From: a virus
Reading direction: 5' to 3' (one strand)
Length of the DNA: 64,000 nucleotides
IMG/VR virus record: IMGVR_UViG_3300037141_000279
Span: 32,296 to 96,295 of that record
Shown: one piece after another, positions 1 through 64,000 of the stretch
Layout: the number at the start of each line of letters is the position of its first letter
Numbering within the stretch: the first letter of the stretch is position 1
Made by a program: the position numbers and the translations under genes
Notes under the pieces: generated by a model
The model's input: only the letters and a program-made list of their open reading frames with translations
What the model was told of the DNA's origin: nothing
Database searches by the model: none

Positions 1-3000
1 CCCCTTGAGTGTCATTGACTTCATTCGGCAACAGCCAAATATTCGGCTGCGATGATCCGCCATTCTGAAGTGTGCCGACGGCATTGAAATACCCGACCAC
101 ATGCTGCAGAGCAATCAGAGGTGCACCCAACTGAGACAACGTGATGCTGCCGATGACGACATTGCAAAGCGAATACGGTGTTCCATTATTCGCGCCATAC
201 ACGCCGCAATCTCCCCAAGAGTTTGTGTCACGAGCGTAGAGATAATTCCCTGGGTTTTGATAGGTGACCGTCACCTGCACTTCAGCGATATCGACGTTAG
301 GTGTCCCGCTCAGCCCCGTAAATGTGCTCGTGATGTCGAAGCCCAGCGCACCCGCGTTGAACGCAGTCGGGCTACCCCATGTCATCCCCCATGTATCAAG
401 CACGCCGCCAAACGTGACAGTGGTGTTGGCGAGACCCAACGAAAATGTGTGAGATGTGGACCCCATGCCCGCACCCGTCGGTTTAATGGTCAGCGTCAAA
501 TCTCCGCTAATCTCAGACTGCTTCCCGATCACGGTGACCTGAACCCCTTGCACTACAGCAGTGAGCGGAATCAAGGTCAACGGAGTCGTGCCAAACGGAT
601 ATGCCGCGCGTAAAGTTTGCGATGTGCCTGCCGCCGCAAATGTCGCTACCGCATATAATGCAGGATTTCCTGCAGTGATGTTGTTCGGATTCACCCAAGC
701 CGCGCCTGTCCCAACGCTTGTCCCCGACAATGGATTCGCGGGGCCGAGAGTCGAGGTGATGCCACCTGTCGGTGACGCCAGCATGAGGCTGTTAAATCCA
801 ACCGACGTTTCAACTGAACGCAACGCACCCGCGCCGCATGCAGGAAACGCAGGAACGCTCCATGCGGGGACATTGCTTCCATACCGCAGCACTTGGTCGA
901 CGCCGTTGCTGACGAACGTGCCCACATCAAGTCCGTTGCGATGTGTGGTCGCGTAGGTCTTGATGGCAGTGAAGTTTGTCGTCAGATAATCGGAGATATG
1001 TTCGCCGATCTCTAGTTTTTGCGTGCCAACCAATTCAAAATATTGTCGCTGCGTCGTGAACAAACCAACGATTGATCCGTCGCGGAATATCGCGTTCGGG
1101 TTCGAGATTCCAAAGTTGCTCAAGAAATCTGTGGGATAGAAACTGATCGTCTCAGGTCCGCCCAGGATCGCGTTGACGCGGTCGGCCAAGAAAACCATCA
1201 GTCCGACGCCGTCTGCGGTCGGCTCGATGCCGAGTACAGGTCCAGCAAATTGAAAGCGATTGCCTGGAGGCCACGCTTGTTCAGGACGCCCGTTTGTGCA
1301 ATCAGGCCCCGCGTTGAAATAAACATAGTTTCCGTTCACCATCCACAATCGCCCACCCCAGTATGCGAGAATCGTGCCTGCGTTGTAGATGGAGATGGAT
1401 TTGAACAGAGAAGACCCTGGCCCTCCTGGCGGGGGATCGTTCTGGTGGTACAGCGGCGCAACCAGAAGAATATCCAGGTCGGCATCAATCACAAAATCGT
1501 CATAGGTCCAGACAACACCCGCGCCTGGGTTCGTCACCGCACCGTCGAACAGATATGTGCCACCGCCATCACTCGTGCGATAGATTTCAACCGCATTGAA
1601 CGTCGCTGTGCCTGTTTCCACTGTCTGAACATAGTTCGCATTTTCAAAATAAATATGAAACCATGTGTTCTGAGTCCCCACAGGCTGGTCTACAGCGATG
1701 ACCTGGAATTGCTGGCCATTCAGGAATGTCGCACCCGTCATCCCAGCCAAGGTGACCCAAAGCCCGTCTTGAAAATTATTGCTGGCTGTAATCGTCACCA
1801 CGTTCGCTGTGATACTCACCGCGGTAATGGTGGCGATAGAGTTACAAAGAGGTGAGCCTGTCCCGACCCCTGTGATGGTCGCCATCAAAGGAATTGCTAC
1901 CCCTGAATCCAAAGCCAGCGAGACCGCGCCGAGCGTTGTCACGGCTGTCCAATTACCGTTAGCATTCACCGTCCCGATATCACCAGTGGGTCCGTATGCC
2001 ACATGTGCCACAAAACCCGTTGACTCAAACTGGGTCGTAGACAAACCTGTTGCGCTAACTGTGACCGTCAACCCGTTGAGCCATGTCGCGGTTCCAACGC
2101 CGCTAAACGTCACCGTCTGCCCCGCCACCAAATTGTTGATCGCTTGGATAATCAATACTGCGCCGCCCGTCACTTCGACAGAGGTCAGCGGAAAGATTGA
2201 GGATGGCACGGCGGACGTGACCGTGAACGAAAGGTTATTCACCGAGGTGCCTGTCGTCAAACCTCGGACAGTGAAAACATTCCCTATCGCGAAGTTGTTT
2301 GATCCGTAGAACGTAACAATGTTTGGCGTTCCCGCCACGATTTTGAAACTCGTAATCGATCCGTTCAGAGGTCCGAGGATCGCGCCTGTGTTCGGTGAGA
2401 ACGGGCTCGCCGTGGTCAAGTGATCGTAGATCGTACGATAAGCATAAACGTACTCATATCCAGTGAACGCAAGACCTGTGCCTTGCCCGAGGTTTGTCCA
2501 AGTATACGACCCATCAACAGTCAGGCCGCCGTCTGTCGTGTTCCAAACTGGAGGAATGACGCCAGTCACCAACGGTGTCGTTGTCAGCGCCCAGTACGGA
2601 ACGATGAGCGAAGAGCCTGTCGCCGCGTAGGCTGCGGATGGTGTGATTCCTGTGTTGCCCGCGACCAGAGAAATCCAATACTGTCCGCCAAAAGAGACCA
2701 CTTCGCCGACAGCGTACGGGGTAGCCACGTCCCATGCAGGAACTGGGTTCGCAATATATGTGCTGAGTTGCAAATTTCCGTTCGGGTCCAAGATCACTAC
2801 AGGTGTCGGATATCCTGTGACGGGATACCATGTCTGAATGTTTCCGTAATTTGTCCAGGTCAGCCCGCCATCCACCACGTTGTTGCCGACGTTCGTCGGC
2901 CACACAGGTTCGTTCGCGCCCGTGATTCCAGGTCCGCTTTGACCACTTGCCAATGTGTAATATATCGTAACCGTCGGCTGGTTCGGGAAATCAAAACCAA

Positions 3001-4698
3001 CTTCAGGAACCACCGACCCACCAACGATGGAGGAGATGAGTGCCGAGATAGCGACACCGAAACCAGATGGTCCGTTTGCATTAAGCTGCGCCGCTGTCGG
3101 TGTTATTCCCCAGATGCCCGCGACGTTTGTAGGTCCACCATACGTTGCGAATGTGTATCCAGCCTGTGACCAGACAGTTGACGCAGCCACATCTGATCCT
3201 GATACCGAGCCGCCGATCACCAGTTTCACCGAGTGGTCTTGAACTGCGCCGAGCCCCACGTTCCACTGCGGGATCGTCACTTCGATTCCCACGACGGTCG
3301 CGCCAGTAGGAACAGCGTTGTTGAAACTCTGCAAGAATAAATATGGCGTCCACCCTGTCGCGAGCGTGGTGAGCGGAAACACAACCGTAAGCCCGACCGC
3401 TTCGCCTGAACCCGAGAAACTCCATGTCGGACTGGCTGAAGTCACCGCACCATAATATGCATTGGCTAATGTATCAGTGCCGAGCGCGGTGATTGATGCG
3501 CCTGGGGTATATCCAGCGGGCGCGGACCCTGCAAACGATCCAACAAGAAACGACGTGCTGAACACAAGTTGTGTGCCGCTAAATGCTACCGTGCCTGTAT
3601 CGAATGATGTGGGGTGAACCACAAAATTGCTTGCGCTGGTTGTCGCGGTGGCGCTGATGCCTGAAAACTCATGCGCGGTGATCTCAAACGCTGGATTACT
3701 GAGCACGACCGAAATGGTCGGCACCCCGCCGACAGTCACAGGCGTAGTCCAAACCCATTCAGTCGAATAATAATTATTTCCACCACCGCCAGCGTAGACG
3801 CCTGTATGCATTGCCTGCTGAGAGTAGACGTTCCCCAAATCATCGGTCACTGAGATGGCAGACGGAATGACGTTGGTCGTCAGTATACCAAACGTAATTA
3901 CAAGGACGTTGCCGACGGTCACCGCAGAGGGAAGAGTGATCGTCCCTGTTGTGGATGCGGTGGCTGATGCGTTTTGTTGAATGTGGCTATATCCTTCTTG
4001 GACTGCGTACCCACCATGAATTGGATCGTAAGTCCAGGTAAGCGCAAGACTCCCACCCAAAGCCAATGTGCTCGCGGCAGTTGGAAATTCAAACGCACCG
4101 TTCGGAATCAAAATCGCGGTGACCGTCTCCACATTTCCATTGGTATCGAGAATACTGTCGCCGAGACTAAATGTCGTGAACGGCTGCCAAAAACCCAGAC
4201 CATTCACAGTCGGCGTGATCGTCGGAGCCGCAAGACCCCAAATTGACAGATTGGTTCCATCCCACGCATATAAATCTGCAGGAGCCCCGTCTGAATAATA
4301 CGTCATATTGCCGATGGTGTTGATGTACCCCTGGGCAATGGTCGTCTTGGGGATGATGGTCGTAAGCGAGGTATCCGTAAAGGTCGCCAAGCGGTGGTTT
4401 GTGTCCACGAAGGCAGAGACCTGCCCGTTCAAATTTCGCGATGAGTAAAACTGATTGACGATTTCCGAATCCGCCATCGGGATCGGACAGAAAATAGAGA
4501 AGCCAGGGCGGCGCTGCCATTCATAAAGGTCAGTGTCTTCCATGTTCGCGCCGTCAATCACAGGATCGTGAAACGACACCACGTTGATGCCGATGTTTTT
4601 GAACGGGGCAAAAAGCTGACTTCTATGTGTGTAAAAACCGCTTAAAGAAAGAACTCAATTGCAAGTGCGGGATCACTTTGCGATAATTTTCTAGCCAT
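1..4698 (-). CDS. very large tail-like virion protein, partial, with an apparent frameshift near its N-terminus
   Basis: The C-terminus lies beyond the left window edge; about 1,560 codons are visible. An ATG at 4698 follows a GGAG ribosome binding site but meets a stop at 4642-4644 after 18 codons (MARKLSQSDP...EFFL). The -1 frame then stays open to the window edge, continuing LSGFYTHRSQLFAPF and then a DGANMEDTDLYEWQRRP segment. The two parts join naturally as EFF(L)LSGFYTHRS. From memory, environmental phage virion proteins begin this way, with the same DGxN...RRPG stretch. The rest is Ser/Thr/Gly-rich beta-type sequence with Ig-like stretches, as expected for a tail or fibre protein. The shift could be a sequencing indel, a real mutation or recoding; no canonical slippery heptamer is present. 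Structural role is inferred. Confidence 0.75.
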
Positions 4699-5360
4699 TG
4701 TGTTCTTTCTCCTTTCGGGCTCGGCGAGCCGCTTCTCTTACTTTCGACGCCACTGATTTTTTCGCACAGGTTTCTTCCGAATCCTTGAACCCCGTGCGGG
4801 CGGCAGATTGTTTATTTCTCGTCTCTAAGGTGACCACATGATTTTGCAATCTCGCGGAGATAGCGGCACACTCTTCAGAAGATTTTACGCGCCCGCGATT
4901 CGCCGCCGCCGTTTTCTCAATAGCGGGCGGACTGCTTGCACCCTTTTCGAGATTGCCCATTCCGCACCAAAGCCACACGACCTTCAGGAGAAAATTCACG
5001 TTTGCGGGTAGATGCCCGTGCAGTTCGTTCAGATGTCCACAGACTTCCGCCTGCTTGGATGTTATATCCATGCGGCTGCTTGGTCTGCAGCAAAATAATC
5101 CAAACTTTTTCAAGATTGTCAAGTTCCTGGGCTGACTGAGCCACGGACAAGGTCTGGTGTTCGAACGACTCCGCACCATATTTGCGAATGGCTTTTGCAA
5201 TCAATGCGCCATATCCAGGGTGATGTGGAAGGCGCGCCGCCGTCAGGTGCTTGCCCCAACGTCGTGACACACCCACAGTCGTCTGCCCCACATACCCCTT
5301 GTCCGAGGCAGTGTTCCAATGCAGATAGATTTCTCCACGAAATGGCGCAGCAGCATTCAT
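4691..5360 (-). pseudogene. GIY-YIG homing endonuclease, frameshifted
   Basis: The N-terminal frame starts at 5360 and holds a GIY-YIG nuclease domain: GEIYLHW, then GYVGQT, RWGKHL, AIRKYGAESF and GYNIQAGG. It ends at 4917 with ...RKGCKQSARY. The +1 frame from about 4945 encodes the expected basic C-terminal tail (EKTAAANRGRVKSSEEC...RKEKEHNG) and ends at 4691. The frames join at the runs AAAA and GGG (minus strand of 4941-4947): removing one base gives RKGASSPP and restores one protein of about 220 residues. This looks like a one-base insertion, either a real inactivation or a homopolymer error. The intact reading would overlap the start of the tail gene at 4698 by 8 bp. It is a free-standing endonuclease between two virion genes. 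Confidence 0.75.
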
Positions 5361-5385
5361 AATGTGAGCGAGGCGTTTAGCCCTC

Positions 5386-5405
5386 TATCTATGGTTTGGG
5401 AAGTC
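5386..5405 (-). promoter_or_regulatory. late-gene bipartite motif, copy 1
   Basis: Minus strand reads GACT, 8 bases (TCCCAAAC), CATAGATA, preceded by AAAATAA. It lies between the stop of the fibre-like gene (5420) and the endonuclease start (5360). It matches the GACT-N8-CATARRTR consensus found only in the structural gene half of the window. Confidence 0.6.
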
Positions 5406-5419
5406 TTATTTTGAGTTTG

Positions 5420-8104
5420 TTAGAAGCCCGCAACCGCAGGATACGAGCCCCGCGACCACGCGAGTGCAGGAGCCGTGATCGTGCTATTTAAGGCCCCTCC
5501 TGAAGTCGTCCCCGTGCCGCCACCAGGAGCCGCTGCGTTGGTAAACATCAAGTCACGTACTACTGCCGCATCCCCTGATATCCTGATTCCAGGGGTCACC
5601 GCGTTAGATGTGACAGCTACAGCGTACCACCCTGGAACCATGTTCACGGTCACAGGGCCGCCAGCCAGCGGGATTTTCATATCAGTTGCGTTTGTGGGGC
5701 AGATGGTAGTCCCTGGCAGTGCTCCTGTGTGGCAAACCAGCGGCACGTTTGCCGCGCCGTTTAGACACCCTGGACCATAAATGCCGATGTCGTAAAGATT
5801 TGAGGTATTGTCTGACAAGGTACCTTCATGGTAGGTTATATATGATAAAACAGAAACAAAATATGGGAGGTAAAAAGAATAAAGGAACGTGGCGTTTTGC
5901 GTGAGCCCTAGTATGACGTTTGCACTTGAAGTTGACGCCCCAGTGCTGAACGCAGTGGCTCCTGCTGGAAAAAGCGCCGTCGCCAACACGACCGCACCAG
6001 TTCCTGTCACGCCATTTGAGAGATCAGACGCAGCCAACGTCGCGTCCACATAGTCCGTCCCGTTGCCTCGCAGCACATGCCCTGCTGGCGCTGCGCCACC
6101 GATCTGAAACCCTACAGATGTGTTGATCACCCCTGTCACAGACAGCGGCGCGGGCATAGTTATTAAAGTTGCCCCAGGCGTGCCTGCGTGCGCGAAGACG
6201 AGCGTTGCAGTCGGGTTTGTGCCTGCCCCTATCACATCACTAAGAGACCAACTGTCGTAGGCGGACGCAGCGCCGTTCCAATATTGTCCGGTGATCGCTA
6301 GATACCCAGAACTTTGATTCAAGATGTTGGTCGCGGGGGTTGTCGCTTGAATCGTAATATCCGTAGATGCGAACAACGCAGATGAAGATGTGATATTGCC
6401 CGCGTTAAGCGTTCCGACGAAATTAAATCCACCACCACCACCATACCCAGCATTCGTGAATGTCGTCACCATGCCTGGGTTTGTGCCTGCCGAGACCGTT
6501 CGCGTAATCGTGAACGAAGCATCTGCGCTCGCAGCGCCATTCCAATAAGTCGCCCCGAGTTTGAAAATAGGCGAAGACTGGTTTGCCCCGCTCGTCGCAG
6601 CGATCTTCAAATCAAGCGAGGTATTTCCGACGAAATTTACTTTTCCGCCTGCTGCGTATATGGCATAGTTGTTCGCGCCTGTCCCGAAGTCCTCGATGTA
6701 CAAACCGTAATTGTTCGTGGCGATGCTGTTCGCCTCCGAATAGAACCCATAAAGATTCGTGATAGTCGGAGTCGCTAGGTTATTTGCAAAAGTCAGCGCC
6801 TTAAAAGCGATGGCATTTGTAATGGTCGGAATGCCGACGGTTCCCAAAGTTGATTCTGTCTGACCCCCAGCACGCACTCCGATAAGGTTAGTTATTGAAG
6901 TACCCGCATCGTGCGAAACCCCAACCGCAAAGTGTCCGCCTACTGCGGTATCGGCATGGCTCCCATCCCAAACGGTCGCCTGAACCACAATACCCAATAG
7001 GGCGGCATTGGATGGAATATCGCCAGTCAAATTGCAATGGTCGTAAAGATCAACGTCAAAAAATCCGGCAGAAACAAAAGAATTTGGGTCTGTGACGCTT
7101 CGTAAACCTGCAGATGCACGAATTCCGACAGTATCGACAACGCTTCCCGTGACATTAGATACAAGGTTCCAACACGCGATAGCCGCGCCAGGGCCATTCT
7201 GCGCGATGACCTGAAACGCCGGAAGGTCTGTCGTGTCTGCCGTTCTGCTAGGGCTTATCTCGGTGATCTCATTTCTTGCTGTGACACCATATGTGAGAAC
7301 ATTTGTAACCCAATAAGGATCGATGCTAGAGTTTGGGTCTCCGAAATGCGTACTCGGTGTAATGATTGAAGGACTGGCAACTGTAACTAGCCCAGTGATT
7401 TTATTGTACGTGAATCCCGCGTTGCCGCCGAATGCACCACTGTCGTTGAATTGCACATCTGTGTTCAATCCGCCTGGAGTCGCTGGCGGAACAAGACCTG
7501 TGATATCCGCTGCGTTAATCGCACGAAACGTCGGCAACGCATCTGATCCACCCGAGCCAGGACCTGCCAAAAAGAAATGAGGATGTTGAGGAAGCAGAGT
7601 CGGTGTCAGCGTTCCAATAGCTGTGACAGGCGCACTCGCTGTCGCGGTGAACAGCACGCCATCCCCTGTAAACGAAACAGAGGTGACCCCCGCAATAAAA
7701 GTAGTCGGGTAAAAAATGATGTTCCCGCCCGTCGTCGCATACGGCACCATCTGCCCGATGTCCACCGTTGTGCCCGTGGCTTCAGGGAACTGCCACCACA
7801 TTGGAGATTTGTTGATGCGCGCGCCATTTTGGTCATAGAACGTGACCAAATAATATGTGCCCAATCCGTTCACATTCTGAGGATTCAATTCTGCGTTGCT
7901 GTAAATTTGGGCAATGGGGTCAGGAGCGTTCGGCAGAATGTCGCCGTTTGCATCAAATTGAAAATACACCTCTAACTCTGCGGGCACAATTCCGTACGGA
8001 GCCGCGATGATCGTCGCATCAACATTGAGTTGAAACGAGATCGACCCGTTCGGCACCGCCAAACTTGAGATGTTCTGTATATGCCCGTTCACTAAAGTGA
8101 TCAT
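5420..8104 (-). CDS. tail fibre-like / receptor-binding virion protein
   Basis: About 894 residues. The ATG at 8104 is chosen because GAGG precedes it, it follows the upstream stop by 8 bp, and the protein then begins MITLVNGHIQN like its neighbour (MITLINGNIQN). Residues 1-115 form a module duplicated as the whole of that neighbour. Next comes a linker of a type common in phage fibres (LNTDVQFNDSGAFGG then FTYNKITGLVTV), followed by long beta-rich repeats with recurring YWNGAAS units. The C-terminal domain of about 170 residues is Gly/Ala-rich and may be the host-binding head. No enzymatic motif is seen. The fibre role is inferred from composition and context. Confidence 0.75.
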   Translation of the reverse strand: MITLVNGHIQNISSLAVPNGSISFQLNVDATIIAAPYGIVPAELEVYFQFDANGDILPNAPDPIAQIYSNAELNPQNVNGLGTYYLVTFYDQNGARINKSPMWWQFPEATGTTVDIGQMVPYATTGGNIIFYPTTFIAGVTSVSFTGDGVLFTATASAPVTAIGTLTPTLLPQHPHFFLAGPGSGGSDALPTFRAINAADITGLVPPATPGGLNTDVQFNDSGAFGGNAGFTYNKITGLVTVASPSIITPSTHFGDPNSSIDPYWVTNVLTYGVTARNEITEISPSRTADTTDLPAFQVIAQNGPGAAIACWNLVSNVTGSVVDTVGIRASAGLRSVTDPNSFVSAGFFDVDLYDHCNLTGDIPSNAALLGIVVQATVWDGSHADTAVGGHFAVGVSHDAGTSITNLIGVRAGGQTESTLGTVGIPTITNAIAFKALTFANNLATPTITNLYGFYSEANSIATNNYGLYIEDFGTGANNYAIYAAGGKVNFVGNTSLDLKIAATSGANQSSPIFKLGATYWNGAASADASFTITRTVSAGTNPGMVTTFTNAGYGGGGGFNFVGTLNAGNITSSSALFASTDITIQATTPATNILNQSSGYLAITGQYWNGAASAYDSWSLSDVIGAGTNPTATLVFAHAGTPGATLITMPAPLSVTGVINTSVGFQIGGAAPAGHVLRGNGTDYVDATLAASDLSNGVTGTGAVVLATALFPAGATAFSTGASTSSANVILGLTQNATFLYSFYLPYFVSVLSYITYHEGTLSDNTSNLYDIGIYGPGCLNGAANVPLVCHTGALPGTTICPTNATDMKIPLAGGPVTVNMVPGWYAVAVTSNAVTPGIRISGDAAVVRDLMFTNAAAPGGGTGTTSGGALNSTITAPALAWSRGSYPAVAGF

Positions 8105-8112
8105 GATTCCTC

Positions 8113-8472
8113 TTATGGCACAAACGGCGTCATCTGTCCGATATCTACTGTGGACCCTGCGACCTGGGAGAACTTCCACAGAAGGGGTGACTTATGAAGC
8201 CGAGCACCATTTTGGTCGTAAACCACCACCAAATAATACGTCCCCAACCCATTGGCACTTTGCGGATTCAATTCCGCATTGCTGTAAATCTGGGCGGGTT
8301 GGATCAAACTCCCCACACCATCAAACTGAAACGTGACCTCTTGCTGCGCTGGAATCTGTCCATATGGCGCTGCGACGACACGCGCATCCTTGTTCAACTG
8401 AAAGCTGATGCTCCCGTTCGGTTGAAATATACTGCACGGGTTTTGGATGTTCCCATTGATCAGCGTAATCAC
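8113..8472 (-). CDS. small virion protein paralogous to the N-terminus of the adjacent fibre-like protein
   Basis: 119 residues; start is GTG at 8472 with AGGTG just upstream, because no ATG fits. It aligns along its length with residues 1-115 of the next gene: ITLINGNIQN, PNGSISFQLN, AQIYSNAELNPQ, NGLGTYYLV, DQNGAR, VDIGQM. The pair looks like a tandem duplication in which one copy gained a long fibre. The same QIYSNA word opens the virion protein encoded at 11742-12605. Probably a baseplate or fibre-attachment component; the precise role is unknown. Confidence 0.7.
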   Translation of the reverse strand: MITLINGNIQNPCSIFQPNGSISFQLNKDARVVAAPYGQIPAQQEVTFQFDGVGSLIQPAQIYSNAELNPQSANGLGTYYLVVVYDQNGARLHKSPLLWKFSQVAGSTVDIGQMTPFVP

Positions 8473-8480
8473 ACGGCACC

Positions 8481-8500
8481 TATCTATGGAACCAAAAGTC
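8481..8500 (-). promoter_or_regulatory. late-gene bipartite motif, copy 2
   Basis: Minus strand reads GACT, TTTGGTTC, CATAGATA. It overlaps the last codons and TAG stop of the upstream endonuclease (RLLVP stop) and ends 9 bp before the GTG of the 119-residue gene. Confidence 0.6.
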
Positions 8501-9194
8501 TTATCTTGGCTTGTCGTGCTTTTTGCGATGCCGACATTTTCGCTTTCGTTTCCTCAGATGCAGGCTTGCGATGAGCATCTGCATTCTTGCGTTTCGATTC
8601 TTCGGAGTGCTGTCGACCAAAAAAGGGATTAGCTTCGCCGACCATCGTGCCTTGGCGAATCTCACTCGCCCGCCTGCGCTGTTCTACAGATTTCTTTTTC
8701 CCCAAATTCGCTTGCCGCAGTTTTTCAATATGGTCCGCCGATGGATGAAATTGCGGTCCCAATTCCTGACGCATCGCCAACCATTTCGCTGACTGTTTCT
8801 TTCCTTTCATCCCCGCTTGACCGCCCGCGTCATAATATGCTTGCAGGCTTTCACTTCGTTTGCGCCGAGTCTCCTCCGACTGCGGACCTGTGTTCCCTTC
8901 GCCGCCACGACAAATGTTGTATCCCACTTCTGGGTGCTGAGTATTCAACGCTTTAATCAGCCACCGCTCCCAATAGTCGCACTCTTCTCTCGTCTGCAAG
9001 TCCGAAATCAGAGGATGAATACTCCACGCTTCTTTCGAGTGCAGCCGCATGGATGCGAACAAATGCGAGTTACCACCTCGTCCTTGTTTTGCGTCAGATA
9101 GTTTCGTCTGCAAATATTTCTGCAGAGTCTGCCCCTTATGCTGCCCAATGTAAATCTTCAGTGTTTCCGAATTAACGATTGCGTAGATGAACAT
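8484..9194 (-). CDS. GIY-YIG homing endonuclease
   Basis: 236 residues from ATG 9194, preceded by GGAGG. The protein opens MFIYAIVNSETLKIYIGQHKG, the GIY-YIG core with the variant FIYAIV / YIGQ, followed by SHLFASMR, WSIHPL, the glutamate-containing EECDYWERWLI and GYNICRGGEG. The second half carries repeated NUMOD3-like basic helices (SEETRRKRSESL, HSEESKRKNADAH, ASEETKAKMSASQ) that bind DNA in this family. It is paralogous to the genes at 16102 and 60063. It sits alone between two virion genes, as free-standing homing endonucleases do. Confidence 0.9.
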   Translation of the reverse strand: MFIYAIVNSETLKIYIGQHKGQTLQKYLQTKLSDAKQGRGGNSHLFASMRLHSKEAWSIHPLISDLQTREECDYWERWLIKALNTQHPEVGYNICRGGEGNTGPQSEETRRKRSESLQAYYDAGGQAGMKGKKQSAKWLAMRQELGPQFHPSADHIEKLRQANLGKKKSVEQRRRASEIRQGTMVGEANPFFGRQHSEESKRKNADAHRKPASEETKAKMSASQKARQAKIRLLVP

Positions 9195-9205
9195 GATACC
9201 CTCCA

Positions 9206-9225
9206 CACTTATGGTATCATAAGTC
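9206..9225 (-). promoter_or_regulatory. late-gene bipartite motif, copy 3
   Basis: Minus strand reads GACT, TATGATAC, CATAAGTG, directly followed by the GGAGG ribosome binding site and ATG (9194) of the GIY-YIG gene. Its position immediately upstream of a ribosome binding site fits a promoter or leader element. Confidence 0.6.
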
Positions 9226-9238
9226 TACTTTCCTGTCA

Positions 9239-10639
9239 TTACATCATGAGAGACCGCAGCGGAGTCAACCCTTGTACTGAATCCTCCCTGTCTTCGCTCG
9301 CTAATGCCGCCATCAAAGCCATTTGGGCTGATTGGGCTTGCGCCTGAGTTTCTGATGCGGTTATTCCGTAGGCAAAACGATGACCCTGCCAAAGCAACAT
9401 TTCAAACAGCACGTAAGACAGATCATCAGGCCATTGAAAAACCGATTGAGGGCTCGTGAACTTCGGCGACTTCGCCTGATACACGACGTTGAATGCGAAT
9501 GGATATGTGCTGACAGGCTGCGACAACCGAAACTTCACTACACCGTTGCCGTAATCAATTTCGCAAGACAGGTTGACCGCGTCTCCTGTCGATTGGTATT
9601 CAGGTGCGAGCCGATGCACAGCGTCAATCGGAGTCACGGGCAGAGGAAAACTCGGGTTGTTGATATCCACAAGGGCTGCCGATTCCACCCACGCCAAATT
9701 CCAAATTCCTGGTGCACCTGATGCTGCCGCGTGGATCGTCCCACTGTCCGCGCCATTCGTGATGACTACCCCTGTCGGTGTTGTGAACGTCACCGTTGTG
9801 GATGTCGCCGAAAGCAGTGTCACAGTTTTCCCGATCAATCCAGGGTTAATCGCCACGCTCGCGAATGTCATGATGTCGCCCGCCGTCAAGGCGTTTGAAA
9901 CCTGAACTGTCGTCACGCCGCCCGTCGCCGAGATATTCGTGATCGCACCCGACTGCCCTGGCGTCCCCTGCAGCACGATGTGAAAATTATCAGGGATCGC
10001 GATCAAGGTGTAGCTGTCGGTCCACTGGCTGGTCTGAGTCAGTTGATTGTACGTGAACGTGCTGTTGAACGCGGGATTGACGACACCCGCAATAAGAATT
10101 TGTGAAGTGCCGATGTTCCCCACCTGAAACGGATGAGGATCAAGAAATTGAACAGTAAAAGTGCCAGCAACAGGATCAAATACGATACCCGCTGTTTGCC
10201 AGTTCCCTGAAGGACCATAGGAGTTACCCCCATTGAACGGACCGTAGACCACTTTCGCGGCTCCGTTCTGGTACGTCCCTGGGTTCAGGTCAATGCCCGC
10301 GCCGCCTGCTGGCAGTTGTCCGCCAGGAAGCACGCTGTTGATCAGAGCGAAGCAGGACGCACCTGCATGATGAAAATCTTGGAAGCCCATTTGCGTAACA
10401 AAAAAATGAGGGTTTACTGCAGGGTTGTTGGAACCCATCTGGACCCGATTCCACTTCCATGGCATACGCCTCGTCAAAAGCATCTGTTGCACATTTTCCG
10501 AAAGACGCGCCATCGGTTGCATATTGATTCCACCAACCGCGAAAAAATTCTGCAATTTTGTATGAATTTTTAGAGCATCAGCCATGGCCTGCATCGTGGT
10601 CGTCATGTTGACGTTCGGAACCAAATTAAAATTTGCCAT
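9239..10639 (-). CDS. virion structural protein, unknown subtype
   Basis: 466 residues, ATG 10639 with GAGG about 7 bp upstream. N-terminal third: MANFNLVPNVNMTTTMQAMADAL, then a Trp-rich stretch (MPWKWNRVQM). The middle, about residues 215-300, is a Ser/Thr/Val-rich Ig-like beta domain (VQVSNALTAGDIMTFAS...). The C-terminal 90 residues return to a mixed fold with WPDDLSYVLFEMLLWQG. No catalytic motif is seen. Its place between fibre-like and other late genes suggests a tail or neck protein. I do not recognise the family with certainty. Confidence 0.65.
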   Translation of the reverse strand: MANFNLVPNVNMTTTMQAMADALKIHTKLQNFFAVGGINMQPMARLSENVQQMLLTRRMPWKWNRVQMGSNNPAVNPHFFVTQMGFQDFHHAGASCFALINSVLPGGQLPAGGAGIDLNPGTYQNGAAKVVYGPFNGGNSYGPSGNWQTAGIVFDPVAGTFTVQFLDPHPFQVGNIGTSQILIAGVVNPAFNSTFTYNQLTQTSQWTDSYTLIAIPDNFHIVLQGTPGQSGAITNISATGGVTTVQVSNALTAGDIMTFASVAINPGLIGKTVTLLSATSTTVTFTTPTGVVITNGADSGTIHAAASGAPGIWNLAWVESAALVDINNPSFPLPVTPIDAVHRLAPEYQSTGDAVNLSCEIDYGNGVVKFRLSQPVSTYPFAFNVVYQAKSPKFTSPQSVFQWPDDLSYVLFEMLLWQGHRFAYGITASETQAQAQSAQMALMAALASEDREDSVQGLTPLRSLMM

Positions 10640-11192
10640 ATCTATCCTCGTGTGCTTTTCTGCGTGCTGCCGACCACGGCTGCCCTCGTTTAGTGGCTGC
10701 CATTTTTTCTACCGACTCCGCTGACATTTTTCGTCCTGTCGCAGAGATACGCAAATTGTTCTTATGCTCTTCCGAAAACTGTAAGCCTTTGCTCCAAGGT
10801 ACCTGCCCTTGACTGGAGTGGCGCATTTTTCGTTTCGTTTCGTCCGAATGATGTCGACCTGTCATCCCAAGGGTTTTAGGGTGACCCGACAGCGCCAAAC
10901 TTATTTTCTGCTTGGCGGATTCAGAGTGCTGCATCCCTGAAACTCCATCACCACCAGCAGTCAGGTTCCGCAGACAACCTGTGCCTTTATCTTTGCGTCC
11001 AAAAAATTCAATCAGTGCGACTTCAGACTCAAACGCATCCGCTTCACTATCTTGCGGGAAAATCACAATCCGAGCACTATTTTTTGGAGGATGAATGCGG
11101 ACATGAGAAACAAACGCCCGCCGTCCTGTCCCCTTCCCCGCATAATACGGGGTGCCGTCTTCCCGAAGCCAAAGATAAGCGTAAAATCCCAT
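10626..11192 (-). CDS. GIY-YIG homing endonuclease (YLWLR / YYAGKG type)
   Basis: 188 residues. Begins MGFYAYLWLREDGTPYYAGKG, a GIY-YIG core variant, then HPPKNSARIVIF, EVALIEFFGRKDKGTGCLRN and GGDGVSG, followed by basic helices (HSESAKQKISLAL, HSDETKRKMRHS). It is paralogous to the gene at 55684. A TATAAT box ends 6 bp before this ATG, so its transcript may be leaderless. Its 3' end overlaps the start of the virion gene at 10639 by 14 bp. Confidence 0.88.
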   Translation of the reverse strand: MGFYAYLWLREDGTPYYAGKGTGRRAFVSHVRIHPPKNSARIVIFPQDSEADAFESEVALIEFFGRKDKGTGCLRNLTAGGDGVSGMQHSESAKQKISLALSGHPKTLGMTGRHHSDETKRKMRHSSQGQVPWSKGLQFSEEHKNNLRISATGRKMSAESVEKMAATKRGQPWSAARRKAHEDRYGKF

Positions 11193-11198
11193 GCCCAC

Positions 11199-11228
11199 AT
11201 TATACCACAAAACCCTAAAATGACGAAA
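11199..11228 (-). promoter_or_regulatory. candidate leaderless promoter of a GIY-YIG gene
   Basis: Consensus -10 TATAAT (minus strand of 11199-11204) ends 6 bp before the ATG at 11192. The -35 at 18 bp is poor (TTTCGT). The same -10 to ATG spacing occurs at other endonuclease genes in this window. Confidence 0.45.
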
Positions 11229-11258
11229 GCCGCCCCGTCAGTGATGACGAGACGGCTT
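11227..11258 (-). terminator. terminator-like hairpin
   Basis: On the minus strand AAGCCGTCTCGTCA, loop TCAC, TGACGGGGCGGCTT form a 14-bp stem with two G.T pairs, followed by TCGTCATTTT. It lies after the stop of the 99-residue gene (11339) and before the endonuclease at 11192, and would isolate that endonuclease from the upstream virion operon. Confidence 0.6.
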
Positions 11259-11338
11259 CGCCTGTTCGGAGCATCCAACGAGTTTTTAAGGGTTCGTGTG
11301 AGCAGCACGCCCCATCTCAATTGGAAGATCGGTGATGC

Positions 11339-11638
11339 TTAGATTTTCTTTAATTCGGCTTCGACAAAAGCGACGGCCTTGCCCGCTTCGACTTCGGCTT
11401 CGGCCAACAGCTTCTTGGCTTCGGCTTCCGCCTTCGCCACTTCGGCCTTCAACTTCCCCAGCAGGTGATAGCCAGCCTGGATCGCGCCGTCAACAGCGTT
11501 GACATTCGCGATGGCTTGCTCTTTCTGCTTGATGAAGTTACCAATTTCTTGCTCAATCAACTGAATCGCCGTCAGGGCTTTCTTCGGGGCCGCAACGGGT
11601 GTTTCCACTACGGGTAGTGCCTGTTGTGAATCGCTCAT
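11339..11638 (-). CDS. small coiled-coil protein, unknown
   Basis: 99 residues from ATG 11638, with GGAGG 8 bp upstream. After a Pro/Ala linker the protein is almost entirely helical: AIQLIEQEIGNFIKQKEQAIANV, then a long Ala/Glu/Lys-rich coiled coil (AEVAKAEAEAKKLLAEAEVE). No signal peptide or membrane segment. It is the last gene before a terminator in the virion operon. Possibly a small minor virion or assembly protein; function not recognised. Confidence 0.65.
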   Translation of the reverse strand: MSDSQQALPVVETPVAAPKKALTAIQLIEQEIGNFIKQKEQAIANVNAVDGAIQAGYHLLGKLKAEVAKAEAEAKKLLAEAEVEAGKAVAFVEAELKKI

Positions 11639-11741
11639 TTCTATTTCCTCCAAACGTAGAGTTTACTTCTGGTACAAAATCGGAGCGGGGGTCATTACGC
11701 CCAACGGGCGCTCAAAGAATGACCCCGTAGCTCAGAACTTT

Positions 11742-12605
11742 TTACTGATACAGCGGGATGTGGTACGTCGCGCCGTTCACGGACACCACCAAGTACGACG
11801 TGGTGATTGTGCCGAGCCCAGCACCTGAGTGCTGGAAGAAATGCTGTCCGCCTGCCGCCAAATCCGTCACGTCGAACAAGTTCGTGGCGTTGGCTGTGGC
11901 CTGGAACAACGAGTTGATAACCGCAGCCGTTGTGTTGGTGACGGTAATCGCGTTGATGTGTGTCGAAGCGGCGATGATGGCTGCCGATGCGGTTGCGCCC
12001 ATGTCGATCCACAAACCTTGCAGCGGAGACGTTACAGCAACAGCAGCGGACAGGTCAAGTTGACCCTGCAGAGCTGCCGAGTACTCGCCGTTCGTGGTGG
12101 CGAGAGTGCCGCGCACGATGATCTTGCCCTGCACGCCGTACAGGTAACCCTTGATGATGCTGGTTGCAACAGTCACCGTCGGATCAACGCCCGCAGTGCC
12201 TGTTCCGGCAGTAGCGCCCGTGTAAGTGCCACCAATCGTGATCGCGCCGCGCACCGAAGCGATGCTGGCAGCCGCCGCGTTCGTCGGAGCCCCGAGAGGA
12301 AATGGGTTCGTCTGAATCGAGACGCCCGTTTCATGAGGATAGTTGAACAAAATTTCAGAGTCGATGGGGCGAATGTTCCCAGGAACAAACGCTGCGCCGA
12401 AAGCCGTGTATGCGCCAACACTGAACGGCACATTGGGATGAGACCCAGGAGTGCTGTTAGGTCCAACAACAGAAGCCACGCCGTTTTCGCCGCCTTCATG
12501 CGCGAAGGATGACACGTTTCCGCGTTCGTACAGTACTGCGTCGCGAACATGCAGAGGACGAAAGTTCGCATTGGAATAAATCTGGTTCTGGGTTCCTGTT
12601 GACAT
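11742..12605 (-). CDS. virion structural protein ending in HIPLYQ
   Basis: 287 residues, ATG 12605. Starts MSTGTQNQIYSNANFRPLHV; the QIYSNA word is shared with the fibre-module proteins at 8104 and 8472. The last 170 residues are Ala/Thr-rich beta sequence (GYLYGVQGKIIVRGTL, GLWIDMGA, LFDVTDLAAGGQHFFQ) and end NGATYHIPLYQ, an ending I associate with environmental phage virion proteins. No enzymatic motif. Likely a tail or decoration protein encoded next to the ice-binding-like gene. Confidence 0.65.
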   Translation of the reverse strand: MSTGTQNQIYSNANFRPLHVRDAVLYERGNVSSFAHEGGENGVASVVGPNSTPGSHPNVPFSVGAYTAFGAAFVPGNIRPIDSEILFNYPHETGVSIQTNPFPLGAPTNAAAASIASVRGAITIGGTYTGATAGTGTAGVDPTVTVATSIIKGYLYGVQGKIIVRGTLATTNGEYSAALQGQLDLSAAVAVTSPLQGLWIDMGATASAAIIAASTHINAITVTNTTAAVINSLFQATANATNLFDVTDLAAGGQHFFQHSGAGLGTITTSYLVVSVNGATYHIPLYQ

Positions 12606-12620
12606 TGCCGTAACCGCCTT

Positions 12621-13832
12621 TTATAGTAAGAACCAATCGTATTCTTGAGCCACGGGGGTTGCAGCCACCAGTGACGAGTTTGCGTACCGCACGCGAATGA
12701 TCGCGGCGCGCCCTTGCGAAGTCCATGTGACGCTGCCGTCGATGGTTGTTGCGCCCTTCGCGAAATTGAAAGCCTTGATCCCGATGAAGGTCGAGGCAGT
12801 GGTTCCTGCCACGGTCGCCTTGTAGAGATATCCGTTCAAAACGATGTACGCGGCGGGAGTATAGTCCGCCACAACAGCCTGCGATGTTCCTGGGTACACA
12901 GGAGCGTTGCAATCGCATCCGTCGATGGTGATTCCTGGTGTTTCGGTCACGCCATTCGGTCGGGCAAATTGAACTGACTTCTGAGCCTTCCACTGCGCGC
13001 CTGTGTTCGGAACCACGACGACGTAATCTGCCGTGCCATTTGCGGGCACGATAGGGAGCGGGTTCTGAATGCCAGCAACCAACCCGCCGAGTGGGTTTGT
13101 GATGACCATTGCCGCTGCGATTGTGACCGCACCGTTGCCGCTGCCGACTGCCAGCGCGCGTCCGACGAGAGTGCCGCCACCCAAAGTGATCGAGGTGACT
13201 GCCAAAATTGTTCCGACCATGTTCGATGTCGCCACCGAGGTGAACGAGGAACCAACCAGCCAGATGACAGTGGTGTTGGCCGCAGTTGCGCCGCCTGAGA
13301 ACGTGACGGACTGACCTGACGCCAAATTGATTGTCGAGGAGCCCTTGAAAATATATACACCTGGGCCATTCAAAACAAGCCCAGCAGAGCAGGTGGCCGC
13401 GCCGAAGGAATAATTCCCTGGCACGACGATGTTGGAACCAGTGAACGCGGTAGATAAATCCAGCGCGCCGCCCAAAGATGTGAAACTCAAAGCCGCATAC
13501 GCCGTATACGCAGCAAGGCCATCGATGCGAGCCTGAGCCGCACCAGCGTTGTCAATGACGTACGGAGGGATGATTTGACCAGCGCCACCGTCAGACTGAA
13601 AGATTCCTGTGATGGACGCAGTCGGGAACGATCCGACGTTGCCGCCGTTAATCGTGGACGAGCCTGTGTTGGTCACGCCGCTGTATGCCAGAAGAGCATA
13701 CTTGCCCGCCGCGCCAAGGGCTGCGGGGGATGCGGGGAGAGTGCCGAAGTCGGCGGGGTTCACTTGGAAATATGCCCCAGGCACGTTGGTGCCGCGATAG
13801 CTTGACGTGTAACCTTTAGACGATGTGGTCAT
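12621..13832 (-). CDS. virion protein with an ice-binding-like (DUF3494) beta-solenoid domain
   Basis: 403 residues, ATG 13832. Residues ~35-250 follow the DUF3494/ice-binding-like pattern: LGAAGKYALLAYSGVTNTG, STINGGNVGSFP, SITGIF, then AAQARIDGLAAYTAY, GNYSF, LNGPGVYIFKG, STINLASGQSVTFSGGA, TVIWLVGSSFT, VGTILAVTSITLGGG, LVGRALA and VTIAAAMVI. The family is a discontinuous beta-solenoid known from cold-adapted microbes, where some members bind ice and others act in adhesion. There is no signal peptide, so it is not a secreted host-type protein. Its place inside the late operon suggests a virion surface protein. Actual ice binding is unproven. Confidence 0.75.
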   Translation of the reverse strand: MTTSSKGYTSSYRGTNVPGAYFQVNPADFGTLPASPAALGAAGKYALLAYSGVTNTGSSTINGGNVGSFPTASITGIFQSDGGAGQIIPPYVIDNAGAAQARIDGLAAYTAYAALSFTSLGGALDLSTAFTGSNIVVPGNYSFGAATCSAGLVLNGPGVYIFKGSSTINLASGQSVTFSGGATAANTTVIWLVGSSFTSVATSNMVGTILAVTSITLGGGTLVGRALAVGSGNGAVTIAAAMVITNPLGGLVAGIQNPLPIVPANGTADYVVVVPNTGAQWKAQKSVQFARPNGVTETPGITIDGCDCNAPVYPGTSQAVVADYTPAAYIVLNGYLYKATVAGTTASTFIGIKAFNFAKGATTIDGSVTWTSQGRAAIIRVRYANSSLVAATPVAQEYDWFLL

Positions 13833-13888
13833 GATATTTTTCCTCTAACCATCGGGAACCGATGGGACGCCCGCAAATTTGCTGGGCT

Positions 13889-14029
13889 TCACTTATGGTT
13901 TGGAAAGTCAACTTTCTGTTCGGGCCAGTATCCATACATCAGCGCAAACGCTCGGCATGAATAACAAACACCGATGAACTTTTCTTTCTCGGCCTTCAAT
14001 TCCTTCTTGCAGTGAGGACAGGTTTTCAT
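13889..14029 (-). CDS. 46-residue zinc-ribbon protein
   Basis: From ATG 14029 the product is MKTCPHCKKELKAEKEK...GVCYSCRAF...VDFPNHK, with two CxxC pairs (CPHC, CYSC) expected to bind one zinc ion. It begins just after the T-tract of a terminator on the same strand, so its own expression is uncertain. Its last codons and stop are formed by late motif copy 4. Could be a small DNA- or RNA-binding regulator; function unknown. Confidence 0.5.
   Translation of the reverse strand: MKTCPHCKKELKAEKEKFIGVCYSCRAFALMYGYWPEQKVDFPNHK
13890..13909 (-). promoter_or_regulatory. late-gene bipartite motif, copy 4
   Basis: Minus strand reads TT-GACT, TTCCAAAC, CATAAGTG. It includes the stop codon of the zinc-ribbon gene and lies about 57 bp upstream of the ice-binding-like gene (13832). 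Confidence 0.6.
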
Positions 14030-14035
14030 AAAATG

Positions 14036-14067
14036 AAAAACCCCCAGGTGCATCTTGCTCCTGGGGG
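14036..14067 (-). terminator. rho-independent terminator
   Basis: On the minus strand CCCCCAGG, an 11-base loop, CCTGGGGG, then TTTTTCATTTT: a GC-rich 8-bp stem followed by a T-rich tract. It lies just after the stop of the gene at 14093-14605. Confidence 0.8.
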
Positions 14068-14092
14068 TCGTCAATGTCAAGTTTTTTTTCGT

Positions 14093-14605
14093 TTAGGCCA
14101 CAGATTCAAGCTGCAGCACGATTCGGTAGTCCTTGTGCGCCTCGACCAAGTACGCCTTGCCGCGAGGATTCTTGTCGTCCATGACACCGATGCGCCATTC
14201 GCGCGGGTGAATCCAGTCATGACAGACCACGCAAATGCCGCGCGGCTGATGATCGGGCTGGTTATGCACGAGATTGATGGAACTGCGCCCGTTCTTGTCC
14301 TGGTGCGGGCACGCGGCGCGCCGTGCGGCGGTGATGCGCGCGATCTCGGCTTCGTCCTGCTTAGATTTCAGGGATTCGCGATCTTCACGCAGGATGCGCG
14401 CAAGAAATTTCGGGTCCGCATCTACGCGGGTTGCTTCACGAAACTTCTCAGGCGTAAACGCCATATCTTTGAAAGCAGGCATGAGACCTGCCAGCAATGC
14501 GCCGACGGCGTCTTGGACGGCTTTGGCTGTGGTGGTATTGATGATTGCCAGGGCTTCTGGCGATAGTGCACTGCTTCTGTTATTGTCGTGCTCGTTTCCT
14601 GCCAT
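14093..14605 (-). CDS. phage protein with C-terminal Cys/His cluster, unknown
   Basis: 170 residues from ATG 14605 with GAGGAG upstream. The N-terminal part is helical (LSPEALAIINTTTAKAVQDAV). The second half has CPHQDKNG, NLVHNQPDHQP and ICVVCHDWIHP: cysteines and histidines that could bind zinc. It ends at a strong terminator, so it closes a transcription unit. Found among tail/lysis genes; function not recognised. Confidence 0.65.
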   Translation of the reverse strand: MAGNEHDNNRSSALSPEALAIINTTTAKAVQDAVGALLAGLMPAFKDMAFTPEKFREATRVDADPKFLARILREDRESLKSKQDEAEIARITAARRAACPHQDKNGRSSINLVHNQPDHQPRGICVVCHDWIHPREWRIGVMDDKNPRGKAYLVEAHKDYRIVLQLESVA

Positions 14606-14644
14606 GATGATGCTCCTCTGAATGCTTGCGTGCTGGATGCCCTT

Positions 14645-14664
14645 CACTCATGGTTTGATTAGTC
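14645..14664 (-). promoter_or_regulatory. late-gene bipartite motif, copy 5
   Basis: Minus strand reads GACT, AATCAAAC, CATGAGTG. It lies between the stop at 14682 and the ATG at 14605, with no endonuclease nearby, so the motif is not simply a homing-endonuclease tag. Confidence 0.55.
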
Positions 14665-14681
14665 AGTTTTGTAACAAGATT

Positions 14682-15278
14682 TCAGCAGTCTCCGATGACG
14701 TTCGCCAGATTCCGATGCACGATCCCGTCGCCGCCGTAGCGGAAATCCGCAGTGATTTCGCACCATCGCTGCTCGTTCCACGAATCGTTCGGTTCGCCGA
14801 AGTTCGCGACCACTTGATCCCAGGTCAGCGCACCCTTCATCAGACAGTAAACCAAGACTGTCCGCCAGCCGCGCCGTTCTTCGGTCGGCAGATCGCGGTC
14901 ATCCACGAACGCGTAACTAAACTCTGTGAGCCAGTCCTTCGGCAGACCTGTCAGAAATTGAATGCGCCCGAGCGCGGTTGCGTATAGTCCCCAATCCTCG
15001 GGAAAATTATACTGGGACTGCACTGCGATATGCGGGTTCAGTTGCTGCAGGCGGTAGATCAAATCTGACGAGTGCATCACCACACCCTTGCGCCGCGAAA
15101 AATCCTTGAACCAAGAATGATCGGATTGGCGGTACATGGTGAGCATCGGCTCAACTTTTTCGGCGATATATCGTTCGCGTGCTTCTTCCCATGGCTCAAA
15201 GTCACTTGGCTTGGATGTCCGAATGCGCTCCCAGTTTTTCTGAGCGAAGTGTTCCGCCGAAAATAGATCGAGCGGCAT
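14682..15278 (-). CDS. hypothetical phage protein, Trp-rich, soluble
   Basis: 198 residues from ATG 15278, preceded by AGGGGG; the ATG overlaps the stop of the 59-residue gene (TGATG), suggesting translational coupling. Sequence is Trp/Asp/Glu/Arg-rich (KNWERIRTS, DHSWFKDFSRR, RRGWRTVLVY, DSWNEQRWCEI). No signal peptide, membrane segment or catalytic motif I recognise. Located upstream of the zinc-cluster protein in the tail/lysis interval. Function unknown. Confidence 0.65.
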   Translation of the reverse strand: MPLDLFSAEHFAQKNWERIRTSKPSDFEPWEEARERYIAEKVEPMLTMYRQSDHSWFKDFSRRKGVVMHSSDLIYRLQQLNPHIAVQSQYNFPEDWGLYATALGRIQFLTGLPKDWLTEFSYAFVDDRDLPTEERRGWRTVLVYCLMKGALTWDQVVANFGEPNDSWNEQRWCEITADFRYGGDGIVHRNLANVIGDC

Positions 15279-15457
15279 CACGCCCCCTTGATCTGCTGAA
15301 TTAGATGCACCCAATTGTTGATCGCCTGAGATTGTTCCCGACCTGCCCCGCAACTACACGGTATAGATGGAGCAATCTTCGGGCATCCCATTTTATGCCC
15401 GAGCACCCGCACCAATTCACTGCCCACTACAATCAGTGTTTCTTCACGAGCGGTCAT
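15278..15457 (-). CDS. 59-residue small protein
   Basis: ATG 15457 follows GGAGG by 8 bp, and the stop overlaps the next ATG. The product begins MTAREETLIVVGSELVRVLG and continues HKMGCPKIAPSIPCSCG, with three cysteines, then NNWVHLIQQIKGA. Both ends are coupled to neighbours (ATGA at the start, TGATG at the end), which supports it as a real gene. Function unknown. Confidence 0.6.
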   Translation of the reverse strand: MTAREETLIVVGSELVRVLGHKMGCPKIAPSIPCSCGAGREQSQAINNWVHLIQQIKGA

Positions 15458-15546
15458 TTACGGAACCTCCAGATGGTGTACCAGCGATGAACAAACCCCG
15501 CGACGATCATCACAATAAGATAAGCCACGACCCACTTTTTCACCAT
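15454..15546 (-). CDS. 30-residue one-segment membrane peptide
   Basis: Start ATG 15546 overlaps the upstream stop (ATGGTGA) and the stop overlaps the next ATG (ATGA). The product is MVKKWVVAYLIVMIVAG then FVHRWYTIWRFRK: a hydrophobic segment of about 16 residues with a basic tail. It lies 1.2 kb downstream of the endolysin in the same direction. A small holin, a pinholin-like peptide or another membrane effector is possible; none is proven. Confidence 0.55.
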   Translation of the reverse strand: MVKKWVVAYLIVMIVAGFVHRWYTIWRFRK

Positions 15547-15821
15547 TTGACACTCGCTTCAGCAAGAAATTTTTCATCATCTGGCGTCAATCTAAATATG
15601 GTAGAGGATTTCACGAGCGGGGCGGGGTGGGATGGTTTAGAAGTAGCCACGTCGTCGTAATTCGCGGACAAGGTAATACCATTCTCCGTCCAACTTGCGC
15701 AATCCATCGGATGATGGACGGTGTTGTGGGTGTTGACGCGACCAGCAAGACCAAGGAGAGTCTCGCCGTGCAGAAAGATGCCGCAGTGCGTGCAATAGTA
15801 TCTATGGTTTGAGGCTGCCAT
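15540..15821 (-). CDS. small zinc-finger-like protein
   Basis: 93 residues from ATG 15821 (GGAG upstream), starting MAASNHRYYCTHCGIFLHG. The CxxC pair (CTHC), histidines at TLLGLAGRVNTHNTVHH and a later Cys (MDC) could form one zinc site. It overlaps both neighbours by several bases, so it belongs to a tightly packed late operon. Probably a nucleic-acid or protein-binding accessory factor; function unknown. Confidence 0.6.
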   Translation of the reverse strand: MAASNHRYYCTHCGIFLHGETLLGLAGRVNTHNTVHHPMDCASWTENGITLSANYDDVATSKPSHPAPLVKSSTIFRLTPDDEKFLAEASVKW

Positions 15822-15999
15822 TATCGCGCTGCTCCGCGCAAACAAAAACGACGTAGGATTTTCGTACTTCACTGCTTTTCAAACATTCAAAACATGTGGT
15901 CTCGTCATGGTCAGAGACTCGGGTCCCCAGTGGATACAAATGGGTCATGATGTGACCTCTCTCGCACTTAAAGGTGAACCTCCATCGCGTCGCTGCCAT
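15802..15999 (-). CDS. 65-residue zinc-ribbon-like protein
   Basis: From ATG 15999 with GGAGGTGGAG upstream. Begins MAATRWRFTFKCERGHIMTH and carries TTCFECLKS, giving a C-x2-G-H and CxxC pair likely to bind zinc. The stop codon falls in a degenerate half copy of the late motif (CTCAAAC-CATAGATA, without GACT). The following gene starts inside it. Function unknown. Confidence 0.55.
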   Translation of the reverse strand: MAATRWRFTFKCERGHIMTHLYPLGTRVSDHDETTCFECLKSSEVRKSYVVFVCAEQRDNGSLKP

Positions 16000-16101
16000 G
16001 GCTCCACCTCCTGGTCCCAGAAAAAGTATGTCGGCGTATTTCTTGATTGGCCCCAATTCAATGATGAGCCTTGGCGCGCCGACCTCGCACAAATTTGTCC
16101 T

Positions 16102-16710
16102 TCAATGTTGTTTCAAAAGTCTTATTCTAATTTTCTGTTTTGTCTTTTCAGACACAGCATGCCCCATCAAAGCGGCGCTGATTTTTCGTTTTGTCTCTTC
16201 CGAACGCTTAGTGCCTGTCAGCCTAACCTTCATTCCCCATCTCGTCGCATCAGAGTGTTTTCGCCCCACGCCAGCCTTGCTAATTTTCTCTCTGGTTTCA
16301 GGAGACGCTTTCTTTCCTTTTCGGTTATGATTACCTAAAGCGGAAATTCGCATTTTTTCTCGGGCGGCAAGAGTCATCTTTTTTCCTTTATTCCACGGGA
16401 CGCCCGTATGCCCTTCGCCACCCCGACAAATGTTGTAACCAACTTCGGGATTCTGGGTATTCAACGATTTAATCAGCAATCGTTCCCAGTAGTCGCAGTC
16501 TTCTTTAGTCTGCAAGTCCGAAAACAGTGGATAAATACTCCACACACCGTGAGGATGAATTCTCATAGATGCGTAAAGATGCGACCGAGTTGAAATCCCT
16601 CTCTTCGCTTCGTACATCTTCTGCTGCAAGTACTGCCGCAGGTTGGTGCCTTTGTGCTGCCCAACATAAATCTTTAGAGTCTCGCTGTTGACAATCACAT
16701 AGACGAACAT
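16102..16710 (-). CDS. GIY-YIG homing endonuclease
   Basis: 202 residues from ATG 16710, GGGAG upstream. Core: MFVYVIVNSETLKIYVGQHKG, SHLYASMR, WSIYPLFSDLQ, EDCDYWERLLI, GYNICRGGEG. Tail: several NUMOD3-like helices (SPETREKISKAG, RSEETKRKISAAL, VSEKTKQKIRIRL). Close paralogue of the genes at 8484 and 60063, so one lineage has spread within this genome. It lies between the endolysin and the small zinc proteins. Confidence 0.9.
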   Translation of the reverse strand: MFVYVIVNSETLKIYVGQHKGTNLRQYLQQKMYEAKRGISTRSHLYASMRIHPHGVWSIYPLFSDLQTKEDCDYWERLLIKSLNTQNPEVGYNICRGGEGHTGVPWNKGKKMTLAAREKMRISALGNHNRKGKKASPETREKISKAGVGRKHSDATRWGMKVRLTGTKRSEETKRKISAALMGHAVSEKTKQKIRIRLLKQH

Positions 16711-16722
16711 GATTTATTCTCC

Positions 16723-16742
16723 CACTTATGGAGAGAAAAGTC
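16723..16742 (-). promoter_or_regulatory. late-gene bipartite motif, copy 6
   Basis: Minus strand reads TT-GACT, TTTCTCTC, CATAAGTG, just before the GGGAG and ATG of the GIY-YIG gene at 16710 and 14 bp after the endolysin stop. Confidence 0.6.
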
Positions 16743-16755
16743 AACTTTTAAGTCA

Positions 16756-17238
16756 CTACGAATTTATTCGGTTCAACCACCCTTTCAAAAACTCTCGATT
16801 GGTAGGAGTCGCGTTTGCAATATTCAATGCGTGGGCTCGCAAATGAGTTCGATACTGTTCAAGAAAATTTGCCGACGTTCCATCCATTGCGTTCGTCGCC
16901 AGCAACGACTGTGCGTCAAATACCTTCGTCCAGAAAGAAGGCGCAAAATTCAACGCGCGCTGCAAAAGGTATGCCGCCTCCCCAATCCCGAAGAGAACTC
17001 CCATATCGAAAAGTTTGGTCGCCACGGCTTGCGAAGCGATTTGCGCGTACAAGGGTTTCCAGTAATGTTCGCGATAATAATTCGTCGCCTCAATGACAGA
17101 CAACATGGCGATGTCCGCCCCGGGCATGTCCGCATGCGTGATCCCGTATTTGGTCTCTCCGCCTGAGTCATTTGGGTTGTTGACGTATCCTCCCTCGTAC
17201 TGCAGGGTGATTGCAACCGCTAGGTTAAAATCTGCCAT
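16756..17238 (-). CDS. endolysin, glycoside hydrolase family 108 muramidase
   Basis: 160 residues from ATG 17238, GGGAG upstream. The N-terminus carries the GH108 signature LQYEGGYVNNPNDSGGETKYG, with the catalytic Glu at residue 15, followed by YYREHYWKPLYAQI, LFDMGVLFGIG and LLQRALNF, as in this family of phage and bacterial muramidases that cut the glycan strands of peptidoglycan. There is no signal peptide or membrane anchor, so it needs a holin; candidates are the small membrane peptides at 15454 and 17890. A sigma70-type promoter lies directly upstream. Confidence 0.92.
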   Translation of the reverse strand: MADFNLAVAITLQYEGGYVNNPNDSGGETKYGITHADMPGADIAMLSVIEATNYYREHYWKPLYAQIASQAVATKLFDMGVLFGIGEAAYLLQRALNFAPSFWTKVFDAQSLLATNAMDGTSANFLEQYRTHLRAHALNIANATPTNREFLKGWLNRINS

Positions 17239-17256
17239 TTCAATTCTCCCAAACTA

Positions 17257-17286
17257 ATAGTACCAAAGTACCAGTTGCGCTGTCAA
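17257..17286 (-). promoter_or_regulatory. sigma70-type promoter of the endolysin
   Basis: Minus strand TTGACA (17281-17286), 18-bp spacer, TACTAT (17257-17262), about 20 bp before the endolysin ATG. It shares the words GGTACTTTGGTACTAT with the promoter at 35874, so the two are related. A plus-strand promoter overlaps it. Confidence 0.75.
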
Positions 17287-17303
17287 GACTTTTCTGATAT
17301 TCT
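17275..17303 (+). promoter_or_regulatory. divergent leaderless promoter
   Basis: Plus strand TTGCGC (17275-17280), 17-bp spacer, TATTCT (17298-17303), then 6 bases to the ATG at 17310. The geometry matches other leaderless promoters in this window and supports the plus-strand gene. Confidence 0.45.
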
Positions 17304-17309
17304 TTCTGC

Positions 17310-17495
17310 ATGTCCGAATCTTCATACAAAGAAGCCGCCGAAAAAGGATGGACTCAGCCGCATGTTTGCGAAATCTGCGGCGCGGAATGGGAGTGCATGT
17401 ACTCATTCTGCTGGGAGCCGTTCACCACAACCTGCGCTGCGTGCAAGTGCGGCCCCCTAGTCTGCGGCTTCAAAGAACCGTTCAGTCTTACTTGA
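17310..17495 (+). CDS. small Cys-rich protein, the only likely plus-strand gene
   Basis: 61 residues starting MSESSYKEAAEKGW, then HVCEICGAEWECMY, CWEPFTTTCAACKCG and LVCGF: eight cysteines in CxxC-type spacing, with a composition unlike a random antisense product. No ribosome binding site is visible, but a promoter ends 6 bp before the ATG, so a leaderless mRNA is plausible. It converges with the minus-strand gene ending at 17488 and overlaps it by 8 bp. Function unknown. Confidence 0.5.
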   Translation: MSESSYKEAAEKGWTQPHVCEICGAEWECMYSFCWEPFTTTCAACKCGPLVCGFKEPFSLT

Positions 17496-17652
17496 GCCTG
17501 TTCTTTTTTCGGTACTCCCGCACCGTAGCCACATAATGGTCCGCACATCTCTTAGTCGGAAAATGCGCGACGTAGTCCACCATCTGCGCGCACCATTCTT
17601 CCCCATGATACGCAGTGATGTCTTCCCAAATCTCATACAGTGCGTGCGGCAT
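17488..17652 (-). CDS. 54-residue acidic/aromatic small protein
   Basis: From ATG 17652 (GGAGGG upstream) the product is MPHALYEIWEDITAYHG, then EEWCAQMVDYVAHFP and REYRKKNRLK. Predicted helical and soluble. The start lies inside the 3' end of the previous gene, showing tight operon packing. Function unknown. Confidence 0.5.
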   Translation of the reverse strand: MPHALYEIWEDITAYHGEEWCAQMVDYVAHFPTKRCADHYVATVREYRKKNRLK

Positions 17653-17893
17653 TAAGACCCTCCAGTCGGACAGTGATAACCAGATTGCCGCCCATGCGCT
17701 CGACCGAATAGTAGTTGGCGAGGTTGAGTGCAACCGTGCCCATCTTTGCACGCAGGTCTTTCTCGAATTGATTCACTGCGTCGGTGATAACTCTCTCTTT
17801 CAAGTTCGTCACATGTTTGGCGATATCAGCGTGAAAATCCCGCATTAGACGATCTTCAAACGTGCCTTGGGGCACTGCGACTACTGGTATCAT
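17633..17893 (-). CDS. 86-residue hypothetical protein
   Basis: The ATG at 17893 overlaps the stop of the membrane peptide gene (ATGA), which favours it over the upstream TTG at 17905. Product: MIPVVAVPQGTFEDRLMRDF, a central amphipathic helix (AKHVTNLKERVITDAVNQFEKD) and a C-terminal beta strand (GGNLVITVRLEG). No motif recognised. Part of a run of very small early-side genes upstream of the endolysin. Confidence 0.55.
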   Translation of the reverse strand: MIPVVAVPQGTFEDRLMRDFHADIAKHVTNLKERVITDAVNQFEKDLRAKMGTVALNLANYYSVERMGGNLVITVRLEGLNAARTV

Positions 17894-17997
17894 CGGCTGT
17901 TCCAATTCTCGCGCACAAACGACACCACCCAGACTGCGACGCCAACCATCAGAATTGAGAACCCGATCTTCATAATCAAATCACCAGTCGTTTCCAT
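17890..17997 (-). CDS. 35-residue one-segment membrane peptide
   Basis: ATG 17997 has a strong ribosome binding site (GGGAGGAAAT). Product METTGDLIMKIGFSILMVGV then AVWVVSFVRENWNSR: one hydrophobic helix of about 20 residues and a short polar tail. Its stop overlaps the next start. It lies about 650 bp upstream of the endolysin, so a holin-like role is possible but unproven. Confidence 0.6.
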   Translation of the reverse strand: METTGDLIMKIGFSILMVGVAVWVVSFVRENWNSR

Positions 17998-18012
17998 ATT
18001 TCCTCCCGTCGA

Positions 18013-18375
18013 TTATTCCTGAGACGACATTTCCTGTTCCATTGCTGCCGTTCGACCTTGATTGCGAGCATGTTGAACCATCGTCTTCCCTGCTTCGGCA
18101 TCCACACCATGCATCGCACGATATCCTGCGAACGTGAACACAAAGCGCGCCGTGCGCCCTTGGGGAGCCAGTTCAACGTATTTGAATTCCCACCAGGGAT
18201 AAAGTTCATCCAGGCGCGTGGCCGTCTGCATTAGGATATCATCGATGCCGTCGGGGTTGAACCCCTGCTTTGGTCCCGCGTGCTGAACGAAAGTTTTCGT
18301 TGGAAAGATCGCATCGGGATACACGATCTTGACCGTCACCTTGCGGAACAATCGGTTCCCAGCTTTATCTTTCAT
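18013..18375 (-). CDS. 120-residue hypothetical protein
   Basis: The start is taken at ATG 18375, which overlaps the stop of the Cys-rich gene upstream. Begins MKDKAGNRLFRKVTVKIVYP and contains LDELYPWWEFKYVELAPQG and ARFVFTFAGYRAMHG. Mixed alpha/beta and basic, ending in a helical Gln/Glu-rich tail (NQGRTAAMEQEMSSQE). No known domain recognised. Confidence 0.6.
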   Translation of the reverse strand: MKDKAGNRLFRKVTVKIVYPDAIFPTKTFVQHAGPKQGFNPDGIDDILMQTATRLDELYPWWEFKYVELAPQGRTARFVFTFAGYRAMHGVDAEAGKTMVQHARNQGRTAAMEQEMSSQE

Positions 18376-18604
18376 CATTGAAAACATCCTCCACTGTTTG
18401 GATGATGATGGTCTCATCCTGTATCTGGGCGATCTGTTCAAACGTCACTTCACCTGATGGGTACCGCTGGCAGAACACACAATCTTCTGCCCGAGCCTTG
18501 CCGTGCTGGCATGGGTCGCACTCGCAGTGATCGCACATACACGCGTCGCAGGTGATGCAGACGCCTACAATGTGTCGGCAGAAATCGCAGTCAGGGTCTC
18601 TCAT
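18365..18604 (-). CDS. 79-residue Cys-rich zinc-binding protein
   Basis: From ATG 18604: MRDPDCDFCRHIVGVCITCDACMCDHCECDPC in short pieces, then HGKARAEDCVFCQRY. Eleven cysteines in the first half, mostly CxxC pairs, indicate two or more zinc or metal sites. The C-terminus is acidic and hydrophobic (VTFEQIAQIQDETIIIQTV). It shares its 3' end with the next gene. Function unknown. Confidence 0.6.
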   Translation of the reverse strand: MRDPDCDFCRHIVGVCITCDACMCDHCECDPCQHGKARAEDCVFCQRYPSGEVTFEQIAQIQDETIIIQTVEDVFNDER

Positions 18605-18605
18605 G

Positions 18606-18818
18606 TTAAACCTTTTCGGCCAGAGCAGCACCCAACTTCACTTGCAGGGCGTCATACTGCGCCAACAGAAAACGCTGGTCGCCTGGGGTGACGGCGAGGT
18701 TCGCGCCGAGGTTCCCACGGATCGCCTTGAAAATTTCTTCCAGCGTGCGTGTCTCTTTTACTACACGCTGGCTGTTCTTGACCGCGCGGGCTGCCTGTTC
18801 GCTAACTGAGTGAGCCAT
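18606..18818 (-). CDS. 70-residue helical protein
   Basis: ATG 18818 with AGGAG 9 bp upstream; begins MAHSVSEQAARAVKNSQR. Predicted all-helical (ETRTLEEIFKAIRGNLGANL, RFLLAQYDALQVKLGAALAEKV). It is the first gene after the promoter at 18899-18927 and leads a run of small genes that continues to the endolysin. Function unknown. Confidence 0.6.
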   Translation of the reverse strand: MAHSVSEQAARAVKNSQRVVKETRTLEEIFKAIRGNLGANLAVTPGDQRFLLAQYDALQVKLGAALAEKV

Positions 18819-18898
18819 ATATTCTCCTAGCAGATTGAATTTTAAGGAAGCGACGGATTGTCTGCTCACAACCCGTCGCCATATCGCTGTCAGATTGC

Positions 18899-18927
18899 AT
18901 CTTGCCAGAATCTCAACCCAATGTCAA
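18899..18927 (-). promoter_or_regulatory. sigma70-type promoter with palindrome upstream
   Basis: Minus strand TTGACA (18922-18927), 17 bp, CAAGAT (18899-18904). An A-rich UP-like tract and the 22-bp palindrome (copy A) lie just upstream. It is highly similar to the promoter at 20726: both read CTTGACATTGRGTTGA after the A-tract, so the two are duplicated control regions. Confidence 0.65.
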
Positions 18928-18938
18928 GTCTTTTCTTT

Positions 18939-18960
18939 GGGAATTATATAGTTGACTACC
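18939..18960. repeat. 22-bp imperfect palindrome, copy A
   Basis: Plus strand begins GGGAATTATATAGTTGAC and ends TACC. It overlaps the stop of the gene at 18956 and stands directly upstream of the TTGACA promoter at 18922. Together with copy B it flanks one gene in inverted orientation. Candidate operator or early control element. Confidence 0.6.
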
Positions 18961-19315
18961 TTGATCCAACGTTCCGCAACGCAACCAAGGATATTTCTCT
19001 AAGGGACTCCCCTGCATTGTGTTCGCAAAAATTGTGGCGACTCACAATCCATTCGGCCCACTCTTCTACAGAGGGGTTTCCAACCAAAGTCTTCCGTAAC
19101 TCATCGGTCGGCATTCCATCAATCAGATAACGAACCATTTCTTCGGCTTGCGTAGCGTCGAACAAATTAGTCCCTACGGGTTCGTGCTTCATCGGATAAG
19201 CCGTATGCTCGTTGAAGTTTGGTTTGAAGCTAATTCCTGCATCGGGGTTGAAGTTTTCAGGTAGCCTCCATTCAAGGAAACGATCTACCATGTACTTAAT
19301 TTGTTCATCGTTCAT
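18956..19315 (-). CDS. conserved phage hypothetical protein (MNDEQIKYMVDRF type)
   Basis: 119 residues; ATG 19315 chosen because AAAGGAG lies 9 bp upstream. Begins MNDEQIKYMVDRFLEWRLP and contains TNLFDATQAEEMVRYLIDGMP. I recall proteins with this opening in phages and prophages of alphaproteobacteria, without known function. The gene is boxed by palindrome copies A and B in inverted orientation. Confidence 0.7.
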   Translation of the reverse strand: MNDEQIKYMVDRFLEWRLPENFNPDAGISFKPNFNEHTAYPMKHEPVGTNLFDATQAEEMVRYLIDGMPTDELRKTLVGNPSVEEWAEWIVSRHNFCEHNAGESLREISLVALRNVGSR

Positions 19316-19341
19316 CTGGCATATCTCCTTTATTTTCATGT

Positions 19342-19363
19342 GGGAGTTATCTATATAATTCCC
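19342..19363. repeat. 22-bp imperfect palindrome, copy B
   Basis: Plus strand GGGAGTTATCTATATAATTCCC read in two parts (GGGAGTTATCTATA, TAATTCCC); it is the inverted counterpart of copy A. It lies between the stop of the Fn3 gene (19371) and the ribosome binding site of the gene starting at 19315. Confidence 0.6.
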
Positions 19364-19370
19364 TTTTCTT

Positions 19371-19706
19371 TTATGGTGTTGGAATAATCGCAGAGACTTC
19401 ATTCGAAAATGCAGACTCTGCCGTGCTGTTTACGGCAGTCACTACGTAGAAGTAAGTCACCCCTGCGATATCATTTTTGTCTGCAAATGAAGTCGCAGTC
19501 GATGAGCCGATCTTGGTGTATGGGCCGCCGTGGGTTCCCGAAACATACACGTTGTAGGAGGTGGCACCTGTCGATGCAGTCCAGGTAAGCGTGACCACAT
19601 GACCCACCACCACCACATAGGTTTTTGATGCTTTATCCTGTGCCCTCGCGCCGACAGCCGAAGCCATCAGCGCGAGAGCCAGGACGAATGTGCGAAGCCA
19701 CTTCAC
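19371..19706 (-). CDS. secreted fibronectin type III domain protein
   Basis: 111 residues, GTG 19706 overlapping the previous stop (GTGA). The N-terminus is a Sec signal peptide (MKWLRTFVLALALMASAVGA, cleavage after ARA), then DKASK and one Fn3-like domain: VTLTWTASTGATSYNVYVS, GPYTKIGSS, YFYVVTAVNSTAESAFSN. It would be exported to the periplasm or outside. It is the third gene of a coupled operon of secreted Ig-like proteins. Its role in infection is unknown; superinfection exclusion or host-surface change is a guess. Confidence 0.7.
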   Translation of the reverse strand: MKWLRTFVLALALMASAVGARAQDKASKTYVVVVGHVVTLTWTASTGATSYNVYVSGTHGGPYTKIGSSTATSFADKNDIAGVTYFYVVTAVNSTAESAFSNEVSAIIPTP

Positions 19707-20371
19707 GAACGATTGCCTCTCACGAAGAGAGAAGCAACTTCAATTCGTGCCTTGATTTCCATCTTGACGATGTTTGTCGCAGAATCAGTGACTGTAATCG
19801 TAAACGTGAACGACCCCGCCGCCGCTGGTGTACCAGAGATCACACCTGTGGAAGACAACGTGAGGCCTGTCGGCAACGATCCGGTAGTGACTGCGAACGT
19901 ATATGGAGTCACACCGCCTGTGGCAACAAGGCTTGTCGTGTAGTTCACGCCAATATTAGCCGCGGGCAGAGATGAAGTTGAAACGGAAAGCGTTGGAATC
20001 ACAGTCACAGTGTACGCCTGTGAAGCAGCGACCGTAGGCGTTTCTGCGTCTGCAACGTGAATTGTGAATGTGCCGGAACCTGCAGTCGTCGGTGTACCTG
20101 AAATCACACCAGTGCTTGCCGCAAGCGTGAGTCCCGCAGGAAGGGTGCCTGCCGCCACAGAAAACGTATAAGGTGCAAGTCCACCAGCGGCGCTGACTGT
20201 AGTTTGATAAACAAGACCAACCATCCCACCAGGAATACTTGTCGGTGTGATTACCACCGCACCTGCGTTGACGGTCAGCGTGAGTGATTTGGTTGCTTTA
20301 TCCTGAGCCCGAGACAGCCCAGGAAGAAACAACATGAACACCAATGCAAAAAGAATCTTACGAATTCTCAT
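19703..20371 (-). CDS. secreted protein with two putative-Ig (He_PIG) domains
   Basis: 222 residues, ATG 20371 overlapping the previous gene by 14 bp. Sec signal peptide (MRIRKILFALVFMLFLPGLS, cleavage after RAQ), then DKATK and two He_PIG-like repeats, each with the hallmark order APYTFSVAAGTLPAGLTL...GVISGTPTTAGSGTFTI and TPYTFAVTTGSLPTGLTL...GVISGTPAAAGSFTFTI. The DKA(S/T)K word after the signal is shared with the Fn3 protein, so the two share ancestry. These domains usually mediate surface binding. Confidence 0.75.
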   Translation of the reverse strand: MRIRKILFALVFMLFLPGLSRAQDKATKSLTLTVNAGAVVITPTSIPGGMVGLVYQTTVSAAGGLAPYTFSVAAGTLPAGLTLAASTGVISGTPTTAGSGTFTIHVADAETPTVAASQAYTVTVIPTLSVSTSSLPAANIGVNYTTSLVATGGVTPYTFAVTTGSLPTGLTLSSTGVISGTPAAAGSFTFTITVTDSATNIVKMEIKARIEVASLFVRGNRS

Positions 20372-20705
20372 CTGTCTTTCCTCCTATTTGAATGTCAGCC
20401 GAGGACGCAGCCGAGTCGATTACTTGAATTGTAAAACTAAACGAGCCCGAACTACTTGGAATGCCTGAGACCACACCAGAAGAACTCAAGGTGAGACCAG
20501 CCGGAAGACCTCCAATCACAACACTCCATATGTATGGTGCCGTCCCTCCAGTCGCCGTGAATTGTTGAGCGTACACCTCTCCAACTGTTGCGGCTGGAAG
20601 ATTAACAGTGATCGTCAACACTGGCGGGGGTGGCGCAGGCGTTGGTGACGTACACCCCGCCAGCATCACCACAAACAACAGAGCCAACAGATAAACAAAT
20701 CGCAT
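20358..20705 (-). CDS. putative-Ig domain lipoprotein
   Basis: 115 residues, ATG 20705 with GGGAG upstream. Lipoprotein signal peptide with lipobox (MRFVYLLALLFVVMLAGC), a Pro-rich linker (SPTPAPPPP) and one He_PIG-like domain (APYIWSVVIGGLPAGLTLSS, GVVSGIPSSSGSFSFTI). The mature protein would be lipid-anchored in the host envelope. First gene of the secreted operon, driven by the promoter at 20726-20754. Anchored phage lipoproteins often block superinfection, but no such evidence exists here. Confidence 0.75.
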   Translation of the reverse strand: MRFVYLLALLFVVMLAGCTSPTPAPPPPVLTITVNLPAATVGEVYAQQFTATGGTAPYIWSVVIGGLPAGLTLSSSGVVSGIPSSSGSFSFTIQVIDSAASSADIQIGGKTDENS

Positions 20706-20725
20706 TGATATCTCCCTCGCCCAAC

Positions 20726-20754
20726 ACTCTAATCTGCGTTCAACTCAATGTCAA
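20726..20754 (-). promoter_or_regulatory. sigma70-type promoter of the secreted-protein operon
   Basis: Minus strand TTGACA (20749-20754), 17 bp, TAGAGT (20726-20731), then GGGAG and ATG 20705. An A8 tract and palindrome copy C lie directly upstream. Near-duplicate of the promoter at 18899. Confidence 0.7.
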
Positions 20755-20767
20755 GGATTTTTTTTGG

Positions 20768-20789
20768 GAATTATATAGTTAACTCCCTC
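20768..20789. repeat. 22-bp imperfect palindrome, copy C
   Basis: Plus strand GGGAATTATATAG then TTAACTCCC. It is an exact inverted copy of copy D. Stem potential: GGGAGTTA pairs with TAATTCCC (one G.T) around a 6-base loop. It sits 5 bp after the stop of the gene at 20794 and upstream of the TTGACA promoter. Confidence 0.65.
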
Positions 20790-20793
20790 GCTC

Positions 20794-21195
20794 TTAGGCC
20801 AGCGTGAAGTCAACATAGTATTCTTTGCCTTGCTCGAATTGAGCTAAAGCTGCGTCGTTGAGTACATTTAAGTTGAGGTTTCCGCCCGGAGTAGATGCGA
20901 AGAATTTCTTATTCTCCTCGCTGCCGGAGTAAACCGGATACAAGTACACTGTTTTGTTCTTTTCATCCTTGAAACTGCATACCATTTTTGCTCGAACTGA
21001 CATTTGGTGCTCCTTTTGCAAGGCCATTCGTGCGGCCTCGACAAGCTTAACGAGCGCATCAGAACGCTCCCTAATCTCTTCTGCTGTGGGATCATCATGG
21101 CGAGGCCCGAGACGAATATGCTCGATGCAATCACAACGCCTGTCTATAACCTGACCGTCGCCAACCCATTTATTTTCATCATTGAGGACTTTCAT
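20794..21195 (-). CDS. conserved phage hypothetical protein
   Basis: 133 residues, ATG 21195 with AAGGAG 8 bp upstream. The N-terminal half is helical (EEIRERSDALVKLVEAARMAL). The C-terminal half, from about MSVRAKMVCSF onward, has VYLYPVYSGSEENKKFF, a Gly-rich strand pair and EQGKEYYVDFTLA, a pattern I recall from many phage hypothetical proteins. It is boxed by palindrome copies C and D. Function unknown. Confidence 0.7.
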   Translation of the reverse strand: MKVLNDENKWVGDGQVIDRRCDCIEHIRLGPRHDDPTAEEIRERSDALVKLVEAARMALQKEHQMSVRAKMVCSFKDEKNKTVYLYPVYSGSEENKKFFASTPGGNLNLNVLNDAALAQFEQGKEYYVDFTLA

Positions 21196-21208
21196 CGCTT
21201 CTCCTTAA

Positions 21209-21230
21209 GGGAGTTAACTATATAATTCCC
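21209..21230. repeat. 22-bp imperfect palindrome, copy D
   Basis: Plus strand GGGAGTTAACTATA then TAATTCCC, followed by T9. It is the exact reverse complement of copy C. It lies between the ribosome binding site of the 133-residue gene and the upstream HNH gene. On the plus strand, hairpin plus T9 would also work as a terminator. Confidence 0.65.
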
Positions 21231-21633
21231 TTTTTTTTTCATATTTCTCAAACCAGAACACTATCGGAATTTTTACCTCAACAACCAAACCAAATCTCTC
21301 TGCGTGCCGAAAAGCAGAATAGTTTCGCCGACATACGTCTACCCGCCTCTGCATCTGCTGTCGCCATGATTCAAGCGGAGATGCATGTTTGTCTATATTG
21401 CACGCTCGACAAGATGGAAAGAGATTGTCTAACCTATCGTTCTCTGGTCGCTCGAAGCCCGCCACCGAGCCAGGATGTCTCAAAAGCCATTCCGCAGTCT
21501 TCCACCACTCCCGATGGACAGGATCAACATGGTCTGCGTGCCACCCTTTTTCGGGAAGTTCACAACCACAATATGCACACTTCCCTCCAAACTTCAAACG
21601 TAAAACAGAGCGTTGTGTTTTATTTAATGTCAT
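21214..21633 (-). CDS. HNH endonuclease
   Basis: 139 residues from ATG 21633, which overlaps the stop of the upstream HNH gene (ATGA). HNH/zinc core: KFGGKCAYCGCELP, WHADHVDPVHR, NLFPSCRACNIDKH, with two CxxC pairs and the DH catalytic pair. The C-terminus is basic then hydrophobic (VEVKIPIVFWFEKYEKKREL). First listed of three tandem nuclease genes between 21.2 and 22.4 kb. Likely a homing endonuclease. Confidence 0.85.
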   Translation of the reverse strand: MTLNKTQRSVLRLKFGGKCAYCGCELPEKGWHADHVDPVHREWWKTAEWLLRHPGSVAGFERPENDRLDNLFPSCRACNIDKHASPLESWRQQMQRRVDVCRRNYSAFRHAERFGLVVEVKIPIVFWFEKYEKKRELYS

Positions 21634-21974
21634 TTCTTTTTTGACCAATGTGGCGTGCGGTCACTGTGCGCATCCTGGTGGCACTTCGGGCAGATGAAGA
21701 CCGAATTATCCAGCGAGATTTCGCCACCCTTGCCGCGGTGCTTCTGTTCGTGCATGTGTCCTGACTTTTCAGTCACTGGCGTGGCGCACAACTCACATTC
21801 ACCTTTACATCGGAGCCAAAGTTGATGCCTTATATCTGCGACGACAGGCGCATAAAACGCTTGGGTGATATCCTTGCCTGATGCTTGTGCGAATGCCTGT
21901 GCTGATTTTCGATTTTTGAAAATACGAATCGCATGCTCTGTTTTGTTTATCTCTATCCAAACAAGTTTTCTCAT
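21630..21974 (-). CDS. HNH endonuclease
   Basis: 114 residues, ATG 21974 coupled to the upstream stop (ATGA). N-terminal half resembles a small binding domain (IEINKTEHAIRIFKNRKSAQ). HNH core: KGECELCATPV, GHMHEQKHRGKGG, NSVFICPKCHQDAH, with CxxC pairs and His residues typical of this nuclease fold. Middle gene of the nuclease trio. Probably mobile. Confidence 0.82.
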   Translation of the reverse strand: MRKLVWIEINKTEHAIRIFKNRKSAQAFAQASGKDITQAFYAPVVADIRHQLWLRCKGECELCATPVTEKSGHMHEQKHRGKGGEISLDNSVFICPKCHQDAHSDRTPHWSKKK

Positions 21975-22420
21975 TTATATTTCTCCAAATAATCGGCGCA
22001 GGCACGCAAACGCTCCACTGATTCTTTGGCGTTTCCAATGGTAAAATTGCACGGATGGCATAAAATTCCACGAATCTGCTTCGTGGTGTGGTTGTGGTCC
22101 ACACACCAAGGGTTAATCATTTTGCGTTTTTTAGGATAATACCCAACTTTAGAACTTCTGCATGATGCGCACTTACGCCCCTGCTTTTCAAACTTGATTG
22201 CTTTTTCTTCTGCTGTGATGCCGTAGGTTCTTTTTACTCTGGACCTGCTTGCAGTTAACGCGTGCTGTTTCTTATGACTTCGTCCCCACAATTTAGAACG
22301 AAGCCGACCGCAAGAAAGACAGTACGAATCAACTTTTCCTTTTCGTGTGATTTGACGAGGCTTCCGATGACATCTGCAACAGAGGCCTTTCGGCTTTACC
22401 CATGTCTTATTCTTCTGCAC
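21971..22420 (-). CDS. endonuclease VII-like homing endonuclease
   Basis: 149 residues; start GTG 22420 lies inside the 3' end of the previous gene. N-terminal zinc pair (GLCCRCHRKP, YCLSCGRLR), then the endonuclease VII core: GRKCASCRSS, WCVDHNHTTKQIRG, LCHPCNFTIGNAKES. The DHxHxTxxxRGxLCxxCN pattern is diagnostic of the family first known from T4 gp49. In this setting a free-standing homing enzyme is more likely than a packaging resolvase, but both are possible. Confidence 0.85.
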   Translation of the reverse strand: MQKNKTWVKPKGLCCRCHRKPRQITRKGKVDSYCLSCGRLRSKLWGRSHKKQHALTASRSRVKRTYGITAEEKAIKFEKQGRKCASCRSSKVGYYPKKRKMINPWCVDHNHTTKQIRGILCHPCNFTIGNAKESVERLRACADYLEKYK

Positions 22421-23033
22421 TATGCGCCCCCAAAAACTCCATAGCCCATTTTAGCACAACATCCTTCCTTTGCATAGACGCAGAAATAGTTTTTTTCGTC
22501 GCGGGCTCGCAGTGTTCAGCCGCTTTGATTGCATCTTCAATCGTCGCGCGGTCTTCAGGCGAGACGTAGAAAGAAAAATCTAAGTCCATCCAATCCCCCG
22601 ACTCTTCAGGCATTTTGAGGGTAGTAGCTATCAGTTTGTGAAGGTCTTTAACTGTGATTTTTGAGTCAAGAGCCGCCTCAAATAGCGTTTGAGGTAAAAC
22701 GATGGCATAGTCCTTGGCTTGCCTCAACTTCATCGCCTTTGATATACCCATAACCTCTAATTGGGCGAGAGTAAACGTGTCACTTAAATCCCTAACTGTC
22801 AAGAAGTACCGATGAAGGACTGCCGCTGATTTCTTCGACACCATCGCAACCTCCCGCAGATAGTCGCGAAAGGTATCATGGTTGATTCGCCAATATTGCA
22901 TCTCGGAAACCTCAAGCAGCAACCACCCCAAAGTTGCGTACCCACGCTCGCACTCATCTTCAGCTTCTGAGAGACCACACGCTTGGTTATTCACACGACC
23001 CAAGACGTACTCACCTGTTCTTGGTTCTTCCAT
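22407..23033 (-). CDS. hypothetical phage protein, helical
   Basis: 208 residues from ATG 23033; GGAG lies just upstream and the start is 2 bp from the reductase stop. Begins MEEPRTGEYVLGRVNNQACG. The body is helical with a possible winged or HTH-like centre (TLAQLEVMGISKAMKLRQA, DLHKLIATTLKMP) and an aromatic-rich segment (YWRINHDTFRDYLRE). Possible DNA-binding regulator; not recognised. Confidence 0.6.
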   Translation of the reverse strand: MEEPRTGEYVLGRVNNQACGLSEAEDECERGYATLGWLLLEVSEMQYWRINHDTFRDYLREVAMVSKKSAAVLHRYFLTVRDLSDTFTLAQLEVMGISKAMKLRQAKDYAIVLPQTLFEAALDSKITVKDLHKLIATTLKMPEESGDWMDLDFSFYVSPEDRATIEDAIKAAEHCEPATKKTISASMQRKDVVLKWAMEFLGAHSAEE

Positions 23034-23034
23034 A

Positions 23035-24690
23035 TTAGGCTCCACACTCCCCACCTTTTGAAAGTTCACAGGCGTTACCTGCCTCTTCAAATACCTCACC
23101 CACATGTTTCAACGCTTCTGACAGCGGAGCGGCGTTCAGCGGCTGCCCGTCCCGAGCCCCGTCTGGGTACACAGTGATGCCGCGCATCTTCGGAAGATAT
23201 TTCAAAAGCATCTTACCGAACGACTGCACGGTGTTTTCGTTGTTCAGCTTAGAACCCCAAGCGGGCAGATTTATTGTGCTGGATATTGAATGATCAACAT
23301 ATTGCTGAACCCACGCCTGAAATGCTGTGCGGCGTTCCACATCTTCAGCTAAGGAATAGGCATCTTCAATCAAGTCCAGGGACACACCAGAGTCTAGCAG
23401 TCGTTTCGCAGTCGGGTCAACCACAAACTGATATTGCCAATTTGACCCCTTCAGATATCGCCGTTTGTATGCGGCGCAGAAAATCGGTTCAATTCCAGTT
23501 GTGGTTTCCGCGATGATGCCGATAGTCCCGACAGGAGCAATCGCGCGGGTCTTGACGGGTTGAGACAAATCCCATTTGTCCGCGTACGGTTTCACCAGCA
23601 CGCCCGACTGCGCGTAGACCTGCAGATATTTCTCCAACTCTTCGTCTGCGCCGTACCTCTTACCGTGTACCAGCAACCATTCGTGAATCCCCATCAGGCC
23701 GAGACCCAGGCGGCGGTTCTTGCTGCGGACTTGGTCAACTTTCGGAAATGGGACATTTGAATAAACCGTACCTGCGAGCAGGAATGCCGCACCCAGTTCG
23801 GTCACTTCTTGCATTTCACCCAACGATTCAATACGGGCTAGATTGATGGAGCCCAAGTTACACACGTCGTTGTCATCCGCCGATGTGACTTCCGTGCATG
23901 CGTTGCGGAGTGTTTCCTTGGAGTTCTTGCCGCAGTCAATTGAAAACCCAGGCTCCCCTGTCTGCAGCATGTGTCGTAAGGCGGACCAATACACCATCTG
24001 AGCCAGAGAGTGTTTTGTGTGTTTCTCGTCGAAATATGCTTCAAAAAATTCATCATTGATTTGAACGCTGATGTTCGTCCCGTCCATCGTCGCTGGGAAG
24101 TTGTAATCTTTCGCTTTCAACGCGCGAACTTCAGGGCTCCAGTTTTTGAGTGTGATGAATTTCATGATGTCGGGATGATCCCAACGAAGCCCCGCCCAAA
24201 TAGCAGAGCGGCGGCTACCACCTTGCATGATGTATCGCCCTGCCTCGTTGACCATCTGCATCAGAGCGAGAGGTCCTGTGGAGAATCCACCTGTTTTCCG
24301 AATCAACCGACCTTCGGCGCGTACCTCACTATAGTCGCTGCCTATTCCACCGCCCGTCATCAAACTGAGTGTAGCCTTCTGCATCAGTTCAGACCAACCC
24401 TCGCGAGAGTCTTCCGCGCGGAACAGGAAGCAATTATTCACTTGGTGGTACAACCGACCTGTCGCCGCCAGATATCGTCCGCCAGGGATAAACTTTCGCC
24501 GAGCAATCAATTGCTGCAATCTCTCGGTGGTTCCTTTTCCAGCATGGACGGCGCGCATCACATGCTTCGGAACACGGTATGCAATGTTATGCCACTGTTC
24601 AGGCATTCCATTTTCTAACGTATGGCTGTACTTCTGCAGCATGATAGTCTCTGCAAACTTACTCAATTCAACCTTCGGTAGTTCAATCAT
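23035..24690 (-). CDS. nrdJ: adenosylcobalamin-dependent (class II) ribonucleotide reductase
   Basis: 551 residues, ATG 24690 overlapping the previous stop (TGATG). Converts ribonucleotides to deoxyribonucleotides for phage DNA synthesis. Visible family features: KFIPGGRYLAATGR, VNNCFLFRAEDSREGW, TGGGIGSDYSEVRAEG, GGSRRSAIWAGLRWDHPDI, the radical-site segment NACTEVTSADDNDVCNLGSIN, the phosphate loop APVGTIGIIAETTTGIEP, and a C-terminal Cys pair (CELSKGGEC) used for re-reduction. Complete for a compact phage-type enzyme. No small radical subunit gene lies nearby, which fits class II. It follows a run of small genes linked by overlapping starts and stops. Confidence 0.95.
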   Translation of the reverse strand: MIELPKVELSKFAETIMLQKYSHTLENGMPEQWHNIAYRVPKHVMRAVHAGKGTTERLQQLIARRKFIPGGRYLAATGRLYHQVNNCFLFRAEDSREGWSELMQKATLSLMTGGGIGSDYSEVRAEGRLIRKTGGFSTGPLALMQMVNEAGRYIMQGGSRRSAIWAGLRWDHPDIMKFITLKNWSPEVRALKAKDYNFPATMDGTNISVQINDEFFEAYFDEKHTKHSLAQMVYWSALRHMLQTGEPGFSIDCGKNSKETLRNACTEVTSADDNDVCNLGSINLARIESLGEMQEVTELGAAFLLAGTVYSNVPFPKVDQVRSKNRRLGLGLMGIHEWLLVHGKRYGADEELEKYLQVYAQSGVLVKPYADKWDLSQPVKTRAIAPVGTIGIIAETTTGIEPIFCAAYKRRYLKGSNWQYQFVVDPTAKRLLDSGVSLDLIEDAYSLAEDVERRTAFQAWVQQYVDHSISSTINLPAWGSKLNNENTVQSFGKMLLKYLPKMRGITVYPDGARDGQPLNAAPLSEALKHVGEVFEEAGNACELSKGGECGA

Positions 24691-24968
24691 CAGTTCACCT
24701 TTGGCCGATAGTTGCTCGGCGCGATACCTGGATTCTTTTTCTTGGTCGGCTTCTCGTCGTCTTTCTCGTCGTCAATGGAAGTGAAGATGGTGCCGACGGT
24801 CTGCCGTTTCGATTGCGCGGCACCTGAGGATGCAGGACGCACACAGGGCCAGCAGGCAGATTGCCACTCCCCCTTCGCGTCTTTCTTGGCGTACCCTGCT
24901 TCTGCTTTTCCGCAGAAGCCACACTTGCCGCGGGCTTCAGGGAACGTGTAGTCTGTCGCCTTCACCAT
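24690..24968 (-). CDS. small zinc-finger protein upstream of the reductase
   Basis: 92 residues; ATG 24968 overlaps the upstream stop (ATGGTGA). Residues 15-45 hold KCGFCGKAEAGY...SACWPCVRP, a four-Cys zinc site. The remainder is low-complexity and charged (DDEKDDEKPTKKKNP). Co-translated with the ribonucleotide reductase. May bind nucleic acid or modulate the reductase; unknown. Confidence 0.65.
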   Translation of the reverse strand: MVKATDYTFPEARGKCGFCGKAEAGYAKKDAKGEWQSACWPCVRPASSGAAQSKRQTVGTIFTSIDDEKDDEKPTKKKNPGIAPSNYRPKVN

Positions 24969-25267
24969 AAAGTTGCCTCCTGTCGTCTCCAGTTCAGGTA
25001 TCCGGCGATGATGTCGCCGTGACAGAATTCAGGACGACACCAACAACCGAGAATCTCATTATCGTCGATTGTGATGTCAGCCATGTGGCGCAATTTCCAC
25101 TGCTCAGGATCATACCAGTACGCGGCGAATTTTGCAATCACTTCCGCGCGCGTGCCGTCTTTCCCGATGTGGAATGGGTTGTGAAATGGTGACGTCGGGA
25201 TGCCGCCATACTCGCGCCCGATGTAAAGGGTGCACGTTAGTTTCGTGTTCAGGGTGATCTTCACCAC
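24962..25267 (-). CDS. DUF4326-domain protein
   Basis: About 101 residues; no ATG fits, and GTG 25267 or 25264, just after the upstream stop, is chosen. The sequence matches the DUF4326 pattern: TLYIGREYGGIP, PFHNPFHIGKDGTRAEVIAKF, then ILGCWCRPEFCHGDIIAGYL, where Cys and His residues cluster (CWCRPEFCHGD). The family is common in phages; biochemical function unknown. It lies in the nucleotide metabolism and replication interval. Confidence 0.75.
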   Translation of the reverse strand: MVKITLNTKLTCTLYIGREYGGIPTSPFHNPFHIGKDGTRAEVIAKFAAYWYDPEQWKLRHMADITIDDNEILGCWCRPEFCHGDIIAGYLNWRRQEATLW

Positions 25268-25268
25268 T

Positions 25269-25769
25269 TTAACGGGCACTGGATGCTCGCCTTCTGCGGG
25301 CAAGAATAACCGCGCTCGCTCCGCTGCCGCCGTTCGCGAAAAACGTCCGCATGGCTGTTTTCAATTCTCGTTCTGTCAACCCATCGGCGAATTCGGTGAG
25401 TGCCGCTTTGATTTCATCGCCAGGATAAAGATTCAGCAGTTCGGCGACCGAGGTTGCCGACGGCAAAGTTCCCGTCAACTCATAAGTGAGCGAAGCCAAC
25501 TCACCAACGACTGGGTTCTTCAAATCAAGCGGCGCGGGAATTTCACCAGCTTTGCCGAGCCGCGAATCCACCACTTTTAGGTATTCTGAGATAGGGTATC
25601 GAGGCGTCTCAGCCAGCGCGGTGCACCATTCATCGAAATCCCGCGCGACGGCGGCAGCCCCATACGCTTCAGCAAGGAGCCCCAAACGGCTTTTCAGTTC
25701 AGGATACACCCCTCGGGTGTTCTTCAGCACCCGCGCGGCGATCCTGGGTAGTTCTTTCATCAGGTTCAT
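25269..25769 (-). CDS. hypothetical protein between the candidate origin and DUF4326
   Basis: 166 residues, ATG 25769. All-helical and Ala/Leu-rich (MNLMKELPRIAARVLKNTRG, RLGLLAEAYGAAAVARDFDEW) with a basic tail (VILARRRRASSAR). It starts at the edge of the iteron-rich region and follows the primase-helicase in the gene direction. A replication accessory role (loader-like) is possible by position only. Confidence 0.6.
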   Translation of the reverse strand: MNLMKELPRIAARVLKNTRGVYPELKSRLGLLAEAYGAAAVARDFDEWCTALAETPRYPISEYLKVVDSRLGKAGEIPAPLDLKNPVVGELASLTYELTGTLPSATSVAELLNLYPGDEIKAALTEFADGLTERELKTAMRTFFANGGSGASAVILARRRRASSAR

Positions 25770-25793
25770 TGTTTGATCCTCTCGCAGTCAAAT

Positions 25794-25985
25794 ACATTTG
25801 GACATTTGGACAAAGACGGTAACCCCTTGATAATAAGAGAAATGAACGTGTCCAGAAGTCTATCCAGAAGTGTTTGGGACTTCTGGTTACGTGACCAAAT
25901 GTCCAAATGTCCAGAAGTGGTTAAAAGACTTTTGGTCATAGATATATATAATAGAATCATATACATACAAACTTGTCCAAATGTA
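25794..25985. repeat. candidate replication origin: iteron cluster plus AT-rich tract
   Basis: A 231-bp gap between 25770 and 26000 holds at least nine related 9-11-bp repeats in both directions. TGTCCAAATGT-type words occur at 25794-25803 and 25802-25812 (inverted), 25894-25910 and 25973-25985. TCCAGAAGT-type words occur at 25850-25859, 25863-25871, 25878-25886 (inverted) and 25910-25918, with a variant at 25927-25938. A purely AT-rich tract (about 25938-25965, ATAGATATATATAATAG...) follows. Iterons plus an unwinding tract beside a RepA/primase-type gene is a classic origin layout. Confidence 0.65.
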
Positions 25986-26000
25986 TTGTAACTTTCGCAG

Positions 26001-27905
26001 CTAGGAGACATCATCAACACCCTCATAGTGAAGTAAAGGCGAACGCTCCCCATCCATTTCTACCTTCTCTGCCCCAACTTCGTGCATCTCAGGGAGAGAC
26101 CACATCACGCAAGACACAGTTCGATCTTTGTTGTTCGGCGGTTTTGTGCTTGTGGCAGGAACAATAATTGATTGAATCTCCGATTTGATGGGGATTGCAT
26201 CCGCCGCGCGATTCAACGTGCTCCGACTGATGCGTGCTAACGCCTCCGCGCGCGCATAAACCACCTTACTCTCTTTCGGGCCAGATTGAAGTTCCTTCTC
26301 CAGCCACTCAATGGCTTTTTGTTGGGCGATGTTGGGTCGCCCCATCTGTTTTTGTTCAGGCTCAGGTTCTTCCGTGGCTTGGACAGGCACCAAACGCCCG
26401 CCCTCGAACTGAAGAGTGAATTTCTCGGCAGGAGCGTTGCGTGGAAGTATGGTTAAGACCCTCTGGGGGGCTGTGCCGTCGTCATCCTCGGAGAATTCGA
26501 GTACACAGACCGTTTCACAGTTCCGACCCCATGCTTCGCTTCCTGACAGCTTATCCCGCTTGGCGGCGTAATCCTCTCCCCGCTTGGTTTTGGGTGCGCC
26601 GACACTACACACCAAAGCGATGTGGAAGTGAGCGGCGGTCTCTTGTAGTTGGCGCATGAACGGCGACACGACAGACTTCTTGTTGGCATCATCAAGAAGC
26701 ATGTCCAGCCCCTCGATGAAGATGACGTTTGGGGTTGGGTTCATCTTTTCAATTTCATTGATAATCCCCTGCACAGCGTCCGTCCCGAAAGCAAGCGGAA
26801 GCGGAGTCGTAGGGATATCTGTCGGAAGGAGGTTCAACCTTCGCATTGTGCGTGTAAACGCGTTCCTGCCTCGGTCGTAAGCCAGGACTTGAAACGTGTA
26901 TTTATGGGTACTGTGTTCGAGCACAGGATATCCTTGCTTTTGTTTATGCAGCATTTCAAAAATCCAGGTTGTCTTTCCTGTGCCGCTTGCCCCGCCGATC
27001 AGGCTGATGTCACCGAGTGGAAACCACCCATCCTCTTGTCCATTCGCAGGCGCAACCACATAATCACCATCAGGGTCAGGCAAAGCAGGAGTGTGAAATT
27101 CAATAGACTCAGAGACGAACACAGGTTTGCCCGTGCGTTCTGTGTCTATCGCCGCTTTGATGGTACGCTGGCGATAATCGGCACGATCCCGCCATTTATC
27201 CCGCTGCCCAAGAGCCGAGAACCCGAAAAACTTCTCCATCTTCGCAGGATCGTTTTGCGTGAGTCGTGCCAATTCACGCATCAGGGCGTAGTCGGCACTG
27301 GAATCATCCCCCTCGAATGTGGACGTATCTCCCAACCACAGCAGCTTGAATTTTTTATCTTTATTTTTGGTGATCAGCATGTACGGGAGGGTCATATCGG
27401 CGATGGGGTTCACATCATGGCCGATGACTTTTTCCCCTGTCATTGTGAAATATCTGCCGCCCTCTCGACCGTGGTAGATTTCAATGCCGACGTGACCTTG
27501 AGATAGTTTGCGCCCGCCCTCGGGGAGAACGTCACACTCCACAAAAGCGTGCAGACCTCGCCCACTGGGAGAAGTTTCGGTGTACGGACTGCCGAGAAGG
27601 TTCAAAATCGATAAGGCGTATGGGTCGATGATGCCTTTGTTCGTGATGGCGCTGTCAAAATCAATTCCCACAAGGTTGGTGCCGCCGAGTTCAAATCCAA
27701 CGCCGTTGTAATCCCCACCTTTTAGGACATCGGCAGCATCCATCGCCTGTTCAAAAGTAGTCCAGGTGTTGGGGTCGTCCGCCTTCGCCATGGCTCCTGT
27801 CTTTGCATTGAATGGGACCTTGGTTTCCTTGCCATCTCGAACAAGTGCTTTCCAGCACACCCAGTTCGGGCGTTGTTTGAGCACATCAGGAATATCATTC
27901 AGCAC
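26001..27905 (-). CDS. primase-helicase: prim-pol domain plus RepA-like AAA ATPase
   Basis: 634 residues, ATG 27905. Residues 1-190 form a bifunctional primase/polymerase-like domain: WVCWKALVRDG, KVPFNAKTG, the metal site VGIDFD (79-84), SPSGRGLHAFVE (112-123) and GIEIYHGREGGRYFTMTGE. Residues 290-500 are a RecA-fold ATPase of the RepA/AAA_25 type: Walker A GGASGTGKTT (304-313) and Walker B NVIFIEGLDML. The C-terminal ~100 residues hold a winged-helix-like segment (ALARISRSTLNRAADAI). One protein thus could prime and unwind. The iteron cluster follows its stop directly. Confidence 0.88.
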   Translation of the reverse strand: MLNDIPDVLKQRPNWVCWKALVRDGKETKVPFNAKTGAMAKADDPNTWTTFEQAMDAADVLKGGDYNGVGFELGGTNLVGIDFDSAITNKGIIDPYALSILNLLGSPYTETSPSGRGLHAFVECDVLPEGGRKLSQGHVGIEIYHGREGGRYFTMTGEKVIGHDVNPIADMTLPYMLITKNKDKKFKLLWLGDTSTFEGDDSSADYALMRELARLTQNDPAKMEKFFGFSALGQRDKWRDRADYRQRTIKAAIDTERTGKPVFVSESIEFHTPALPDPDGDYVVAPANGQEDGWFPLGDISLIGGASGTGKTTWIFEMLHKQKQGYPVLEHSTHKYTFQVLAYDRGRNAFTRTMRRLNLLPTDIPTTPLPLAFGTDAVQGIINEIEKMNPTPNVIFIEGLDMLLDDANKKSVVSPFMRQLQETAAHFHIALVCSVGAPKTKRGEDYAAKRDKLSGSEAWGRNCETVCVLEFSEDDDGTAPQRVLTILPRNAPAEKFTLQFEGGRLVPVQATEEPEPEQKQMGRPNIAQQKAIEWLEKELQSGPKESKVVYARAEALARISRSTLNRAADAIPIKSEIQSIIVPATSTKPPNNKDRTVSCVMWSLPEMHEVGAEKVEMDGERSPLLHYEGVDDVS

Positions 27906-27913
27906 GAGAGCCT

Positions 27914-28255
27914 CTATTCAAAAAGAATGGTGTTGATTCCTAAATCTGCGCACGCTCGCAAGAAACCTTTTTGTTCTGGTTCGACGATAGACGCTAGTGC
28001 GTAGGTCTCACTCTCGCTTAGTTGGCGCATCGTATGGGTGTTGGCGGGCATAGCGTTAATACTGAGTGCACCTTTACCCCCATTGCACTCTCTACAGGCT
28101 GTGATGTAGTTGCTGAGAGAGTCAGGACCACCGTTCGCCTGCGAAACCATGTGGTCACACTCCAGCGACACCTCTGGCGGTTTTCTGCCGCAGTATTGAC
28201 AGGTGAAATTATCCCGCTGAAGGGTCAGAAAGCGGTCTCGTGGTCTGATACACAT
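27914..28255 (-). CDS. HNH endonuclease with leaderless promoter
   Basis: 113 residues from ATG 28255. Begins MCIRPRDRFLTLQRDNFTCQ; HNH core FTCQYCGRKPPEVSLECDHM, VSQANGGPDSLSNYITACRECNGGKG, with paired CxxC and a DH centre. The C-terminal helix region (SESETYALASIV) is extra. A consensus-like promoter ends 7 bp before the ATG, and no ribosome binding site is seen. Free-standing between the Cas4-like nuclease and primase-helicase genes, so likely a homing enzyme. Confidence 0.85.
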   Translation of the reverse strand: MCIRPRDRFLTLQRDNFTCQYCGRKPPEVSLECDHMVSQANGGPDSLSNYITACRECNGGKGALSINAMPANTHTMRQLSESETYALASIVEPEQKGFLRACADLGINTILFE

Positions 28256-28262
28256 AAATGAT

Positions 28263-28291
28263 ATTCTACTCCGATTCCTTGCCAAAGTCAA
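28263..28291 (-). promoter_or_regulatory. leaderless sigma70-type promoter of an HNH gene
   Basis: Minus strand TTGACT (28286-28291), 17 bp, TAGAAT (28263-28268), then 7 bases to the ATG at 28255. It lies inside the 3' end of the Cas4-like gene. Confidence 0.65.
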
Positions 28292-29441
28292 ATTCGTCCA
28301 GTTGTTTTCTCTCTAACAGCATGTCCCGCAGTTCAGGCTTGTTCGCGCAGATGCCTCGCATGCTGCAATTTTCACATTTATTGTTGGGCCAGCGCACGCC
28401 TGATTGCATGGGCCAGAATTCCTTTTCATTCGCCGCCGCGATGTTGATCACGTCGCGCTTGATGGACCGCCCGATATCCTCGGCGCTGTCGGGAGTGATG
28501 ACGGCGCTCTTGAATTGCACGCGCTGCTTGGTGAGTGTGTTCGCCAGCACATGTTTGCCGTGAAGTGAGATGTACTCCGTTTTTGCCGCCTCCACCGCTT
28601 TACTTTTGCCGACGAACAACGTGTTCATTTCCTCTTCGACCTTGGGGTCTGCTGTGACCCAGATGCCGAAATCATCTTTCGCCATGACAGTCACAGCAGT
28701 TCCAGGCAGAAGCCCTGCGTACGGCTCCAGCATTGTCGCGGCATCTCCCTTGGAAATCTCGCGACCCATTTTGCGGAACCACAGGAACGCGACGTTCGGG
28801 TAAGACTTCACCCAGGAGTAGCTGCGAAGCTGCGGGTCCATCACAGTCAACTCGGGTACATCCTTGCCCGACGTTTTGATGTCGATAATGAGCGGTTGAC
28901 CGCCAGGGACGACAGAACTTGAAGTTGGTTTCGTTTCAGCAATCAAGTCGATATACGACGTGAATTCAATCCCTGCCAACTTTGTGCCTGGGAAAACTTC
29001 AAAGTCGGTTTGGACTTGAAAATCCTGCGGGTTGTTCACGACGTACGGAAATGTCGGGTAGAGAATGGCGTATAGCTTGATCAGTTCCTGCCCTGTGCGG
29101 TTCAAGCTATCCCAGTCACGGTCGGTTTTGGAATATTGGTAGCGAATGATTTTCGGCTGACCCTCTGCGGGCTCCACATCCTTGTGCTCGGCCCACAGGC
29201 GGACGAATTCGGCGACAGCGCCCGCGACATCAAGACGGCGCTGGTGATAGAACGTGATGCCCTTCTCCAGCGCGATGCCGAAATGTGTGGACGACCGCTG
29301 CACTTTCTCGGCCCAACCCTGCACGCGCTCAAGGTAATATTTCCTCGCACAATAATTGAAAGAATCGGACCCGCTGTAGGAATGGCGGGTGACGAAAAAT
29401 CCCTTACTGTTGATGTAAAGATGTGGCTTCATTGTGCTCAT
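28266..29441 (-). CDS. Cas4/RecB-like PD-(D/E)XK nuclease with probable Fe-S cluster
   Basis: 391 residues, ATG 29441 coupled to the upstream stop (ATGA). An N-terminal Cys (SFNYCARKYYLERV), a nuclease core with LAGIEFTSYIDLIAE, QPLIIDIKTSG (the D-x-K strand) and DPQLRSYSWVKSY (QxxxY motif), and a C-terminal Cys set (KCENCSMRGICAN) match RecB-type and Cas4-type nucleases whose four cysteines hold an iron-sulphur cluster. Acts on DNA ends; in phages such enzymes work with SSB and annealing or recombinase proteins, all present within 12 kb here. Confidence 0.85.
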   Translation of the reverse strand: MSTMKPHLYINSKGFFVTRHSYSGSDSFNYCARKYYLERVQGWAEKVQRSSTHFGIALEKGITFYHQRRLDVAGAVAEFVRLWAEHKDVEPAEGQPKIIRYQYSKTDRDWDSLNRTGQELIKLYAILYPTFPYVVNNPQDFQVQTDFEVFPGTKLAGIEFTSYIDLIAETKPTSSSVVPGGQPLIIDIKTSGKDVPELTVMDPQLRSYSWVKSYPNVAFLWFRKMGREISKGDAATMLEPYAGLLPGTAVTVMAKDDFGIWVTADPKVEEEMNTLFVGKSKAVEAAKTEYISLHGKHVLANTLTKQRVQFKSAVITPDSAEDIGRSIKRDVINIAAANEKEFWPMQSGVRWPNNKCENCSMRGICANKPELRDMLLERKQLDEFDFGKESE

Positions 29442-29995
29442 TTTACCCCTCGCTGAACCAAAGAATCAATGCCTCGTTGAATGAATGTGGAAAAGTCACA
29501 CAATGCTTGATAGTATACCATCAAAACCTGCTGTATTTCATTTTGGTCCCAGGTAGGGTCCTCTTTTGCCGCCAACAGTAACTCCATCTTCCCTTGCACA
29601 AATTTGAGCCTCTCTTTCGCCATGCTCAAGCATCGGGTGTCGCCCACATTCAGCGGGGTCAGGGAGATTTCCAAAGATGGAGCTTCGGTATTTTCATACC
29701 CCTCTGGGTTGAACGGGGTGTCTGGATTGTCGGAACTTGATGGAGTTGGGGTGATAATCCCTACCGACTCTTTGTATCTATCTATCCAGTAATAAGCGGT
29801 TTTGGGAGGAATCCCCACTTTATGCCACATTGCATAAAGTCCAGGCTCTCCTCGACGGTTCCCTTGTTTCTTCAATGTTTGCTGCCAATCAAAATTCACG
29901 CGGCCAAAAGCCAGCCCATGTTTGTCCGTGGATTGATATGCCAGCCATGCCGCTTGGATTTGCTGTTCGGCGAGAGTTTGGTCAGTATCCTGCAT
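29438..29995 (-). CDS. hypothetical protein with HTH-like N-terminal half
   Basis: 185 residues from ATG 29995 (14-bp overlap with the previous gene). Begins MQDTDQTLAEQQIQAAW, then GRRGEPGLYAMWHKVGIPP and KTAYYWIDRYKESVG, a helix-turn-helix-like recognition segment. A Pro/Thr-rich linker leads to a helical C-terminal part (RLKFVQGKMELLLAAKED). Possibly a DNA-binding regulator; I do not recognise the family. Confidence 0.6.
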   Translation of the reverse strand: MQDTDQTLAEQQIQAAWLAYQSTDKHGLAFGRVNFDWQQTLKKQGNRRGEPGLYAMWHKVGIPPKTAYYWIDRYKESVGIITPTPSSSDNPDTPFNPEGYENTEAPSLEISLTPLNVGDTRCLSMAKERLKFVQGKMELLLAAKEDPTWDQNEIQQVLMVYYQALCDFSTFIQRGIDSLVQRGVK

Positions 29996-30896
29996 GTTTG
30001 GAATTTCGGCAAGGTGTGTCAAAGTAAGGTAGCCCCCTCTCTAAGTCTTTCACGTAGGCGATCTTGCCTGATTCCTTTTTCATGACGGCAGACCCATCTG
30101 CCAAGGCAGCGTGAAGTTTTTGAGCGATACCGATTCGCTCCGTAGGGATTTTCGGCACCCAAACCCATCGGGTTCCGTGGCGGTGTTTCTCTTCCCGAAG
30201 GATTTTTTTGTCTTCGGGGACCTGATTCCAAAAATCAGGCTCGGAATGGTAGTTGTTGTATTGGTCTAAATTGCGAATGGGATACCGCCGCCCGTTCCAC
30301 CAAATCGCTTTTGTTTTCAGAACCTCTTTGACTTTATGAAACCCAGTGGCTCGATATATCAAACCTGTGTGTTTTCCGTCAGGATGGTCGGCACGTACTT
30401 CGTTCGGGTCGGCGTAGCTGAGGACCCGCTGGATTCCCTCTTGTCGGAGAAGTCGAAACATCACACTAAGCACTCGACTCTCGCTGTTTTTAGGGGCGGC
30501 GTCAAGAAGCACTAATCTCCGCAATTCAACAAGGCGCAGATTCCCATTACCGTTGTATTTACGTAGAGTTTGAGTCTGACCTGGAATTCCAAAAATCGCC
30601 GCCCCAAGCATTCGACCTGTCTGTTTATTAACCACCCGATAAGTATGCGTCGGAGTCATACCTTTGGCTGAGTGAGTGTAATGGTGCGCCACAACAAAAG
30701 CCGCAGCTTCTCGGGCAGAGCACGGCTCGACACAGAATTCTGGAAGTTTTTGTTGACTACCTCCGCTATGGTGTTTGTGAAAATGTTTTTTCCGTTGGTT
30801 GTTGGACGGAAACACAAGACTGCAAACCTCACAAATATGGAGCGGAGGAGGCGGAATCGAACCGCCGTCCACGATAGGACTCGTGTGCTCTGCCAT
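29982..30896 (-). CDS. Mom-like DNA modification protein fused to a C2H2 zinc finger
   Basis: 304 residues. Residues ~21-44 form a C2H2 finger (HICEVCSLVF...KHFHKHH). Residues ~55-200 resemble the GNAT-fold phage Mu Mom family: AAAFVVAHHYTHSAKG, LGAAIFGIPGQ, VELRRLVLLDAAPKNSESRVLS, VLSYADPNEV, HTGLIYRATGFHKV. Mom-type enzymes modify adenine in phage DNA to block restriction. The only start codon before the finger, ATG 30896, lies inside the D-arm of the tRNA-like sequence at 30838-30910, and that tRNA's acceptor bases GGAGG make a well-spaced ribosome binding site. The family is recognised by pattern, not by search. Confidence 0.72.
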   Translation of the reverse strand: MAEHTSPIVDGGSIPPPPLHICEVCSLVFPSNNQRKKHFHKHHSGGSQQKLPEFCVEPCSAREAAAFVVAHHYTHSAKGMTPTHTYRVVNKQTGRMLGAAIFGIPGQTQTLRKYNGNGNLRLVELRRLVLLDAAPKNSESRVLSVMFRLLRQEGIQRVLSYADPNEVRADHPDGKHTGLIYRATGFHKVKEVLKTKAIWWNGRRYPIRNLDQYNNYHSEPDFWNQVPEDKKILREEKHRHGTRWVWVPKIPTERIGIAQKLHAALADGSAVMKKESGKIAYVKDLERGLPYFDTPCRNSKHAGY

Positions 30897-30910
30897 TAAA
30901 CTACCTCCGC
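30838..30910 (-). tRNA. tRNA-like gene, degenerate; anticodon best read as CCT (Arg)
   Basis: Minus strand: acceptor GCGGAGG/CCTCCGC, D-arm GTTT...GAGC, anticodon stem CACGA/TCGTG, T-arm GGCGG-TTCGATT-CCGCC, encoded TCCA end. The anomalies are a 6-base anticodon loop (GTCCTA), a 3-base variable region and one extra base between the T-stem and acceptor. It may be a decayed or recruited tRNA. It overlaps the start of the Mom-like gene. Confidence 0.6.
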
Positions 30911-30923
30911 ACTACCTACTTTA

Positions 30924-31586
30924 TCAAACCGATGCAGGGATGTCAACTGAAATCGACATCCCTTCCCGAAAATCTTCAACGAAGCGTTCGGGGACTCGGG
31001 CAAAAATGGAATCAAGGTCCTGAACCTTCCCGAGTTTGAATTTTAACTCGTCGAGCAAGAAATCCAGAACGAATTCCCGAGCCTGCATGCTGACTTTGTC
31101 AGAATTATCATGGTAAACCGTGCTTACCACCTGGGTTGCGTCGAGGAGTTGGTTCCCCATCCCGTGGTTATCCGCTACGACGGAGAAGGATCGTCCTTGG
31201 GTGGCGTCGGTGCTCACGGTCAAGGTCTCGCCGACCTCATAGTCCACGTGGTGTGCGTCGAGCAGGTTTTTGGTATCATCGAATGATTTGGGTGGGGTGG
31301 AGACATGGAACTTTGCTTCATGTGACGCCAGCCATCCCGCGATGCGGTATGCGATAGGGCTTTGGCGAATCACATTAACGCTGGATTGATACTTCTCTTC
31401 TCGGGTGAGTTTCGGGGCGGGAGCAGGGGATAGCGCCAGTAGGTTCCACGCACCCTCAAAGCCGTCTTTGAGTAAGCGTAATCGAACCCAAAAAGGTTCC
31501 GCAGGAAGGGTGTCTATAACTTGAGCCTTGCCTTCTCCTCTTACTTTAACCCAGGCTCCAACTTTCAAATCATCTTTGCTCATCAT
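30924..31586 (-). CDS. hypothetical protein with SH3-like N-terminus
   Basis: 220 residues, ATG 31586 with AAGGAG upstream. The N-terminal 50 residues look like a KOW/SH3-type barrel (LKVGAWVKVRGEGKAQVID, PFWVRLRLLKDGFEG). Then a Pro/Ala linker and a larger domain with DDTKNLLDAHHVDYEVG and HDNSDKVSMQAREFVLDFLLDE. No enzyme motif recognised. Lies just upstream of the tRNA-like element in the replication interval. Confidence 0.6.
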   Translation of the reverse strand: MMSKDDLKVGAWVKVRGEGKAQVIDTLPAEPFWVRLRLLKDGFEGAWNLLALSPAPAPKLTREEKYQSSVNVIRQSPIAYRIAGWLASHEAKFHVSTPPKSFDDTKNLLDAHHVDYEVGETLTVSTDATQGRSFSVVADNHGMGNQLLDATQVVSTVYHDNSDKVSMQAREFVLDFLLDELKFKLGKVQDLDSIFARVPERFVEDFREGMSISVDIPASV

Positions 31587-31613
31587 GTCAGTCTCCTTGA
31601 CTACACCCCAATG

Positions 31614-32153
31614 CTACCAGATAGGCTTCGGACCGTCAATAGTACTTTCGTACTGGTCCATCCACTCTTGGAAAATGGCGGAACTGGTGATAGGGTGAAA
31701 TTGAGAGGGGTCTCCGAGATACACCCGATCTCGTTTATTTTTGATTTTGGTTCCGTTTTTCCAGCATCGATCTGTTCGCAATTCTCGACCAGTCATCCAC
31801 CCTCGAATCCGCATTTCAGGGAAATGCTCGGCGGACACAGAAACGAAGCGGCAATCAGGGCCTTTCCAAATATCGTCCTCTCGATACATCACCCCAAAAA
31901 AGTCTTTCGACACAGTCTTTACTTCGGCGATTGGCGAATCTAGCGAGTAGATGGGGTGCCATATTAGTGGTAAACTTGCCTCCATCTTAAACGCTAGTTC
32001 TCCCCATTGCCCGAGCAAACGGTCCTCGAATTTACCCTCCTCGGGGTGACCGTGACTTTCTTGTTGGCCGACAGACTCGGCAGTAGCCATATCGGTCTCC
32101 GCAAATATCTTCGCAGTCCACTGGACCATGGAATGAAGGATGTGAGGTATCAT
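31614..32153 (-). CDS. possible PD-(D/E)XK nuclease-like protein
   Basis: 179 residues; ATG 32153 overlaps the helicase stop (ATGA). The centre shows GKFEDRLLGQWGELAFK, YSLDSPIAEVKTVSK and DFFGVMYRED; the D...E-V-K arrangement and following strand resemble a PD-(D/E)XK core, as seen in several small phage nucleases. The C-terminal half has WMTGRELRTDRCWKNG. Co-translation with a UvrD-type helicase would suit a nuclease partner. Only a suggestion. Confidence 0.5.
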   Translation of the reverse strand: MIPHILHSMVQWTAKIFAETDMATAESVGQQESHGHPEEGKFEDRLLGQWGELAFKMEASLPLIWHPIYSLDSPIAEVKTVSKDFFGVMYREDDIWKGPDCRFVSVSAEHFPEMRIRGWMTGRELRTDRCWKNGTKIKNKRDRVYLGDPSQFHPITSSAIFQEWMDQYESTIDGPKPIW

Positions 32154-33730
32154 ACAAAAAGTTTATGCTGTTCCTGCAGTCGATCCACGTCAGTGGCGTG
32201 TTCCCTTAATTTGTCGAGAATTTCGTCCGTGAGATACTTCCGTAGATACGGCGACGGTGTCCCTGCGAACGAGATGCGCAGCATGTCAATGGCGCGCGAG
32301 ATCGCCACAAAATAAATGCGTTTCTCCTCGGTCGGGTCGCCCTTCGTGTGCGGGAACCCTTTGGCGTTCGCGCCGATCACGTAGACGTTGCGCCATTCAC
32401 CTCCTTTTGATTGATGTACAGTCGAAATTGAGACGCCCTTCGGGTCGTTGCGGCGGTGCATCATCTTGTTCGCATACACACAGAAATCTTTCGCCATACG
32501 AAAATCTTTGCCGATCAGGCGAATCACTTTCAAATTCTCCAGAGCGTCGTTGTCTCGTTCTGTCCGATCCTCCACCGCGTACTTGGATTCCAGGTGCGGC
32601 AGTGTGAGATTGAACGCGACTTCCGTTGACATCGTCGGATAATCTTTCAGCGCCTCAACTGCCTTGCGAATCTCGTTCTGCTTCCAGAAGCCTGATTTCC
32701 CCATCAGGTGGTATCGGATGCTGTATCGATTGCACAGACGCTCCAGCAGGCCGACCATTCTATTCGTGCGGGCAAGAATAATTGAATTGAGCGGGTCTTT
32801 CTGCGCCAGCGCCAGGGCGGACTCAGCCTCAGCGTCGTCAGACCAATACATCTTCAGCGATATCGGCGCGCCCTTGACGTTCCGCGCAGCCTTCATGCGA
32901 TCAAGCAGTTCCTTCGGCGTGTCTTCAGGCGCGTTTTCGCGCACGAAGTCGACGATGTTCTGCGTGCTGCGATAGTTCAGCCCAAGGTAAAACTTCTTGC
33001 CTGCTGGAAACCACTGTTCGAAGTTGGTGATGTTGTCAGGCTTCGCTCCACGGAATCCGTAGATCGCTTGGTTCGGGTCTCCGACCACGGTGATGTTGCC
33101 GTGCTTCTCGGTCATCAACTGCATCATGCGCCATTGCAGATCGTCGGTGTCCTGGGCCTCGTCGACGATCATGTATTTCGGCTGCCACCGCGCGCGACAC
33201 TGCGGATTCTTTTCAAGCATGTCGACGGAGTCGCGGAGCATCGAGTCGAAATCCATCCATCCTTCCGCCGCTCGGGTGTTCTCATACATCACATATGCGC
33301 TGGCGTAACCATATTCATATTCGCCGCTCTCCATCGCTTCGGTCGGACTGACATTCGCGCGCCGCATCTTCGCGATGAAGTGGTCGAGTTCTTTGTAATC
33401 CAGTCCCCACTTCTTGCAGAGGCGACACATCAGACGATATCGGAGTTCGGGTTCGACAGGTTTACGTTCAACTTCCGAGCAGATCAAATATCCCAGGCTG
33501 TGGAATGTGGACACCACGCCTTTTACTCCTGCCCGCTTTTCCAATGCGCCTGCCATTTCTTTGGAGAACGTGACGGCTCGAATTTCGGAGGGGCTGACGC
33601 CAGATTCAATCAACGTGTTGATAAACGCCACCATGGTTGCGGTTTTGCCGCTTCCTGGTCCTGCGACGACAGATCGGGGTCCGTCAGGGCTGTCAATGAT
33701 GCCCTGCTGATCAACGTTCAGTTCGGTCAC
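32150..33730 (-). CDS. UvrD/Rep-type superfamily 1 DNA helicase
   Basis: 526 residues from GTG 33730, with GAGG 6 bp upstream. Motifs in order: NVDQQGIIDSP (Q motif), VVAGPGSGKTATM (Walker A), AVTFSKEMAGALEKR (Ia), YMIVDEAQDTDDLQW (Walker B), ITVVGDPNQAIYGFRGA (III), LGLNYRSTQNIVDF (IV), STVHQSKGGEWRNVYVIG (V) and RIYFVAISRAID (VI). A 3'-5' ssDNA translocase that unwinds DNA in replication or repair. It is somewhat short for UvrD, consistent with a phage version. It overlaps the candidate nuclease gene downstream. Confidence 0.93.
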   Translation of the reverse strand: MTELNVDQQGIIDSPDGPRSVVAGPGSGKTATMVAFINTLIESGVSPSEIRAVTFSKEMAGALEKRAGVKGVVSTFHSLGYLICSEVERKPVEPELRYRLMCRLCKKWGLDYKELDHFIAKMRRANVSPTEAMESGEYEYGYASAYVMYENTRAAEGWMDFDSMLRDSVDMLEKNPQCRARWQPKYMIVDEAQDTDDLQWRMMQLMTEKHGNITVVGDPNQAIYGFRGAKPDNITNFEQWFPAGKKFYLGLNYRSTQNIVDFVRENAPEDTPKELLDRMKAARNVKGAPISLKMYWSDDAEAESALALAQKDPLNSIILARTNRMVGLLERLCNRYSIRYHLMGKSGFWKQNEIRKAVEALKDYPTMSTEVAFNLTLPHLESKYAVEDRTERDNDALENLKVIRLIGKDFRMAKDFCVYANKMMHRRNDPKGVSISTVHQSKGGEWRNVYVIGANAKGFPHTKGDPTEEKRIYFVAISRAIDMLRISFAGTPSPYLRKYLTDEILDKLREHATDVDRLQEQHKLFV

Positions 33731-33737
33731 GGAAGCC

Positions 33738-33905
33738 TCACTTGGAAAAGTAGTCGTGGATCGTGTGAAAGAAGTGCTCTGGATCAAGTTTATGCGCCAC
33801 CATCCGATGGATGATGTGCCACCCGATCCAGAGCACCAGGAAGGATAACTCTACACCAAATCCTTGCCAGAGTCCAGCCCAAACGAGATTGAGAATAGTT
33901 TTCAT
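33738..33905 (-). CDS. 55-residue single-segment membrane protein
   Basis: From ATG 33905 (alternative ATG 33929): MKTILNLVWAGLWQGFG, VELSFLVLWIGWHIIH, then RMVAHKLDPEHFFHTIHDYFSK. One hydrophobic helix of about 25 residues and a His-rich cytoplasmic tail. No clear ribosome binding site. It lies between the helicase and a structured 137-bp gap. Function unknown. Confidence 0.5.
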   Translation of the reverse strand: MKTILNLVWAGLWQGFGVELSFLVLWIGWHIIHRMVAHKLDPEHFFHTIHDYFSK

Positions 33906-33938
33906 AAAATTGGTCCGAGAGTTTGGCATTCTTACTGG

Positions 33939-34022
33939 GTTACTCGGATCGCAAAGGGCGACATGGTCGGCTGCTTACGCGCACCGTCCTATGCTCGGTA
34001 ACAAGCGAGCCGTATCCTTTGC
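33939..34022 (-). other. intergenic region with potential pseudoknot RNA
   Basis: A 137-bp gap (33930-34066) between ssb and the next gene. On the minus strand GCAAAGG (34016-34022) can pair with CCTTTGC (33951-33957). Inside lies a hairpin GCTCG/CGAGC (34006-34010 with 33993-33997) whose 8-base loop contains GTTAC, able to pair with GTAAC at 33939-33943 outside the outer stem. That gives a nested, pseudoknotted fold. It could be a regulatory RNA, or chance. Confidence 0.35.
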
Positions 34023-34066
34023 TACACCAGATCAGTCAGTGATCAACCTGACAGCGCCAACTTCGT

Positions 34067-34585
34067 TTAGAATCCGATTTCGTCGTCAACTTCTTGCGGT
34101 GCAGGACGTGCTGCAGGACGAGCCGCAGGTGCCGCCTGCCGTTGCGCAGGACGAGCCTGTTGTGCTGGGCGTCCTGGGTTTGAGCGTCCTGGCAGAGCAG
34201 GTCGGGTTTGTTGGGTTGGGCGCGCCGCGGGTTGTTCGGCGACGGGTTCGGTGATCAACCCCTTGATGTCCGTGACGTTGATTTCGGTGGTGTACTTCTT
34301 CACACCCGTCTGCTTGTCTTCCCACGAGCGGGTCTGCAGCTTGCCTTCGATGTAGACCATGTCGCCCTTGTGGATGTACGGCTGAATGAAAGCCTCAACC
34401 GAATTGCCCCACGCGACGATGTTGTGCCACTCGGTTTTTTTCTGTTTCTCGCCCTGAGCGTCTTTGTAGGATTCGTCCGTTGCGAGGCTAAAATTCGCAA
34501 CAGCCTTGCCGCTCTGGGTATACTTGATCTCTGGGTCTTTGCCCAGGCGTCCGATCAGAATTACCTTGTTCACTGAATTTGCCAC
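34067..34585 (-). CDS. ssb: single-stranded DNA-binding protein
   Basis: 172 residues, GTG 34585 after GGTGACATA. The OB-fold domain (residues 1-110) is bacterial SSB-like: NKVILIGRLGKDPEIKYTQ, VANFSLATDESYKD, TEWHNIVAWG, YIHKGDMVYIEGKLQTR. A long Pro/Ala/Arg/Gln-rich linker follows, and the acidic tip ends EVDDEIGF, close to the usual DDDIPF partner-binding tail. It protects ssDNA and recruits replication and recombination proteins. Neighbours are ERF, polymerase and helicase genes. Confidence 0.95.
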   Translation of the reverse strand: MANSVNKVILIGRLGKDPEIKYTQSGKAVANFSLATDESYKDAQGEKQKKTEWHNIVAWGNSVEAFIQPYIHKGDMVYIEGKLQTRSWEDKQTGVKKYTTEINVTDIKGLITEPVAEQPAARPTQQTRPALPGRSNPGRPAQQARPAQRQAAPAARPAARPAPQEVDDEIGF

Positions 34586-34630
34586 TATGTCACCTTTTCC
34601 TTTTTTGAGTTTACCCCGAAGGGTCGTAGC

Positions 34631-35866
34631 TTACTGCTTCTCTTCAAGCCCGTTGAATTTGTTGACCAACTTCCCGAGATTGACGAGTCCATTCTCCAGT
34701 GCCAGCGCCTGATCGACGCGAGCAAAGAAATCGTCCCATTGAATTCTGGAAATCTTCGTGGCGTCGCTTGCCTTGGTGATGCTGAGCAAGAACACCAACA
34801 GTTTGCGATTGACGGGCAGACCCTTGCTGGCCTTCAGTTTGCCGTTCGCCGTGAGGTCATCGCCCAGGTTTTTGAACTTCGTGCGATATGCCGCGAGTTC
34901 TTCTTCGGTCGGCAGTTCGTCGTCGGGACCCTCATAAGCGTCGCCGTGTTCGGGAGCCACATCGGGTCCCTGGTTCTGCTCTTCCACGGGAACGGATGGT
35001 GGTGGGGGTGCAAGCGGTGCGTCAATAGACTCCGCAGGGGGTCCTGCAGGGCGGTCGGCTGGCTTCTGAGCCCTCGGCGCAGGCAACGGATTCGGAGCCG
35101 CGTGTTGATCCTCTCGGAATTCAGGCTCTTGCGGCTGGTATCGGCTGGACGTACTGAAATCGGTCGCATTGTCCACCGATTGGTCGGCTTCAGGGTCCAT
35201 CGCGTATGGGTCAGCAGCATCAGGCAAGAGAGTACCATTGCGTAGTGCGTTCTTGGTCGCGCCTGTCTGCGCCTTGAAAATCCCCTTGTCGCCCGAGTCT
35301 GCGCCGTCGCCGAGCCCGCTGATGTTCAAGGTCTCGTCGGAGTCCGCATCCATCAAACGGATGAATGCCTTCACCGTTGCGGTGTGCATCGTGCCGCCGT
35401 TGTTGGTCTTGATGTCGTACGTCCCCAACAGATCGTAATTGGTTTCGGCGTAAATGCCGAATTTGGCGAACGCGTTGCGAATAGATCGCAGCACGTCAGC
35501 AGCGCGCACGAAATCATACTTCTGCTTTTCGTTCCGGCCAGCTTTTTCAACGTGGTCGATTTCGTTGTAAACTTGAATCAGTTTCTGCCTCAAATTCAAC
35601 TTCGATGTGTCGGTCATGGTGCTCCTTTTATTGGGCTGCTTTTGGCCTGTAATCTCTTCTTGAATTTTTTGCGTGATCCAGTCCCGATTATCCAGTAGCA
35701 AATTCACAGGGACATTCAAATGCATCTTTGTCGGACGATGGTAGAAGTGAATCTGCGCAGGCTCAAGGTCGCAGGTGTTGAATGGCATTTGTAAACCATC
35801 CCACTCACATCCTGCTTCAACCACTGCGATTCGAGCCATGTCGAGAAATGCGTCGTTGCTACTCAC
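34631..35866 (-). CDS. ERF-family single-strand annealing protein with N-terminal extension
   Basis: About 411 residues if translation begins at GTG 35866, which lies 7 bp after a promoter -10 box; the ATG at 35875 overlaps that box and is unlikely. The first ~83 residues are a separate unit (PAQIHFYHRPTKMHLNVPVN, RDWITQKIQEEI). ERF domain follows: LNLRQKLIQVYNEIDHVEK, YDFVRAADVLRSIRNAFAKF, ISGLGDGADSGDKGIFKAQTGATKNALRN. A strong ribosome binding site (AAAGGAG) and in-frame ATG stand exactly at the ERF start (35617), so two products are possible. The tail is Pro-rich and acidic. ERF proteins anneal ssDNA in phage recombination. Confidence 0.85.
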   Translation of the reverse strand: MSSNDAFLDMARIAVVEAGCEWDGLQMPFNTCDLEPAQIHFYHRPTKMHLNVPVNLLLDNRDWITQKIQEEITGQKQPNKRSTMTDTSKLNLRQKLIQVYNEIDHVEKAGRNEKQKYDFVRAADVLRSIRNAFAKFGIYAETNYDLLGTYDIKTNNGGTMHTATVKAFIRLMDADSDETLNISGLGDGADSGDKGIFKAQTGATKNALRNGTLLPDAADPYAMDPEADQSVDNATDFSTSSRYQPQEPEFREDQHAAPNPLPAPRAQKPADRPAGPPAESIDAPLAPPPPSVPVEEQNQGPDVAPEHGDAYEGPDDELPTEEELAAYRTKFKNLGDDLTANGKLKASKGLPVNRKLLVFLLSITKASDATKISRIQWDDFFARVDQALALENGLVNLGKLVNKFNGLEEKQ

Positions 35867-35873
35867 GTTGTCC

Positions 35874-35903
35874 ATAGTACCAAAGTACCATTGATTTTGT
35901 CAA
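35874..35903 (-). promoter_or_regulatory. sigma70-type promoter, leaderless geometry
   Basis: Minus strand TTGACA (35898-35903), 18 bp, TACTAT (35874-35879), 7 bases before GTG 35866. Directly after the DNA polymerase stop (35911). Shares GGTACTTTGGTACTAT with the endolysin promoter. Confidence 0.75.
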
Positions 35904-35910
35904 GCTAATT

Positions 35911-38211
35911 TTAGCCTTTTTTATAAACTGGGCTGGTGTACCCTTCCGCGCCTAGGATAAGCCCTGGAGCCCACCACGGAATTTGCACCATGCACCAGAT
36001 AAGGTCTTCCAGCCGCAGACCGAACGGGTCGTCATCATCTTCTGTGGCGACTTCGTCGTGGAAAAGCCCCCATATGCCGAAACCCATCTCGTCCGCCAAG
36101 AACATGCTGTTGAGGAGGTCATCACGGGACATCGCCTGAATCGCATTCTCGCAGATTTTGCCGCCGTACGTCTTGACGCGGCCCCACTTGTGGCGCTTCT
36201 TAACCTGCTGGCCATCCGAGCCCTGGGTCGCACTGTGTTCGATGCCGTCGTAGTAGATCGTATGCGAGGTATACGTGTATGGCAGGCCCGTGCGCTCGTC
36301 TAGTTTCTTTCCTGTCCGCACTTCATCTTCGATGGTGGCGTTCAAATAATGAATGCCGCGGCCCGAAGGTAGCTCCATGCGAATCGTGTACCCGCCGCCC
36401 TCCATAGGGATGCGTGTAAATGTGAGGACGCACTGCTTGCCATGCGTCGGGTGCTCGACCCACTCTCGGGATTGCTTGTCCCAGGTAACCTCGCCGACCT
36501 TGATGACGCCGCCGCGCTTCAGTACCTGCTTAAAAGCCTCTTCTAAGTCAGTCCAAAACTGTACGACTTCAGGCCATGCCTTGCGCAAAATGTCCACGGC
36601 TTTGTGAGCTAGTTCTTTGGGCATGTCGACGCCGCAGACGCTGAGAGCATATCCCCACAGCCCGCCGCGCACGGTATCCCCGTCTGAATTGGTGTACATC
36701 TCGCCGCCGCCGAGACCATAGCCGCCGCCCAATACCGGGGGTTTTGATTGTTGGCGCTTCTCTTCAAAGTCGGCATTCTTCGGCTTGTGGTTTCCCTGCG
36801 CATCGACCTTATACCACTCTTCGTATGGAATGCCGAACAGTTCAACGCCAAACGACATGTAAGGGTCGCGCCCTTGTCGAAACACGTCTAATATTTTCTC
36901 GCATCCTGCAGCCCAGCCGAGCATGCGGTTTTCAATCGCGTTCTTGTCGACAACGTGGAAAACTTTCCCAGGTTTGGCTTGGAACAAGGACCGCAGCAGT
37001 GTGATGACAAACTCAACCACGGTGAGTGAATCCTTCGGGTCTTTCGTATTCGTGAATTTTGCAATGATGCCGTCGTAATCTTCCTTATCCAACAGATCGA
37101 GAGCCAGCGTCAGATTCTTCTTGACCGCTTTGTCGCCCCGAGGGAGATTCTGCACCTGCATGGAGGTATCTTCGCCACCGCCGCTCGCCCAGCGCCCTGT
37201 GCGCGCCGCACCCATGTACCGAAGTTGATAGCGCAGGCGATCATCCGACGACAACAGGCTCAAAAATTTGATCAGCTTCGTATACGACGATTTGCGGGCA
37301 GATGAACGAATCTGCAGAGCCTCGCGACATTCTTGTGTGATCGGCGAGTTCGGGTTGTTGATTTCCGCCTGGACCGTTGGCGCACGCATCGAGTTCCACG
37401 GATATCCTCGCGCAGTCACCCATGCCTTCATCTGCACATCGGAATTGGGATTCTCTAATCCCGTTTTCGCTTTGAGGATCGCTTTCTGCAATTCGATAAA
37501 CTTCAGGGAGAGGCGCAAACCTTTCTCTGCAAGATCGCGCCGCCCAGGGATACCGAATGCATTGATCTTCTGGTCGAGCAACCACCCTTGCCAATCTGCC
37601 TCGGGGAATGGAATCTTGCGCAGGCGATACCAAAGGTCGCGCTCGGCGCGTACGTCTTGTTTGCAATACTCGATGTATTCCGCAAACTCGCGCGGGTGGC
37701 TGACGTGATCGCGAAACAGCGGCGGCGCAATACCGAACAGCGTCATCTCGCCGCCCTTGCTGACAGGTTCGCAGAACATGAATTTCAATTCGTCGCCGCG
37801 CGGGTCTTTCTGATTTTTCATCTTCAGAATTTCGCCGACTGTTTCCAATTTCCCAGGGAGCGAGATATTGTGCGCGAGGATGATGGGGTCCCGCCATTCG
37901 GACATAGGGACCTCAAATGGCGGAAGTTCTGTGCCTCGCCCGCTGCGATGGAGCACATACTTTGTGATGTTGTACTCGAACGAGGAATTCCACGCCACCT
38001 TGATGATCTTGGGGTCCCGCAACGCATCGAGGAGTTTCTGAGGCATCGGTTCGCAGTGCGGCAGCCATATTGAGACTTCCTCATGGTCAAGAGCCCAGGC
38101 GAGCATAGAGATGCCTGTCGACGGATGTTTGACGTAATTATCCAACCCGACTTCCGTCAGATCGGCGAGCGAGAACGTCTCATAATCCGCAAACAGGAAC
38201 GTGTACGCCAT
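35911..38211 (-). CDS. family A DNA polymerase with 3'-5' exonuclease domain
   Basis: 766 residues, ATG 38211. Exonuclease domain: ADYETFS (D9, E11), WNSSFEYN (exo II, with Glu79 where Asp is usual), and the YCKQDVRAERD region (exo III). Polymerase domain: RTGRW (~338), motif A VVDKNAIENR (D422), motif B as KRQQSKPPVLGGGYG (R486, K490, Y498), motif C GLFHDEV (D719). There is no 5'-3' nuclease domain. An insertion of about 100 residues precedes motif C. It is the replicative polymerase candidate. The exo II substitution may lower proofreading. Confidence 0.93.
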   Translation of the reverse strand: MAYTFLFADYETFSLADLTEVGLDNYVKHPSTGISMLAWALDHEEVSIWLPHCEPMPQKLLDALRDPKIIKVAWNSSFEYNITKYVLHRSGRGTELPPFEVPMSEWRDPIILAHNISLPGKLETVGEILKMKNQKDPRGDELKFMFCEPVSKGGEMTLFGIAPPLFRDHVSHPREFAEYIEYCKQDVRAERDLWYRLRKIPFPEADWQGWLLDQKINAFGIPGRRDLAEKGLRLSLKFIELQKAILKAKTGLENPNSDVQMKAWVTARGYPWNSMRAPTVQAEINNPNSPITQECREALQIRSSARKSSYTKLIKFLSLLSSDDRLRYQLRYMGAARTGRWASGGGEDTSMQVQNLPRGDKAVKKNLTLALDLLDKEDYDGIIAKFTNTKDPKDSLTVVEFVITLLRSLFQAKPGKVFHVVDKNAIENRMLGWAAGCEKILDVFRQGRDPYMSFGVELFGIPYEEWYKVDAQGNHKPKNADFEEKRQQSKPPVLGGGYGLGGGEMYTNSDGDTVRGGLWGYALSVCGVDMPKELAHKAVDILRKAWPEVVQFWTDLEEAFKQVLKRGGVIKVGEVTWDKQSREWVEHPTHGKQCVLTFTRIPMEGGGYTIRMELPSGRGIHYLNATIEDEVRTGKKLDERTGLPYTYTSHTIYYDGIEHSATQGSDGQQVKKRHKWGRVKTYGGKICENAIQAMSRDDLLNSMFLADEMGFGIWGLFHDEVATEDDDDPFGLRLEDLIWCMVQIPWWAPGLILGAEGYTSPVYKKG

Positions 38212-38219
38212 GAATCCCC

Positions 38220-38633
38220 TTATGCCATCGCAATTAGAAGGTCTCGTACTTTTTCCCAGTTTTCAAAGTGCGTGACCTGGGGCAGATGATGAAAGATGTT
38301 CTCGTACTCGGCTCCGACCACGAAGATGGGAATCTTGCGGGTCAGCCCTATGCCGATGGCGATACCAAACTCCACATGGCGGCCCGCGCGGATCACGGTC
38401 TTTGTGGGCTCGTTGAAGAATACCAGAATCTGTGCGTCGCGGACATCTTTTACGTCACGAATGGCATACTCGCGAAGCGTCTCGACAGGGACTTCAGCCA
38501 TTTGAACCGTTGGTGCGAACGTCTCGTTCAGCCAACTGGATGTGATGTGCACGCCTGTATCGCACAGAGAACCTGCACACTTCTTGATGTAATCCTTCTG
38601 GCTATATGGTGCCGCTAGATATACTTTCAGCAT
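38220..38633 (-). CDS. nucleoside 2-deoxyribosyltransferase-like protein
   Basis: 137 residues, ATG 38633. Starts MLKVYLAAPYSQKDYIKKC, then VRDAQILVFFNEP, GRHVEFGIAIGIGLTRKIP, IFVVGAEYENIFHHLP, matching the small Rossmann-like deoxyribosyltransferase family, with an acidic position in RDVKDVRDAQ and Glu in GRHVEFG. Family enzymes move deoxyribose between bases or hydrolyse nucleotides. It lies in a block of nucleotide-pool genes. The substrate cannot be told from sequence. Confidence 0.82.
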   Translation of the reverse strand: MLKVYLAAPYSQKDYIKKCAGSLCDTGVHITSSWLNETFAPTVQMAEVPVETLREYAIRDVKDVRDAQILVFFNEPTKTVIRAGRHVEFGIAIGIGLTRKIPIFVVGAEYENIFHHLPQVTHFENWEKVRDLLIAMA

Positions 38634-38645
38634 GCATCCTCCGTG

Positions 38646-39119
38646 TTAGAATCGTTTACCGCCTGCAGCCGCGCGCCCTTCCTTGCTGTGGTCTTTCCGA
38701 TTGCGGTTGTACTCGTTCTTTGCCACGATAGCTTCTGCGACTCGCAGATTACGGTCGGTGGAGTAGTTCATCAGACGGATGAAGGCATCTGCGACCTCGG
38801 CCTCTTCCGCCGAGAATGTTGGGATGTGTTCGTCCTGGCTTATATTCTTCCTGACCGCTTCCAGGGCTTCACCGATCTCGCCCACGACAAGGGCCAACTT
38901 CAGACCGACACGGGCATTGCGAAACGCCGCAAATAACGGCTGATATTTTTCTCGGTGGGCGTCCTTCGCCGTGTTCCATTTGAACCACTGTTCAAATTCA
39001 TCAATCAATGTTTCGTCGGTGTTGAATCCTTTCGCTGCGTTGATGGACGCCATGTCCGACTGCATCTCATGAAACGAGAGAATGAAATCGTGTTCACGAC
39101 AGATTTGATCGGGGTTCAC
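38646..39119 (-). CDS. MazG-like all-alpha NTP pyrophosphatase-type protein
   Basis: 157 residues; GTG 39119 overlaps the upstream stop (GTGA) with AGGAG before it. The helical core has ARVGLKLALVVGEIGEALEAVRK and FSAEEAEVADAFIRLMNYS, giving the E-x(2-3)-E ... E-x2-D metal-binding pattern of MazG/dUTPase-like enzymes. Such enzymes hydrolyse nucleoside triphosphates to monophosphates. Its neighbours are a dATP/dGTP diphosphohydrolase-like gene and a deoxyribosyltransferase-like gene. Confidence 0.75.
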   Translation of the reverse strand: MNPDQICREHDFILSFHEMQSDMASINAAKGFNTDETLIDEFEQWFKWNTAKDAHREKYQPLFAAFRNARVGLKLALVVGEIGEALEAVRKNISQDEHIPTFSAEEAEVADAFIRLMNYSTDRNLRVAEAIVAKNEYNRNRKDHSKEGRAAAGGKRF

Positions 39120-39640
39120 TTGGTCTCCTCGGGGAATCTCGCCCCTCGCGCGATAGGTGCACCTTCCGCTTCCAGTTCGAGTTGCAGTAGCGCCAGCGCC
39201 CGCCATACCAGCTTGGCTGAGTGCCGCTGACCATCGGTGTCAAATTTGCCGCGTTCCATGAAGTGGCGGATAATCGTGTCGTCCTGGTCGGTGGACTTGC
39301 CACGAGCCCAGTGCAGTGGTTCTCCTGGGTTGTGTTGCTCGTTCCCCGCGAACGAAACCTTAGCGACTTCAATCAGGGCGCTGGTGAAGTAATCTAGCAC
39401 GCCTGATGCCAGCGGAACCTTCTTGCGTTCCGCAGCAGAAGAGGGAAATAGAGGGTGCTGAACAACGGGAGGAAGTTCGATAATCGGGAGGGACTGCCAT
39501 TGACCTGGGAATGCCCCTAACGAAAGCACCACCTTCGTCGCTGCGTCCAGAGGCGGGATTCCATTATATCGCAAGCGATTGCTTCGGCACACTGAGCACT
39601 CCGTTTCCCCATTATGTTTGCATGCTGATGAAAGGTCCAT
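39116..39640 (-). CDS. DUF5664-like (dATP/dGTP diphosphohydrolase-type) protein
   Basis: 174 residues, ATG 39640 overlapping the RecA stop (TAATG). An N-terminal Cys-rich patch (ACKHNGETECSVCRSNRL) may bind zinc. The core FTSALIEVAKVSFAGNEQHNP, HWARGKSTDQDDTIIRHFMER, DGQRHSAKLVWRALALLQLE matches phage DUF5664 proteins, annotated as dATP/dGTP diphosphohydrolase N-terminal domain. Related enzymes help phages with 2-aminoadenine DNA, but no purZ is in this window, so ordinary pool control is equally likely. Confidence 0.7.
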   Translation of the reverse strand: MDLSSACKHNGETECSVCRSNRLRYNGIPPLDAATKVVLSLGAFPGQWQSLPIIELPPVVQHPLFPSSAAERKKVPLASGVLDYFTSALIEVAKVSFAGNEQHNPGEPLHWARGKSTDQDDTIIRHFMERGKFDTDGQRHSAKLVWRALALLQLELEAEGAPIARGARFPEETK

Positions 39641-40644
39641 TATTTAGCCTCTTTCGGAAAAAGTTTACTTCGTAATTCTACATCAAGACTGTTGGCAATG
39701 TCAACATGATTCACGAGAAAAACCCGCGTATTCTCTGCGCCCTGGCCCAGCTTCTCACCGTTGTAGTTGAACCAATTTCCTGTTTTGGTGACGACGTTAT
39801 TGGCTTCGCCGACGGTTAGCAAATCCCATTCGCGTGATATGCCGTGACCGTAGTACAGGTGCACTTCGGCTTCCGTGTGAGGGTTGGCGACCTTGTTTTT
39901 CACAACCTTGATGCGTGTCGCGGCTCCGATTTTCTCCTCGCCGTTTTTAATCCAGTCAAATTTGCGAATGTCCAGGCGCACCGAGGCGTAAAACTTCAGC
40001 GCGCGTCCGCCTGTGGTAGTCTCAGGGCTGCCGAACATCACGCCGATCTTCTCACGGATTTGGTTGATGAAAATCAGAATCGTTTTGGTGGAGTTCGTTA
40101 TGCCTGTGAGTTTGCGCAGCGCCTGGGACATCAGGCGGGCCTGCAGGCCCATCTGGGGGTCACCCATGTCGCCTTCCAGTTCTGCCTTCGGAACCAGCGC
40201 AGCGACCGAGTCAACCAAGACGACAGCGATCTTATTCGACTTAATAAGGGACTCGGCGATTTCCAGCGCCTGCTCGCCGTAGTCAGGTTGCGATATCAGC
40301 AGGTGGTCGACATCCACACCCAGCTTGCGCGCGTAAACTGGGTCTAGCGCGTGCTCTGCATCAATGAATGCGGCTTTACCTCCTAGTTTCTGCGCTTCAG
40401 CGATGATATGCAATGCTAGGGTAGTCTTACCGCCCGACTCGGGTCCGTAGATTTCCACGACTCGACCACGCGGGATGCCGCCGACGCCTAATGCCACGTC
40501 CAGCGCAAGCGAAGACGTGGAGACCACGTCGATAGATGCGAAAGTTTTCGCCCCCAGCATCATTATTGAACCTTTTCCAAATTGCTTTTCGATGCCTGCC
40601 ATGACTTCAGACAAGCTCTGAGATGATTCTTCTTGCTTGCTCAC
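39640..40644 (-). CDS. recA: RecA recombinase
   Basis: 334 residues, ATG 40644. Close to bacterial RecA in length and sequence: [17 protein letters not shown], Walker [10 protein letters not shown] (67-75), [23 protein letters not shown] (the MAW-like region), [17 protein letters not shown] (Walker B), [16 protein letters not shown], the DNA-binding loops and [13 protein letters not shown]. It lacks the long acidic bacterial C-terminus. Promotes strand exchange and filament formation on ssDNA. A full bacterial-type RecA beside an ERF annealing protein is unusual redundancy. Confidence 0.96.
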
Positions 40645-40665
40645 ATTGCCTCCGAACGAATTACG

Positions 40666-41721
40666 TTAGTCTACGAAGATCGGCGCGACCATTGTTTTTT
40701 CGCCGTATTCCTTGTTGATTAGAAAGAAAGTCTGCGACGGCTTCTCGTAGGACGCTTTGATTGAAACCGCGTATGCGTTATAACCAATCAGGCTGCTGTT
40801 GGCGATGAAGTTTCCGCCATCAAATCGCGTGTGGAAATGACCGAACACGTCAAGTTTGACGGGGTTGGCTTTGTTCCACTGTGCGATTGCTTTGTTGACG
40901 GGGATAGTGATGCCGCCCACGCCGCCGCCGTAGTTTAGCTGGTGCCCGTGGTGGTACCGAACAGGAAATTTGTCAAAATAGTTCACAATCGTGTGGTACC
41001 CCGTTGCGATGATAAACTCAAAGCGCGGATCGTTTTTGAAGTGATCGCGGATTGTGTAAAACATATATTGCTCAAGCGAATTGCCCGTCTCAGTGGCAAT
41101 GCGCTGGTCGATGGTCATGCGCCCGTGATTGCCGCCGTGGCACACGACGAGAAGTTTCACACTCTTCGGAGTGTTGTCCCGCAGATATTGCAGGCCGCCG
41201 ATCAGTTGGTTCTGCGCGCGATAGATCGCCTGCGTCGGAGCCAGCAGGTTCGCTTCCGCAAGGTCGGCATGAATACTGCCTGTGATGAAATCACCCAGCA
41301 GCGCAACAGTCAGACTCTTGATGGTCGTCTTTGCGCTTTCGATGTTGAACCACGCGAGGGTGCCATGAACAAGCTGTTGAAAACGGCGGTCGTTGATTTC
41401 CAAATTGTGTTCATTCCGTCCGCTCACCTGCCCAGGCAGCACGCGCTCTTCGCTGTGATGATCGGACCAGACCACAACCGCGGCGGATTCGCTGGTGCCT
41501 GATTTGGTCGTCGGATTGATGGTGATCGCTTGCGGCGTCTGTTTCTGGAAACTGACCAGCGCATCTAGTTCAGCCTCAAGATGGACAACTTTTTCACGCA
41601 GTGCCGCGATTTGAACTTCCTTCCCTTCGCGCTTGTCCCGCAGTTGCTGCAGGGCGATATCTACTTTCGCGGTCTCGGAGATCGGCTTGCTCTTCGCAAG
41701 CACATCTTTAATTTTGGCCAT
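40666..41721 (-). CDS. calcineurin-like metallophosphoesterase
   Basis: 351 residues, ATG 41721 with GAGGAG upstream. The N-terminal coiled coil (~1-65, QQLRDKREGKEVQIAALREKV) is followed by a phosphoesterase core: VVVWSDHHSEERV, LTVALLGDFITGSIH, LLVVCHGGNHGRM, RYHHGHQLNYGG and LDVFGHFHTRFDGG. These supply the metal-binding Asp, His and Asn residues of the fold. Possibly a DNA repair nuclease or nucleotide phosphodiesterase, encoded next to RecA. The exact substrate is unknown. Confidence 0.85.
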   Translation of the reverse strand: MAKIKDVLAKSKPISETAKVDIALQQLRDKREGKEVQIAALREKVVHLEAELDALVSFQKQTPQAITINPTTKSGTSESAAVVVWSDHHSEERVLPGQVSGRNEHNLEINDRRFQQLVHGTLAWFNIESAKTTIKSLTVALLGDFITGSIHADLAEANLLAPTQAIYRAQNQLIGGLQYLRDNTPKSVKLLVVCHGGNHGRMTIDQRIATETGNSLEQYMFYTIRDHFKNDPRFEFIIATGYHTIVNYFDKFPVRYHHGHQLNYGGGVGGITIPVNKAIAQWNKANPVKLDVFGHFHTRFDGGNFIANSSLIGYNAYAVSIKASYEKPSQTFFLINKEYGEKTMVAPIFVD

Positions 41722-41998
41722 GGGACTCCTCGGGTTCAGCTAATTGTTTGCGTAACTGTGCGATGGCTTTACGACTCCCCCAGAACACTTTACTGTCAAC
41801 TTTCTCGTGATAATCTCGCAGCGCAAATTCCTGCGTAATCCCCCCACTCATTGGGAACGTCGCCAGATCGGCTAAATTCGCCGTGGTGACCAATTCATCC
41901 GAAGGCAGTGCGTCCAGCACCTTGATGACTCGTTGGACTCGCGGCGAGATTTTTGGAACTTTCAAGCCGTTCACTTTGAAGCCAACAGGTATACGCAT
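41708..41998 (-). CDS. 96-residue small basic protein
   Basis: ATG 41998 overlaps the stop of the membrane protein gene (TGATG), and its own end overlaps the phosphoesterase start. Sequence MRIPVGFKVNGLKVPKISP, RVQRVIKVLDALPSDELVTT, ANLADLATFPMSGGITQEF suggests a winged-helix-type DNA-binding fold (partly helical, basic). Probably co-translated with RecA-associated genes. Function unknown. Confidence 0.6.
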   Translation of the reverse strand: MRIPVGFKVNGLKVPKISPRVQRVIKVLDALPSDELVTTANLADLATFPMSGGITQEFALRDYHEKVDSKVFWGSRKAIAQLRKQLAEPEESHGQN

Positions 41999-42738
41999 CA
42001 GAGCAGCCCCCGAACAATCAACCCGCCAGCAAAACTGGCGACCGACGCCCAGAACCCACGCTTCCTATCTTTCGCTGCTTGCTTGTCGACGCGAACGTCA
42101 CAGGCAGAGTTATCAGCTTTGATGGTGGAGATCAATTCGATTTTGTCAGCAACGATCACTTTATTTGCAGTGTCTAACTCTACTTTGGAATCAGAAGTCA
42201 GTATCTTTTGCGCATCCAACTGACCCTGGAGGTTCGGAATATCACTCTGCGCCTGCTGCAATAAATCCAGGTCCGTGACGACAATCCGCGTGAGCGGTAA
42301 CGTCATCGTGACAAGGTCGTTACTCGTTGTTACGTCGCTCGGGTTGGCTTTCGTTTGCAGAACGAGACGCGCTGCGGCGGCCTTCGCATCGATGGTAGCG
42401 TCAGTCTTAATCTGTTGATCTGTCTGCGCATGCTGCTGCGCCATTTGAGACACGAGGGATTTGATCAAGGTAAGCTGGGCAGCATCGCGGACAAGATTAT
42501 CCGCGTGTTCTTGCTGGAATTGAGCCATCAGCGCGGCCTGCGTGGCGGTGTCAACACCTTCCTTGGCAAGTGTGGCTGCGGCGACCCGCTCGTCGTGCTT
42601 GGTGTTCAGGTATTCAATCAGCGAGATGCCGCCGAAGATGGTGCCTGCGATCACGACAATCGCCAGCAGGGCGACCAGGATGTGACCTTTGATCCAAGCG
42701 ATGTCTTTTTCAATCGCGACAATCGGTGTGTCAGTCAT
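41998..42738 (-). CDS. membrane-anchored coiled-coil protein
   Basis: 246 residues, ATG 42738 with GGAGG upstream. One N-terminal membrane segment (HILVALLAIVVIAGTIFGG, about residues 19-41), a long helical Gln/Ala/Asp-rich region (LMAQFQQEHADNLVRDAAQL, QMAQQHAQTDQQIKTDATID), and a basic-hydrophobic C-terminus (GFWASVASFAGGLIVRGLL). First gene after the promoter at 42759. It could be a spanin-like or partition-like membrane factor; nothing specific is recognised. Confidence 0.6.
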   Translation of the reverse strand: MTDTPIVAIEKDIAWIKGHILVALLAIVVIAGTIFGGISLIEYLNTKHDERVAAATLAKEGVDTATQAALMAQFQQEHADNLVRDAAQLTLIKSLVSQMAQQHAQTDQQIKTDATIDAKAAAARLVLQTKANPSDVTTSNDLVTMTLPLTRIVVTDLDLLQQAQSDIPNLQGQLDAQKILTSDSKVELDTANKVIVADKIELISTIKADNSACDVRVDKQAAKDRKRGFWASVASFAGGLIVRGLL

Positions 42739-42758
42739 AAAGCCTCCAATGCTTCATC

Positions 42759-42787
42759 AGAGTACCAAATTACCGACTTTGTGTCAA
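42759..42787 (-). promoter_or_regulatory. sigma70-type promoter of the recA-side operon
   Basis: Minus strand TTGACA (42782-42787), 17 bp, TACTCT (42759-42764), ahead of the membrane protein (42738), phosphoesterase, RecA and nucleotide genes. Confidence 0.75.
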
Positions 42788-43266
42788 GACTTTTTTAGGC
42801 GCGCTTGCAAATAATCTATCACAGGCAAAAGATTTTCGGGATGACGAGCGGCGTCGAAGAATCGCTCGATGCACCCGAGACCATAGTTGCACTTACCGCA
42901 GAGTATACCGCGGATCGACCACGGCATCGTATCTTTTTTCACGTCCGCAATGGCTGCTGCTTTTGTTTTCGCATGCCGATGAAACAGCGGTTGGCGAAGT
43001 TCGTCATACGATTGCGCACACCACTTACAGCCCACGGCGATCATGGCCGCATTAGTCTCTCGCCACGCTTTCACATAGAAGTGGAAGTGATCTACGCAGG
43101 GATATCCATGCGCGTCGAGGGCACCACCGCAGATTTTGCAGAGGTTGTTTTGTTCGTAGGCTCGACGTTCTCGATCTTCGATGGAGATTCCAAACTTTTT
43201 TCGGAGCCGCTTGTCTTTGGCGATTCGCTTTTCTTCGTCTGTTGCAATCTTTTTTGCTCTCGCCAT
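42784..43266 (-). CDS. endonuclease VII-like homing endonuclease
   Basis: 160 residues, ATG 43266 with GAGGAG upstream. A basic N-terminus (KKIATDEEKRIAKDKRLRKKFG), NNLCKICGGALDAHGYPCVDH and SIRGILCGKCNYGLGCIERF form the endonuclease VII zinc and HNH-type core, split by a longer insertion (residues ~70-120) than in typical members. Its first 174 bp overlap the membrane protein gene in another frame, as if it invaded that gene's 3' end. Confidence 0.85.
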   Translation of the reverse strand: MARAKKIATDEEKRIAKDKRLRKKFGISIEDRERRAYEQNNLCKICGGALDAHGYPCVDHFHFYVKAWRETNAAMIAVGCKWCAQSYDELRQPLFHRHAKTKAAAIADVKKDTMPWSIRGILCGKCNYGLGCIERFFDAARHPENLLPVIDYLQARLKKS

Positions 43267-43397
43267 TTTGCTCGCTCCTCAAATCGTTCTTTCGCCATCC
43301 TGTGAACTTCCCGCTCGTAAAATCGGATAGCCTCGCCCTGGGCGACGATCCACATCAACAGCAGAACGTCAATCACGGACATGATGTGATCGAACAT
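43092..43397 (-). CDS. small membrane protein overlapping an endonuclease gene
   Basis: 101 residues if started at ATG 43397, 7 bases after a promoter -10 box (leaderless). Begins MFDHIMSVIDVLLLMWIVAQ, a short membrane anchor, then a charged coiled coil (FYERE...RFEERAKWREQKRL) and a Ser/Lys/Thr-rich tail. The tail is read out of frame from the endonuclease gene (43092-43266), so it may be an extension acquired on insertion. Spanin-like topology is possible; function unknown. Confidence 0.5.
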   Translation of the reverse strand: MFDHIMSVIDVLLLMWIVAQGEAIRFYEREVHRMAKERFEERAKWREQKRLQQTKKSESPKTSGSEKSLESPSKIENVEPTNKTTSAKSAVVPSTRMDIPA

Positions 43398-43404
43398 AGA
43401 AACC

Positions 43405-43433
43405 ATACTACGCTTTTATTTGGATGCTGTCAA
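43405..43433 (-). promoter_or_regulatory. sigma70-type promoter, leaderless geometry
   Basis: Minus strand TTGACA (43428-43433), 17 bp, TAGTAT (43405-43410), 7 bases before ATG 43397. It directly abuts the stop of the polyvalent protein gene (43416), marking the border between the late and replication transcription units. Confidence 0.75.
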
Positions 43434-46031
43434 GACTGGAGGTTTCATGATGGCGCGAACCTCATCCCCAGATAATTTGCCTCGTGCTGCGATATGGCTG
43501 GACACGTTCTTGATGTGTTGCTGAACCGCAGGATCAGCCAGAAGTGCATCAACCCTCGCTTTGCCTTCGGCAAGTGTTTGATTGTTCTGCAGCATTGGGT
43601 CCACCCCATGCACGCCTCCAGTTGCAAGGCGTTGGATGCCCTGCCACATGGCACTGGGTGCACCGCCGAGAACCTGTTTCCGCTCGGCAAGGTCGCCGCT
43701 CGCGTGTTTCGATGTCGTGCCTCCTGGTTCCATCATACCGCCCGCGAGGGACGTGGCAACCATGTTGCGAACTTCATCAGGGGCTAGTTGCCCAACCGTA
43801 GTCTTGCCTGCAGGGGGCTGAATGTCGGTGACGCCGCCGCCTGTCGTTAATCCTGTTGAATTGACGGACCCAGGTTCCAGCATTTCACTGACGACCGAGT
43901 GCGCCGCCTCATGTTCGGCTGCCGCCGCGCGTGTGGCAGGATCGCTCATGTTGTCATGCCCGCTCTGCTTCAGTTTCTTCGGGATCGGAGCCTTCGCGGA
44001 TGTTTCTGACTCTTTCAAATTGGAGATTGGATGCCAATTATTATCTTCTCCCAGAATCTCTATTGCTTCAGGTTGAATCACCTTTTTCGTATAGACATCC
44101 CCCGTAGATTCGGTTTTGAAGTGAATGTCGGGTTTGGTCCTAATCAAAACGGGTTTGCCTTCCTCTGGAGCAAATTGCCACGTATGTTCTGCAGTTTTTG
44201 TGAAATAGTTTCGTTTTTCCCTTGTCCCATCAGGCCAAGTGTATTGGTCTGTAAACTCCGATGGACCATGTTTTTTGAGCCCATCAGACGCGATATCATA
44301 GGCTCGGTCTTCATTCGTAGCGTGATATACATACCCTTCATCTGATGGTTCAGATTTAGTGACTTTCTTTAAGGCTAACGGTGTGATTTCTTTCGGAGCC
44401 TCTGCGGGCTTTACTTGTTCGAGTTGTGTTATCCCTTTCGTTGGACTGCCGTGATACATTACCGATGCAGCTTGTGCTGCGGACTTTGCTTGGTCGGGAT
44501 GCACGCCGATTTCTTTCGCCATGTCGTCGATATGGCGTGGAGACACCATTTCTTGATAGACAGACTTGGAATCTGATGGTTTATCTGCCGTTTCTAATAA
44601 CAGGCTCCCGCGACTCTTCATTCCTTGCCCGACCGCTTGTTTCAAGGCGTCAACCTGATTGGGGGTAATACCATCTTTAGGTACCTTTATACTAAGTGTT
44701 TTTCCTGACGCATCGGTAGTCGGACGAATATTCATCACACCTGTGTCATTTGAAAATGCAACCCGATTGTCGGGAATCCGCATTGTGGGGCGATCTGGAT
44801 TCGCGCGTTCAATTGTCCTATCATGGTCCGCCCCCGCAGGCAAGCGAACGAACTTTCCGTCAGGGGTCACGAAATGTGCCGCATCGGTCGCCTGCGATGC
44901 GTCTCGGTGAACCGTCACGCCTGGGAGGTCCATGACCTTTTGCAGATCGGGATGGTACGGCTCGGCAGGTGCCGCTGGTGCTGCAGGCTGTTCGGGAGTT
45001 TTCCCGACAAACTTACCACCTACGGATGCGAATGCTTCAGGTTCTGATGTAGGTTTGGTAGTATCGATAGGCACATATGCCTTGATTGTTGGTTCTCCGC
45101 GTAATTGCGCTGCAGCTAATCGATGATTGCCGTCTCGAATTCGTCCATCGCCGTCTAAAACTATCGCGGGAAGCTGTCCTTTTTTATCCGCGTATTTTTT
45201 CGCTAATTTCGGGTCGTAGTCATCGCCTGCTTCTAAACTCGCAGTCGGGACATCAGTCAAGCGATAATTCCCGCCTGAGTCTAGACCAACCCGTTGATGC
45301 GCCTCGGCTCGGCTAATTTTTTCTGATGTTGTATTTTGAAGATGCGTAACGACATCTTCTCCGCTCACAGTGTCTGCGGCTTTCGCTTTGGGTGTTGCGG
45401 AGCGGCGGGTCTTGCCGCCGAGTTTTGCAAAGCCTGCTTCGAGGCCGCCCTCGGGCGCAGTCGCTGTGACGGCTTGATGAATGCCTTCGCCTGTATCTTC
45501 CATCACATGTTTGGCGAGTTCTCCTGTGCGTGATACAACTTTTTCAGCGCCTGCCTTGGCGGCTTCGCCGAGCGGTTCCGATATTTTGTCGCCTGCCTTT
45601 ATCGCGAGGAGGTTCCCCACGACGGTGCCTGCCGCGCCCGCAATATCGCCTGAACCCGCCTGCTTACCTGTCTCTTCCGCCACTTGCGCGGCGTACGGAC
45701 CAACGAGGGGGATTCCTTCTGCGATTGAATATCCAATACTCTCGGCAGGAGTTTTGGCTGTGCGCGCCTTCATCTCCATGGCGGCTGCAGGATCAATAAC
45801 CAACTTGTGAGCGATGTCTTTAATTTTTTTTACTTCGGTGTCGCCTTCGGGGAACAAAATCTCTTTGCCCATGCCCGCTGCACCTTTAGCGGCGTTGACG
45901 ACGGCTGTAGCGGCATTATGGATGAATCGTTCGGGTGCGGATGGCTCATCCCAAGAACCACCTGCACCGCCAGTGTTACCTGGGGGTGCGGCGGCGGGAG
46001 TCGCTGGTGTCGGTATCGGTTCGTCTGCCAC
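43416..46031 (-). CDS. polyvalent protein: ParB-like, ART-like and metallopeptidase-like domains
   Basis: 871 residues, GTG 46031 with AGAGG upstream. Pro/Ala-rich N-terminus; residues ~100-150 are Gly/Ala-rich and membrane-active-looking (YSIAEGIPLVGPYAAQ, AGTVVGNLLAIKAG). Residues ~262-322 are ParB/Srx-fold-like (AIVLDGDGRIRDGNHRLAA). Residues ~566-665 resemble an ART-type polyvalent unit (EGYVYHATN, RNYFTKTAEHTWQFAPEEG, EAIEILGEDNNWHP). Residues 707-711 are HEAAH, a zinc metallopeptidase site, followed by VRNMVATSLAGGMMEPGG. Such mosaic proteins are thought to be packaged and injected to counter host defences. Domain names are by pattern. Confidence 0.75.
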   Translation of the reverse strand: MADEPIPTPATPAAAPPGNTGGAGGSWDEPSAPERFIHNAATAVVNAAKGAAGMGKEILFPEGDTEVKKIKDIAHKLVIDPAAAMEMKARTAKTPAESIGYSIAEGIPLVGPYAAQVAEETGKQAGSGDIAGAAGTVVGNLLAIKAGDKISEPLGEAAKAGAEKVVSRTGELAKHVMEDTGEGIHQAVTATAPEGGLEAGFAKLGGKTRRSATPKAKAADTVSGEDVVTHLQNTTSEKISRAEAHQRVGLDSGGNYRLTDVPTASLEAGDDYDPKLAKKYADKKGQLPAIVLDGDGRIRDGNHRLAAAQLRGEPTIKAYVPIDTTKPTSEPEAFASVGGKFVGKTPEQPAAPAAPAEPYHPDLQKVMDLPGVTVHRDASQATDAAHFVTPDGKFVRLPAGADHDRTIERANPDRPTMRIPDNRVAFSNDTGVMNIRPTTDASGKTLSIKVPKDGITPNQVDALKQAVGQGMKSRGSLLLETADKPSDSKSVYQEMVSPRHIDDMAKEIGVHPDQAKSAAQAASVMYHGSPTKGITQLEQVKPAEAPKEITPLALKKVTKSEPSDEGYVYHATNEDRAYDIASDGLKKHGPSEFTDQYTWPDGTREKRNYFTKTAEHTWQFAPEEGKPVLIRTKPDIHFKTESTGDVYTKKVIQPEAIEILGEDNNWHPISNLKESETSAKAPIPKKLKQSGHDNMSDPATRAAAAEHEAAHSVVSEMLEPGSVNSTGLTTGGGVTDIQPPAGKTTVGQLAPDEVRNMVATSLAGGMMEPGGTTSKHASGDLAERKQVLGGAPSAMWQGIQRLATGGVHGVDPMLQNNQTLAEGKARVDALLADPAVQQHIKNVSSHIAARGKLSGDEVRAIMKPPVLTASK

Positions 46032-46045
46032 AGAGCCTCTTCGAA

Positions 46046-46606
46046 TTAAGGATTCAACACATGAAGATTCGGATCAATTTTCTGAGCGTCCGCAATTCGT
46101 TCTCTCGGAATGTCGTGAATGCCTCCGTCAGAAGCCAAAATGCGGTGCATTGATTCATCAATCGGCGGCAGATGGGGCTGCCCGTCCAATCGTGGCGCTA
46201 GGGGCGTCGCTGGAGCCTTGGGGGTCTTCGTACCCTTGTCAGAACCGTTCGTCGCTCCTGCGGCTTCCTGAGGCGCTTTTTCAGGGGCTGTGAACGCCTT
46301 AAGCAGATTTGGGTGCGCTTCTGCGATTTCTCGTTTTTGGGGGTCAAGTTGGGCAATGTGGTCAACAGCAGAGGTGACTTTGTCCGCAGTCGCAGGAACA
46401 GGCATAGATGCCTGCTTCGCCTGGAAGAGACGATGCTTCGTGTCGTCGGGAACCGCCATCGGTGCCAGCTTCTGCACCAGTTCATTCGGGCTCTTAGACC
46501 CATGAAACGCGTCCCACAAATCAGCCCGGTGTTCATCTGTCAGGGCAGGATCGCCAGCTAGGACAGGTGCGGCGTGATCCATAAACGGTGAAGATGGTGT
46601 CGACAT
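46046..46606 (-). CDS. Pro/Ala-rich phage protein, possibly virion-associated
   Basis: 186 residues, ATG 46606 overlapping the previous stop (TAATG). A helical N-terminal domain (LTDEHRADLWDAFHGS, NELVQKLAPMAVPDDTKHRL) is followed by a Pro/Ala/Lys-rich linker and a C-terminal segment (MHRILASDGGIHDIPRERI). It directly precedes the polyvalent protein gene, and may be its virion partner or another injected protein. Function unknown. Confidence 0.6.
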   Translation of the reverse strand: MSTPSSPFMDHAAPVLAGDPALTDEHRADLWDAFHGSKSPNELVQKLAPMAVPDDTKHRLFQAKQASMPVPATADKVTSAVDHIAQLDPQKREIAEAHPNLLKAFTAPEKAPQEAAGATNGSDKGTKTPKAPATPLAPRLDGQPHLPPIDESMHRILASDGGIHDIPRERIADAQKIDPNLHVLNP

Positions 46607-47247
46607 TAGCTCACTCCTAGTTCTGTTTCGATTTTGCCCAGCAAAACTTCAAAACTGCATTCCCCTTTTTCGTCTAGGTACACCCCGACTATGCCACCAG
46701 GAGAACAAGCTTCTTTCACGTTGTCAAGACCCATTAACGCTTTGATCACGGAGTTGTGGATAAAGCAAGCGGTCGGCAAGCCATGATATGGAGCCAGCAG
46801 GTATTGAAAAACCACCTGCACGCGAGCCTTTAGTTGGTTGCGGCTCTCGCCGCCTGGAATGACCAAGTCAGGATCGTCCATATATTTTTGGAAATCCGCA
46901 AGTCGCTCGGGGGTTTTTTCCTTGCCCGTAAAGTCGGAGACAAACCATGGTCGGAGACTTGAATCGCACGCCATGTACGGGCTGCACACGCAGCCAGTTT
47001 CCATGAGGTACTGTGCGGTGTGCATGGTGCGAGGGACATCGGAGGAAATGACACGACCGATGCGTTCAAAGGATAGCCACTGTGCGGCTTTCTCTGCCTG
47101 CTGCCGACCTTCTTCGGAGAGGTCGAGGTCTCCCCACGAATCCCACACCGACATGTCGGTCAGTTCGCCGTGACGGATCAGCCAGCCAATCAATTCACGA
47201 GACGGGGTCAGGTTTATTGGATTGACCGCCTGATTTTCATTCCACAT
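46606..47247 (-). CDS. histidine phosphatase (phosphoglycerate mutase-like)
   Basis: 213 residues; ATG 47247 is chosen (GAGG upstream) because codons further up fall inside a tRNA gene. Catalytic motif LIGWLIRHGELTDM (RHG), SSDVPRTMHTAQYL, GGESRNQLKARV and FIHNSVIKAL (second His) define a complete phosphohistidine-type active site. These enzymes remove phosphate from sugars, nucleotides or proteins. It follows the tRNA-Thr gene and leads the unit with the polyvalent protein. A role in host takeover or nucleotide metabolism is possible. Confidence 0.85.
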   Translation of the reverse strand: MWNENQAVNPINLTPSRELIGWLIRHGELTDMSVWDSWGDLDLSEEGRQQAEKAAQWLSFERIGRVISSDVPRTMHTAQYLMETGCVCSPYMACDSSLRPWFVSDFTGKEKTPERLADFQKYMDDPDLVIPGGESRNQLKARVQVVFQYLLAPYHGLPTACFIHNSVIKALMGLDNVKEACSPGGIVGVYLDEKGECSFEVLLGKIETELGVS

Positions 47248-47261
47248 TTCATTCCTCAATT

Positions 47262-47335
47262 TGGAGCCCAATCGACGAATCGAACGCCAGTCTCGGAGGT
47301 ACAGGCTCCGCGTCCTGCCACTGAACGAATCGGGC
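47262..47335 (-). tRNA. tRNA-Thr (TGT)
   Basis: Cloverleaf on the minus strand: acceptor GCCCGAT/ATTGGGC, D-stem GTTC/GGAC, anticodon stem CGGAG/CTCCG with loop CCTGTAC (anticodon TGT), T-arm TGGCG-TTCGATT-CGTCG, encoded CCA. Position 33 is C instead of the nearly invariant T. Confidence 0.8.
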
Positions 47336-47343
47336 TCAAACTC

Positions 47344-47372
47344 ATCATACCGCGCGCCGCGCGCGCTGTCAA
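47344..47372 (-). promoter_or_regulatory. sigma70-type promoter before tRNA-Thr
   Basis: Minus strand TTGACA (47367-47372), a 17-bp spacer made only of G and C, TATGAT (47344-47349). The expected start is at the 5' end of tRNA-Thr, so it would drive that tRNA and the phosphatase and polyvalent protein genes. Confidence 0.75.
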
Positions 47373-47380
47373 TCAAAATA

Positions 47381-47454
47381 TGGAGCGAGACCTGGGGTTT
47401 GAACCCAGGCTTTCAGTTTGGAAGACTGACGTGCAGCCGCTACACTAGTCCCGC
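47381..47454 (-). tRNA. tRNA-Gly (TCC)
   Basis: Acceptor GCGGGAC/GTCTCGC, D-stem GTGT/GCAC, anticodon stem TCAGT/ACTGA with loop CTTCCAA (anticodon TCC), T-arm CTGGG-TTCAAAC-CCCAG, discriminator T and encoded CCA. Confidence 0.9.
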
Positions 47455-47464
47455 TTAGAAAATT

Positions 47465-47541
47465 TGGTTGCGAGGGCTGGATTTGAACCAGCGACCTGTT
47501 GCTTATGAGGCAACCGAGCTACCAGACTGCTCCACCTCGCA
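47465..47541 (-). tRNA. tRNA-Met (CAT)
   Basis: Acceptor TGCGAGG/CCTCGCA, D-arm GGAGCAGTCTGGTAGCTC (as in bacterial initiator tRNA), anticodon stem GTTGC/GCAAC with loop CTCATAA, T-arm CTGG-TTCAAAT-CCAG, encoded ACCA. It has a paired 1-72 position, so elongator use is likely despite the initiator-like D-arm. Confidence 0.92.
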
Positions 47542-47587
47542 CCAGTTTGGTCGGAACCCTGCGTGAAACTTACCCGACCATGATATT

Positions 47588-47935
47588 TTAGTACTTCAAT
47601 TTATAAGATTCAAGCAGTCCAGCGGCACCCTCTTGCTTGATAATCTCCCACCAACCTAACATCAAATTGCAGCGAGAGCAAATCCAGCCGCGTCGTAAAC
47701 CTGTCTTATGGTTATGATCCTGACGAAGCTGCAGAATTCGTAAACAAATCTCACAAGGGGCCTTTTTCGTCTCTCCAGTGGCGTTTAACACGCCTCGCGC
47801 TGTTCGGCGGCGCTTGCGCCGACCATCTGGATTACTCTTCCTCCAGTCCTTAGTGCGTTGAATACATAAGGTCTGGTGTGCAACGTACCACTCATGCTTC
47901 TTAACTTTGTCGTGCTCGGTCGGTACTCGTTTCAT
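47588..47935 (-). CDS. endonuclease VII-like homing endonuclease in the tRNA cluster
   Basis: 115 residues, ATG 47935. A very basic N-terminus (KVKKHEWYVAHQ, DGRRKRRRTARG) is followed by a compact core: APCEICLRILQLRQDHNHKTG, LRRGWICSRCNLMLGWWE. The CxxC...DHxHxT...CxxCN pattern marks endonuclease VII relatives. No ribosome binding site; a promoter ends 6 bases before the ATG. Inserted between tRNA-Ala and tRNA-Met. Confidence 0.85.
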   Translation of the reverse strand: MKRVPTEHDKVKKHEWYVAHQTLCIQRTKDWRKSNPDGRRKRRRTARGVLNATGETKKAPCEICLRILQLRQDHNHKTGLRRGWICSRCNLMLGWWEIIKQEGAAGLLESYKLKY

Positions 47936-47941
47936 AACCCC

Positions 47942-47970
47942 ATCATAACCTCTTTCAGGGGGATTTGCAA
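47942..47970 (-). promoter_or_regulatory. leaderless promoter of the endonuclease in the tRNA cluster
   Basis: Minus strand TTGCAA (47965-47970), 17 bp, TATGAT (47942-47947), then 6 bases to ATG 47935. The rest of the gap up to the tRNA at 48119 holds only a small hairpin (GGTGT-AAA-ACACC, near 48035) and no gene I can support. Confidence 0.65.
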
Positions 47971-48118
47971 CAAAATAGTGATGGTCTGCGCGACGGCCCG
48001 GTTACCGAAACCTATTCTTGCCGCCGCGCGCCATCCGTGGTGTTTTACACCGTTGACCTGGGGAAAGCCGTCCGTTACCACCATCGGCACATTTCGGATT
48101 CACGACCCAGTTCAAATT

Positions 48119-48192
48119 TGGTGGACATGGCGAGAATCGGACTCGCATCCCCTGCTTGCAAAGCAGGTCGTCTCCCGTTGACATACACGCCC
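48119..48192 (-). tRNA. tRNA-Ala (TGC)
   Basis: Acceptor GGGCGTG/CATGTCC with two G.T pairs, anticodon stem CCTGC/GCAGG with loop TTTGCAA (anticodon TGC), T-arm GCGAG-TCCGATT-CTCGC, discriminator A and encoded CCA. Confidence 0.88.
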
Positions 48193-48200
48193 GAAATCAT

Positions 48201-48407
48201 TTATATCACAGAATCGTTTTGATGTCCAGTTTGTGTTGCCGCAGCAAGTAAATCCGCAGCGTCGGTCGTGTTCATGCCCGGAGTCGTCCCAGGATTGCCC
48301 GCGATAGGGTTGGACGCAGGCACGGATGCCAGAGGCCAGCCTGGAGTAATCAACGCGGACGCGAGTGACGCGGTTCCTACGCCGATGTTTGGTGTGACTT
48401 TTGCCAT
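48201..48407 (-). CDS. 68-residue late protein, unknown
   Basis: ATG 48407. Ala/Pro/Gly/Thr-rich (ASLASALITPGWPLASVPAS, NPGTTPGMNTTDAADLLAAA) with no Cys. The stop is 8 bp before tRNA-Ala. It lies downstream of the capsid and decoration genes, so a small virion or assembly protein is likely. Confidence 0.55.
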   Translation of the reverse strand: MAKVTPNIGVGTASLASALITPGWPLASVPASNPIAGNPGTTPGMNTTDAADLLAAATQTGHQNDSVI

Positions 48408-48419
48408 GGTTTTGTCCCC

Positions 48420-48626
48420 TTATGTTGTTGCGCGATAGAGCCCTGTGAGGTTCTGACCTGCCACGACTGCAGTCCCAATCTGCGATTGAATCTGCGCGGG
48501 CAGAAGAGACTGGCTGTTCGGAGTCGGCTCAGTTCCAAAAGTTGCCTGCTCTTCAGAAATCAGTACGCCATGAATCTCCGTGCCTTGGGCGTGAAACCCG
48601 CCGACGTTATAAAGTAGTCCTGACAT
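48420..48626 (-). CDS. 68-residue late protein, unknown
   Basis: ATG 48626 with GGGAGG upstream. Sequence MSGLLYNVGGFHAQGTEIHG, VLISEEQATFG, LLPAQIQSQIGTAVVAGQNL. Lies between a terminator-like hairpin and the 68-residue gene at 48407. Possibly a minor head component. No motif recognised. Confidence 0.55.
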   Translation of the reverse strand: MSGLLYNVGGFHAQGTEIHGVLISEEQATFGTEPTPNSQSLLPAQIQSQIGTAVVAGQNLTGLYRATT

Positions 48627-48649
48627 GGTCTTGCCTCCCGAAAATAGAA

Positions 48650-48681
48650 ATGCCCTTGAGAATTGCAAGTCCCAAGGGCAT
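48650..48681 (-). terminator. terminator-like hairpin after the decoration gene
   Basis: Minus strand ATGCCCTT, 16-base loop, AAGGGCAT (8-bp stem), then TTTCTATTTTC. About 40 bp after the stop at 48722; the next gene has its own ribosome binding site. The loop is long, so strength is uncertain. Confidence 0.5.
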
Positions 48682-48721
48682 CTGTTTGGGCTTGCGCCCG
48701 AAGATGATGTTCGAGCCGTTT

Positions 48722-49333
48722 TTACACGAAGTTCAGTGAAAATTCGTTCAGGTTCAGGATGACGCCAGTTTCTGCGGCGCCGAGTGTCGCCGAAAGAACG
48801 AAGTTCAAATCAGCTTCACCGACCAGACCCGCAACCACCGTGGTGGCTGTTTTTGCGGTCGTGGTGGCGTTGGAAATCTGCGCTGTGTACCAGCCATCCA
48901 GTTCGCCGTTCGCGCTCAACTGAACATAAGCATCATACGACCAAGAATCTGATGCGGATGCCACTGTGAGTGCTGCCGTTGCGCCAATCAAGGTCGCGCC
49001 TGCGGTGACGAGGTTGGCAGTTGTGACAACCGTCGACGCCAGCGGGAGGGCCGAAGCCGGAACTTGATACAACCCGATCAGCAACGTGGTTGTGGTCGGG
49101 GTTGCGCCTGTGATAGTCCCAGCGGCGTGAATCCAAATGACCTGACCAGTTCCCGAATACAAGCCCGTGACGCCAGCGGACAGAGGGATAATCCCGCCGC
49201 CAGTCAGAGTCAGCGCGTTGTTGTTCAACGAGAACGGAGTCGCTGTGGTGGTGATAACGGTTCCGCTGAGCGGAGCCAACGTCAATTGCTGGGTGCCGCT
49301 AACTTGCCGACGGATTGTGGATGCGTTAGACAC
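48722..49333 (-). CDS. head decoration-like virion protein
   Basis: 203 residues, ATG 49333. All-beta, Thr/Ala/Val/Leu-rich: LTLAPLSGTVITTTATPFSL, QVIWIHAAGTITGA, WSYDAYVQLSANGELDGWYT, ending VILNLNEFSLNFV. No Cys and no enzyme motif. Its place directly after the major capsid protein (with an endonuclease between) is the usual position of a decoration or head-completion protein. Confidence 0.65.
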   Translation of the reverse strand: MSNASTIRRQVSGTQQLTLAPLSGTVITTTATPFSLNNNALTLTGGGIIPLSAGVTGLYSGTGQVIWIHAAGTITGATPTTTTLLIGLYQVPASALPLASTVVTTANLVTAGATLIGATAALTVASASDSWSYDAYVQLSANGELDGWYTAQISNATTTAKTATTVVAGLVGEADLNFVLSATLGAAETGVILNLNEFSLNFV

Positions 49334-49348
49334 TGTAGTTCTCCCTTT

Positions 49349-49834
49349 TCAAACTTTCTTGAACGAAGTCAAGTACGAAATTGCCGATTCTAAAATTTCG
49401 ACGCTGTCATGAGCCGAGCCCAGAAGCGTGTTGCAGTTTGTGCAAAGCCTGCCGCGTCTGCATTTGTCACAGGCTGTCTTTTCGGGACAGCATCCGTGCC
49501 TATGGTCTTGTGCAAGTTTGCATCGACCTTGTTGGGGTCTTTTGCAGATGTCGCACAAAAGCGGTGCTTCGTACTGTTCGCGAGTCAATCCATATCGGTT
49601 GGCGTTTTGATCTCGTTTATAATCCGCCACTTTTTCTGGATGTCTCGCCCGCCAGTCTCGCTGCGTTTCAAGTTTGCGAGTCTTGCGTTCGGTTTCGGAT
49701 TTTTTCGGTTTCAGCGATTGCTGGAGTGCGGCACCCGCTAAAACCATCCGACCTTCTGCGTATGCTCTTGCGAGCGATTCGCTTTGTTTCCGCCGAGTTT
49801 CTTCGGACGGAACGTACCCTTTACGTTGACCCAT
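49349..49834 (-). CDS. endonuclease VII-like homing endonuclease
   Basis: 161 residues, ATG 49834 with GGGAG upstream. The N-terminal NUMOD3-like helix (PSEETRRKQSESLARAYAEG) is fused to an endonuclease VII-type core: LLCDICKRPQQG, KLAQDHRHGCC, ACDKCRRGRLCTNCNTLLGSA. Extra Cys residues suggest two zinc sites. Placed between capsid and decoration genes. The NUMOD3 helix is more usual in GIY-YIG enzymes, so this is a domain chimera. Confidence 0.85.
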   Translation of the reverse strand: MGQRKGYVPSEETRRKQSESLARAYAEGRMVLAGAALQQSLKPKKSETERKTRKLETQRDWRARHPEKVADYKRDQNANRYGLTREQYEAPLLCDICKRPQQGRCKLAQDHRHGCCPEKTACDKCRRGRLCTNCNTLLGSAHDSVEILESAISYLTSFKKV

Positions 49835-49844
49835 TTTCTCTCCC

Positions 49845-49864
49845 TACTTATGGAAGAGAAAGTC
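49845..49864 (-). promoter_or_regulatory. late-gene bipartite motif, copy 7
   Basis: Minus strand GACT, TTCTCTTC, CATAAGTA, just after the capsid stop (49873) and before GGGAG and ATG 49834. Confidence 0.6.
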
Positions 49865-49872
49865 AGAATATA

Positions 49873-50862
49873 CTAGACAGCACTCACTTCGCCGCGAACC
49901 CTGCGGAAACCTGGTGTATTATTGGTGTTCGGTCGGGCCACAACGCCAAGGAACCAGTCGTAGCTCACGATTGCTCGTGTCTGCAACATCGGGTTCGAAA
50001 GATCGATGTCGTTATCGCCGAAGGCCTTCACGTTCACCTTGAAGCTGGGATTGCGCGGGACCTTGTTACCAAGTAACTCACTCGCCATCATTGCTTCACG
50101 ACCTACAACATAAGTCGCGTAGCCCGTTTTCCCTGTCGAGGGATAGTTGGCGTAAGTCGGCACGGTCTGCGTGCGGATGATGCGGACGCCGCTCCACTCC
50201 AGCACGGTGTAGCCGCGAGTCATGTCCGATTTCAGGACGGACGCGCCAGCTTCCGAACGCTTGAGTGTGTCGACTGCTGACCCTGCGCTGTTGTCTGACA
50301 TGAAGTCGTACACGACGTAGGGGTGCATGGCCGAGGTGTAGAGCCCACCATCGCGACCAGGAACTGCGTTGCCCATCAACTGGGATTCGCACTTGCGGAT
50401 CGTGTTGGAAAGCATGAATTCGTTGTCGAGCAAATCGATGCGGGCAGAAGCCTGGGCGGTTGCAGCGGCTTCAAAGCCGTTGATCGCGATCAGGTTGCTG
50501 GTCAGCGCGCCGCGATAGGACAGGTTGCGGCTGGCATCCAGCGTGATGTCCGCGAGGAACATTTGCTGGGCGACGTTCGAGATGCTGATCCAGTCACCGT
50601 ATTCGTCGGCGAAAGCATCGCTGAACACTTGGTTCAGTTGGAGCGACGGTCCAGGGATTCCTTCGGACAGATCGTAGGTCGCAGCAGCGAACGGGGTCTG
50701 CCCGTAGAACTGGAGCGTCCGACCCGACCGACGGGGCAGAGGACGGAAGTCGCACAATTCCTCTAAGAAGGGAGTATTGAGCTGCCACTCAAGGATCGCA
50801 GTGCGATCATAGGCAATTTGCGGGAAAGCAGCAAGCGTTGTAGATTGGACTCCAGGCGGCAA
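49873..50862 (-). CDS. major capsid protein, N4-gp56 family
   Basis: 329 residues. The best frame opens with TTG 50862 (MPPGVQSTTLAAFPQIAYDR); GAGGG lies upstream but spacing is loose, so the exact start is uncertain. Family features: AYDRTAILEWQLNTPFLEEL, LPRRSGRTLQFYGQTPFAAA, TYDLSEGIPGPS, DEYGDWISISNVAQQMFL and GREAMMASELLG. The N4-gp56 family has an HK97-type fold. Flanked by the scaffold-like gene upstream and a decoration-like gene downstream, with endonuclease genes on both sides. Confidence 0.88.
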   Translation of the reverse strand: MPPGVQSTTLAAFPQIAYDRTAILEWQLNTPFLEELCDFRPLPRRSGRTLQFYGQTPFAAATYDLSEGIPGPSLQLNQVFSDAFADEYGDWISISNVAQQMFLADITLDASRNLSYRGALTSNLIAINGFEAAATAQASARIDLLDNEFMLSNTIRKCESQLMGNAVPGRDGGLYTSAMHPYVVYDFMSDNSAGSAVDTLKRSEAGASVLKSDMTRGYTVLEWSGVRIIRTQTVPTYANYPSTGKTGYATYVVGREAMMASELLGNKVPRNPSFKVNVKAFGDNDIDLSNPMLQTRAIVSYDWFLGVVARPNTNNTPGFRRVRGEVSAV

Positions 50863-50932
50863 AATCGTATAGGTACCCTCTTAATCCCCAGTTGGGATTT
50901 TTCGGAAGGTATCTTGCTCAAGGACAGCCTTC

Positions 50933-50952
50933 TATCTATGAAACAGATAGTC
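50933..50952 (-). promoter_or_regulatory. late-gene bipartite motif, copy 8
   Basis: Minus strand GACT, ATCTGTTT, CATAGATA, overlapping the stop of the HNH gene and 71 bp before the capsid start. The capsid leader also holds a small hairpin (AATCCC/GGGATT, about 50881-50897). Confidence 0.6.
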
Positions 50953-51374
50953 TAAAACTTCACACGCACTCGCAAAATTTCCTTCTTGTGGTTGTGGTTA
51001 CAGCAAAGGGTTTGGTATCCTGAAGGGTAGTTTTCATTGCGTAATCGGCGATATAATTCATGCCCTTTATCTTTGTTAAAGGCGGCGCGGCGCTCTTGCG
51101 CCCCATTGTCATTCACATGGTCGAGCACAAGCATGTCAATATCTGTAATCTCACACCCTGCCCAAGAGCATTGCATCTTTTGCTGCGGACCATAATGAGA
51201 TAGAACATCTGTTTTAATAGTAGTTCTGGATTTCACGGTATACTGCTGCACCTTTGGTGCTCTGCGGTCATAGACACATTGCCGACAGATGCCCGCGTTT
51301 CTTGAATGAAATTTTTCGGGGTCTATCTCGCCGCACTTGCAAATTCGTGGTTTCCTGCTACCTTTTGCTGCCAT
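50952..51374 (-). CDS. HNH homing endonuclease upstream of the capsid gene
   Basis: 140 residues, ATG 51374 (GGGAGG upstream). N-terminal zinc pair (RICKCGEID, GICRQCVYDRRA), linker, then HNH core: CSWAGCEITDIDMLVLDHVND, SGYQTLCCNHNHKKEI. It shares its second half with the HNH gene at 53063 (CSWPAC...DIDMLCLDHINNNG), so the two are paralogues that invaded both sides of the scaffold gene. Confidence 0.87.
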   Translation of the reverse strand: MAAKGSRKPRICKCGEIDPEKFHSRNAGICRQCVYDRRAPKVQQYTVKSRTTIKTDVLSHYGPQQKMQCSWAGCEITDIDMLVLDHVNDNGAQERRAAFNKDKGHELYRRLRNENYPSGYQTLCCNHNHKKEILRVRVKF

Positions 51375-51467
51375 CGTTTCCTCCCTTAAAGGAACCTGAG
51401 CGGGGGGCTGTTAAGGGCAGCCCCTCGTCTCGGCTAAAAGATGGTGTCGGATCAGGACACCAAACTC

Positions 51468-51496
51468 ATGATACTCTTGCCCGATAAAACTGTCAA
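51468..51496 (-). promoter_or_regulatory. sigma70-type promoter before HNH and capsid genes
   Basis: Minus strand TTGACA (51491-51496), 17 bp, TATCAT (51468-51473). The transcript would begin with a small hairpin (GGTGTC-CTGATCC-GACACC, 51443-51461), and a second GC-rich hairpin (GGGGCTG/CAGCCCC, near 51402-51423) precedes the HNH start. Confidence 0.7.
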
Positions 51497-51511
51497 GAGA
51501 AATCTTTACGC

Positions 51512-52561
51512 CTACTTGCGATTATACGTTTCATACAGCGCCGCGTCAGGATGTTTTCCAGCCGCAATTTGCGAGTCTTTCCACGCAGCCATGATCTCTT
51601 GCGGTGATGCATTTTCCGCAAGCGTAGCCGCTGCTTTTTCAGCATCCGTTCTGGTCGGAGTAGCAGGTGCCGCAGCGCCGCCGCTCACGCCAGAACTTTG
51701 ACCGAAGAGCGAAGAGGACGATGCCGCCACGCGCGCGGGGACTACGGGAGTCACAACCGCAGCAGGAGCAACCACAGCAGCAGGGGCTGCAACAGCAGCA
51801 GGCGGTGTGTATGGAAACACAATGTTGCTTGCTTTCATTGATTGAAACGCTTGAGCCAGCGCGGCGACTTTATCTGTCGCTTCCGTCAACTCGAGCGCAG
51901 CGATTTCGCGACCGATCAGTTTCAAATTCTGGTCACCTCCAGGCCAGTCATGCCCTGCGGGACCAGTTCGGAATTCTTCAGCGGCAGCCGCCCACGACTG
52001 CTCTTCTCTGTTGCTCTCGTTCTGTTCAATCACAGCCTTCAAAGATGCAACAGGTACGCCTTGCTTGGCGAGGTATTCAGTCATCGCGCCCGATTGTTCA
52101 ATGTAATCGGCTGCGGTAATTTCACCACGTTTGAATTTCAATTCCAGTTCAATCTTGGCTTCCGCCTCGGCAGCCGCAGCTTGCGCGGCGATGGCGGGAT
52201 CAACCACAGGCACAACGGGAGCCGCTTCATTCGGCTGCACTGCGTATGCGATCTTGTATGCATTGAGAACAGCGCGATCCAGTTCAACTTCACTCAGCGC
52301 TTTGAAGGTGAATTCGTGCCCACCGATAGTCTCGGTACGCGAGAGTAGCACAGATGTTTCACCAACTGCAGCAGCGTCGGCAGCCTCTTTTTCAGCCGCT
52401 TTGTCCGCCGCCGCCTGGGCGGCAGTAGCCGTCGCAGCCGTGGCGTCCTGCTTCGCCAGTTCAGTCTGCACCGCTGCGCGGATATCGGCAGGGTTCATAG
52501 AGGCGAGAATCGCTTGGGTCAGTTCTTCGTTCGTCGGGATAGTGCGTGCATCAGTGCTCAT
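51512..52561 (-). CDS. scaffold-like head assembly protein
   Basis: 349 residues from ATG 52561 (GAGGAG upstream). Highly helical and Ala/Glu/Gln-rich, with no Cys: EELTQAILASMNPADIRAAV, a long Ala coiled coil, IELELKFKRGEITAADYIEQ, then a Pro/Val/Ala-rich linker and a C-terminal helical segment (TDAEKAAATLAENASPQEIM, AWKDSQIAAGKHPDAALYET). Composition and its place between the portal and capsid genes match a scaffolding protein. No protease motif is visible. Confidence 0.65.
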   Translation of the reverse strand: MSTDARTIPTNEELTQAILASMNPADIRAAVQTELAKQDATAATATAAQAAADKAAEKEAADAAAVGETSVLLSRTETIGGHEFTFKALSEVELDRAVLNAYKIAYAVQPNEAAPVVPVVDPAIAAQAAAAEAEAKIELELKFKRGEITAADYIEQSGAMTEYLAKQGVPVASLKAVIEQNESNREEQSWAAAAEEFRTGPAGHDWPGGDQNLKLIGREIAALELTEATDKVAALAQAFQSMKASNIVFPYTPPAAVAAPAAVVAPAAVVTPVVPARVAASSSSLFGQSSGVSGGAAAPATPTRTDAEKAAATLAENASPQEIMAAWKDSQIAAGKHPDAALYETYNRK

Positions 52562-52588
52562 GGTGGTATGCTCCTCGAAAATACGCTT

Positions 52589-52608
52589 CACTTATGGAAT
52601 GGATAGTC
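52589..52608 (-). promoter_or_regulatory. late-gene bipartite motif, copy 9
   Basis: Minus strand GACT, ATCCATTC, CATAAGTG, about 28 bp before the scaffold-like start and with no endonuclease between, arguing for a role in expressing that gene. Confidence 0.65.
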
Positions 52609-52634
52609 TAAAACTGTAATAAGATTTCAGCAGA

Positions 52635-53066
52635 TCAATAGCTTCCAGGCGAACGCTGGTCGGCATCCATCGTCTCGAAGTTTTGCAGGACATGCTGGCG
52701 AACGAGGTCCCCTTGATCCATCATTTCGGTGGCGGTCATCGCGGGCATAGTTGGGAGCGTCGCCTTGGCTTCATCAAGTCCCGCTTGAATTGCGTTCTGC
52801 ATGCGTGTGATCAAGGCTTGATGCATTTCTTTTGCGGCTTGCATGCGAACCTTTAAGACGATGATCTGTTGTGAATCCCATCCACCAAAATCAGCACAAG
52901 TGTCGGCAGCATCTTGCACGAGGGTTTGAGACAGGCGAAGCAAATCCAAAAATCCTGGATGAGATCGCAAGCCAAGAAGGCGATTAGCCCTTTCGATGTT
53001 TGGTGTTGTTGCGGGTATAAAGGGAGAACCTGCCTCCGAAATCGGAATCGTTGGATTGTCGCTCAT
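52635..53066 (-). CDS. helical head-region protein
   Basis: 143 residues; ATG 53066 overlaps the HNH stop (ATGA) with GAGG upstream. Contains LLGLRSHPGFLDLLRLSQTL, WDSQQIIVLKVRMQAAKEMHQALI and MMDQGDLVRQHVLQNFETMD. Helical with Gln/Met-rich surfaces. Located between portal and scaffold genes, so a portal-associated or small assembly factor is plausible; unknown otherwise. Confidence 0.6.
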   Translation of the reverse strand: MSDNPTIPISEAGSPFIPATTPNIERANRLLGLRSHPGFLDLLRLSQTLVQDAADTCADFGGWDSQQIIVLKVRMQAAKEMHQALITRMQNAIQAGLDEAKATLPTMPAMTATEMMDQGDLVRQHVLQNFETMDADQRSPGSY

Positions 53067-53416
53067 AGCAAGCCTCGGCATCTAAGAATTTCTTTTTTCT
53101 GATTGTGATTAAAGCACATGGTCTGAAAGCCTGCAGGAAAGCCACCCGTACGAAGCAGGGTGTAAATTGACATACCTGCACCTGGGGTTTTTCTGTCGTC
53201 CTTGCCGTTGTTGTTTATGTGATCTAGGCATAGCATGTCAATATCCGTCACGGGGCATGCAGGCCAAGAGCATCCCAGTATTTGGTTGGGGCTGTAATGC
53301 GTGAGCGTTTCTTGTTTGAGTTTGACACGATATGCAGTACGAACCGCTAGGTGCCTAGTCGTGTCTTTCAACCAATATGCATTGGATTTGCTTCCTGGTT
53401 TTTGTGGTCTGCCCAT
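53063..53416 (-). CDS. HNH homing endonuclease with consensus leaderless promoter
   Basis: 117 residues, ATG 53416. Basic start (MGRPQKPGSKSNAYWLKDT), then LGCSWPACPVTDIDMLCLDHINNNG and GFQTMCFNHNQKKEILR, an HNH core with one CxxxxC pair. Paralogue of the HNH at 50952 but lacking its N-terminal zinc pair. The -10 box ends 5 bases before the ATG and there is no ribosome binding site. Confidence 0.85.
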   Translation of the reverse strand: MGRPQKPGSKSNAYWLKDTTRHLAVRTAYRVKLKQETLTHYSPNQILGCSWPACPVTDIDMLCLDHINNNGKDDRKTPGAGMSIYTLLRTGGFPAGFQTMCFNHNQKKEILRCRGLL

Positions 53417-53421
53417 GATTA

Positions 53422-53450
53422 ATTATACCGACCCCCGAAGGTCTTGTCAA
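53422..53450 (-). promoter_or_regulatory. perfect-consensus sigma70 promoter, leaderless geometry
   Basis: Minus strand TTGACA (53445-53450), 17 bp, TATAAT (53422-53427), then TAATC and ATG 53416. It directly follows the portal stop (53454). Transcription should start at or next to the A of the ATG. Confidence 0.85.
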
Positions 53451-53453
53451 GCA

Positions 53454-55682
53454 CTAAAATACTGCTTTGTCCATAGTCGCGAACGCACCCTTGGCTGCCC
53501 GATCCATTCCCGCAGCTTGCGGTGTTGCGGCTTGCGCCTTCTCACGGGCTAGTTCCAAATCGTTGTTCTGATCGGTGCCCTTACCTTGTTCCTTCAAGGT
53601 GTGCTTGCCTGTCTCGACCAGCATGCGGTTCTCCGCGGCGTTGTTGTCCACATCTTTCTTCACTTCGCCTTGAGCCTTCACGATCCCCAGCTTGCCCTGC
53701 ATTGCGGCCTGCTGCGTGTTCGCCATCATGCGCTGCTTGTCGCTGTCGTCCATCGGGACGATGATCTTTTCCTTGTACGGCACGCCGAAGGAATCGTACA
53801 GTGCTTCGAACATCGCATTGTAGTCCAGTTTCATCGCTTGGACTGCGAGGTTCTCAACAGTCCCTGGAGACTGCAGGAATGTCTGCAAGATACCCATGTA
53901 CTTGTTCAAGGCTTCGCGTGACGCAAGTTTGGTACCCGCAGAGATGTCGACACGATACGTGCCATTCAAAATATCCAACGGAGTGGCTTTGAACGCCGAT
54001 CCGAGAGCATCCGACAACAGCCCGCGAATTTGCGACGGCTTCAATTTCTGGTTTTGCTCCATGCAGAATTCAAGGAACGGAATGAACACTTGTTCCGAGA
54101 TTACGTCGACCAAATCCTGCAACTTCACAGATTCGCCGCCCGTTACCGCTGCGACGCCGCCTGGAGTGCGCATATCGCCCGCTGCGCCAGGATTTGAGCC
54201 CATGGTGCTCGGACCTGCGCCTGAAATGCTCGCCGCCCATGCTTTCATCTGTGCTATGACCGCCAAAGGTTCTTGCGCGTTCACTGAGTTGCGCGTGAGG
54301 GGCTTGATTTCTCCCTGCGCATCACTTTTGAAGATTTTTCCTGGGAAAATCCACTGTGCCTGCGCGGAATTGTTCGCGCCAGCAGGTGACGTGTAAGTTC
54401 CCATCAAATTCAAGTTCATGTCGTCCAAAAACGCGTTGATGACGCCCTGGCAGACGCGTTGGAAGTCGGTCAGCCAATAAGCAATGCCGTAGCCGTGCGC
54501 GGAGTCAGGCGCATTGCGGAAACAGAAGCCCAAAAACGGGACGCGACCGAAATTATGCGTTTCGTTCAGAAGAATGTACTCTTTTCCGAGCACGACGCAA
54601 TGCCGAGTGGCCGTCCAGTAGTCAAATATCTCAAATTTGCGCATCAACGGGTCGTGCGCGGTGCGTTCGGTGTAATTTTCGGGCAGCGCCTTCTGTGGCG
54701 TGGTCGTTTGCTGAAAAATTGGGTTTCCAGTATTCGATCCGAGCGTTTCCAGCGGGTTTGTAGCGGACTGACTCTGCATTTGCGGAGTCGTCAACTTCAC
54801 AATCTGTTCGCGGGTGGGAATCTTCCAGCCGTCGGTGTGCCGCAGCGCATCGAGGTCGTAACCTGTCGAGTAAATAATGCGTCCGAACCATTCCGCAACG
54901 CGGGGATCGCCGCGGCGCAGGTCGGGGGCGTAGCGGGCGCGCCGAATAGGCACATGCTCCAGCTTCGGCATGTTGATTTCGATGATGCTGACCACTTTTT
55001 CTTCAATATCGTCTTCATCAATGTCAGGTACATTGAATAGAACGCCGTTGATGGATGTAGACACATCATGGCGCTTCTGAACTTTCTTGATGATATTCTT
55101 TTTTATCTTCTGCCAGCCGTAATGCGCGACGCCGAACCCATAAAACAGTCCGTCGTACGTGATTTCCCGCATTTCAGTTTTGGCTGAGACGCCTTTGTAC
55201 CCACAGGTCTTCAATTGCGCGTTCAAAATAGCTTGCTGGGCCTCGGCGCACTCCAAAGGTGTGCCTGAAGTTGCATCTATCTTGAAAGACTGGTATCCGC
55301 CGAGCAATGTTTGGTTAACGACGCTGTGAATGCTGTAAAATTGTTCTGCGACGAGAGGCACGCCGAGGTGAGAACGCAATTGATCGCTGCCCTTCCACTT
55401 GACGGGGTCGACCCAGGCGCGCAACATGATCTCGGCGAGGTTCCATCTGCCGATTAACCCTCTAGTTGCAATGAATGATTCACTCTCTTCTCGGTTGAGG
55501 TTCGCCTCTTTAAGAAGGCTGAGATCAGATCGAGATTGGTCAGGAAAAGCAACCTCAGTAGGTCCAATAGGCAGTGCTAACTCACCATAAGGCTTCGCCC
55601 CAGGAAGGTCGAGAATCCGCATCTGGCCAGAATCTACGAAGTGCGAGGTCGAATCGATGTCTTTTTTGTATTCGTCAGCCAC
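53454..55682 (-). CDS. portal protein
   Basis: 742 residues from GTG 55682, just after the upstream stop. Large portal with the expected organisation: an N-terminal wing (LIGRWNLAEIMLRAWVDP, VVNQTLLGGYQSFKID), a central region with HVPIRRARYAPDLRRGDPRV and HDPLMRKFEIFDYWTATRHC, and a crown segment (FGRVPFLGFCFRNAPDSAHG, GVINAFLDDMNLNLM), then a helical Gln/Lys-rich C-terminus (KQRMMANTQQAAMQGKLGIV). The portal is the DNA gate and the terminase docking ring. Adjacent to terminase (with an endonuclease between). Confidence 0.85.
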   Translation of the reverse strand: MADEYKKDIDSTSHFVDSGQMRILDLPGAKPYGELALPIGPTEVAFPDQSRSDLSLLKEANLNREESESFIATRGLIGRWNLAEIMLRAWVDPVKWKGSDQLRSHLGVPLVAEQFYSIHSVVNQTLLGGYQSFKIDATSGTPLECAEAQQAILNAQLKTCGYKGVSAKTEMREITYDGLFYGFGVAHYGWQKIKKNIIKKVQKRHDVSTSINGVLFNVPDIDEDDIEEKVVSIIEINMPKLEHVPIRRARYAPDLRRGDPRVAEWFGRIIYSTGYDLDALRHTDGWKIPTREQIVKLTTPQMQSQSATNPLETLGSNTGNPIFQQTTTPQKALPENYTERTAHDPLMRKFEIFDYWTATRHCVVLGKEYILLNETHNFGRVPFLGFCFRNAPDSAHGYGIAYWLTDFQRVCQGVINAFLDDMNLNLMGTYTSPAGANNSAQAQWIFPGKIFKSDAQGEIKPLTRNSVNAQEPLAVIAQMKAWAASISGAGPSTMGSNPGAAGDMRTPGGVAAVTGGESVKLQDLVDVISEQVFIPFLEFCMEQNQKLKPSQIRGLLSDALGSAFKATPLDILNGTYRVDISAGTKLASREALNKYMGILQTFLQSPGTVENLAVQAMKLDYNAMFEALYDSFGVPYKEKIIVPMDDSDKQRMMANTQQAAMQGKLGIVKAQGEVKKDVDNNAAENRMLVETGKHTLKEQGKGTDQNNDLELAREKAQAATPQAAGMDRAAKGAFATMDKAVF

Positions 55683-55683
55683 T

Positions 55684-56205
55684 TTAGCCCCACGCAACAG
55701 TGTTCAAAAATTTAGTTAAGGATTCTTTTGCCTTTGATTCGGCGGACATTGTAAAACCGCCTCTTGCTTGTCGGGTAGCAACTCGTTTAGCGATCACATC
55801 GTCCGACCAGACTCGCCCTTTATGCATCTGTGCTAAGTTCTTTTTGAACTCAGGAGACCGAGCGGGTCCTGCCCCGAGTTTGCGACCCAAACGACTAAGA
55901 GACATGCTGGTTTTGGCTTTCTGTGTATGTCGGTACCCACTAATGCCTTCACCACCATCGGACATATTGCGGAGGCAGCCCAAGCCAAGGTCTTTGCGAC
56001 CAAAAAACCGAATCAAACCACGCTCAAACTCAAATGCGGCATCCTCATTCACCTGCGGAAACACCACAATCCGAGAACGATCTGTCGGAGGGTGCTGGCG
56101 ATGCCCGATTCCTTTAATAAACGCCCTATTTCCACACCCTTTGCCTGCATAGTAGGGTGTTCTGTCGTCCCGAAGCCACAGATAGGCATAGAATTGGGCG
56201 CTCAT
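55684..56205 (-). CDS. GIY-YIG homing endonuclease between terminase and portal
   Basis: 173 residues from ATG 56205 (GTG 56214 is an alternative). Begins MSAQFYAYLWLRDDRTPYYAG; GNRAFI, DRSRIVVFPQ, ERGLIRFFGRKDLGLGCLRN and GGEGISG follow, as in the paralogue at 10626. C-terminal basic helices (HTQKAKTSMSLSRLG, SAESKAKESLTKFL). The late motif directly precedes its start. Confidence 0.88.
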   Translation of the reverse strand: MSAQFYAYLWLRDDRTPYYAGKGCGNRAFIKGIGHRQHPPTDRSRIVVFPQVNEDAAFEFERGLIRFFGRKDLGLGCLRNMSDGGEGISGYRHTQKAKTSMSLSRLGRKLGAGPARSPEFKKNLAQMHKGRVWSDDVIAKRVATRQARGGFTMSAESKAKESLTKFLNTVAWG

Positions 56206-56211
56206 ACCATT

Positions 56212-56231
56212 CACTTATGGAACCAAAAGTC
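56212..56231 (-). promoter_or_regulatory. late-gene bipartite motif, copy 10
   Basis: Minus strand GACT, TTTGGTTC, CATAAGTG, starting 6 bp after the terminase stop and ending at the endonuclease start. The 8-base core is identical to copy 2. Confidence 0.6.
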
Positions 56232-56236
56232 TTGTT

Positions 56237-58195
56237 TTACTCCATGCCGCAGGCTTGCGAGCCGTCGTTTCGTCCATCACCCTCAATAATCTGTTCTTGA
56301 GCTAAACTCTTGAGCCAACCCTTCATCGAGTCCACTGGCCGTAGGGCGGTGGTCTGATAATTCGTCGGTGCGGCAATTACCATGCCTGCCGTGTCTGCGA
56401 AATCATCGTGACGACCCAGTTTCGGCCACTTCACAAGCTGGTTCGTGAGAATTTGGTACCCAGGCATGCCCGCGTAAAACCACAACCGACCCTGGTCAAG
56501 CGGACCTTTGACCGAACCGATCCGAATCAGCTTCGCGTTATCTGCTTGGGACCCCTTCTCCCATTGAATCGGAACTTTCTGAAGCCCCTTGGTCATGGCA
56601 GCGGCGCTGATGACATTGTTGTATGCTTCCCAACCATTGAATTTTTCGTAATACAGGATGTTAGGTCTCCACTTCCATAGCGCGGTGAGTGTGTTTTCCG
56701 CAACAGCACTGGAATCCCAATTACCATAGAGACAGTCAAAGATGAAAATCTGGCCTTGGGAGAGACGGCACGCGAACAGCACGGAAAAATCACGTCCCTC
56801 TTGACCCACGTACGCGAGGTCGCCAACCACAAAAGTCAGGCCCATCGAGTAGTCGGGAATCTGAGTCAGGTTGTGCAGAGTCTGCCGCCCGATCAGAGTC
56901 TCTGTGAACGTCTGCGAACCTGTGGCAATCGGTTTGTTCTCATACTGGTTCGCGAAAAACTCTGCACCCAACAGAATCCGTTCGCCTTCCAGAAACTCCA
57001 ACGTATGCCCGATAGACCGACCGTCGTGCGTGCGCGTCTGTGGGAAAAGCACACCCTTGTTGCCGCGGGCTTTGAACCCAATGCAACCGCACCCAGGCAC
57101 AATGCATGGAGGCTCCAGCATGTTCACGTTGTAGTCGTGGTACACGTCGGTGTGAGTGCAATTCTGGCAGCCCATGCTCCAGCAATCGCGGATAGAAAAC
57201 TTCCAAATCGTGCGTCCCAGTTCGCGCTCTTCTTTCTTCGCGGTATCCTGAATCAATTCGTATGTGTCTCCGAAAGTGTAGCGCGTTCCCGTCATGTTGA
57301 TGTAACCTGTCGGCTCCAGAAGCGGGCAGATAGCGATGTAATCGTCAAAGCACTTCTCCAGAAGTTTGGCGCTTTTGTAATTGTTTTCGTTCACCAAGTC
57401 GTCAATGAAAATCGCTTCGTAGTGCGACCCTGCTTTGACCGACCGCGCTGTTGATATCGCAAACGTCGGTTCGGCGAAGATATCGGTGGTGCGGCATGGG
57501 ACTGTAAATTCATGAGCGTTGCCCATCTTGGCTGGCACATCTTCCCAGGCCCGCACAGAAACCATCTTTCCGATCACCTTTTCCCCATTAACTACTTGAA
57601 CTGTGTTCCCTTTCGGGTCCTCTTGGAAGAGTTTGCGTTTCACTTCCTTGCTGACCAAACAATATTCGGGAAATAGAAAGGAGAAGCGTTTCGTCGGCTT
57701 TTCGAACACACGCTTGACACGCGCGAGTTGGCGTTTCGCAAGGGTGTCGCCGCCCGTTAGAAAGCAAATGCGGACGTTCGGATAGTTCAGAATCATCTGC
57801 GTGATGTATACCACAACAGATGATGTTTTGAAGATACCGCGAGGCCACAGAATCATGCGCTTCTTGGTGACCTGATCCAAGTCGGACAGAACTAGACCTT
57901 CGCCTGGACGAAATTGCACGTACTGGTCGAAGAGTAGTTGGTGCGGATCGGGCTGGAAATCCATGCCTATGATTGGCACGAATTCGTCAGGGAGATTCGG
58001 GTCTCCGATTTTTTCGGCGACGGCGAAGCCACTCAAATATAGGGGGTACTTCAGGCACTTGAACCGCTCGGTGTACCATTTGCTTTTTTCGTCAGAAGTG
58101 GCGTTCTCAAGCCAATGCACGAACTGTTTGGGGAAGTTCGTGAGGTCAACAGATGCACGGTACTTTTCGAAGATGATTGGGTCTACTTCAAACAT
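56237..58195 (-). CDS. large terminase with an inserted zinc-binding knuckle
   Basis: 652 residues, ATG 58195 with GGGGAG upstream. ATPase: LWPRGIFKTS (Walker A, K123), AIFIDDLVNENN (Walker B, D265-D266), NMTGTRYTFGD (coupling). Nuclease: FVVGDLAY (D459) and KLGRHDDFADT (D597-D598). Between the domains, residues 338-374 hold CWSMGCQNCTHTDVYHD and PPCIVPGCGCIGF, a seven-ligand Cys/His set resembling a stand-alone bacterial zinc knuckle. That insertion is unusual for a terminase. The protein packages DNA into the head through the portal. Confidence 0.9.
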   Translation of the reverse strand: MFEVDPIIFEKYRASVDLTNFPKQFVHWLENATSDEKSKWYTERFKCLKYPLYLSGFAVAEKIGDPNLPDEFVPIIGMDFQPDPHQLLFDQYVQFRPGEGLVLSDLDQVTKKRMILWPRGIFKTSSVVVYITQMILNYPNVRICFLTGGDTLAKRQLARVKRVFEKPTKRFSFLFPEYCLVSKEVKRKLFQEDPKGNTVQVVNGEKVIGKMVSVRAWEDVPAKMGNAHEFTVPCRTTDIFAEPTFAISTARSVKAGSHYEAIFIDDLVNENNYKSAKLLEKCFDDYIAICPLLEPTGYINMTGTRYTFGDTYELIQDTAKKEERELGRTIWKFSIRDCWSMGCQNCTHTDVYHDYNVNMLEPPCIVPGCGCIGFKARGNKGVLFPQTRTHDGRSIGHTLEFLEGERILLGAEFFANQYENKPIATGSQTFTETLIGRQTLHNLTQIPDYSMGLTFVVGDLAYVGQEGRDFSVLFACRLSQGQIFIFDCLYGNWDSSAVAENTLTALWKWRPNILYYEKFNGWEAYNNVISAAAMTKGLQKVPIQWEKGSQADNAKLIRIGSVKGPLDQGRLWFYAGMPGYQILTNQLVKWPKLGRHDDFADTAGMVIAAPTNYQTTALRPVDSMKGWLKSLAQEQIIEGDGRNDGSQACGME

Positions 58196-58218
58196 GGGCT
58201 GCTCCCCACATAAAAAAC

Positions 58219-59979
58219 TTATTTATTCTCGTGCGGTCCTGTTATCGTTCTGATTCGCGTCCGTTGAAAGATGTTCGTGCTGACGTAAGAGACGAAAGGC
58301 ACGGAGGACGTAGTGATCGTCAACGCACCCGCCAGGGTTCCAGTTTGCGTGTCTGCGTTCGTGACGGTGACGTCGCGCGCGCCCAGCGGCGTGGTGCAAT
58401 CTACGGTGATATTCGCGGTGATCGTTGTCGAGTTCTGAACCGAGTAAGAATTGACTGTGATGCCTGATGCCGAGACACTTCCCGCAACGAAATTAGTCAC
58501 GGTCGTGTCTGACTGTACTACGGCGAAATCCACGTTCAATGATGGACTGCCCGATGCCGTTGTTGCATCGGTTACTGAAATAATCTGAACGCCGTTATGT
58601 AAAACAAAGATTGTTGTCCCGATAGCCCCTAATGTGACGACATCCCCAGTTGAGAGAGTGCCAGATGCCGTACCAATCAGTGTAAACGCTGCAGTATACA
58701 GGGTGAATGTACCCGGTGAATAAGTAATAGCATACCCAGTCGATTGTGCGAGGTTAGTCCTAATGTACGGATATGCGCCTGATGCAAGTGCACCCATCGT
58801 AATTGAAACGTACTGATCGTTGGGAAAAGAAATTCCTGTATACATGTCTGCGCCATAGAAGTCGGTCGGCCCGCCACCAACGCAGACATTGCTTAGAGTT
58901 TGAAGTGCGGGATATCCTCCTGTGACCTCAGTCCACTTCGCGGGATTGAGCGGACCATCCGCTTGGTGGAAATTGTCCGTCGCCAAGGGTGTGAGTACAG
59001 GACTAAACGACAAAGTGCCTGTATGGAAATTGGTTCCTGTGACCGTGATATTAAAGGTTCCGCACTGCGCGACGGTCGGCGGCGAGACAGAAACAGGAAC
59101 AGGGGCACCAGAAGTGACCGTGAACCCGCCGCTTGTTATGGCCGAGATCGTTCCAGTTTGGGAGTCAGCGTTCGTGACAATGACATCTCGTGCGGTCAAA
59201 GCAGCATTGAATGCGATGGTGATATTGGCAACCAACGTCGTCGCGTTGCGTGTGCCGTAGGAATTGACTGTGATTCCCGTACCAGAGAATGAAAGAGTTG
59301 CTGGTCCTGTGAGAGCAGGTGTAGTTGCAGTAAAGCCTGTGCCCTGTACCAACGCTGGGACTTGAGTCAGGTTTCCAAGCGGGGTGTATTCGGCAATCAC
59401 AATATCGGTAACACTAGACCCATAAGATACGGTAACGGTATTGGCTCCCGCCGCGCAGTTTGGTGCATACCAAGCCTGTTGCCAATAGTTGGTGAGACTC
59501 ATATGCTGACTGAACAGAGGCAACCAAACGTTACCCTGCGAATCGACTATCGTCATCGGAAAGTTACCGTAGTTTGTAGCAGATACGATTAGGGTGTTGC
59601 CAACTGTATTGGCCGATCCATACGCCAGCACGTTAGTAAGGCCAGCACTAAATTGGCTCAGTCCCTGAACAAAGGTTGGGGCAACTAATCCATCAAAAGC
59701 CGCTATGGCCGAGAACCAATTCTGGGATGTATTTATAGTAAAACTCGCTGTCCCGTTCCCGTCGACACTTACTCCATGACTAATTTTGTTGTTTGGTCTG
59801 GTTGGTGTAGCATCTAGTGAGGGAGTCCCTGCGATAATAGAGGTACTTCCACACCCCGCAAAAGCAATAAAGTTCTCCGTGACAGACGGAGTAAAGTTCG
59901 TGCCTGTGACTGTAACGTTTCCTGTAAAGCCTTGCGCATCGCTTGACGGCGAGATGCTGACTGGGTTTGGGGGTGGCAT
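58219..59979 (-). CDS. fibre-like virion protein with TIG/Ig-type and lectin-like domains
   Basis: 586 residues, ATG 59979 overlapping the previous stop (TAATG). Starts MPPPNPVSISPSSDAQGFTG, a TIG/IPT-like unit (NVTVTGTNFTPSVTENF). Two further Ig-like units follow the pattern GITVNSYGTRNATTLVANIT and ARDVIVTNADSQTGTIS. Residues ~330-500 (DNFHQADGPLNPAKWTEVTG, YVSITMGALASGAYPYIRTN) resemble a LamG/concanavalin-type sandwich. No signal peptide. Likely a tail or head fibre that binds surface polysaccharide. Confidence 0.7.
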   Translation of the reverse strand: MPPPNPVSISPSSDAQGFTGNVTVTGTNFTPSVTENFIAFAGCGSTSIIAGTPSLDATPTRPNNKISHGVSVDGNGTASFTINTSQNWFSAIAAFDGLVAPTFVQGLSQFSAGLTNVLAYGSANTVGNTLIVSATNYGNFPMTIVDSQGNVWLPLFSQHMSLTNYWQQAWYAPNCAAGANTVTVSYGSSVTDIVIAEYTPLGNLTQVPALVQGTGFTATTPALTGPATLSFSGTGITVNSYGTRNATTLVANITIAFNAALTARDVIVTNADSQTGTISAITSGGFTVTSGAPVPVSVSPPTVAQCGTFNITVTGTNFHTGTLSFSPVLTPLATDNFHQADGPLNPAKWTEVTGGYPALQTLSNVCVGGGPTDFYGADMYTGISFPNDQYVSITMGALASGAYPYIRTNLAQSTGYAITYSPGTFTLYTAAFTLIGTASGTLSTGDVVTLGAIGTTIFVLHNGVQIISVTDATTASGSPSLNVDFAVVQSDTTVTNFVAGSVSASGITVNSYSVQNSTTITANITVDCTTPLGARDVTVTNADTQTGTLAGALTITTSSVPFVSYVSTNIFQRTRIRTITGPHENK

Positions 59980-60059
59980 TATCGCACCACACGCCTGATG
60001 GGATTAGCATCCGCGCTGATAAAATTGTCCGATATTGATGGAGTGAGGATCAAAGACAT
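59979..60059 (-). CDS. possible 26-residue small gene
   Basis: ATG 60059 has AAAGGTG 8 bp upstream, and the stop overlaps the next start (TAATG). Product MSLILTPSISDNFISADANP then IRRVVR. It fills the space between the GIY-YIG stop (60063) and the fibre gene. It may be a leader peptide or the remnant of a gene split by the endonuclease. Confidence 0.35.
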   Translation of the reverse strand: MSLILTPSISDNFISADANPIRRVVR

Positions 60060-60062
60060 CGG

Positions 60063-60803
60063 CTACACCTTTGTTAATTTTGAGTCGCACAAACTACAAT
60101 TTGAATTCAAAACCCCGCGATTCACATGCCAGCGGGTGTGTCTGGCTCTGTCTAGTGCGCTGTGCTCGTCCGCAATCTGTTCGACAGTGTATCCACTTCG
60201 CGTTTGAGCCCGACTTTCTAGTCCTTTGGTGATTTCTTCAGGAGACCGTTTCTGCCCGAGACGCGCTTTCATCCCTTTGTTTGCGATACTGATTTTGGCT
60301 CTCGTTTCTTCTGAATGACTTTTCCCCGAGCGGTACTTGTTTCCTGCGCTGCGCTCTGTCATCATCTGGCGAAACTTGGGGTCAAGCCATCGCTCGGTCA
60401 TGTGATGGCTGATACGAATATGTCCTTCGGGTTTCTCCCAATATGCCTGAACCCTCGCAAGAGTTTCTCGTCTCCACTCTTCGGTATGCGGTCCCGTGAA
60501 TCCTTCGCCGCCGTCACAGATGTTGTACCCAACTTCAGGGTGTTGCGTTTTCAAAACTTGGATGAAGTGTTTTTCAAGTTCATCCAGTTCTTTTCGGTCT
60601 GCGATGTCCGAAACCAGCGGATGAATGCTCCACGATTCCCGAGGATGTTTTCGCATCGAGGCGTAAATATGTGACCGTGTGCCTGACGTGTGGTGATTAG
60701 CGTCCCAAAACTTCCGAGACAGATACTTCCCCAAATCATCACCTTTGTGTTGCCCGACGTAAATCTTCAAAGTCTCGTTGCAAACAATCACATAGATGAA
60801 CAT
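60063..60803 (-). CDS. GIY-YIG homing endonuclease with C-terminal Cys pair
   Basis: 246 residues, ATG 60803. Core MFIYVIVCNETLKIYVGQHKG, SHIYASMRKHP, WSIHPLVSDI, DELEKHFIQVL, GYNICDGGEGFTG. NUMOD3-like helices (HSEETRAKISIANKG, SPEEITKGLESRA) and a terminal module HTRWHVNRGVLNSNCSLCDS occur. This last module (WHxNRG...C..C) is common at the end of homing endonucleases. Third member of the paralogue set at 8484 and 16102. Confidence 0.9.
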   Translation of the reverse strand: MFIYVIVCNETLKIYVGQHKGDDLGKYLSRKFWDANHHTSGTRSHIYASMRKHPRESWSIHPLVSDIADRKELDELEKHFIQVLKTQHPEVGYNICDGGEGFTGPHTEEWRRETLARVQAYWEKPEGHIRISHHMTERWLDPKFRQMMTERSAGNKYRSGKSHSEETRAKISIANKGMKARLGQKRSPEEITKGLESRAQTRSGYTVEQIADEHSALDRARHTRWHVNRGVLNSNCSLCDSKLTKV

Positions 60804-60814
60804 TTTGGCTCTCC

Positions 60815-60834
60815 TATCTATGGAAAGGAAAGTC
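60815..60834 (-). promoter_or_regulatory. late-gene bipartite motif, copy 11
   Basis: Minus strand GACT, TTCCTTTC, CATAGATA, followed by GGAGAG and ATG 60803 of the GIY-YIG gene. Confidence 0.6.
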
Positions 60835-60848
60835 CAAAAGTTACGAAA

Positions 60849-61487
60849 CTAATACAGCAACGAAACTTGAACGCCGCAATTTGACGCCGCGCTCCCGAAG
60901 ATGAAAATTCGGTCGGCAGGAATGTTGCAGCCTTCGATCACGAGGGCCATCTGACCAGCCAACGTCAGCGCCGCCATGTATCGGGTTGCAGAGACGTTCA
61001 GATCGCCGACATAGACGATGTTGGTGCTGTTGGTCTGCGAACATTCCAAACGAACTGCGCGATAATGTTCGGACGGAGCGGCTGCGGTGTTGCCTGTGTC
61101 CGCCGTGACGCCAACGTCAGCGTGGTTGAAATAAAATCGGAACGAATCTGTGCTCGGATCGCAATCCAGCACGGTGACAGTGCATCCGTTGAAATACGTT
61201 GCGGTAGTCCAACCCCACAACGTCACTTGATTTCCCATTCCAGAAATACCTGGAGCAACGCCGCCATGAATATCAAATTTTGACCCTGTGGTTCCATTCT
61301 GTGTGGGGAACCCGTTAGCGCCATTATACCCCGTTTTTGGTAGCGCCCCTGAACCCAGTTTGATGGTGGCGATTCCGTTCAAAATCGAGAAGGACACGGC
61401 GATAAGCACAGGTCCAGAATATACTGGCGTTCTCCAGCCAGCAGTTGCAGGTGCCGCCACAATCCCGAGCGTCCTAATAGCTCCCAT
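60849..61487 (-). CDS. virion structural protein, unknown subtype
   Basis: 212 residues, ATG 61487. Beta-rich: MGAIRTLGIVAAPATAGWRT, VTLWGWTTATYFNGCTVTVL, DSFRFYFNHADVGVTADTG, EHYRAVRLECSQTNSTNIVY, MALVIEGCNIPADRIFIFG, ending CGVQVSLLY. The YRAVRLEC...NIVYVGD stretch resembles tail or decoration proteins of environmental phages. No enzyme motif. Confidence 0.65.
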   Translation of the reverse strand: MGAIRTLGIVAAPATAGWRTPVYSGPVLIAVSFSILNGIATIKLGSGALPKTGYNGANGFPTQNGTTGSKFDIHGGVAPGISGMGNQVTLWGWTTATYFNGCTVTVLDCDPSTDSFRFYFNHADVGVTADTGNTAAAPSEHYRAVRLECSQTNSTNIVYVGDLNVSATRYMAALTLAGQMALVIEGCNIPADRIFIFGSAASNCGVQVSLLY

Positions 61488-61488
61488 G

Positions 61489-62019
61489 TTATTTCACCTC
61501 GTTAAACTGAACTACGCGTCGAGCCCAAGTTAAAAAATCAGATACTGAGTATGTAAGTTTCGCCTGATTGCATTTCTGACAACACGGCACGACATTGCCC
61601 AATACATACCCTTTAGTGTTATTCACTCGGTCGATCCCGTTGTATACAAAGGAGCCGTTATCTCCAGGGTTTGTTGATACCATAGCGGGCGCGCATCCGC
61701 AATATTGACATGCGGACTGAGTTAAACACTCAAAATCAACGTCGGACAGACCCCATTCAAAATCTCTCTCCCGAGCCGAAAACTTATATCGGCTAAGGAC
61801 ACTTCTTTTTGCAGAAACGCCCGGGTCTTTCGTCTTATATTTATTGGTGCAGCCACAACTTTTTGTCCCGCTTTTTCGCCGAGTGAGATTCGACGCAAGC
61901 ACCGTCGTGATGTCTCCGCAAGCGCAAGAACAAATCCAAGCCGCACGTCCTTTAAGGTCCCTAAGAAACCCTACGGCGGTCAGTTGGTTAAATACTCGTC
62001 CTGTTAAATCGATCATCAT
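61489..62019 (-). CDS. HNH homing endonuclease with N-terminal zinc module
   Basis: 176 residues, ATG 62019 overlapping the previous stop. The N-terminal module (LTGRVFNQLTAVGFLRD, AAWICSCACGDITTV, GTKSCGC) is the Cys-rich unit often found with AP2/HNH mobile nucleases. The C-terminal HNH core: SACQYCGCAPAM, VYNGIDRVNNTKGYVLGN, VVPCCQKCNQAKLTYS. Located between two late structural genes. Confidence 0.87.
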   Translation of the reverse strand: MMIDLTGRVFNQLTAVGFLRDLKGRAAWICSCACGDITTVLASNLTRRKSGTKSCGCTNKYKTKDPGVSAKRSVLSRYKFSARERDFEWGLSDVDFECLTQSACQYCGCAPAMVSTNPGDNGSFVYNGIDRVNNTKGYVLGNVVPCCQKCNQAKLTYSVSDFLTWARRVVQFNEVK

Positions 62020-62327
62020 TATGGTTTTATCACTCGTGCTGCGTCTCTAGCAATACCGCCTTCGGGGCGAATTTTCGGCGTCACGCGGACGCTGCCTTTT
62101 GTAATCGCCTTCGGAGACCCAGCCGCCGCTTTACTCGTGCCCGACGCATGCTTTAGATTACCTGCGTCAATATGCGCTGTCTTGTTTTCGGGGCGCAGTT
62201 TGGGTACGTTCGGCGTCTTGGTCATGCCTGGGCCGGATGCCACCAGACCCTTGATGCCTTTGAACACCGTCACCTGTTTCGGTGTGGGTGCCTTTTCACG
62301 TCCGCTGTTACCTTTTGCAGAAATCAT
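62019..62327 (-). CDS. 102-residue basic, low-complexity protein
   Basis: ATG 62327. Lys/Pro/Gly/Thr-rich with no Cys: SGREKAPTPKQVTVFKGIKG, NVPKLRPENKTAHIDAGNLK, TPKIRPEGGIARDAARVIKP. Very basic and probably disordered, suggesting binding to DNA or virion surfaces. In the late cluster upstream of the terminase. Function unknown. Confidence 0.55.
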   Translation of the reverse strand: MISAKGNSGREKAPTPKQVTVFKGIKGLVASGPGMTKTPNVPKLRPENKTAHIDAGNLKHASGTSKAAAGSPKAITKGSVRVTPKIRPEGGIARDAARVIKP

Positions 62328-62331
62328 TGTC

Positions 62332-62679
62332 TTACTCCTTAACTTTCTTTCCTGACTTTGCTAGAGATTTAAGCCCACTTGCCAGAATCGCGTGTTTTCT
62401 CGCCAATTTCGCTTCGGGCTCAGTAAGCACATGTTCACCAGCCTTCAACTGATATGCGCCATCGGACAGGACAGGGCCGCCGCTGTGCATCTTTGGCAAG
62501 CCTGCTGCTTGACGACCTTTTTGAACCATGCCTGCCTTGGCGTTCAATTCATCGCCCAGGGTTGGCGTAGCTTTTGCGGGGGCCGCGGGTGTAGCGGCAC
62601 CTGTTGCTGCTTTCGGACTCGGGAACGAGGTGTTCGCATGTGCGAGTGCAGCTTTGGCGTCACTAAGTGCGTCAGGCAT
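62332..62679 (-). CDS. 115-residue late protein, unknown
   Basis: ATG 62679. N-terminal Ala/Pro-rich part (MPDALSDAKAALAHANTSFP, TGAATPAAPAKATPTLGDEL) and a C-terminal unit GLPKMHSGGPVLSDGAYQLK then AGEHVLTEPEAKLARKHAIL. The GG-P-V-...-G-Y-x-L-K-x-GE-x-V pattern occurs at the C-termini of many small phage virion proteins. Exact role unknown. Confidence 0.6.
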   Translation of the reverse strand: MPDALSDAKAALAHANTSFPSPKAATGAATPAAPAKATPTLGDELNAKAGMVQKGRQAAGLPKMHSGGPVLSDGAYQLKAGEHVLTEPEAKLARKHAILASGLKSLAKSGKKVKE

Positions 62680-62710
62680 TGTTCTATCCTTAGATGGGTA
62701 AACCCCCATC

Positions 62711-62730
62711 TACATATGGTTTGGAAAGTC
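62711..62730 (-). promoter_or_regulatory. late-gene bipartite motif, copy 12
   Basis: Minus strand GACT, TTCCAAAC, CATATGTA, before ATG 62679 with no endonuclease between. Core identical to copy 4. Confidence 0.6.
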
Positions 62731-62749
62731 TTATTTCATGGCTACGGTC

Positions 62750-63181
62750 TTATTGTGCCAGCGAATACAGGACAGCGAGGTCCCTGGCGAGTTGCTGCTG
62801 CAGACGAGTCAACGCCATGACGTTCTGCGGGGCGACAGGGAGAGAGGCGAGAATACCAGTAAACAGCACGACAGTGGCGACGACCGCAGCGATTTGATCG
62901 CTCAAATATAGATCAATGGGTAACGGTATCATATTGGCATCCGACGACAGGTAATTGATTATGCGCCCGTAGTTCATAGTCAATCGGTCAAGGATGGAAG
63001 GTTGTCCAGGCACTGAAAGGTCAAGGAGATACCGCGTCGGCAAACTGGTCGTCAGGAACGCCGCGCGGCGCGCAACAGTGATGCATGAAAATGTGGTGAC
63101 GGCTGCAACCAATTGATTGGTATATCGTGCTACTGGCGGCGGTGGAGCCTGTAAACGGGTGGCGATCAGCGCGGCTAACAC
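62750..63181 (-). CDS. late protein with a hydrophobic segment
   Basis: 143 residues; start at ATG 63181 overlaps the previous gene by 7 bp. Contains MLAALIATRLQAPPPPVARY, LTTSLPTRYLLDLSVPGQPS and a hydrophobic stretch IAAVVATVVLFTGILASLPV near the C-terminus, which could span a membrane or be buried. Paired with the similarly styled gene at 63175. Function unknown; a minor virion or ejection component is possible. Confidence 0.5.
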   Translation of the reverse strand: MLAALIATRLQAPPPPVARYTNQLVAAVTTFSCITVARRAAFLTTSLPTRYLLDLSVPGQPSILDRLTMNYGRIINYLSSDANMIPLPIDLYLSDQIAAVVATVVLFTGILASLPVAPQNVMALTRLQQQLARDLAVLYSLAQ

Positions 63182-63531
63182 GGAACGTCCATCAAGAGAT
63201 GGTTGGCCATGGTCACGGATGCGTTCGCGACTTTGGATTGCACCTGCGCCAGAAAAACGCTATTTTGCGATGTCGGGGAGATGGCCTGGACAATCGCGTT
63301 CAGATCGCAGATCGCTTGACCTGCGTCATTGATGATTTGCTGCCTGATGACGGCTTGATTCGGCACATCCTGGTGACAAATTTGATGGTACACACGAAGC
63401 AAGAGCGCATAATTCAACTGCAGCGCAGAAATTTGAGGAACGTTGGTCGTGAGATGTCTTGCGTTTCGGTTCGCGAAGATGCAGGCAAACACCGTTACTG
63501 CGGTCGTCTCTCGTCGCGAAAAAGGAAGCAT
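63175..63531 (-). CDS. late protein, helical, unknown
   Basis: 118 residues, ATG 63531. Begins MLPFSRRETTAVTVFACIFA, then SALQLNYALLLRVYHQICHQ, DVPNQAVIRQQIINDAGQAI, LAQVQSKVANASVTMANHLL. Helical and Gln/Asn/Ala-rich. It overlaps the start of the next gene by 7 bp. Belongs to the late cluster; role unknown. Confidence 0.55.
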   Translation of the reverse strand: MLPFSRRETTAVTVFACIFANRNARHLTTNVPQISALQLNYALLLRVYHQICHQDVPNQAVIRQQIINDAGQAICDLNAIVQAISPTSQNSVFLAQVQSKVANASVTMANHLLMDVPC

Positions 63532-63535
63532 AGGC

Positions 63536-63856
63536 TTACCTCTTGGCGTTCTTCCCTGGCTTCGATAGCCCAGCTTTTGACAACGCGATTGCGATCATCT
63601 GCTTCTGTTGCCCCTTGGCGGATTTGCTGGCGTCCACGGTCTTCGGTTTGTTGTGAAACACCTCGTGGAACGCGGCATCCTTACTCATCTTCGCCATGGG
63701 TTTTATCCTCGCGAGTTCTTTCGCATGCTGGCGCTCTTCGCCTTGAATATGCCGAATCACTTTGGCGTGCGGCGCAGGAACTTCGCGCGCTTTCTCGCCG
63801 TAATCTTTCACTGCCTGATGCTCATCGGCGATTAGATTAGAGATGGTCTTCGCCAT
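63536..63856 (-). CDS. small ferritin/rubrerythrin-like helical protein
   Basis: 106 residues from ATG 63856 (GAGGG upstream). Begins MAKTISNLIADEHQAVKDYG, then VIRHIQGEERQHAKELARIK and a Lys-rich tail (MIAIALSKAGLSKPGKNAKR). The DEHQAVxxYxxxA ... IxxEExxHxxEL pattern resembles small phage and bacterial ferritin-like two-helix proteins; metal binding cannot be shown. Common near head genes of environmental phages. Confidence 0.6.
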   Translation of the reverse strand: MAKTISNLIADEHQAVKDYGEKAREVPAPHAKVIRHIQGEERQHAKELARIKPMAKMSKDAAFHEVFHNKPKTVDASKSAKGQQKQMIAIALSKAGLSKPGKNAKR

Positions 63857-63867
63857 GACATACGCCC

Positions 63868-63887
63868 TCACTGTTGAATGAAAAGTC
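63868..63887 (-). promoter_or_regulatory. late-gene bipartite motif, copy 13 (degenerate right half)
   Basis: Minus strand GACT, TTTCATTC, AACAGTGA, directly after the stop of the partial gene at the window edge and 11 bp before ATG 63856. The left half matches; the right half differs at two positions of CATA. Confidence 0.4.
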
Positions 63888-64000
63888 TTAAAAACCATAC
63901 CTCGGGGGTGCTTCGGGGGTTGGTGCACGTTCAATAACGGATTTCTTCTTGGGTTTGCGTGCAGCCTTCTCCGCATCAAGCACGCTTTGGGGGATGGTCC
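63888..64000 (-). CDS. C-terminal end of a gene entering from the right edge
   Basis: About 37 codons are visible: TIPQSVLDAEKAARKP, KKKSVIERAPTPEAPPRYGF and a TAA stop at 63888. The piece is Lys/Pro-rich, a plausible disordered C-terminus of a late protein. The rest lies beyond the window, so no function can be given. Confidence 0.55.
   Translation of the reverse strand, partial: TIPQSVLDAEKAARKPKKKSVIERAPTPEAPPRYGF

Follow-up and report, generated by a model that had tools for sequence, protein, structure and literature searches.

The mom-like gene and its tRNA-like start region

The stretch of DNA analysed here, referred to as the window, comprises 64,000 nucleotides of the viral record IMGVR_UViG_3300037141_000279 (positions 32,296 to 96,295) and contains a mom-like gene that begins within a tRNA-Gly-like RNA encoded on the same strand (Table 1). 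The first-pass annotation had placed the start codon in the D-arm of this RNA and its ribosome binding site in the acceptor stem, and both are found there: the ATG is formed by RNA bases 15-17, and the GGAGG at bases 3-7 precedes it with a spacer of 7 nt, tRNA and mRNA sharing one stretch of DNA. An in-frame stop codon (TAG) is located upstream of the ATG. No ATG, GTG or TTG occurs in frame between the element and the downstream zinc finger-like motif, again in agreement with the annotation; an in-frame GTG is present at codon 9, within the element itself. The sigma-70-type promoter in front of the RNA was found once, with 0.1 occurrences expected by chance. As a general feature an own promoter was rejected, because a strong one is present in only about 6 of 97 copies of the element. 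There is no com gene upstream of the window mom, and the upstream ORF (30924-31586) has no family match.

Table 1. Features of the mom-like locus in the window (window coordinates)
Feature	Position	Strand	Evidence
mom-like ORF, 304 aa, ATG in D-loop of tRNA-like RNA	29982..30896	-	ORF list, PF25680, PHROG 1384, profile and fold match to 8bv8
Mom (GNAT) domain, residues 54-236	30189..30737	-	PF25680, predicted structure, fold match
ORF part encoded by tRNA-like RNA, residues 1-20	30838..30896	-	AlphaFold pLDDT <50, predicted disordered
C2H2-like motif CEVC...HFHKHH	30768..30833	-	letters of the sequence; unique to window phage in sample
tRNA-Gly-like RNA	30838..30910	-	ARAGORN, RF00005, covariance model R1, T-stem register check
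GGAGG, acceptor bases 3-7 and Shine-Dalgarno sequence of mom	30904..30908	-	sequence; group comparison
Sigma-70-type promoter TTGACA-17-TAAAGT, TG before second hexamer, ends 7 nt before RNA	30918..30946	-	motif search

The RNA of the window has the acceptor stem GCGGAGG/CCTCCGC, U73, an encoded CCA end, a 6-nt anticodon loop (GTCCTA) and an additional nucleotide, which lies in the 3' strand of the T-stem or where this stem joins the acceptor and can be bulged or drawn unpaired between two regular stems. G18G19 is kept as GG, as in most of the alignment of the element (A6). All bases of the bacterial glycine identity set, i.e. U73, G1-C72, C2-G71, G3-C70, C35 and C36 (PMC9976931), are present. 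ARAGORN reports the element as 'tRNA-???' with the anticodon 'cc', and with the Rfam tRNA model (RF00005) it scores 26.6 bits, under the gathering score of 29; the covariance model R1 scores it with 63.3 bits (E=1e-13). The window phage also possesses an ordinary tRNA cluster at 47262-48192 (Thr, Gly-TCC, Met, Ala), and a normal tRNA-Gly is thus available in addition.

That the ORF encodes a protein of the Mom family, as had been suggested, is borne out by matches to PF25680 (Mom; E=4.8e-22, 79.1 bits, curated cut-off 27.1) and to PHROG 1384, 'Mom-like DNA modification protein' (E=1e-29), and by a profile (A7) that matches Mu Mom (PDB 8bv8) with E=5e-25. Structure prediction against Mom, which the first-pass annotation had proposed as a check, gave the same result: the AlphaFold model (mean pLDDT 83) has the GNAT fold of Mu Mom and matches 8bv8 in a Foldseek search with E=1.3e-11. 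The next matches after Mu Mom are ordinary acetyl-CoA GNATs and not Fem or L/F transferases. The fusion of a zinc finger to Mom, which the annotation had considered unusual, is indeed confined to the window phage among 315 Mom-containing frames examined, the finger itself being recognizable as a C2H2-like motif in the letters of the sequence but not matched by any family model. The zinc finger is therefore outside the conserved RNA-Mom system and was rejected as a shared feature of Mom proteins; a match of Aeromonas P19 that seemed to extend into the finger was spurious. Just after the finger motif, at 30757-30767, there is an 11-nt exact repeat of the 5' end of the RNA (GCGGAGGTAGT, minus strand), as if a copy of the element start marked a former junction. 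Searches with strict peptide patterns yielded no close relatives of the window protein, and positions 1-25000 of the window have no near match among phage records.

Related phages and individual loci

Relatives of the window phage were found in IMG/VR via the helicase. Two of them (L013, L014) contain an element of this kind at the corresponding locus. The proteins behind it, Mom in L013 (PF25680, 1e-29) and a DruA-like protein in L014 (PF14236, 1e-9), differ downstream of a common CCA junction. Two sister phages (L012, L015) carry the DruA-like gene without the element; there it starts at M(M/K)PELYL, and the element therefore adds about 20 residues. In L034, a diverged element missed by ARAGORN provides a D-arm ATG that opens a DruA-like frame and overlaps the stop codon of the upstream gene as TAATG. 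DruA is a distantly related sister family of Mom (hhalign, E=1.7e-5), and we know of no earlier link between DruA and a tRNA-like RNA. The arrangement in the window is more than chance, as it is found again in related phages, there with different proteins downstream, and across many further phages. In L018 (6001-8403) and L019 (6001-8415) about 750 bp, an intein or an insertion, interrupt the helicase gene after about residue 181, and a RelA/SpoT-domain protein occupies the variable slot between helicase and exonuclease in L013 (7880-8380).

Mom loci found via the protein added further elements (L039, L095, L118, L119, L120/L121, L125/L136, L192). In L039 the element lies within the N-terminal coding part of mom; in L095 mom begins right after the element, which has A73 instead of U73; and in L119 the element stands alone with its own promoter, the mom start being located after it. 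The element of L118 (about 980-1083) is separate, lies upstream of mom and is enlarged to about 104 nt by extra hairpins in the D-arm region, with the acceptor start and the T-stem insertion kept. In L192 (2007-3324), a phage rich in ordinary tRNA genes, the RNA is situated between two tandem mom genes. L257 (1158-1625) and L281 (4029-4235) are loci at which the RNA opens frames (GGSIPTSPLQ...) into proteins that match no family; these could be additional partners or mom genes in decay. A variant tRNA-like element with a regular T-stem and a very short anticodon loop (L017:8634-8703; R1, 37.9 bits) lies one gene upstream of a weakly DruA-like ORF (9325-10341). In Synechococcus phage DSL-LC03 (L007:1421-2591) mom adjoins an annotated type II restriction endonuclease.

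Genetic linkage of the RNA class to mom

The 3' strand of the T-stem seemed to carry an additional nucleotide (CCG-A-CC) in all copies, and tRNA-Gly-like RNAs with this oddity were sought by a pattern scan in which no protein information was used. At least 120 stretches in the viral collection match this pattern, as do 12 in bacterial and archaeal genomes (257 Gb), 8 of these 12 being tRNA-shaped; the matches on bacterial contigs L316, L319, L322 and L325 are not. Hidden Markov models built from Mom alignments detected Mom at 107 of the 117 viral loci listed and at all 8 tRNA-shaped genome loci. The matches listed comprise 98 distinct RNAs, and 88 of these have mom directly adjacent on the same strand, either downstream (68 RNAs, within 205 nt) or upstream (20 RNAs, within 140 nt). 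Mom is far away in one case, lacking in nine, and never antisense. Two of the nine RNAs without Mom (L313, L214) adjoin truncated Mom C-termini, L214 weakly (E=0.006), and three (L234, L277, L295) are located at contig ends; L300, with only one outer T pair in the bulged register, and L212, with an acceptor mismatch, both without mom, are probably not members of the class.

When RNAs with more than 84% similarity are collapsed, the matches listed reduce to 36 RNAs, of which 27 are adjacent to Mom and 4 more lie at contig ends. For comparison, tblastn searches with two Mom proteins retrieved 58 and 165 of 50,697 phage records, a rate that describes how frequent Mom is across phage records in general. 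The RNA-linked Mom proteins of the matches listed fall into 24 clusters at 50% identity. These data demonstrate a genetic linkage between the RNA and mom, and the window, with a mom gene adjacent on the same strand and the extra T-stem nucleotide, is one such pair. Viewed from the protein, the element is present at about 10 of 160 Mom loci, most Mom genes having no element nearby, and R1 detects nothing in 7 of 11 named Mom phages.

Fold and glycine identity of the RNA

In a gapless alignment of 17 diverse copies, 97% of the cells are paired and 16 of 22 pairs show compensatory changes (covariation 0.648, compared to 0.224 in shuffled alignments). These changes support the cloverleaf fold and selection on the RNA, and on this basis a tRNA remnant was rejected. 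The outer pairs of the T-stem form with a bulge in 97 of the 98 distinct RNAs listed, and in the normal register in a single one. Since the pattern itself contains the insertion, elements found without it are informative: 9 of these 10 have the insertion, while L119 is not clear. Ordinary tRNA-Gly genes (L025, L103) have a regular T-stem without it. The T-stem register was used as criterion because members of the class and ordinary tRNAs cannot be told apart by their R1 scores alone (62 bits for L025).

The anticodon loop comprises 6 nt in 61 of the 98 RNAs listed (typically NUUCCA) and 7 nt in 16, and contains CC in 96. The GCGG start, U73 and CCA are partly imposed by the scan pattern, but all three are also present in the window copy and in all but one (L095) of the copies detected by searches that left these bases free. 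ARAGORN detects 61 of the 98 RNAs listed and labels 16 of them tRNA-Gly, and Rfam tRNA scores of other copies are about 30-32 or below the cut-off, which may explain why this class went unnoticed.

Overlap of the RNA with the start of mom

Among the 68 RNAs listed that precede mom, the Mom frame is open through the RNA in 64, no start codon exists between RNA and Mom domain in 46, and a start codon is found at RNA position 14-18 in 43. The acceptor matches the Shine-Dalgarno sequence over a mean of 5.1 nt where a D-loop start opens mom, and over 3.2 nt where the RNA lies 3' of mom (p=1.4e-6, an indicative value because the sequences are related and not independent). The start codon and ribosome binding site inside the tRNA are thus real and probably selected. 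However, because the RNA is the same when it is located behind mom, the overlap with the mom start is a secondary adaptation. Nor is the RNA essentially an mRNA leader, as it is also found behind mom or standing alone (L119); it is conserved for something else. The suggestion of the first-pass annotation that the tRNA fold was recruited to control the gene is hence not supported as its main function.

A possible role as glycine donor

Judged from these sequence features, the reading that we consider best, and slightly more probable than its opposite, is that the RNA is a dedicated, non-decoding tRNA-Gly which donates glycine to DNA modifiers of the Mom family. It is suggested by the combination of glycine identity, non-decoding loop, altered T-stem and Mom as neighbour. 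The more general proposal seems to us evenly balanced: glycyl-tRNA might serve as a donor in DNA hypermodification, supplied by a dedicated tRNA-Gly outside translation that is encoded inside or beside the gene of the enzyme, with a D-loop start through which a transcript could become donor RNA or mRNA. Fem and L/F transferases, which have a GNAT-like fold, use aminoacyl-tRNA.

According to this model, transcription, either together with mom or beside it, would be followed by maturation of the RNA to a tRNA with a CCA end, which the retained glycine identity bases would allow the host GlyRS to charge. The T-stem insertion and the non-standard anticodon loop would keep the resulting Gly-tRNA from EF-Tu and the ribosome; EF-Tu is sensitive to the T-stem pairs 49-65 and 51-63 (PMC4052509), which flank the insertion. 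Mom would then move glycine from the RNA to N6 of adenine in phage DNA. The glycyl-N6 adduct would be an isomer of N6-glycinamide (carbamoylmethyl) adenine, into which a Smiles-type shift could convert it. The known product of Mom is N6-glycinamide-adenine, whose added group is an isomer of glycine. Where the RNA comes first, the D-loop ATG and the acceptor GGAGG/GGTGAT would have been taken over as start and ribosome binding site of mom, such that one transcript could yield either the enzyme or the donor RNA. In phages without the element, a host tRNA-Gly or another donor would serve Mom.

Several points count against a glycine donor. The element is absent near most Mom genes, fold matches after Mu Mom are acetyl-CoA GNATs, L095 has A73, and momylation has been ascribed to an acyl-CoA such as glycyl-CoA, a hypothesis in that work (PMC7824862). 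For the window, the T-stem argument is weakened because the extra nucleotide may sit unpaired between regular stems. No link between Mom and a tRNA was found in the mostly open-access literature searched, and an earlier proposal of a tRNA donor may exist elsewhere.

There are other conceivable explanations. The fold might be a translational switch that hides the Shine-Dalgarno sequence and start codon of mom, with folding, processing or binding of Mom or a host factor timing Mom synthesis, in parallel to the translation-inhibition structure and Com of Mu mom. Both signals do lie within the fold in the window, the D-loop position of the start (43 of 68 listed) and the lack of any other start before the Mom domain (46 of 68) are frequent, Shine-Dalgarno strength tracks the D-loop-start arrangement, and translation of Mu mom is activated by the zinc-finger protein Com (PMC6483171). 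We nevertheless regard such a switch as unlikely, since RNAs with the same T-stem insertion are located 3' of mom in 20 of the 98 listed cases and separately in L119, and since glycine identity bases and a CC anticodon loop are not needed for switching. An RNA cofactor or activator of Mom that acts without glycine (as scaffold, guide, allosteric activator or anti-inhibitor) would equally be expected to be tightly linked to mom, whichever of the two comes first, and linkage alone cannot separate donor from cofactor; such a role seems rather unlikely to us, as it leaves the kept glycine identity bases, the CC loop and the CCA end unexplained.

Mom-like proteins could also modify or acylate the tRNA instead of DNA. 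GNAT enzymes that acetylate aminoacyl-tRNA exist in the form of TacT-type toxins, and gene and RNA adjoin, but the RNA is an improbable substrate, given that Mu Mom, to whose family these proteins belong, modifies DNA and that a large number of phage mom genes from this family lack such an RNA in their vicinity. Phages often carry tRNA genes, and the tRNA-Gly label that ARAGORN gives to 16 of the 98 RNAs listed would fit ordinary decoding genes, or remnants of these, packed beside mom by chance. This is highly improbable in view of the adjacency to mom (88 of 98), the T-stem insertion (97 of 98), an anticodon loop that is mostly not 7 nt long and compensatory evolution, which argues against decay, while L025 and L103 show the regular T-stem of ordinary genes. 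The lowest probability of all is assigned to a recombination or attachment site with mom-type cargo: although Mom or DruA-like proteins follow the same CCA junction in relatives of the window phage, hardly any other cargo is seen, and the compensatory changes reflect selection on the RNA.

For the glycine donor of Mom, the literature found offers only the acyl-CoA guess (PMC7824862), and the linked tRNA-Gly-like RNA makes the identity of this donor directly testable. If the RNA is indeed the donor, tRNA charging would be joined to DNA modification, for which no precedent was found in the literature searched, and by extension the anti-phage DruA family may also use aminoacyl-tRNA. The class explains widespread odd phage tRNAs that standard tools label 'tRNA-???' or miss. 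It also exemplifies how the ribosome binding site, start codon and N-terminal codons of a gene can be provided by a functional RNA.

Comparison with known systems

Mu Mom and the window protein belong to the same family and have the same fold, and Mu Mom shares the motifs HYS, E-L-R, N-S/T-E, S-AD and G-Y-A with the proteins described here. The leader of Mu mom, however, depends on Com, and no tRNA partner of Mu mom is known, whereas here a tRNA-Gly-like RNA overlaps the gene. The control of Mu mom by Com resembles our locus in the RNA structure around the mom start and in a zinc finger nearby, but differs in that no Com was found, the finger is fused to Mom in the window phage only, and RNAs of the class can be located behind mom as well. 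The proteins behind the element in L014 and L034 resemble DruA (PF14236) of Druantia, here in a phage setting. With phage tRNA-Gly genes the element has in common the cloverleaf, G1-C72, C2-G71, U73, CCA and T-loop, and it is distinguished from them by the extra T-stem nucleotide, an anticodon loop of mostly other than 7 nt and mom as a near-constant neighbour. In Staphylococcus aureus, non-proteinogenic tRNA-Gly supplies Fem enzymes and probably avoids EF-Tu by means of T-stem changes (PMC4052509). If our model is right, the phage RNA would work likewise, as a tRNA-Gly with a changed T-stem that is kept from EF-Tu and serves an aminoacyl transferase; the S. aureus tRNAs show base-pair substitutions and loss of G18G19 in place of the inserted nucleotide and kept GG found here, and the product of FemXAB is peptidoglycan, whereas here it would be modified DNA.
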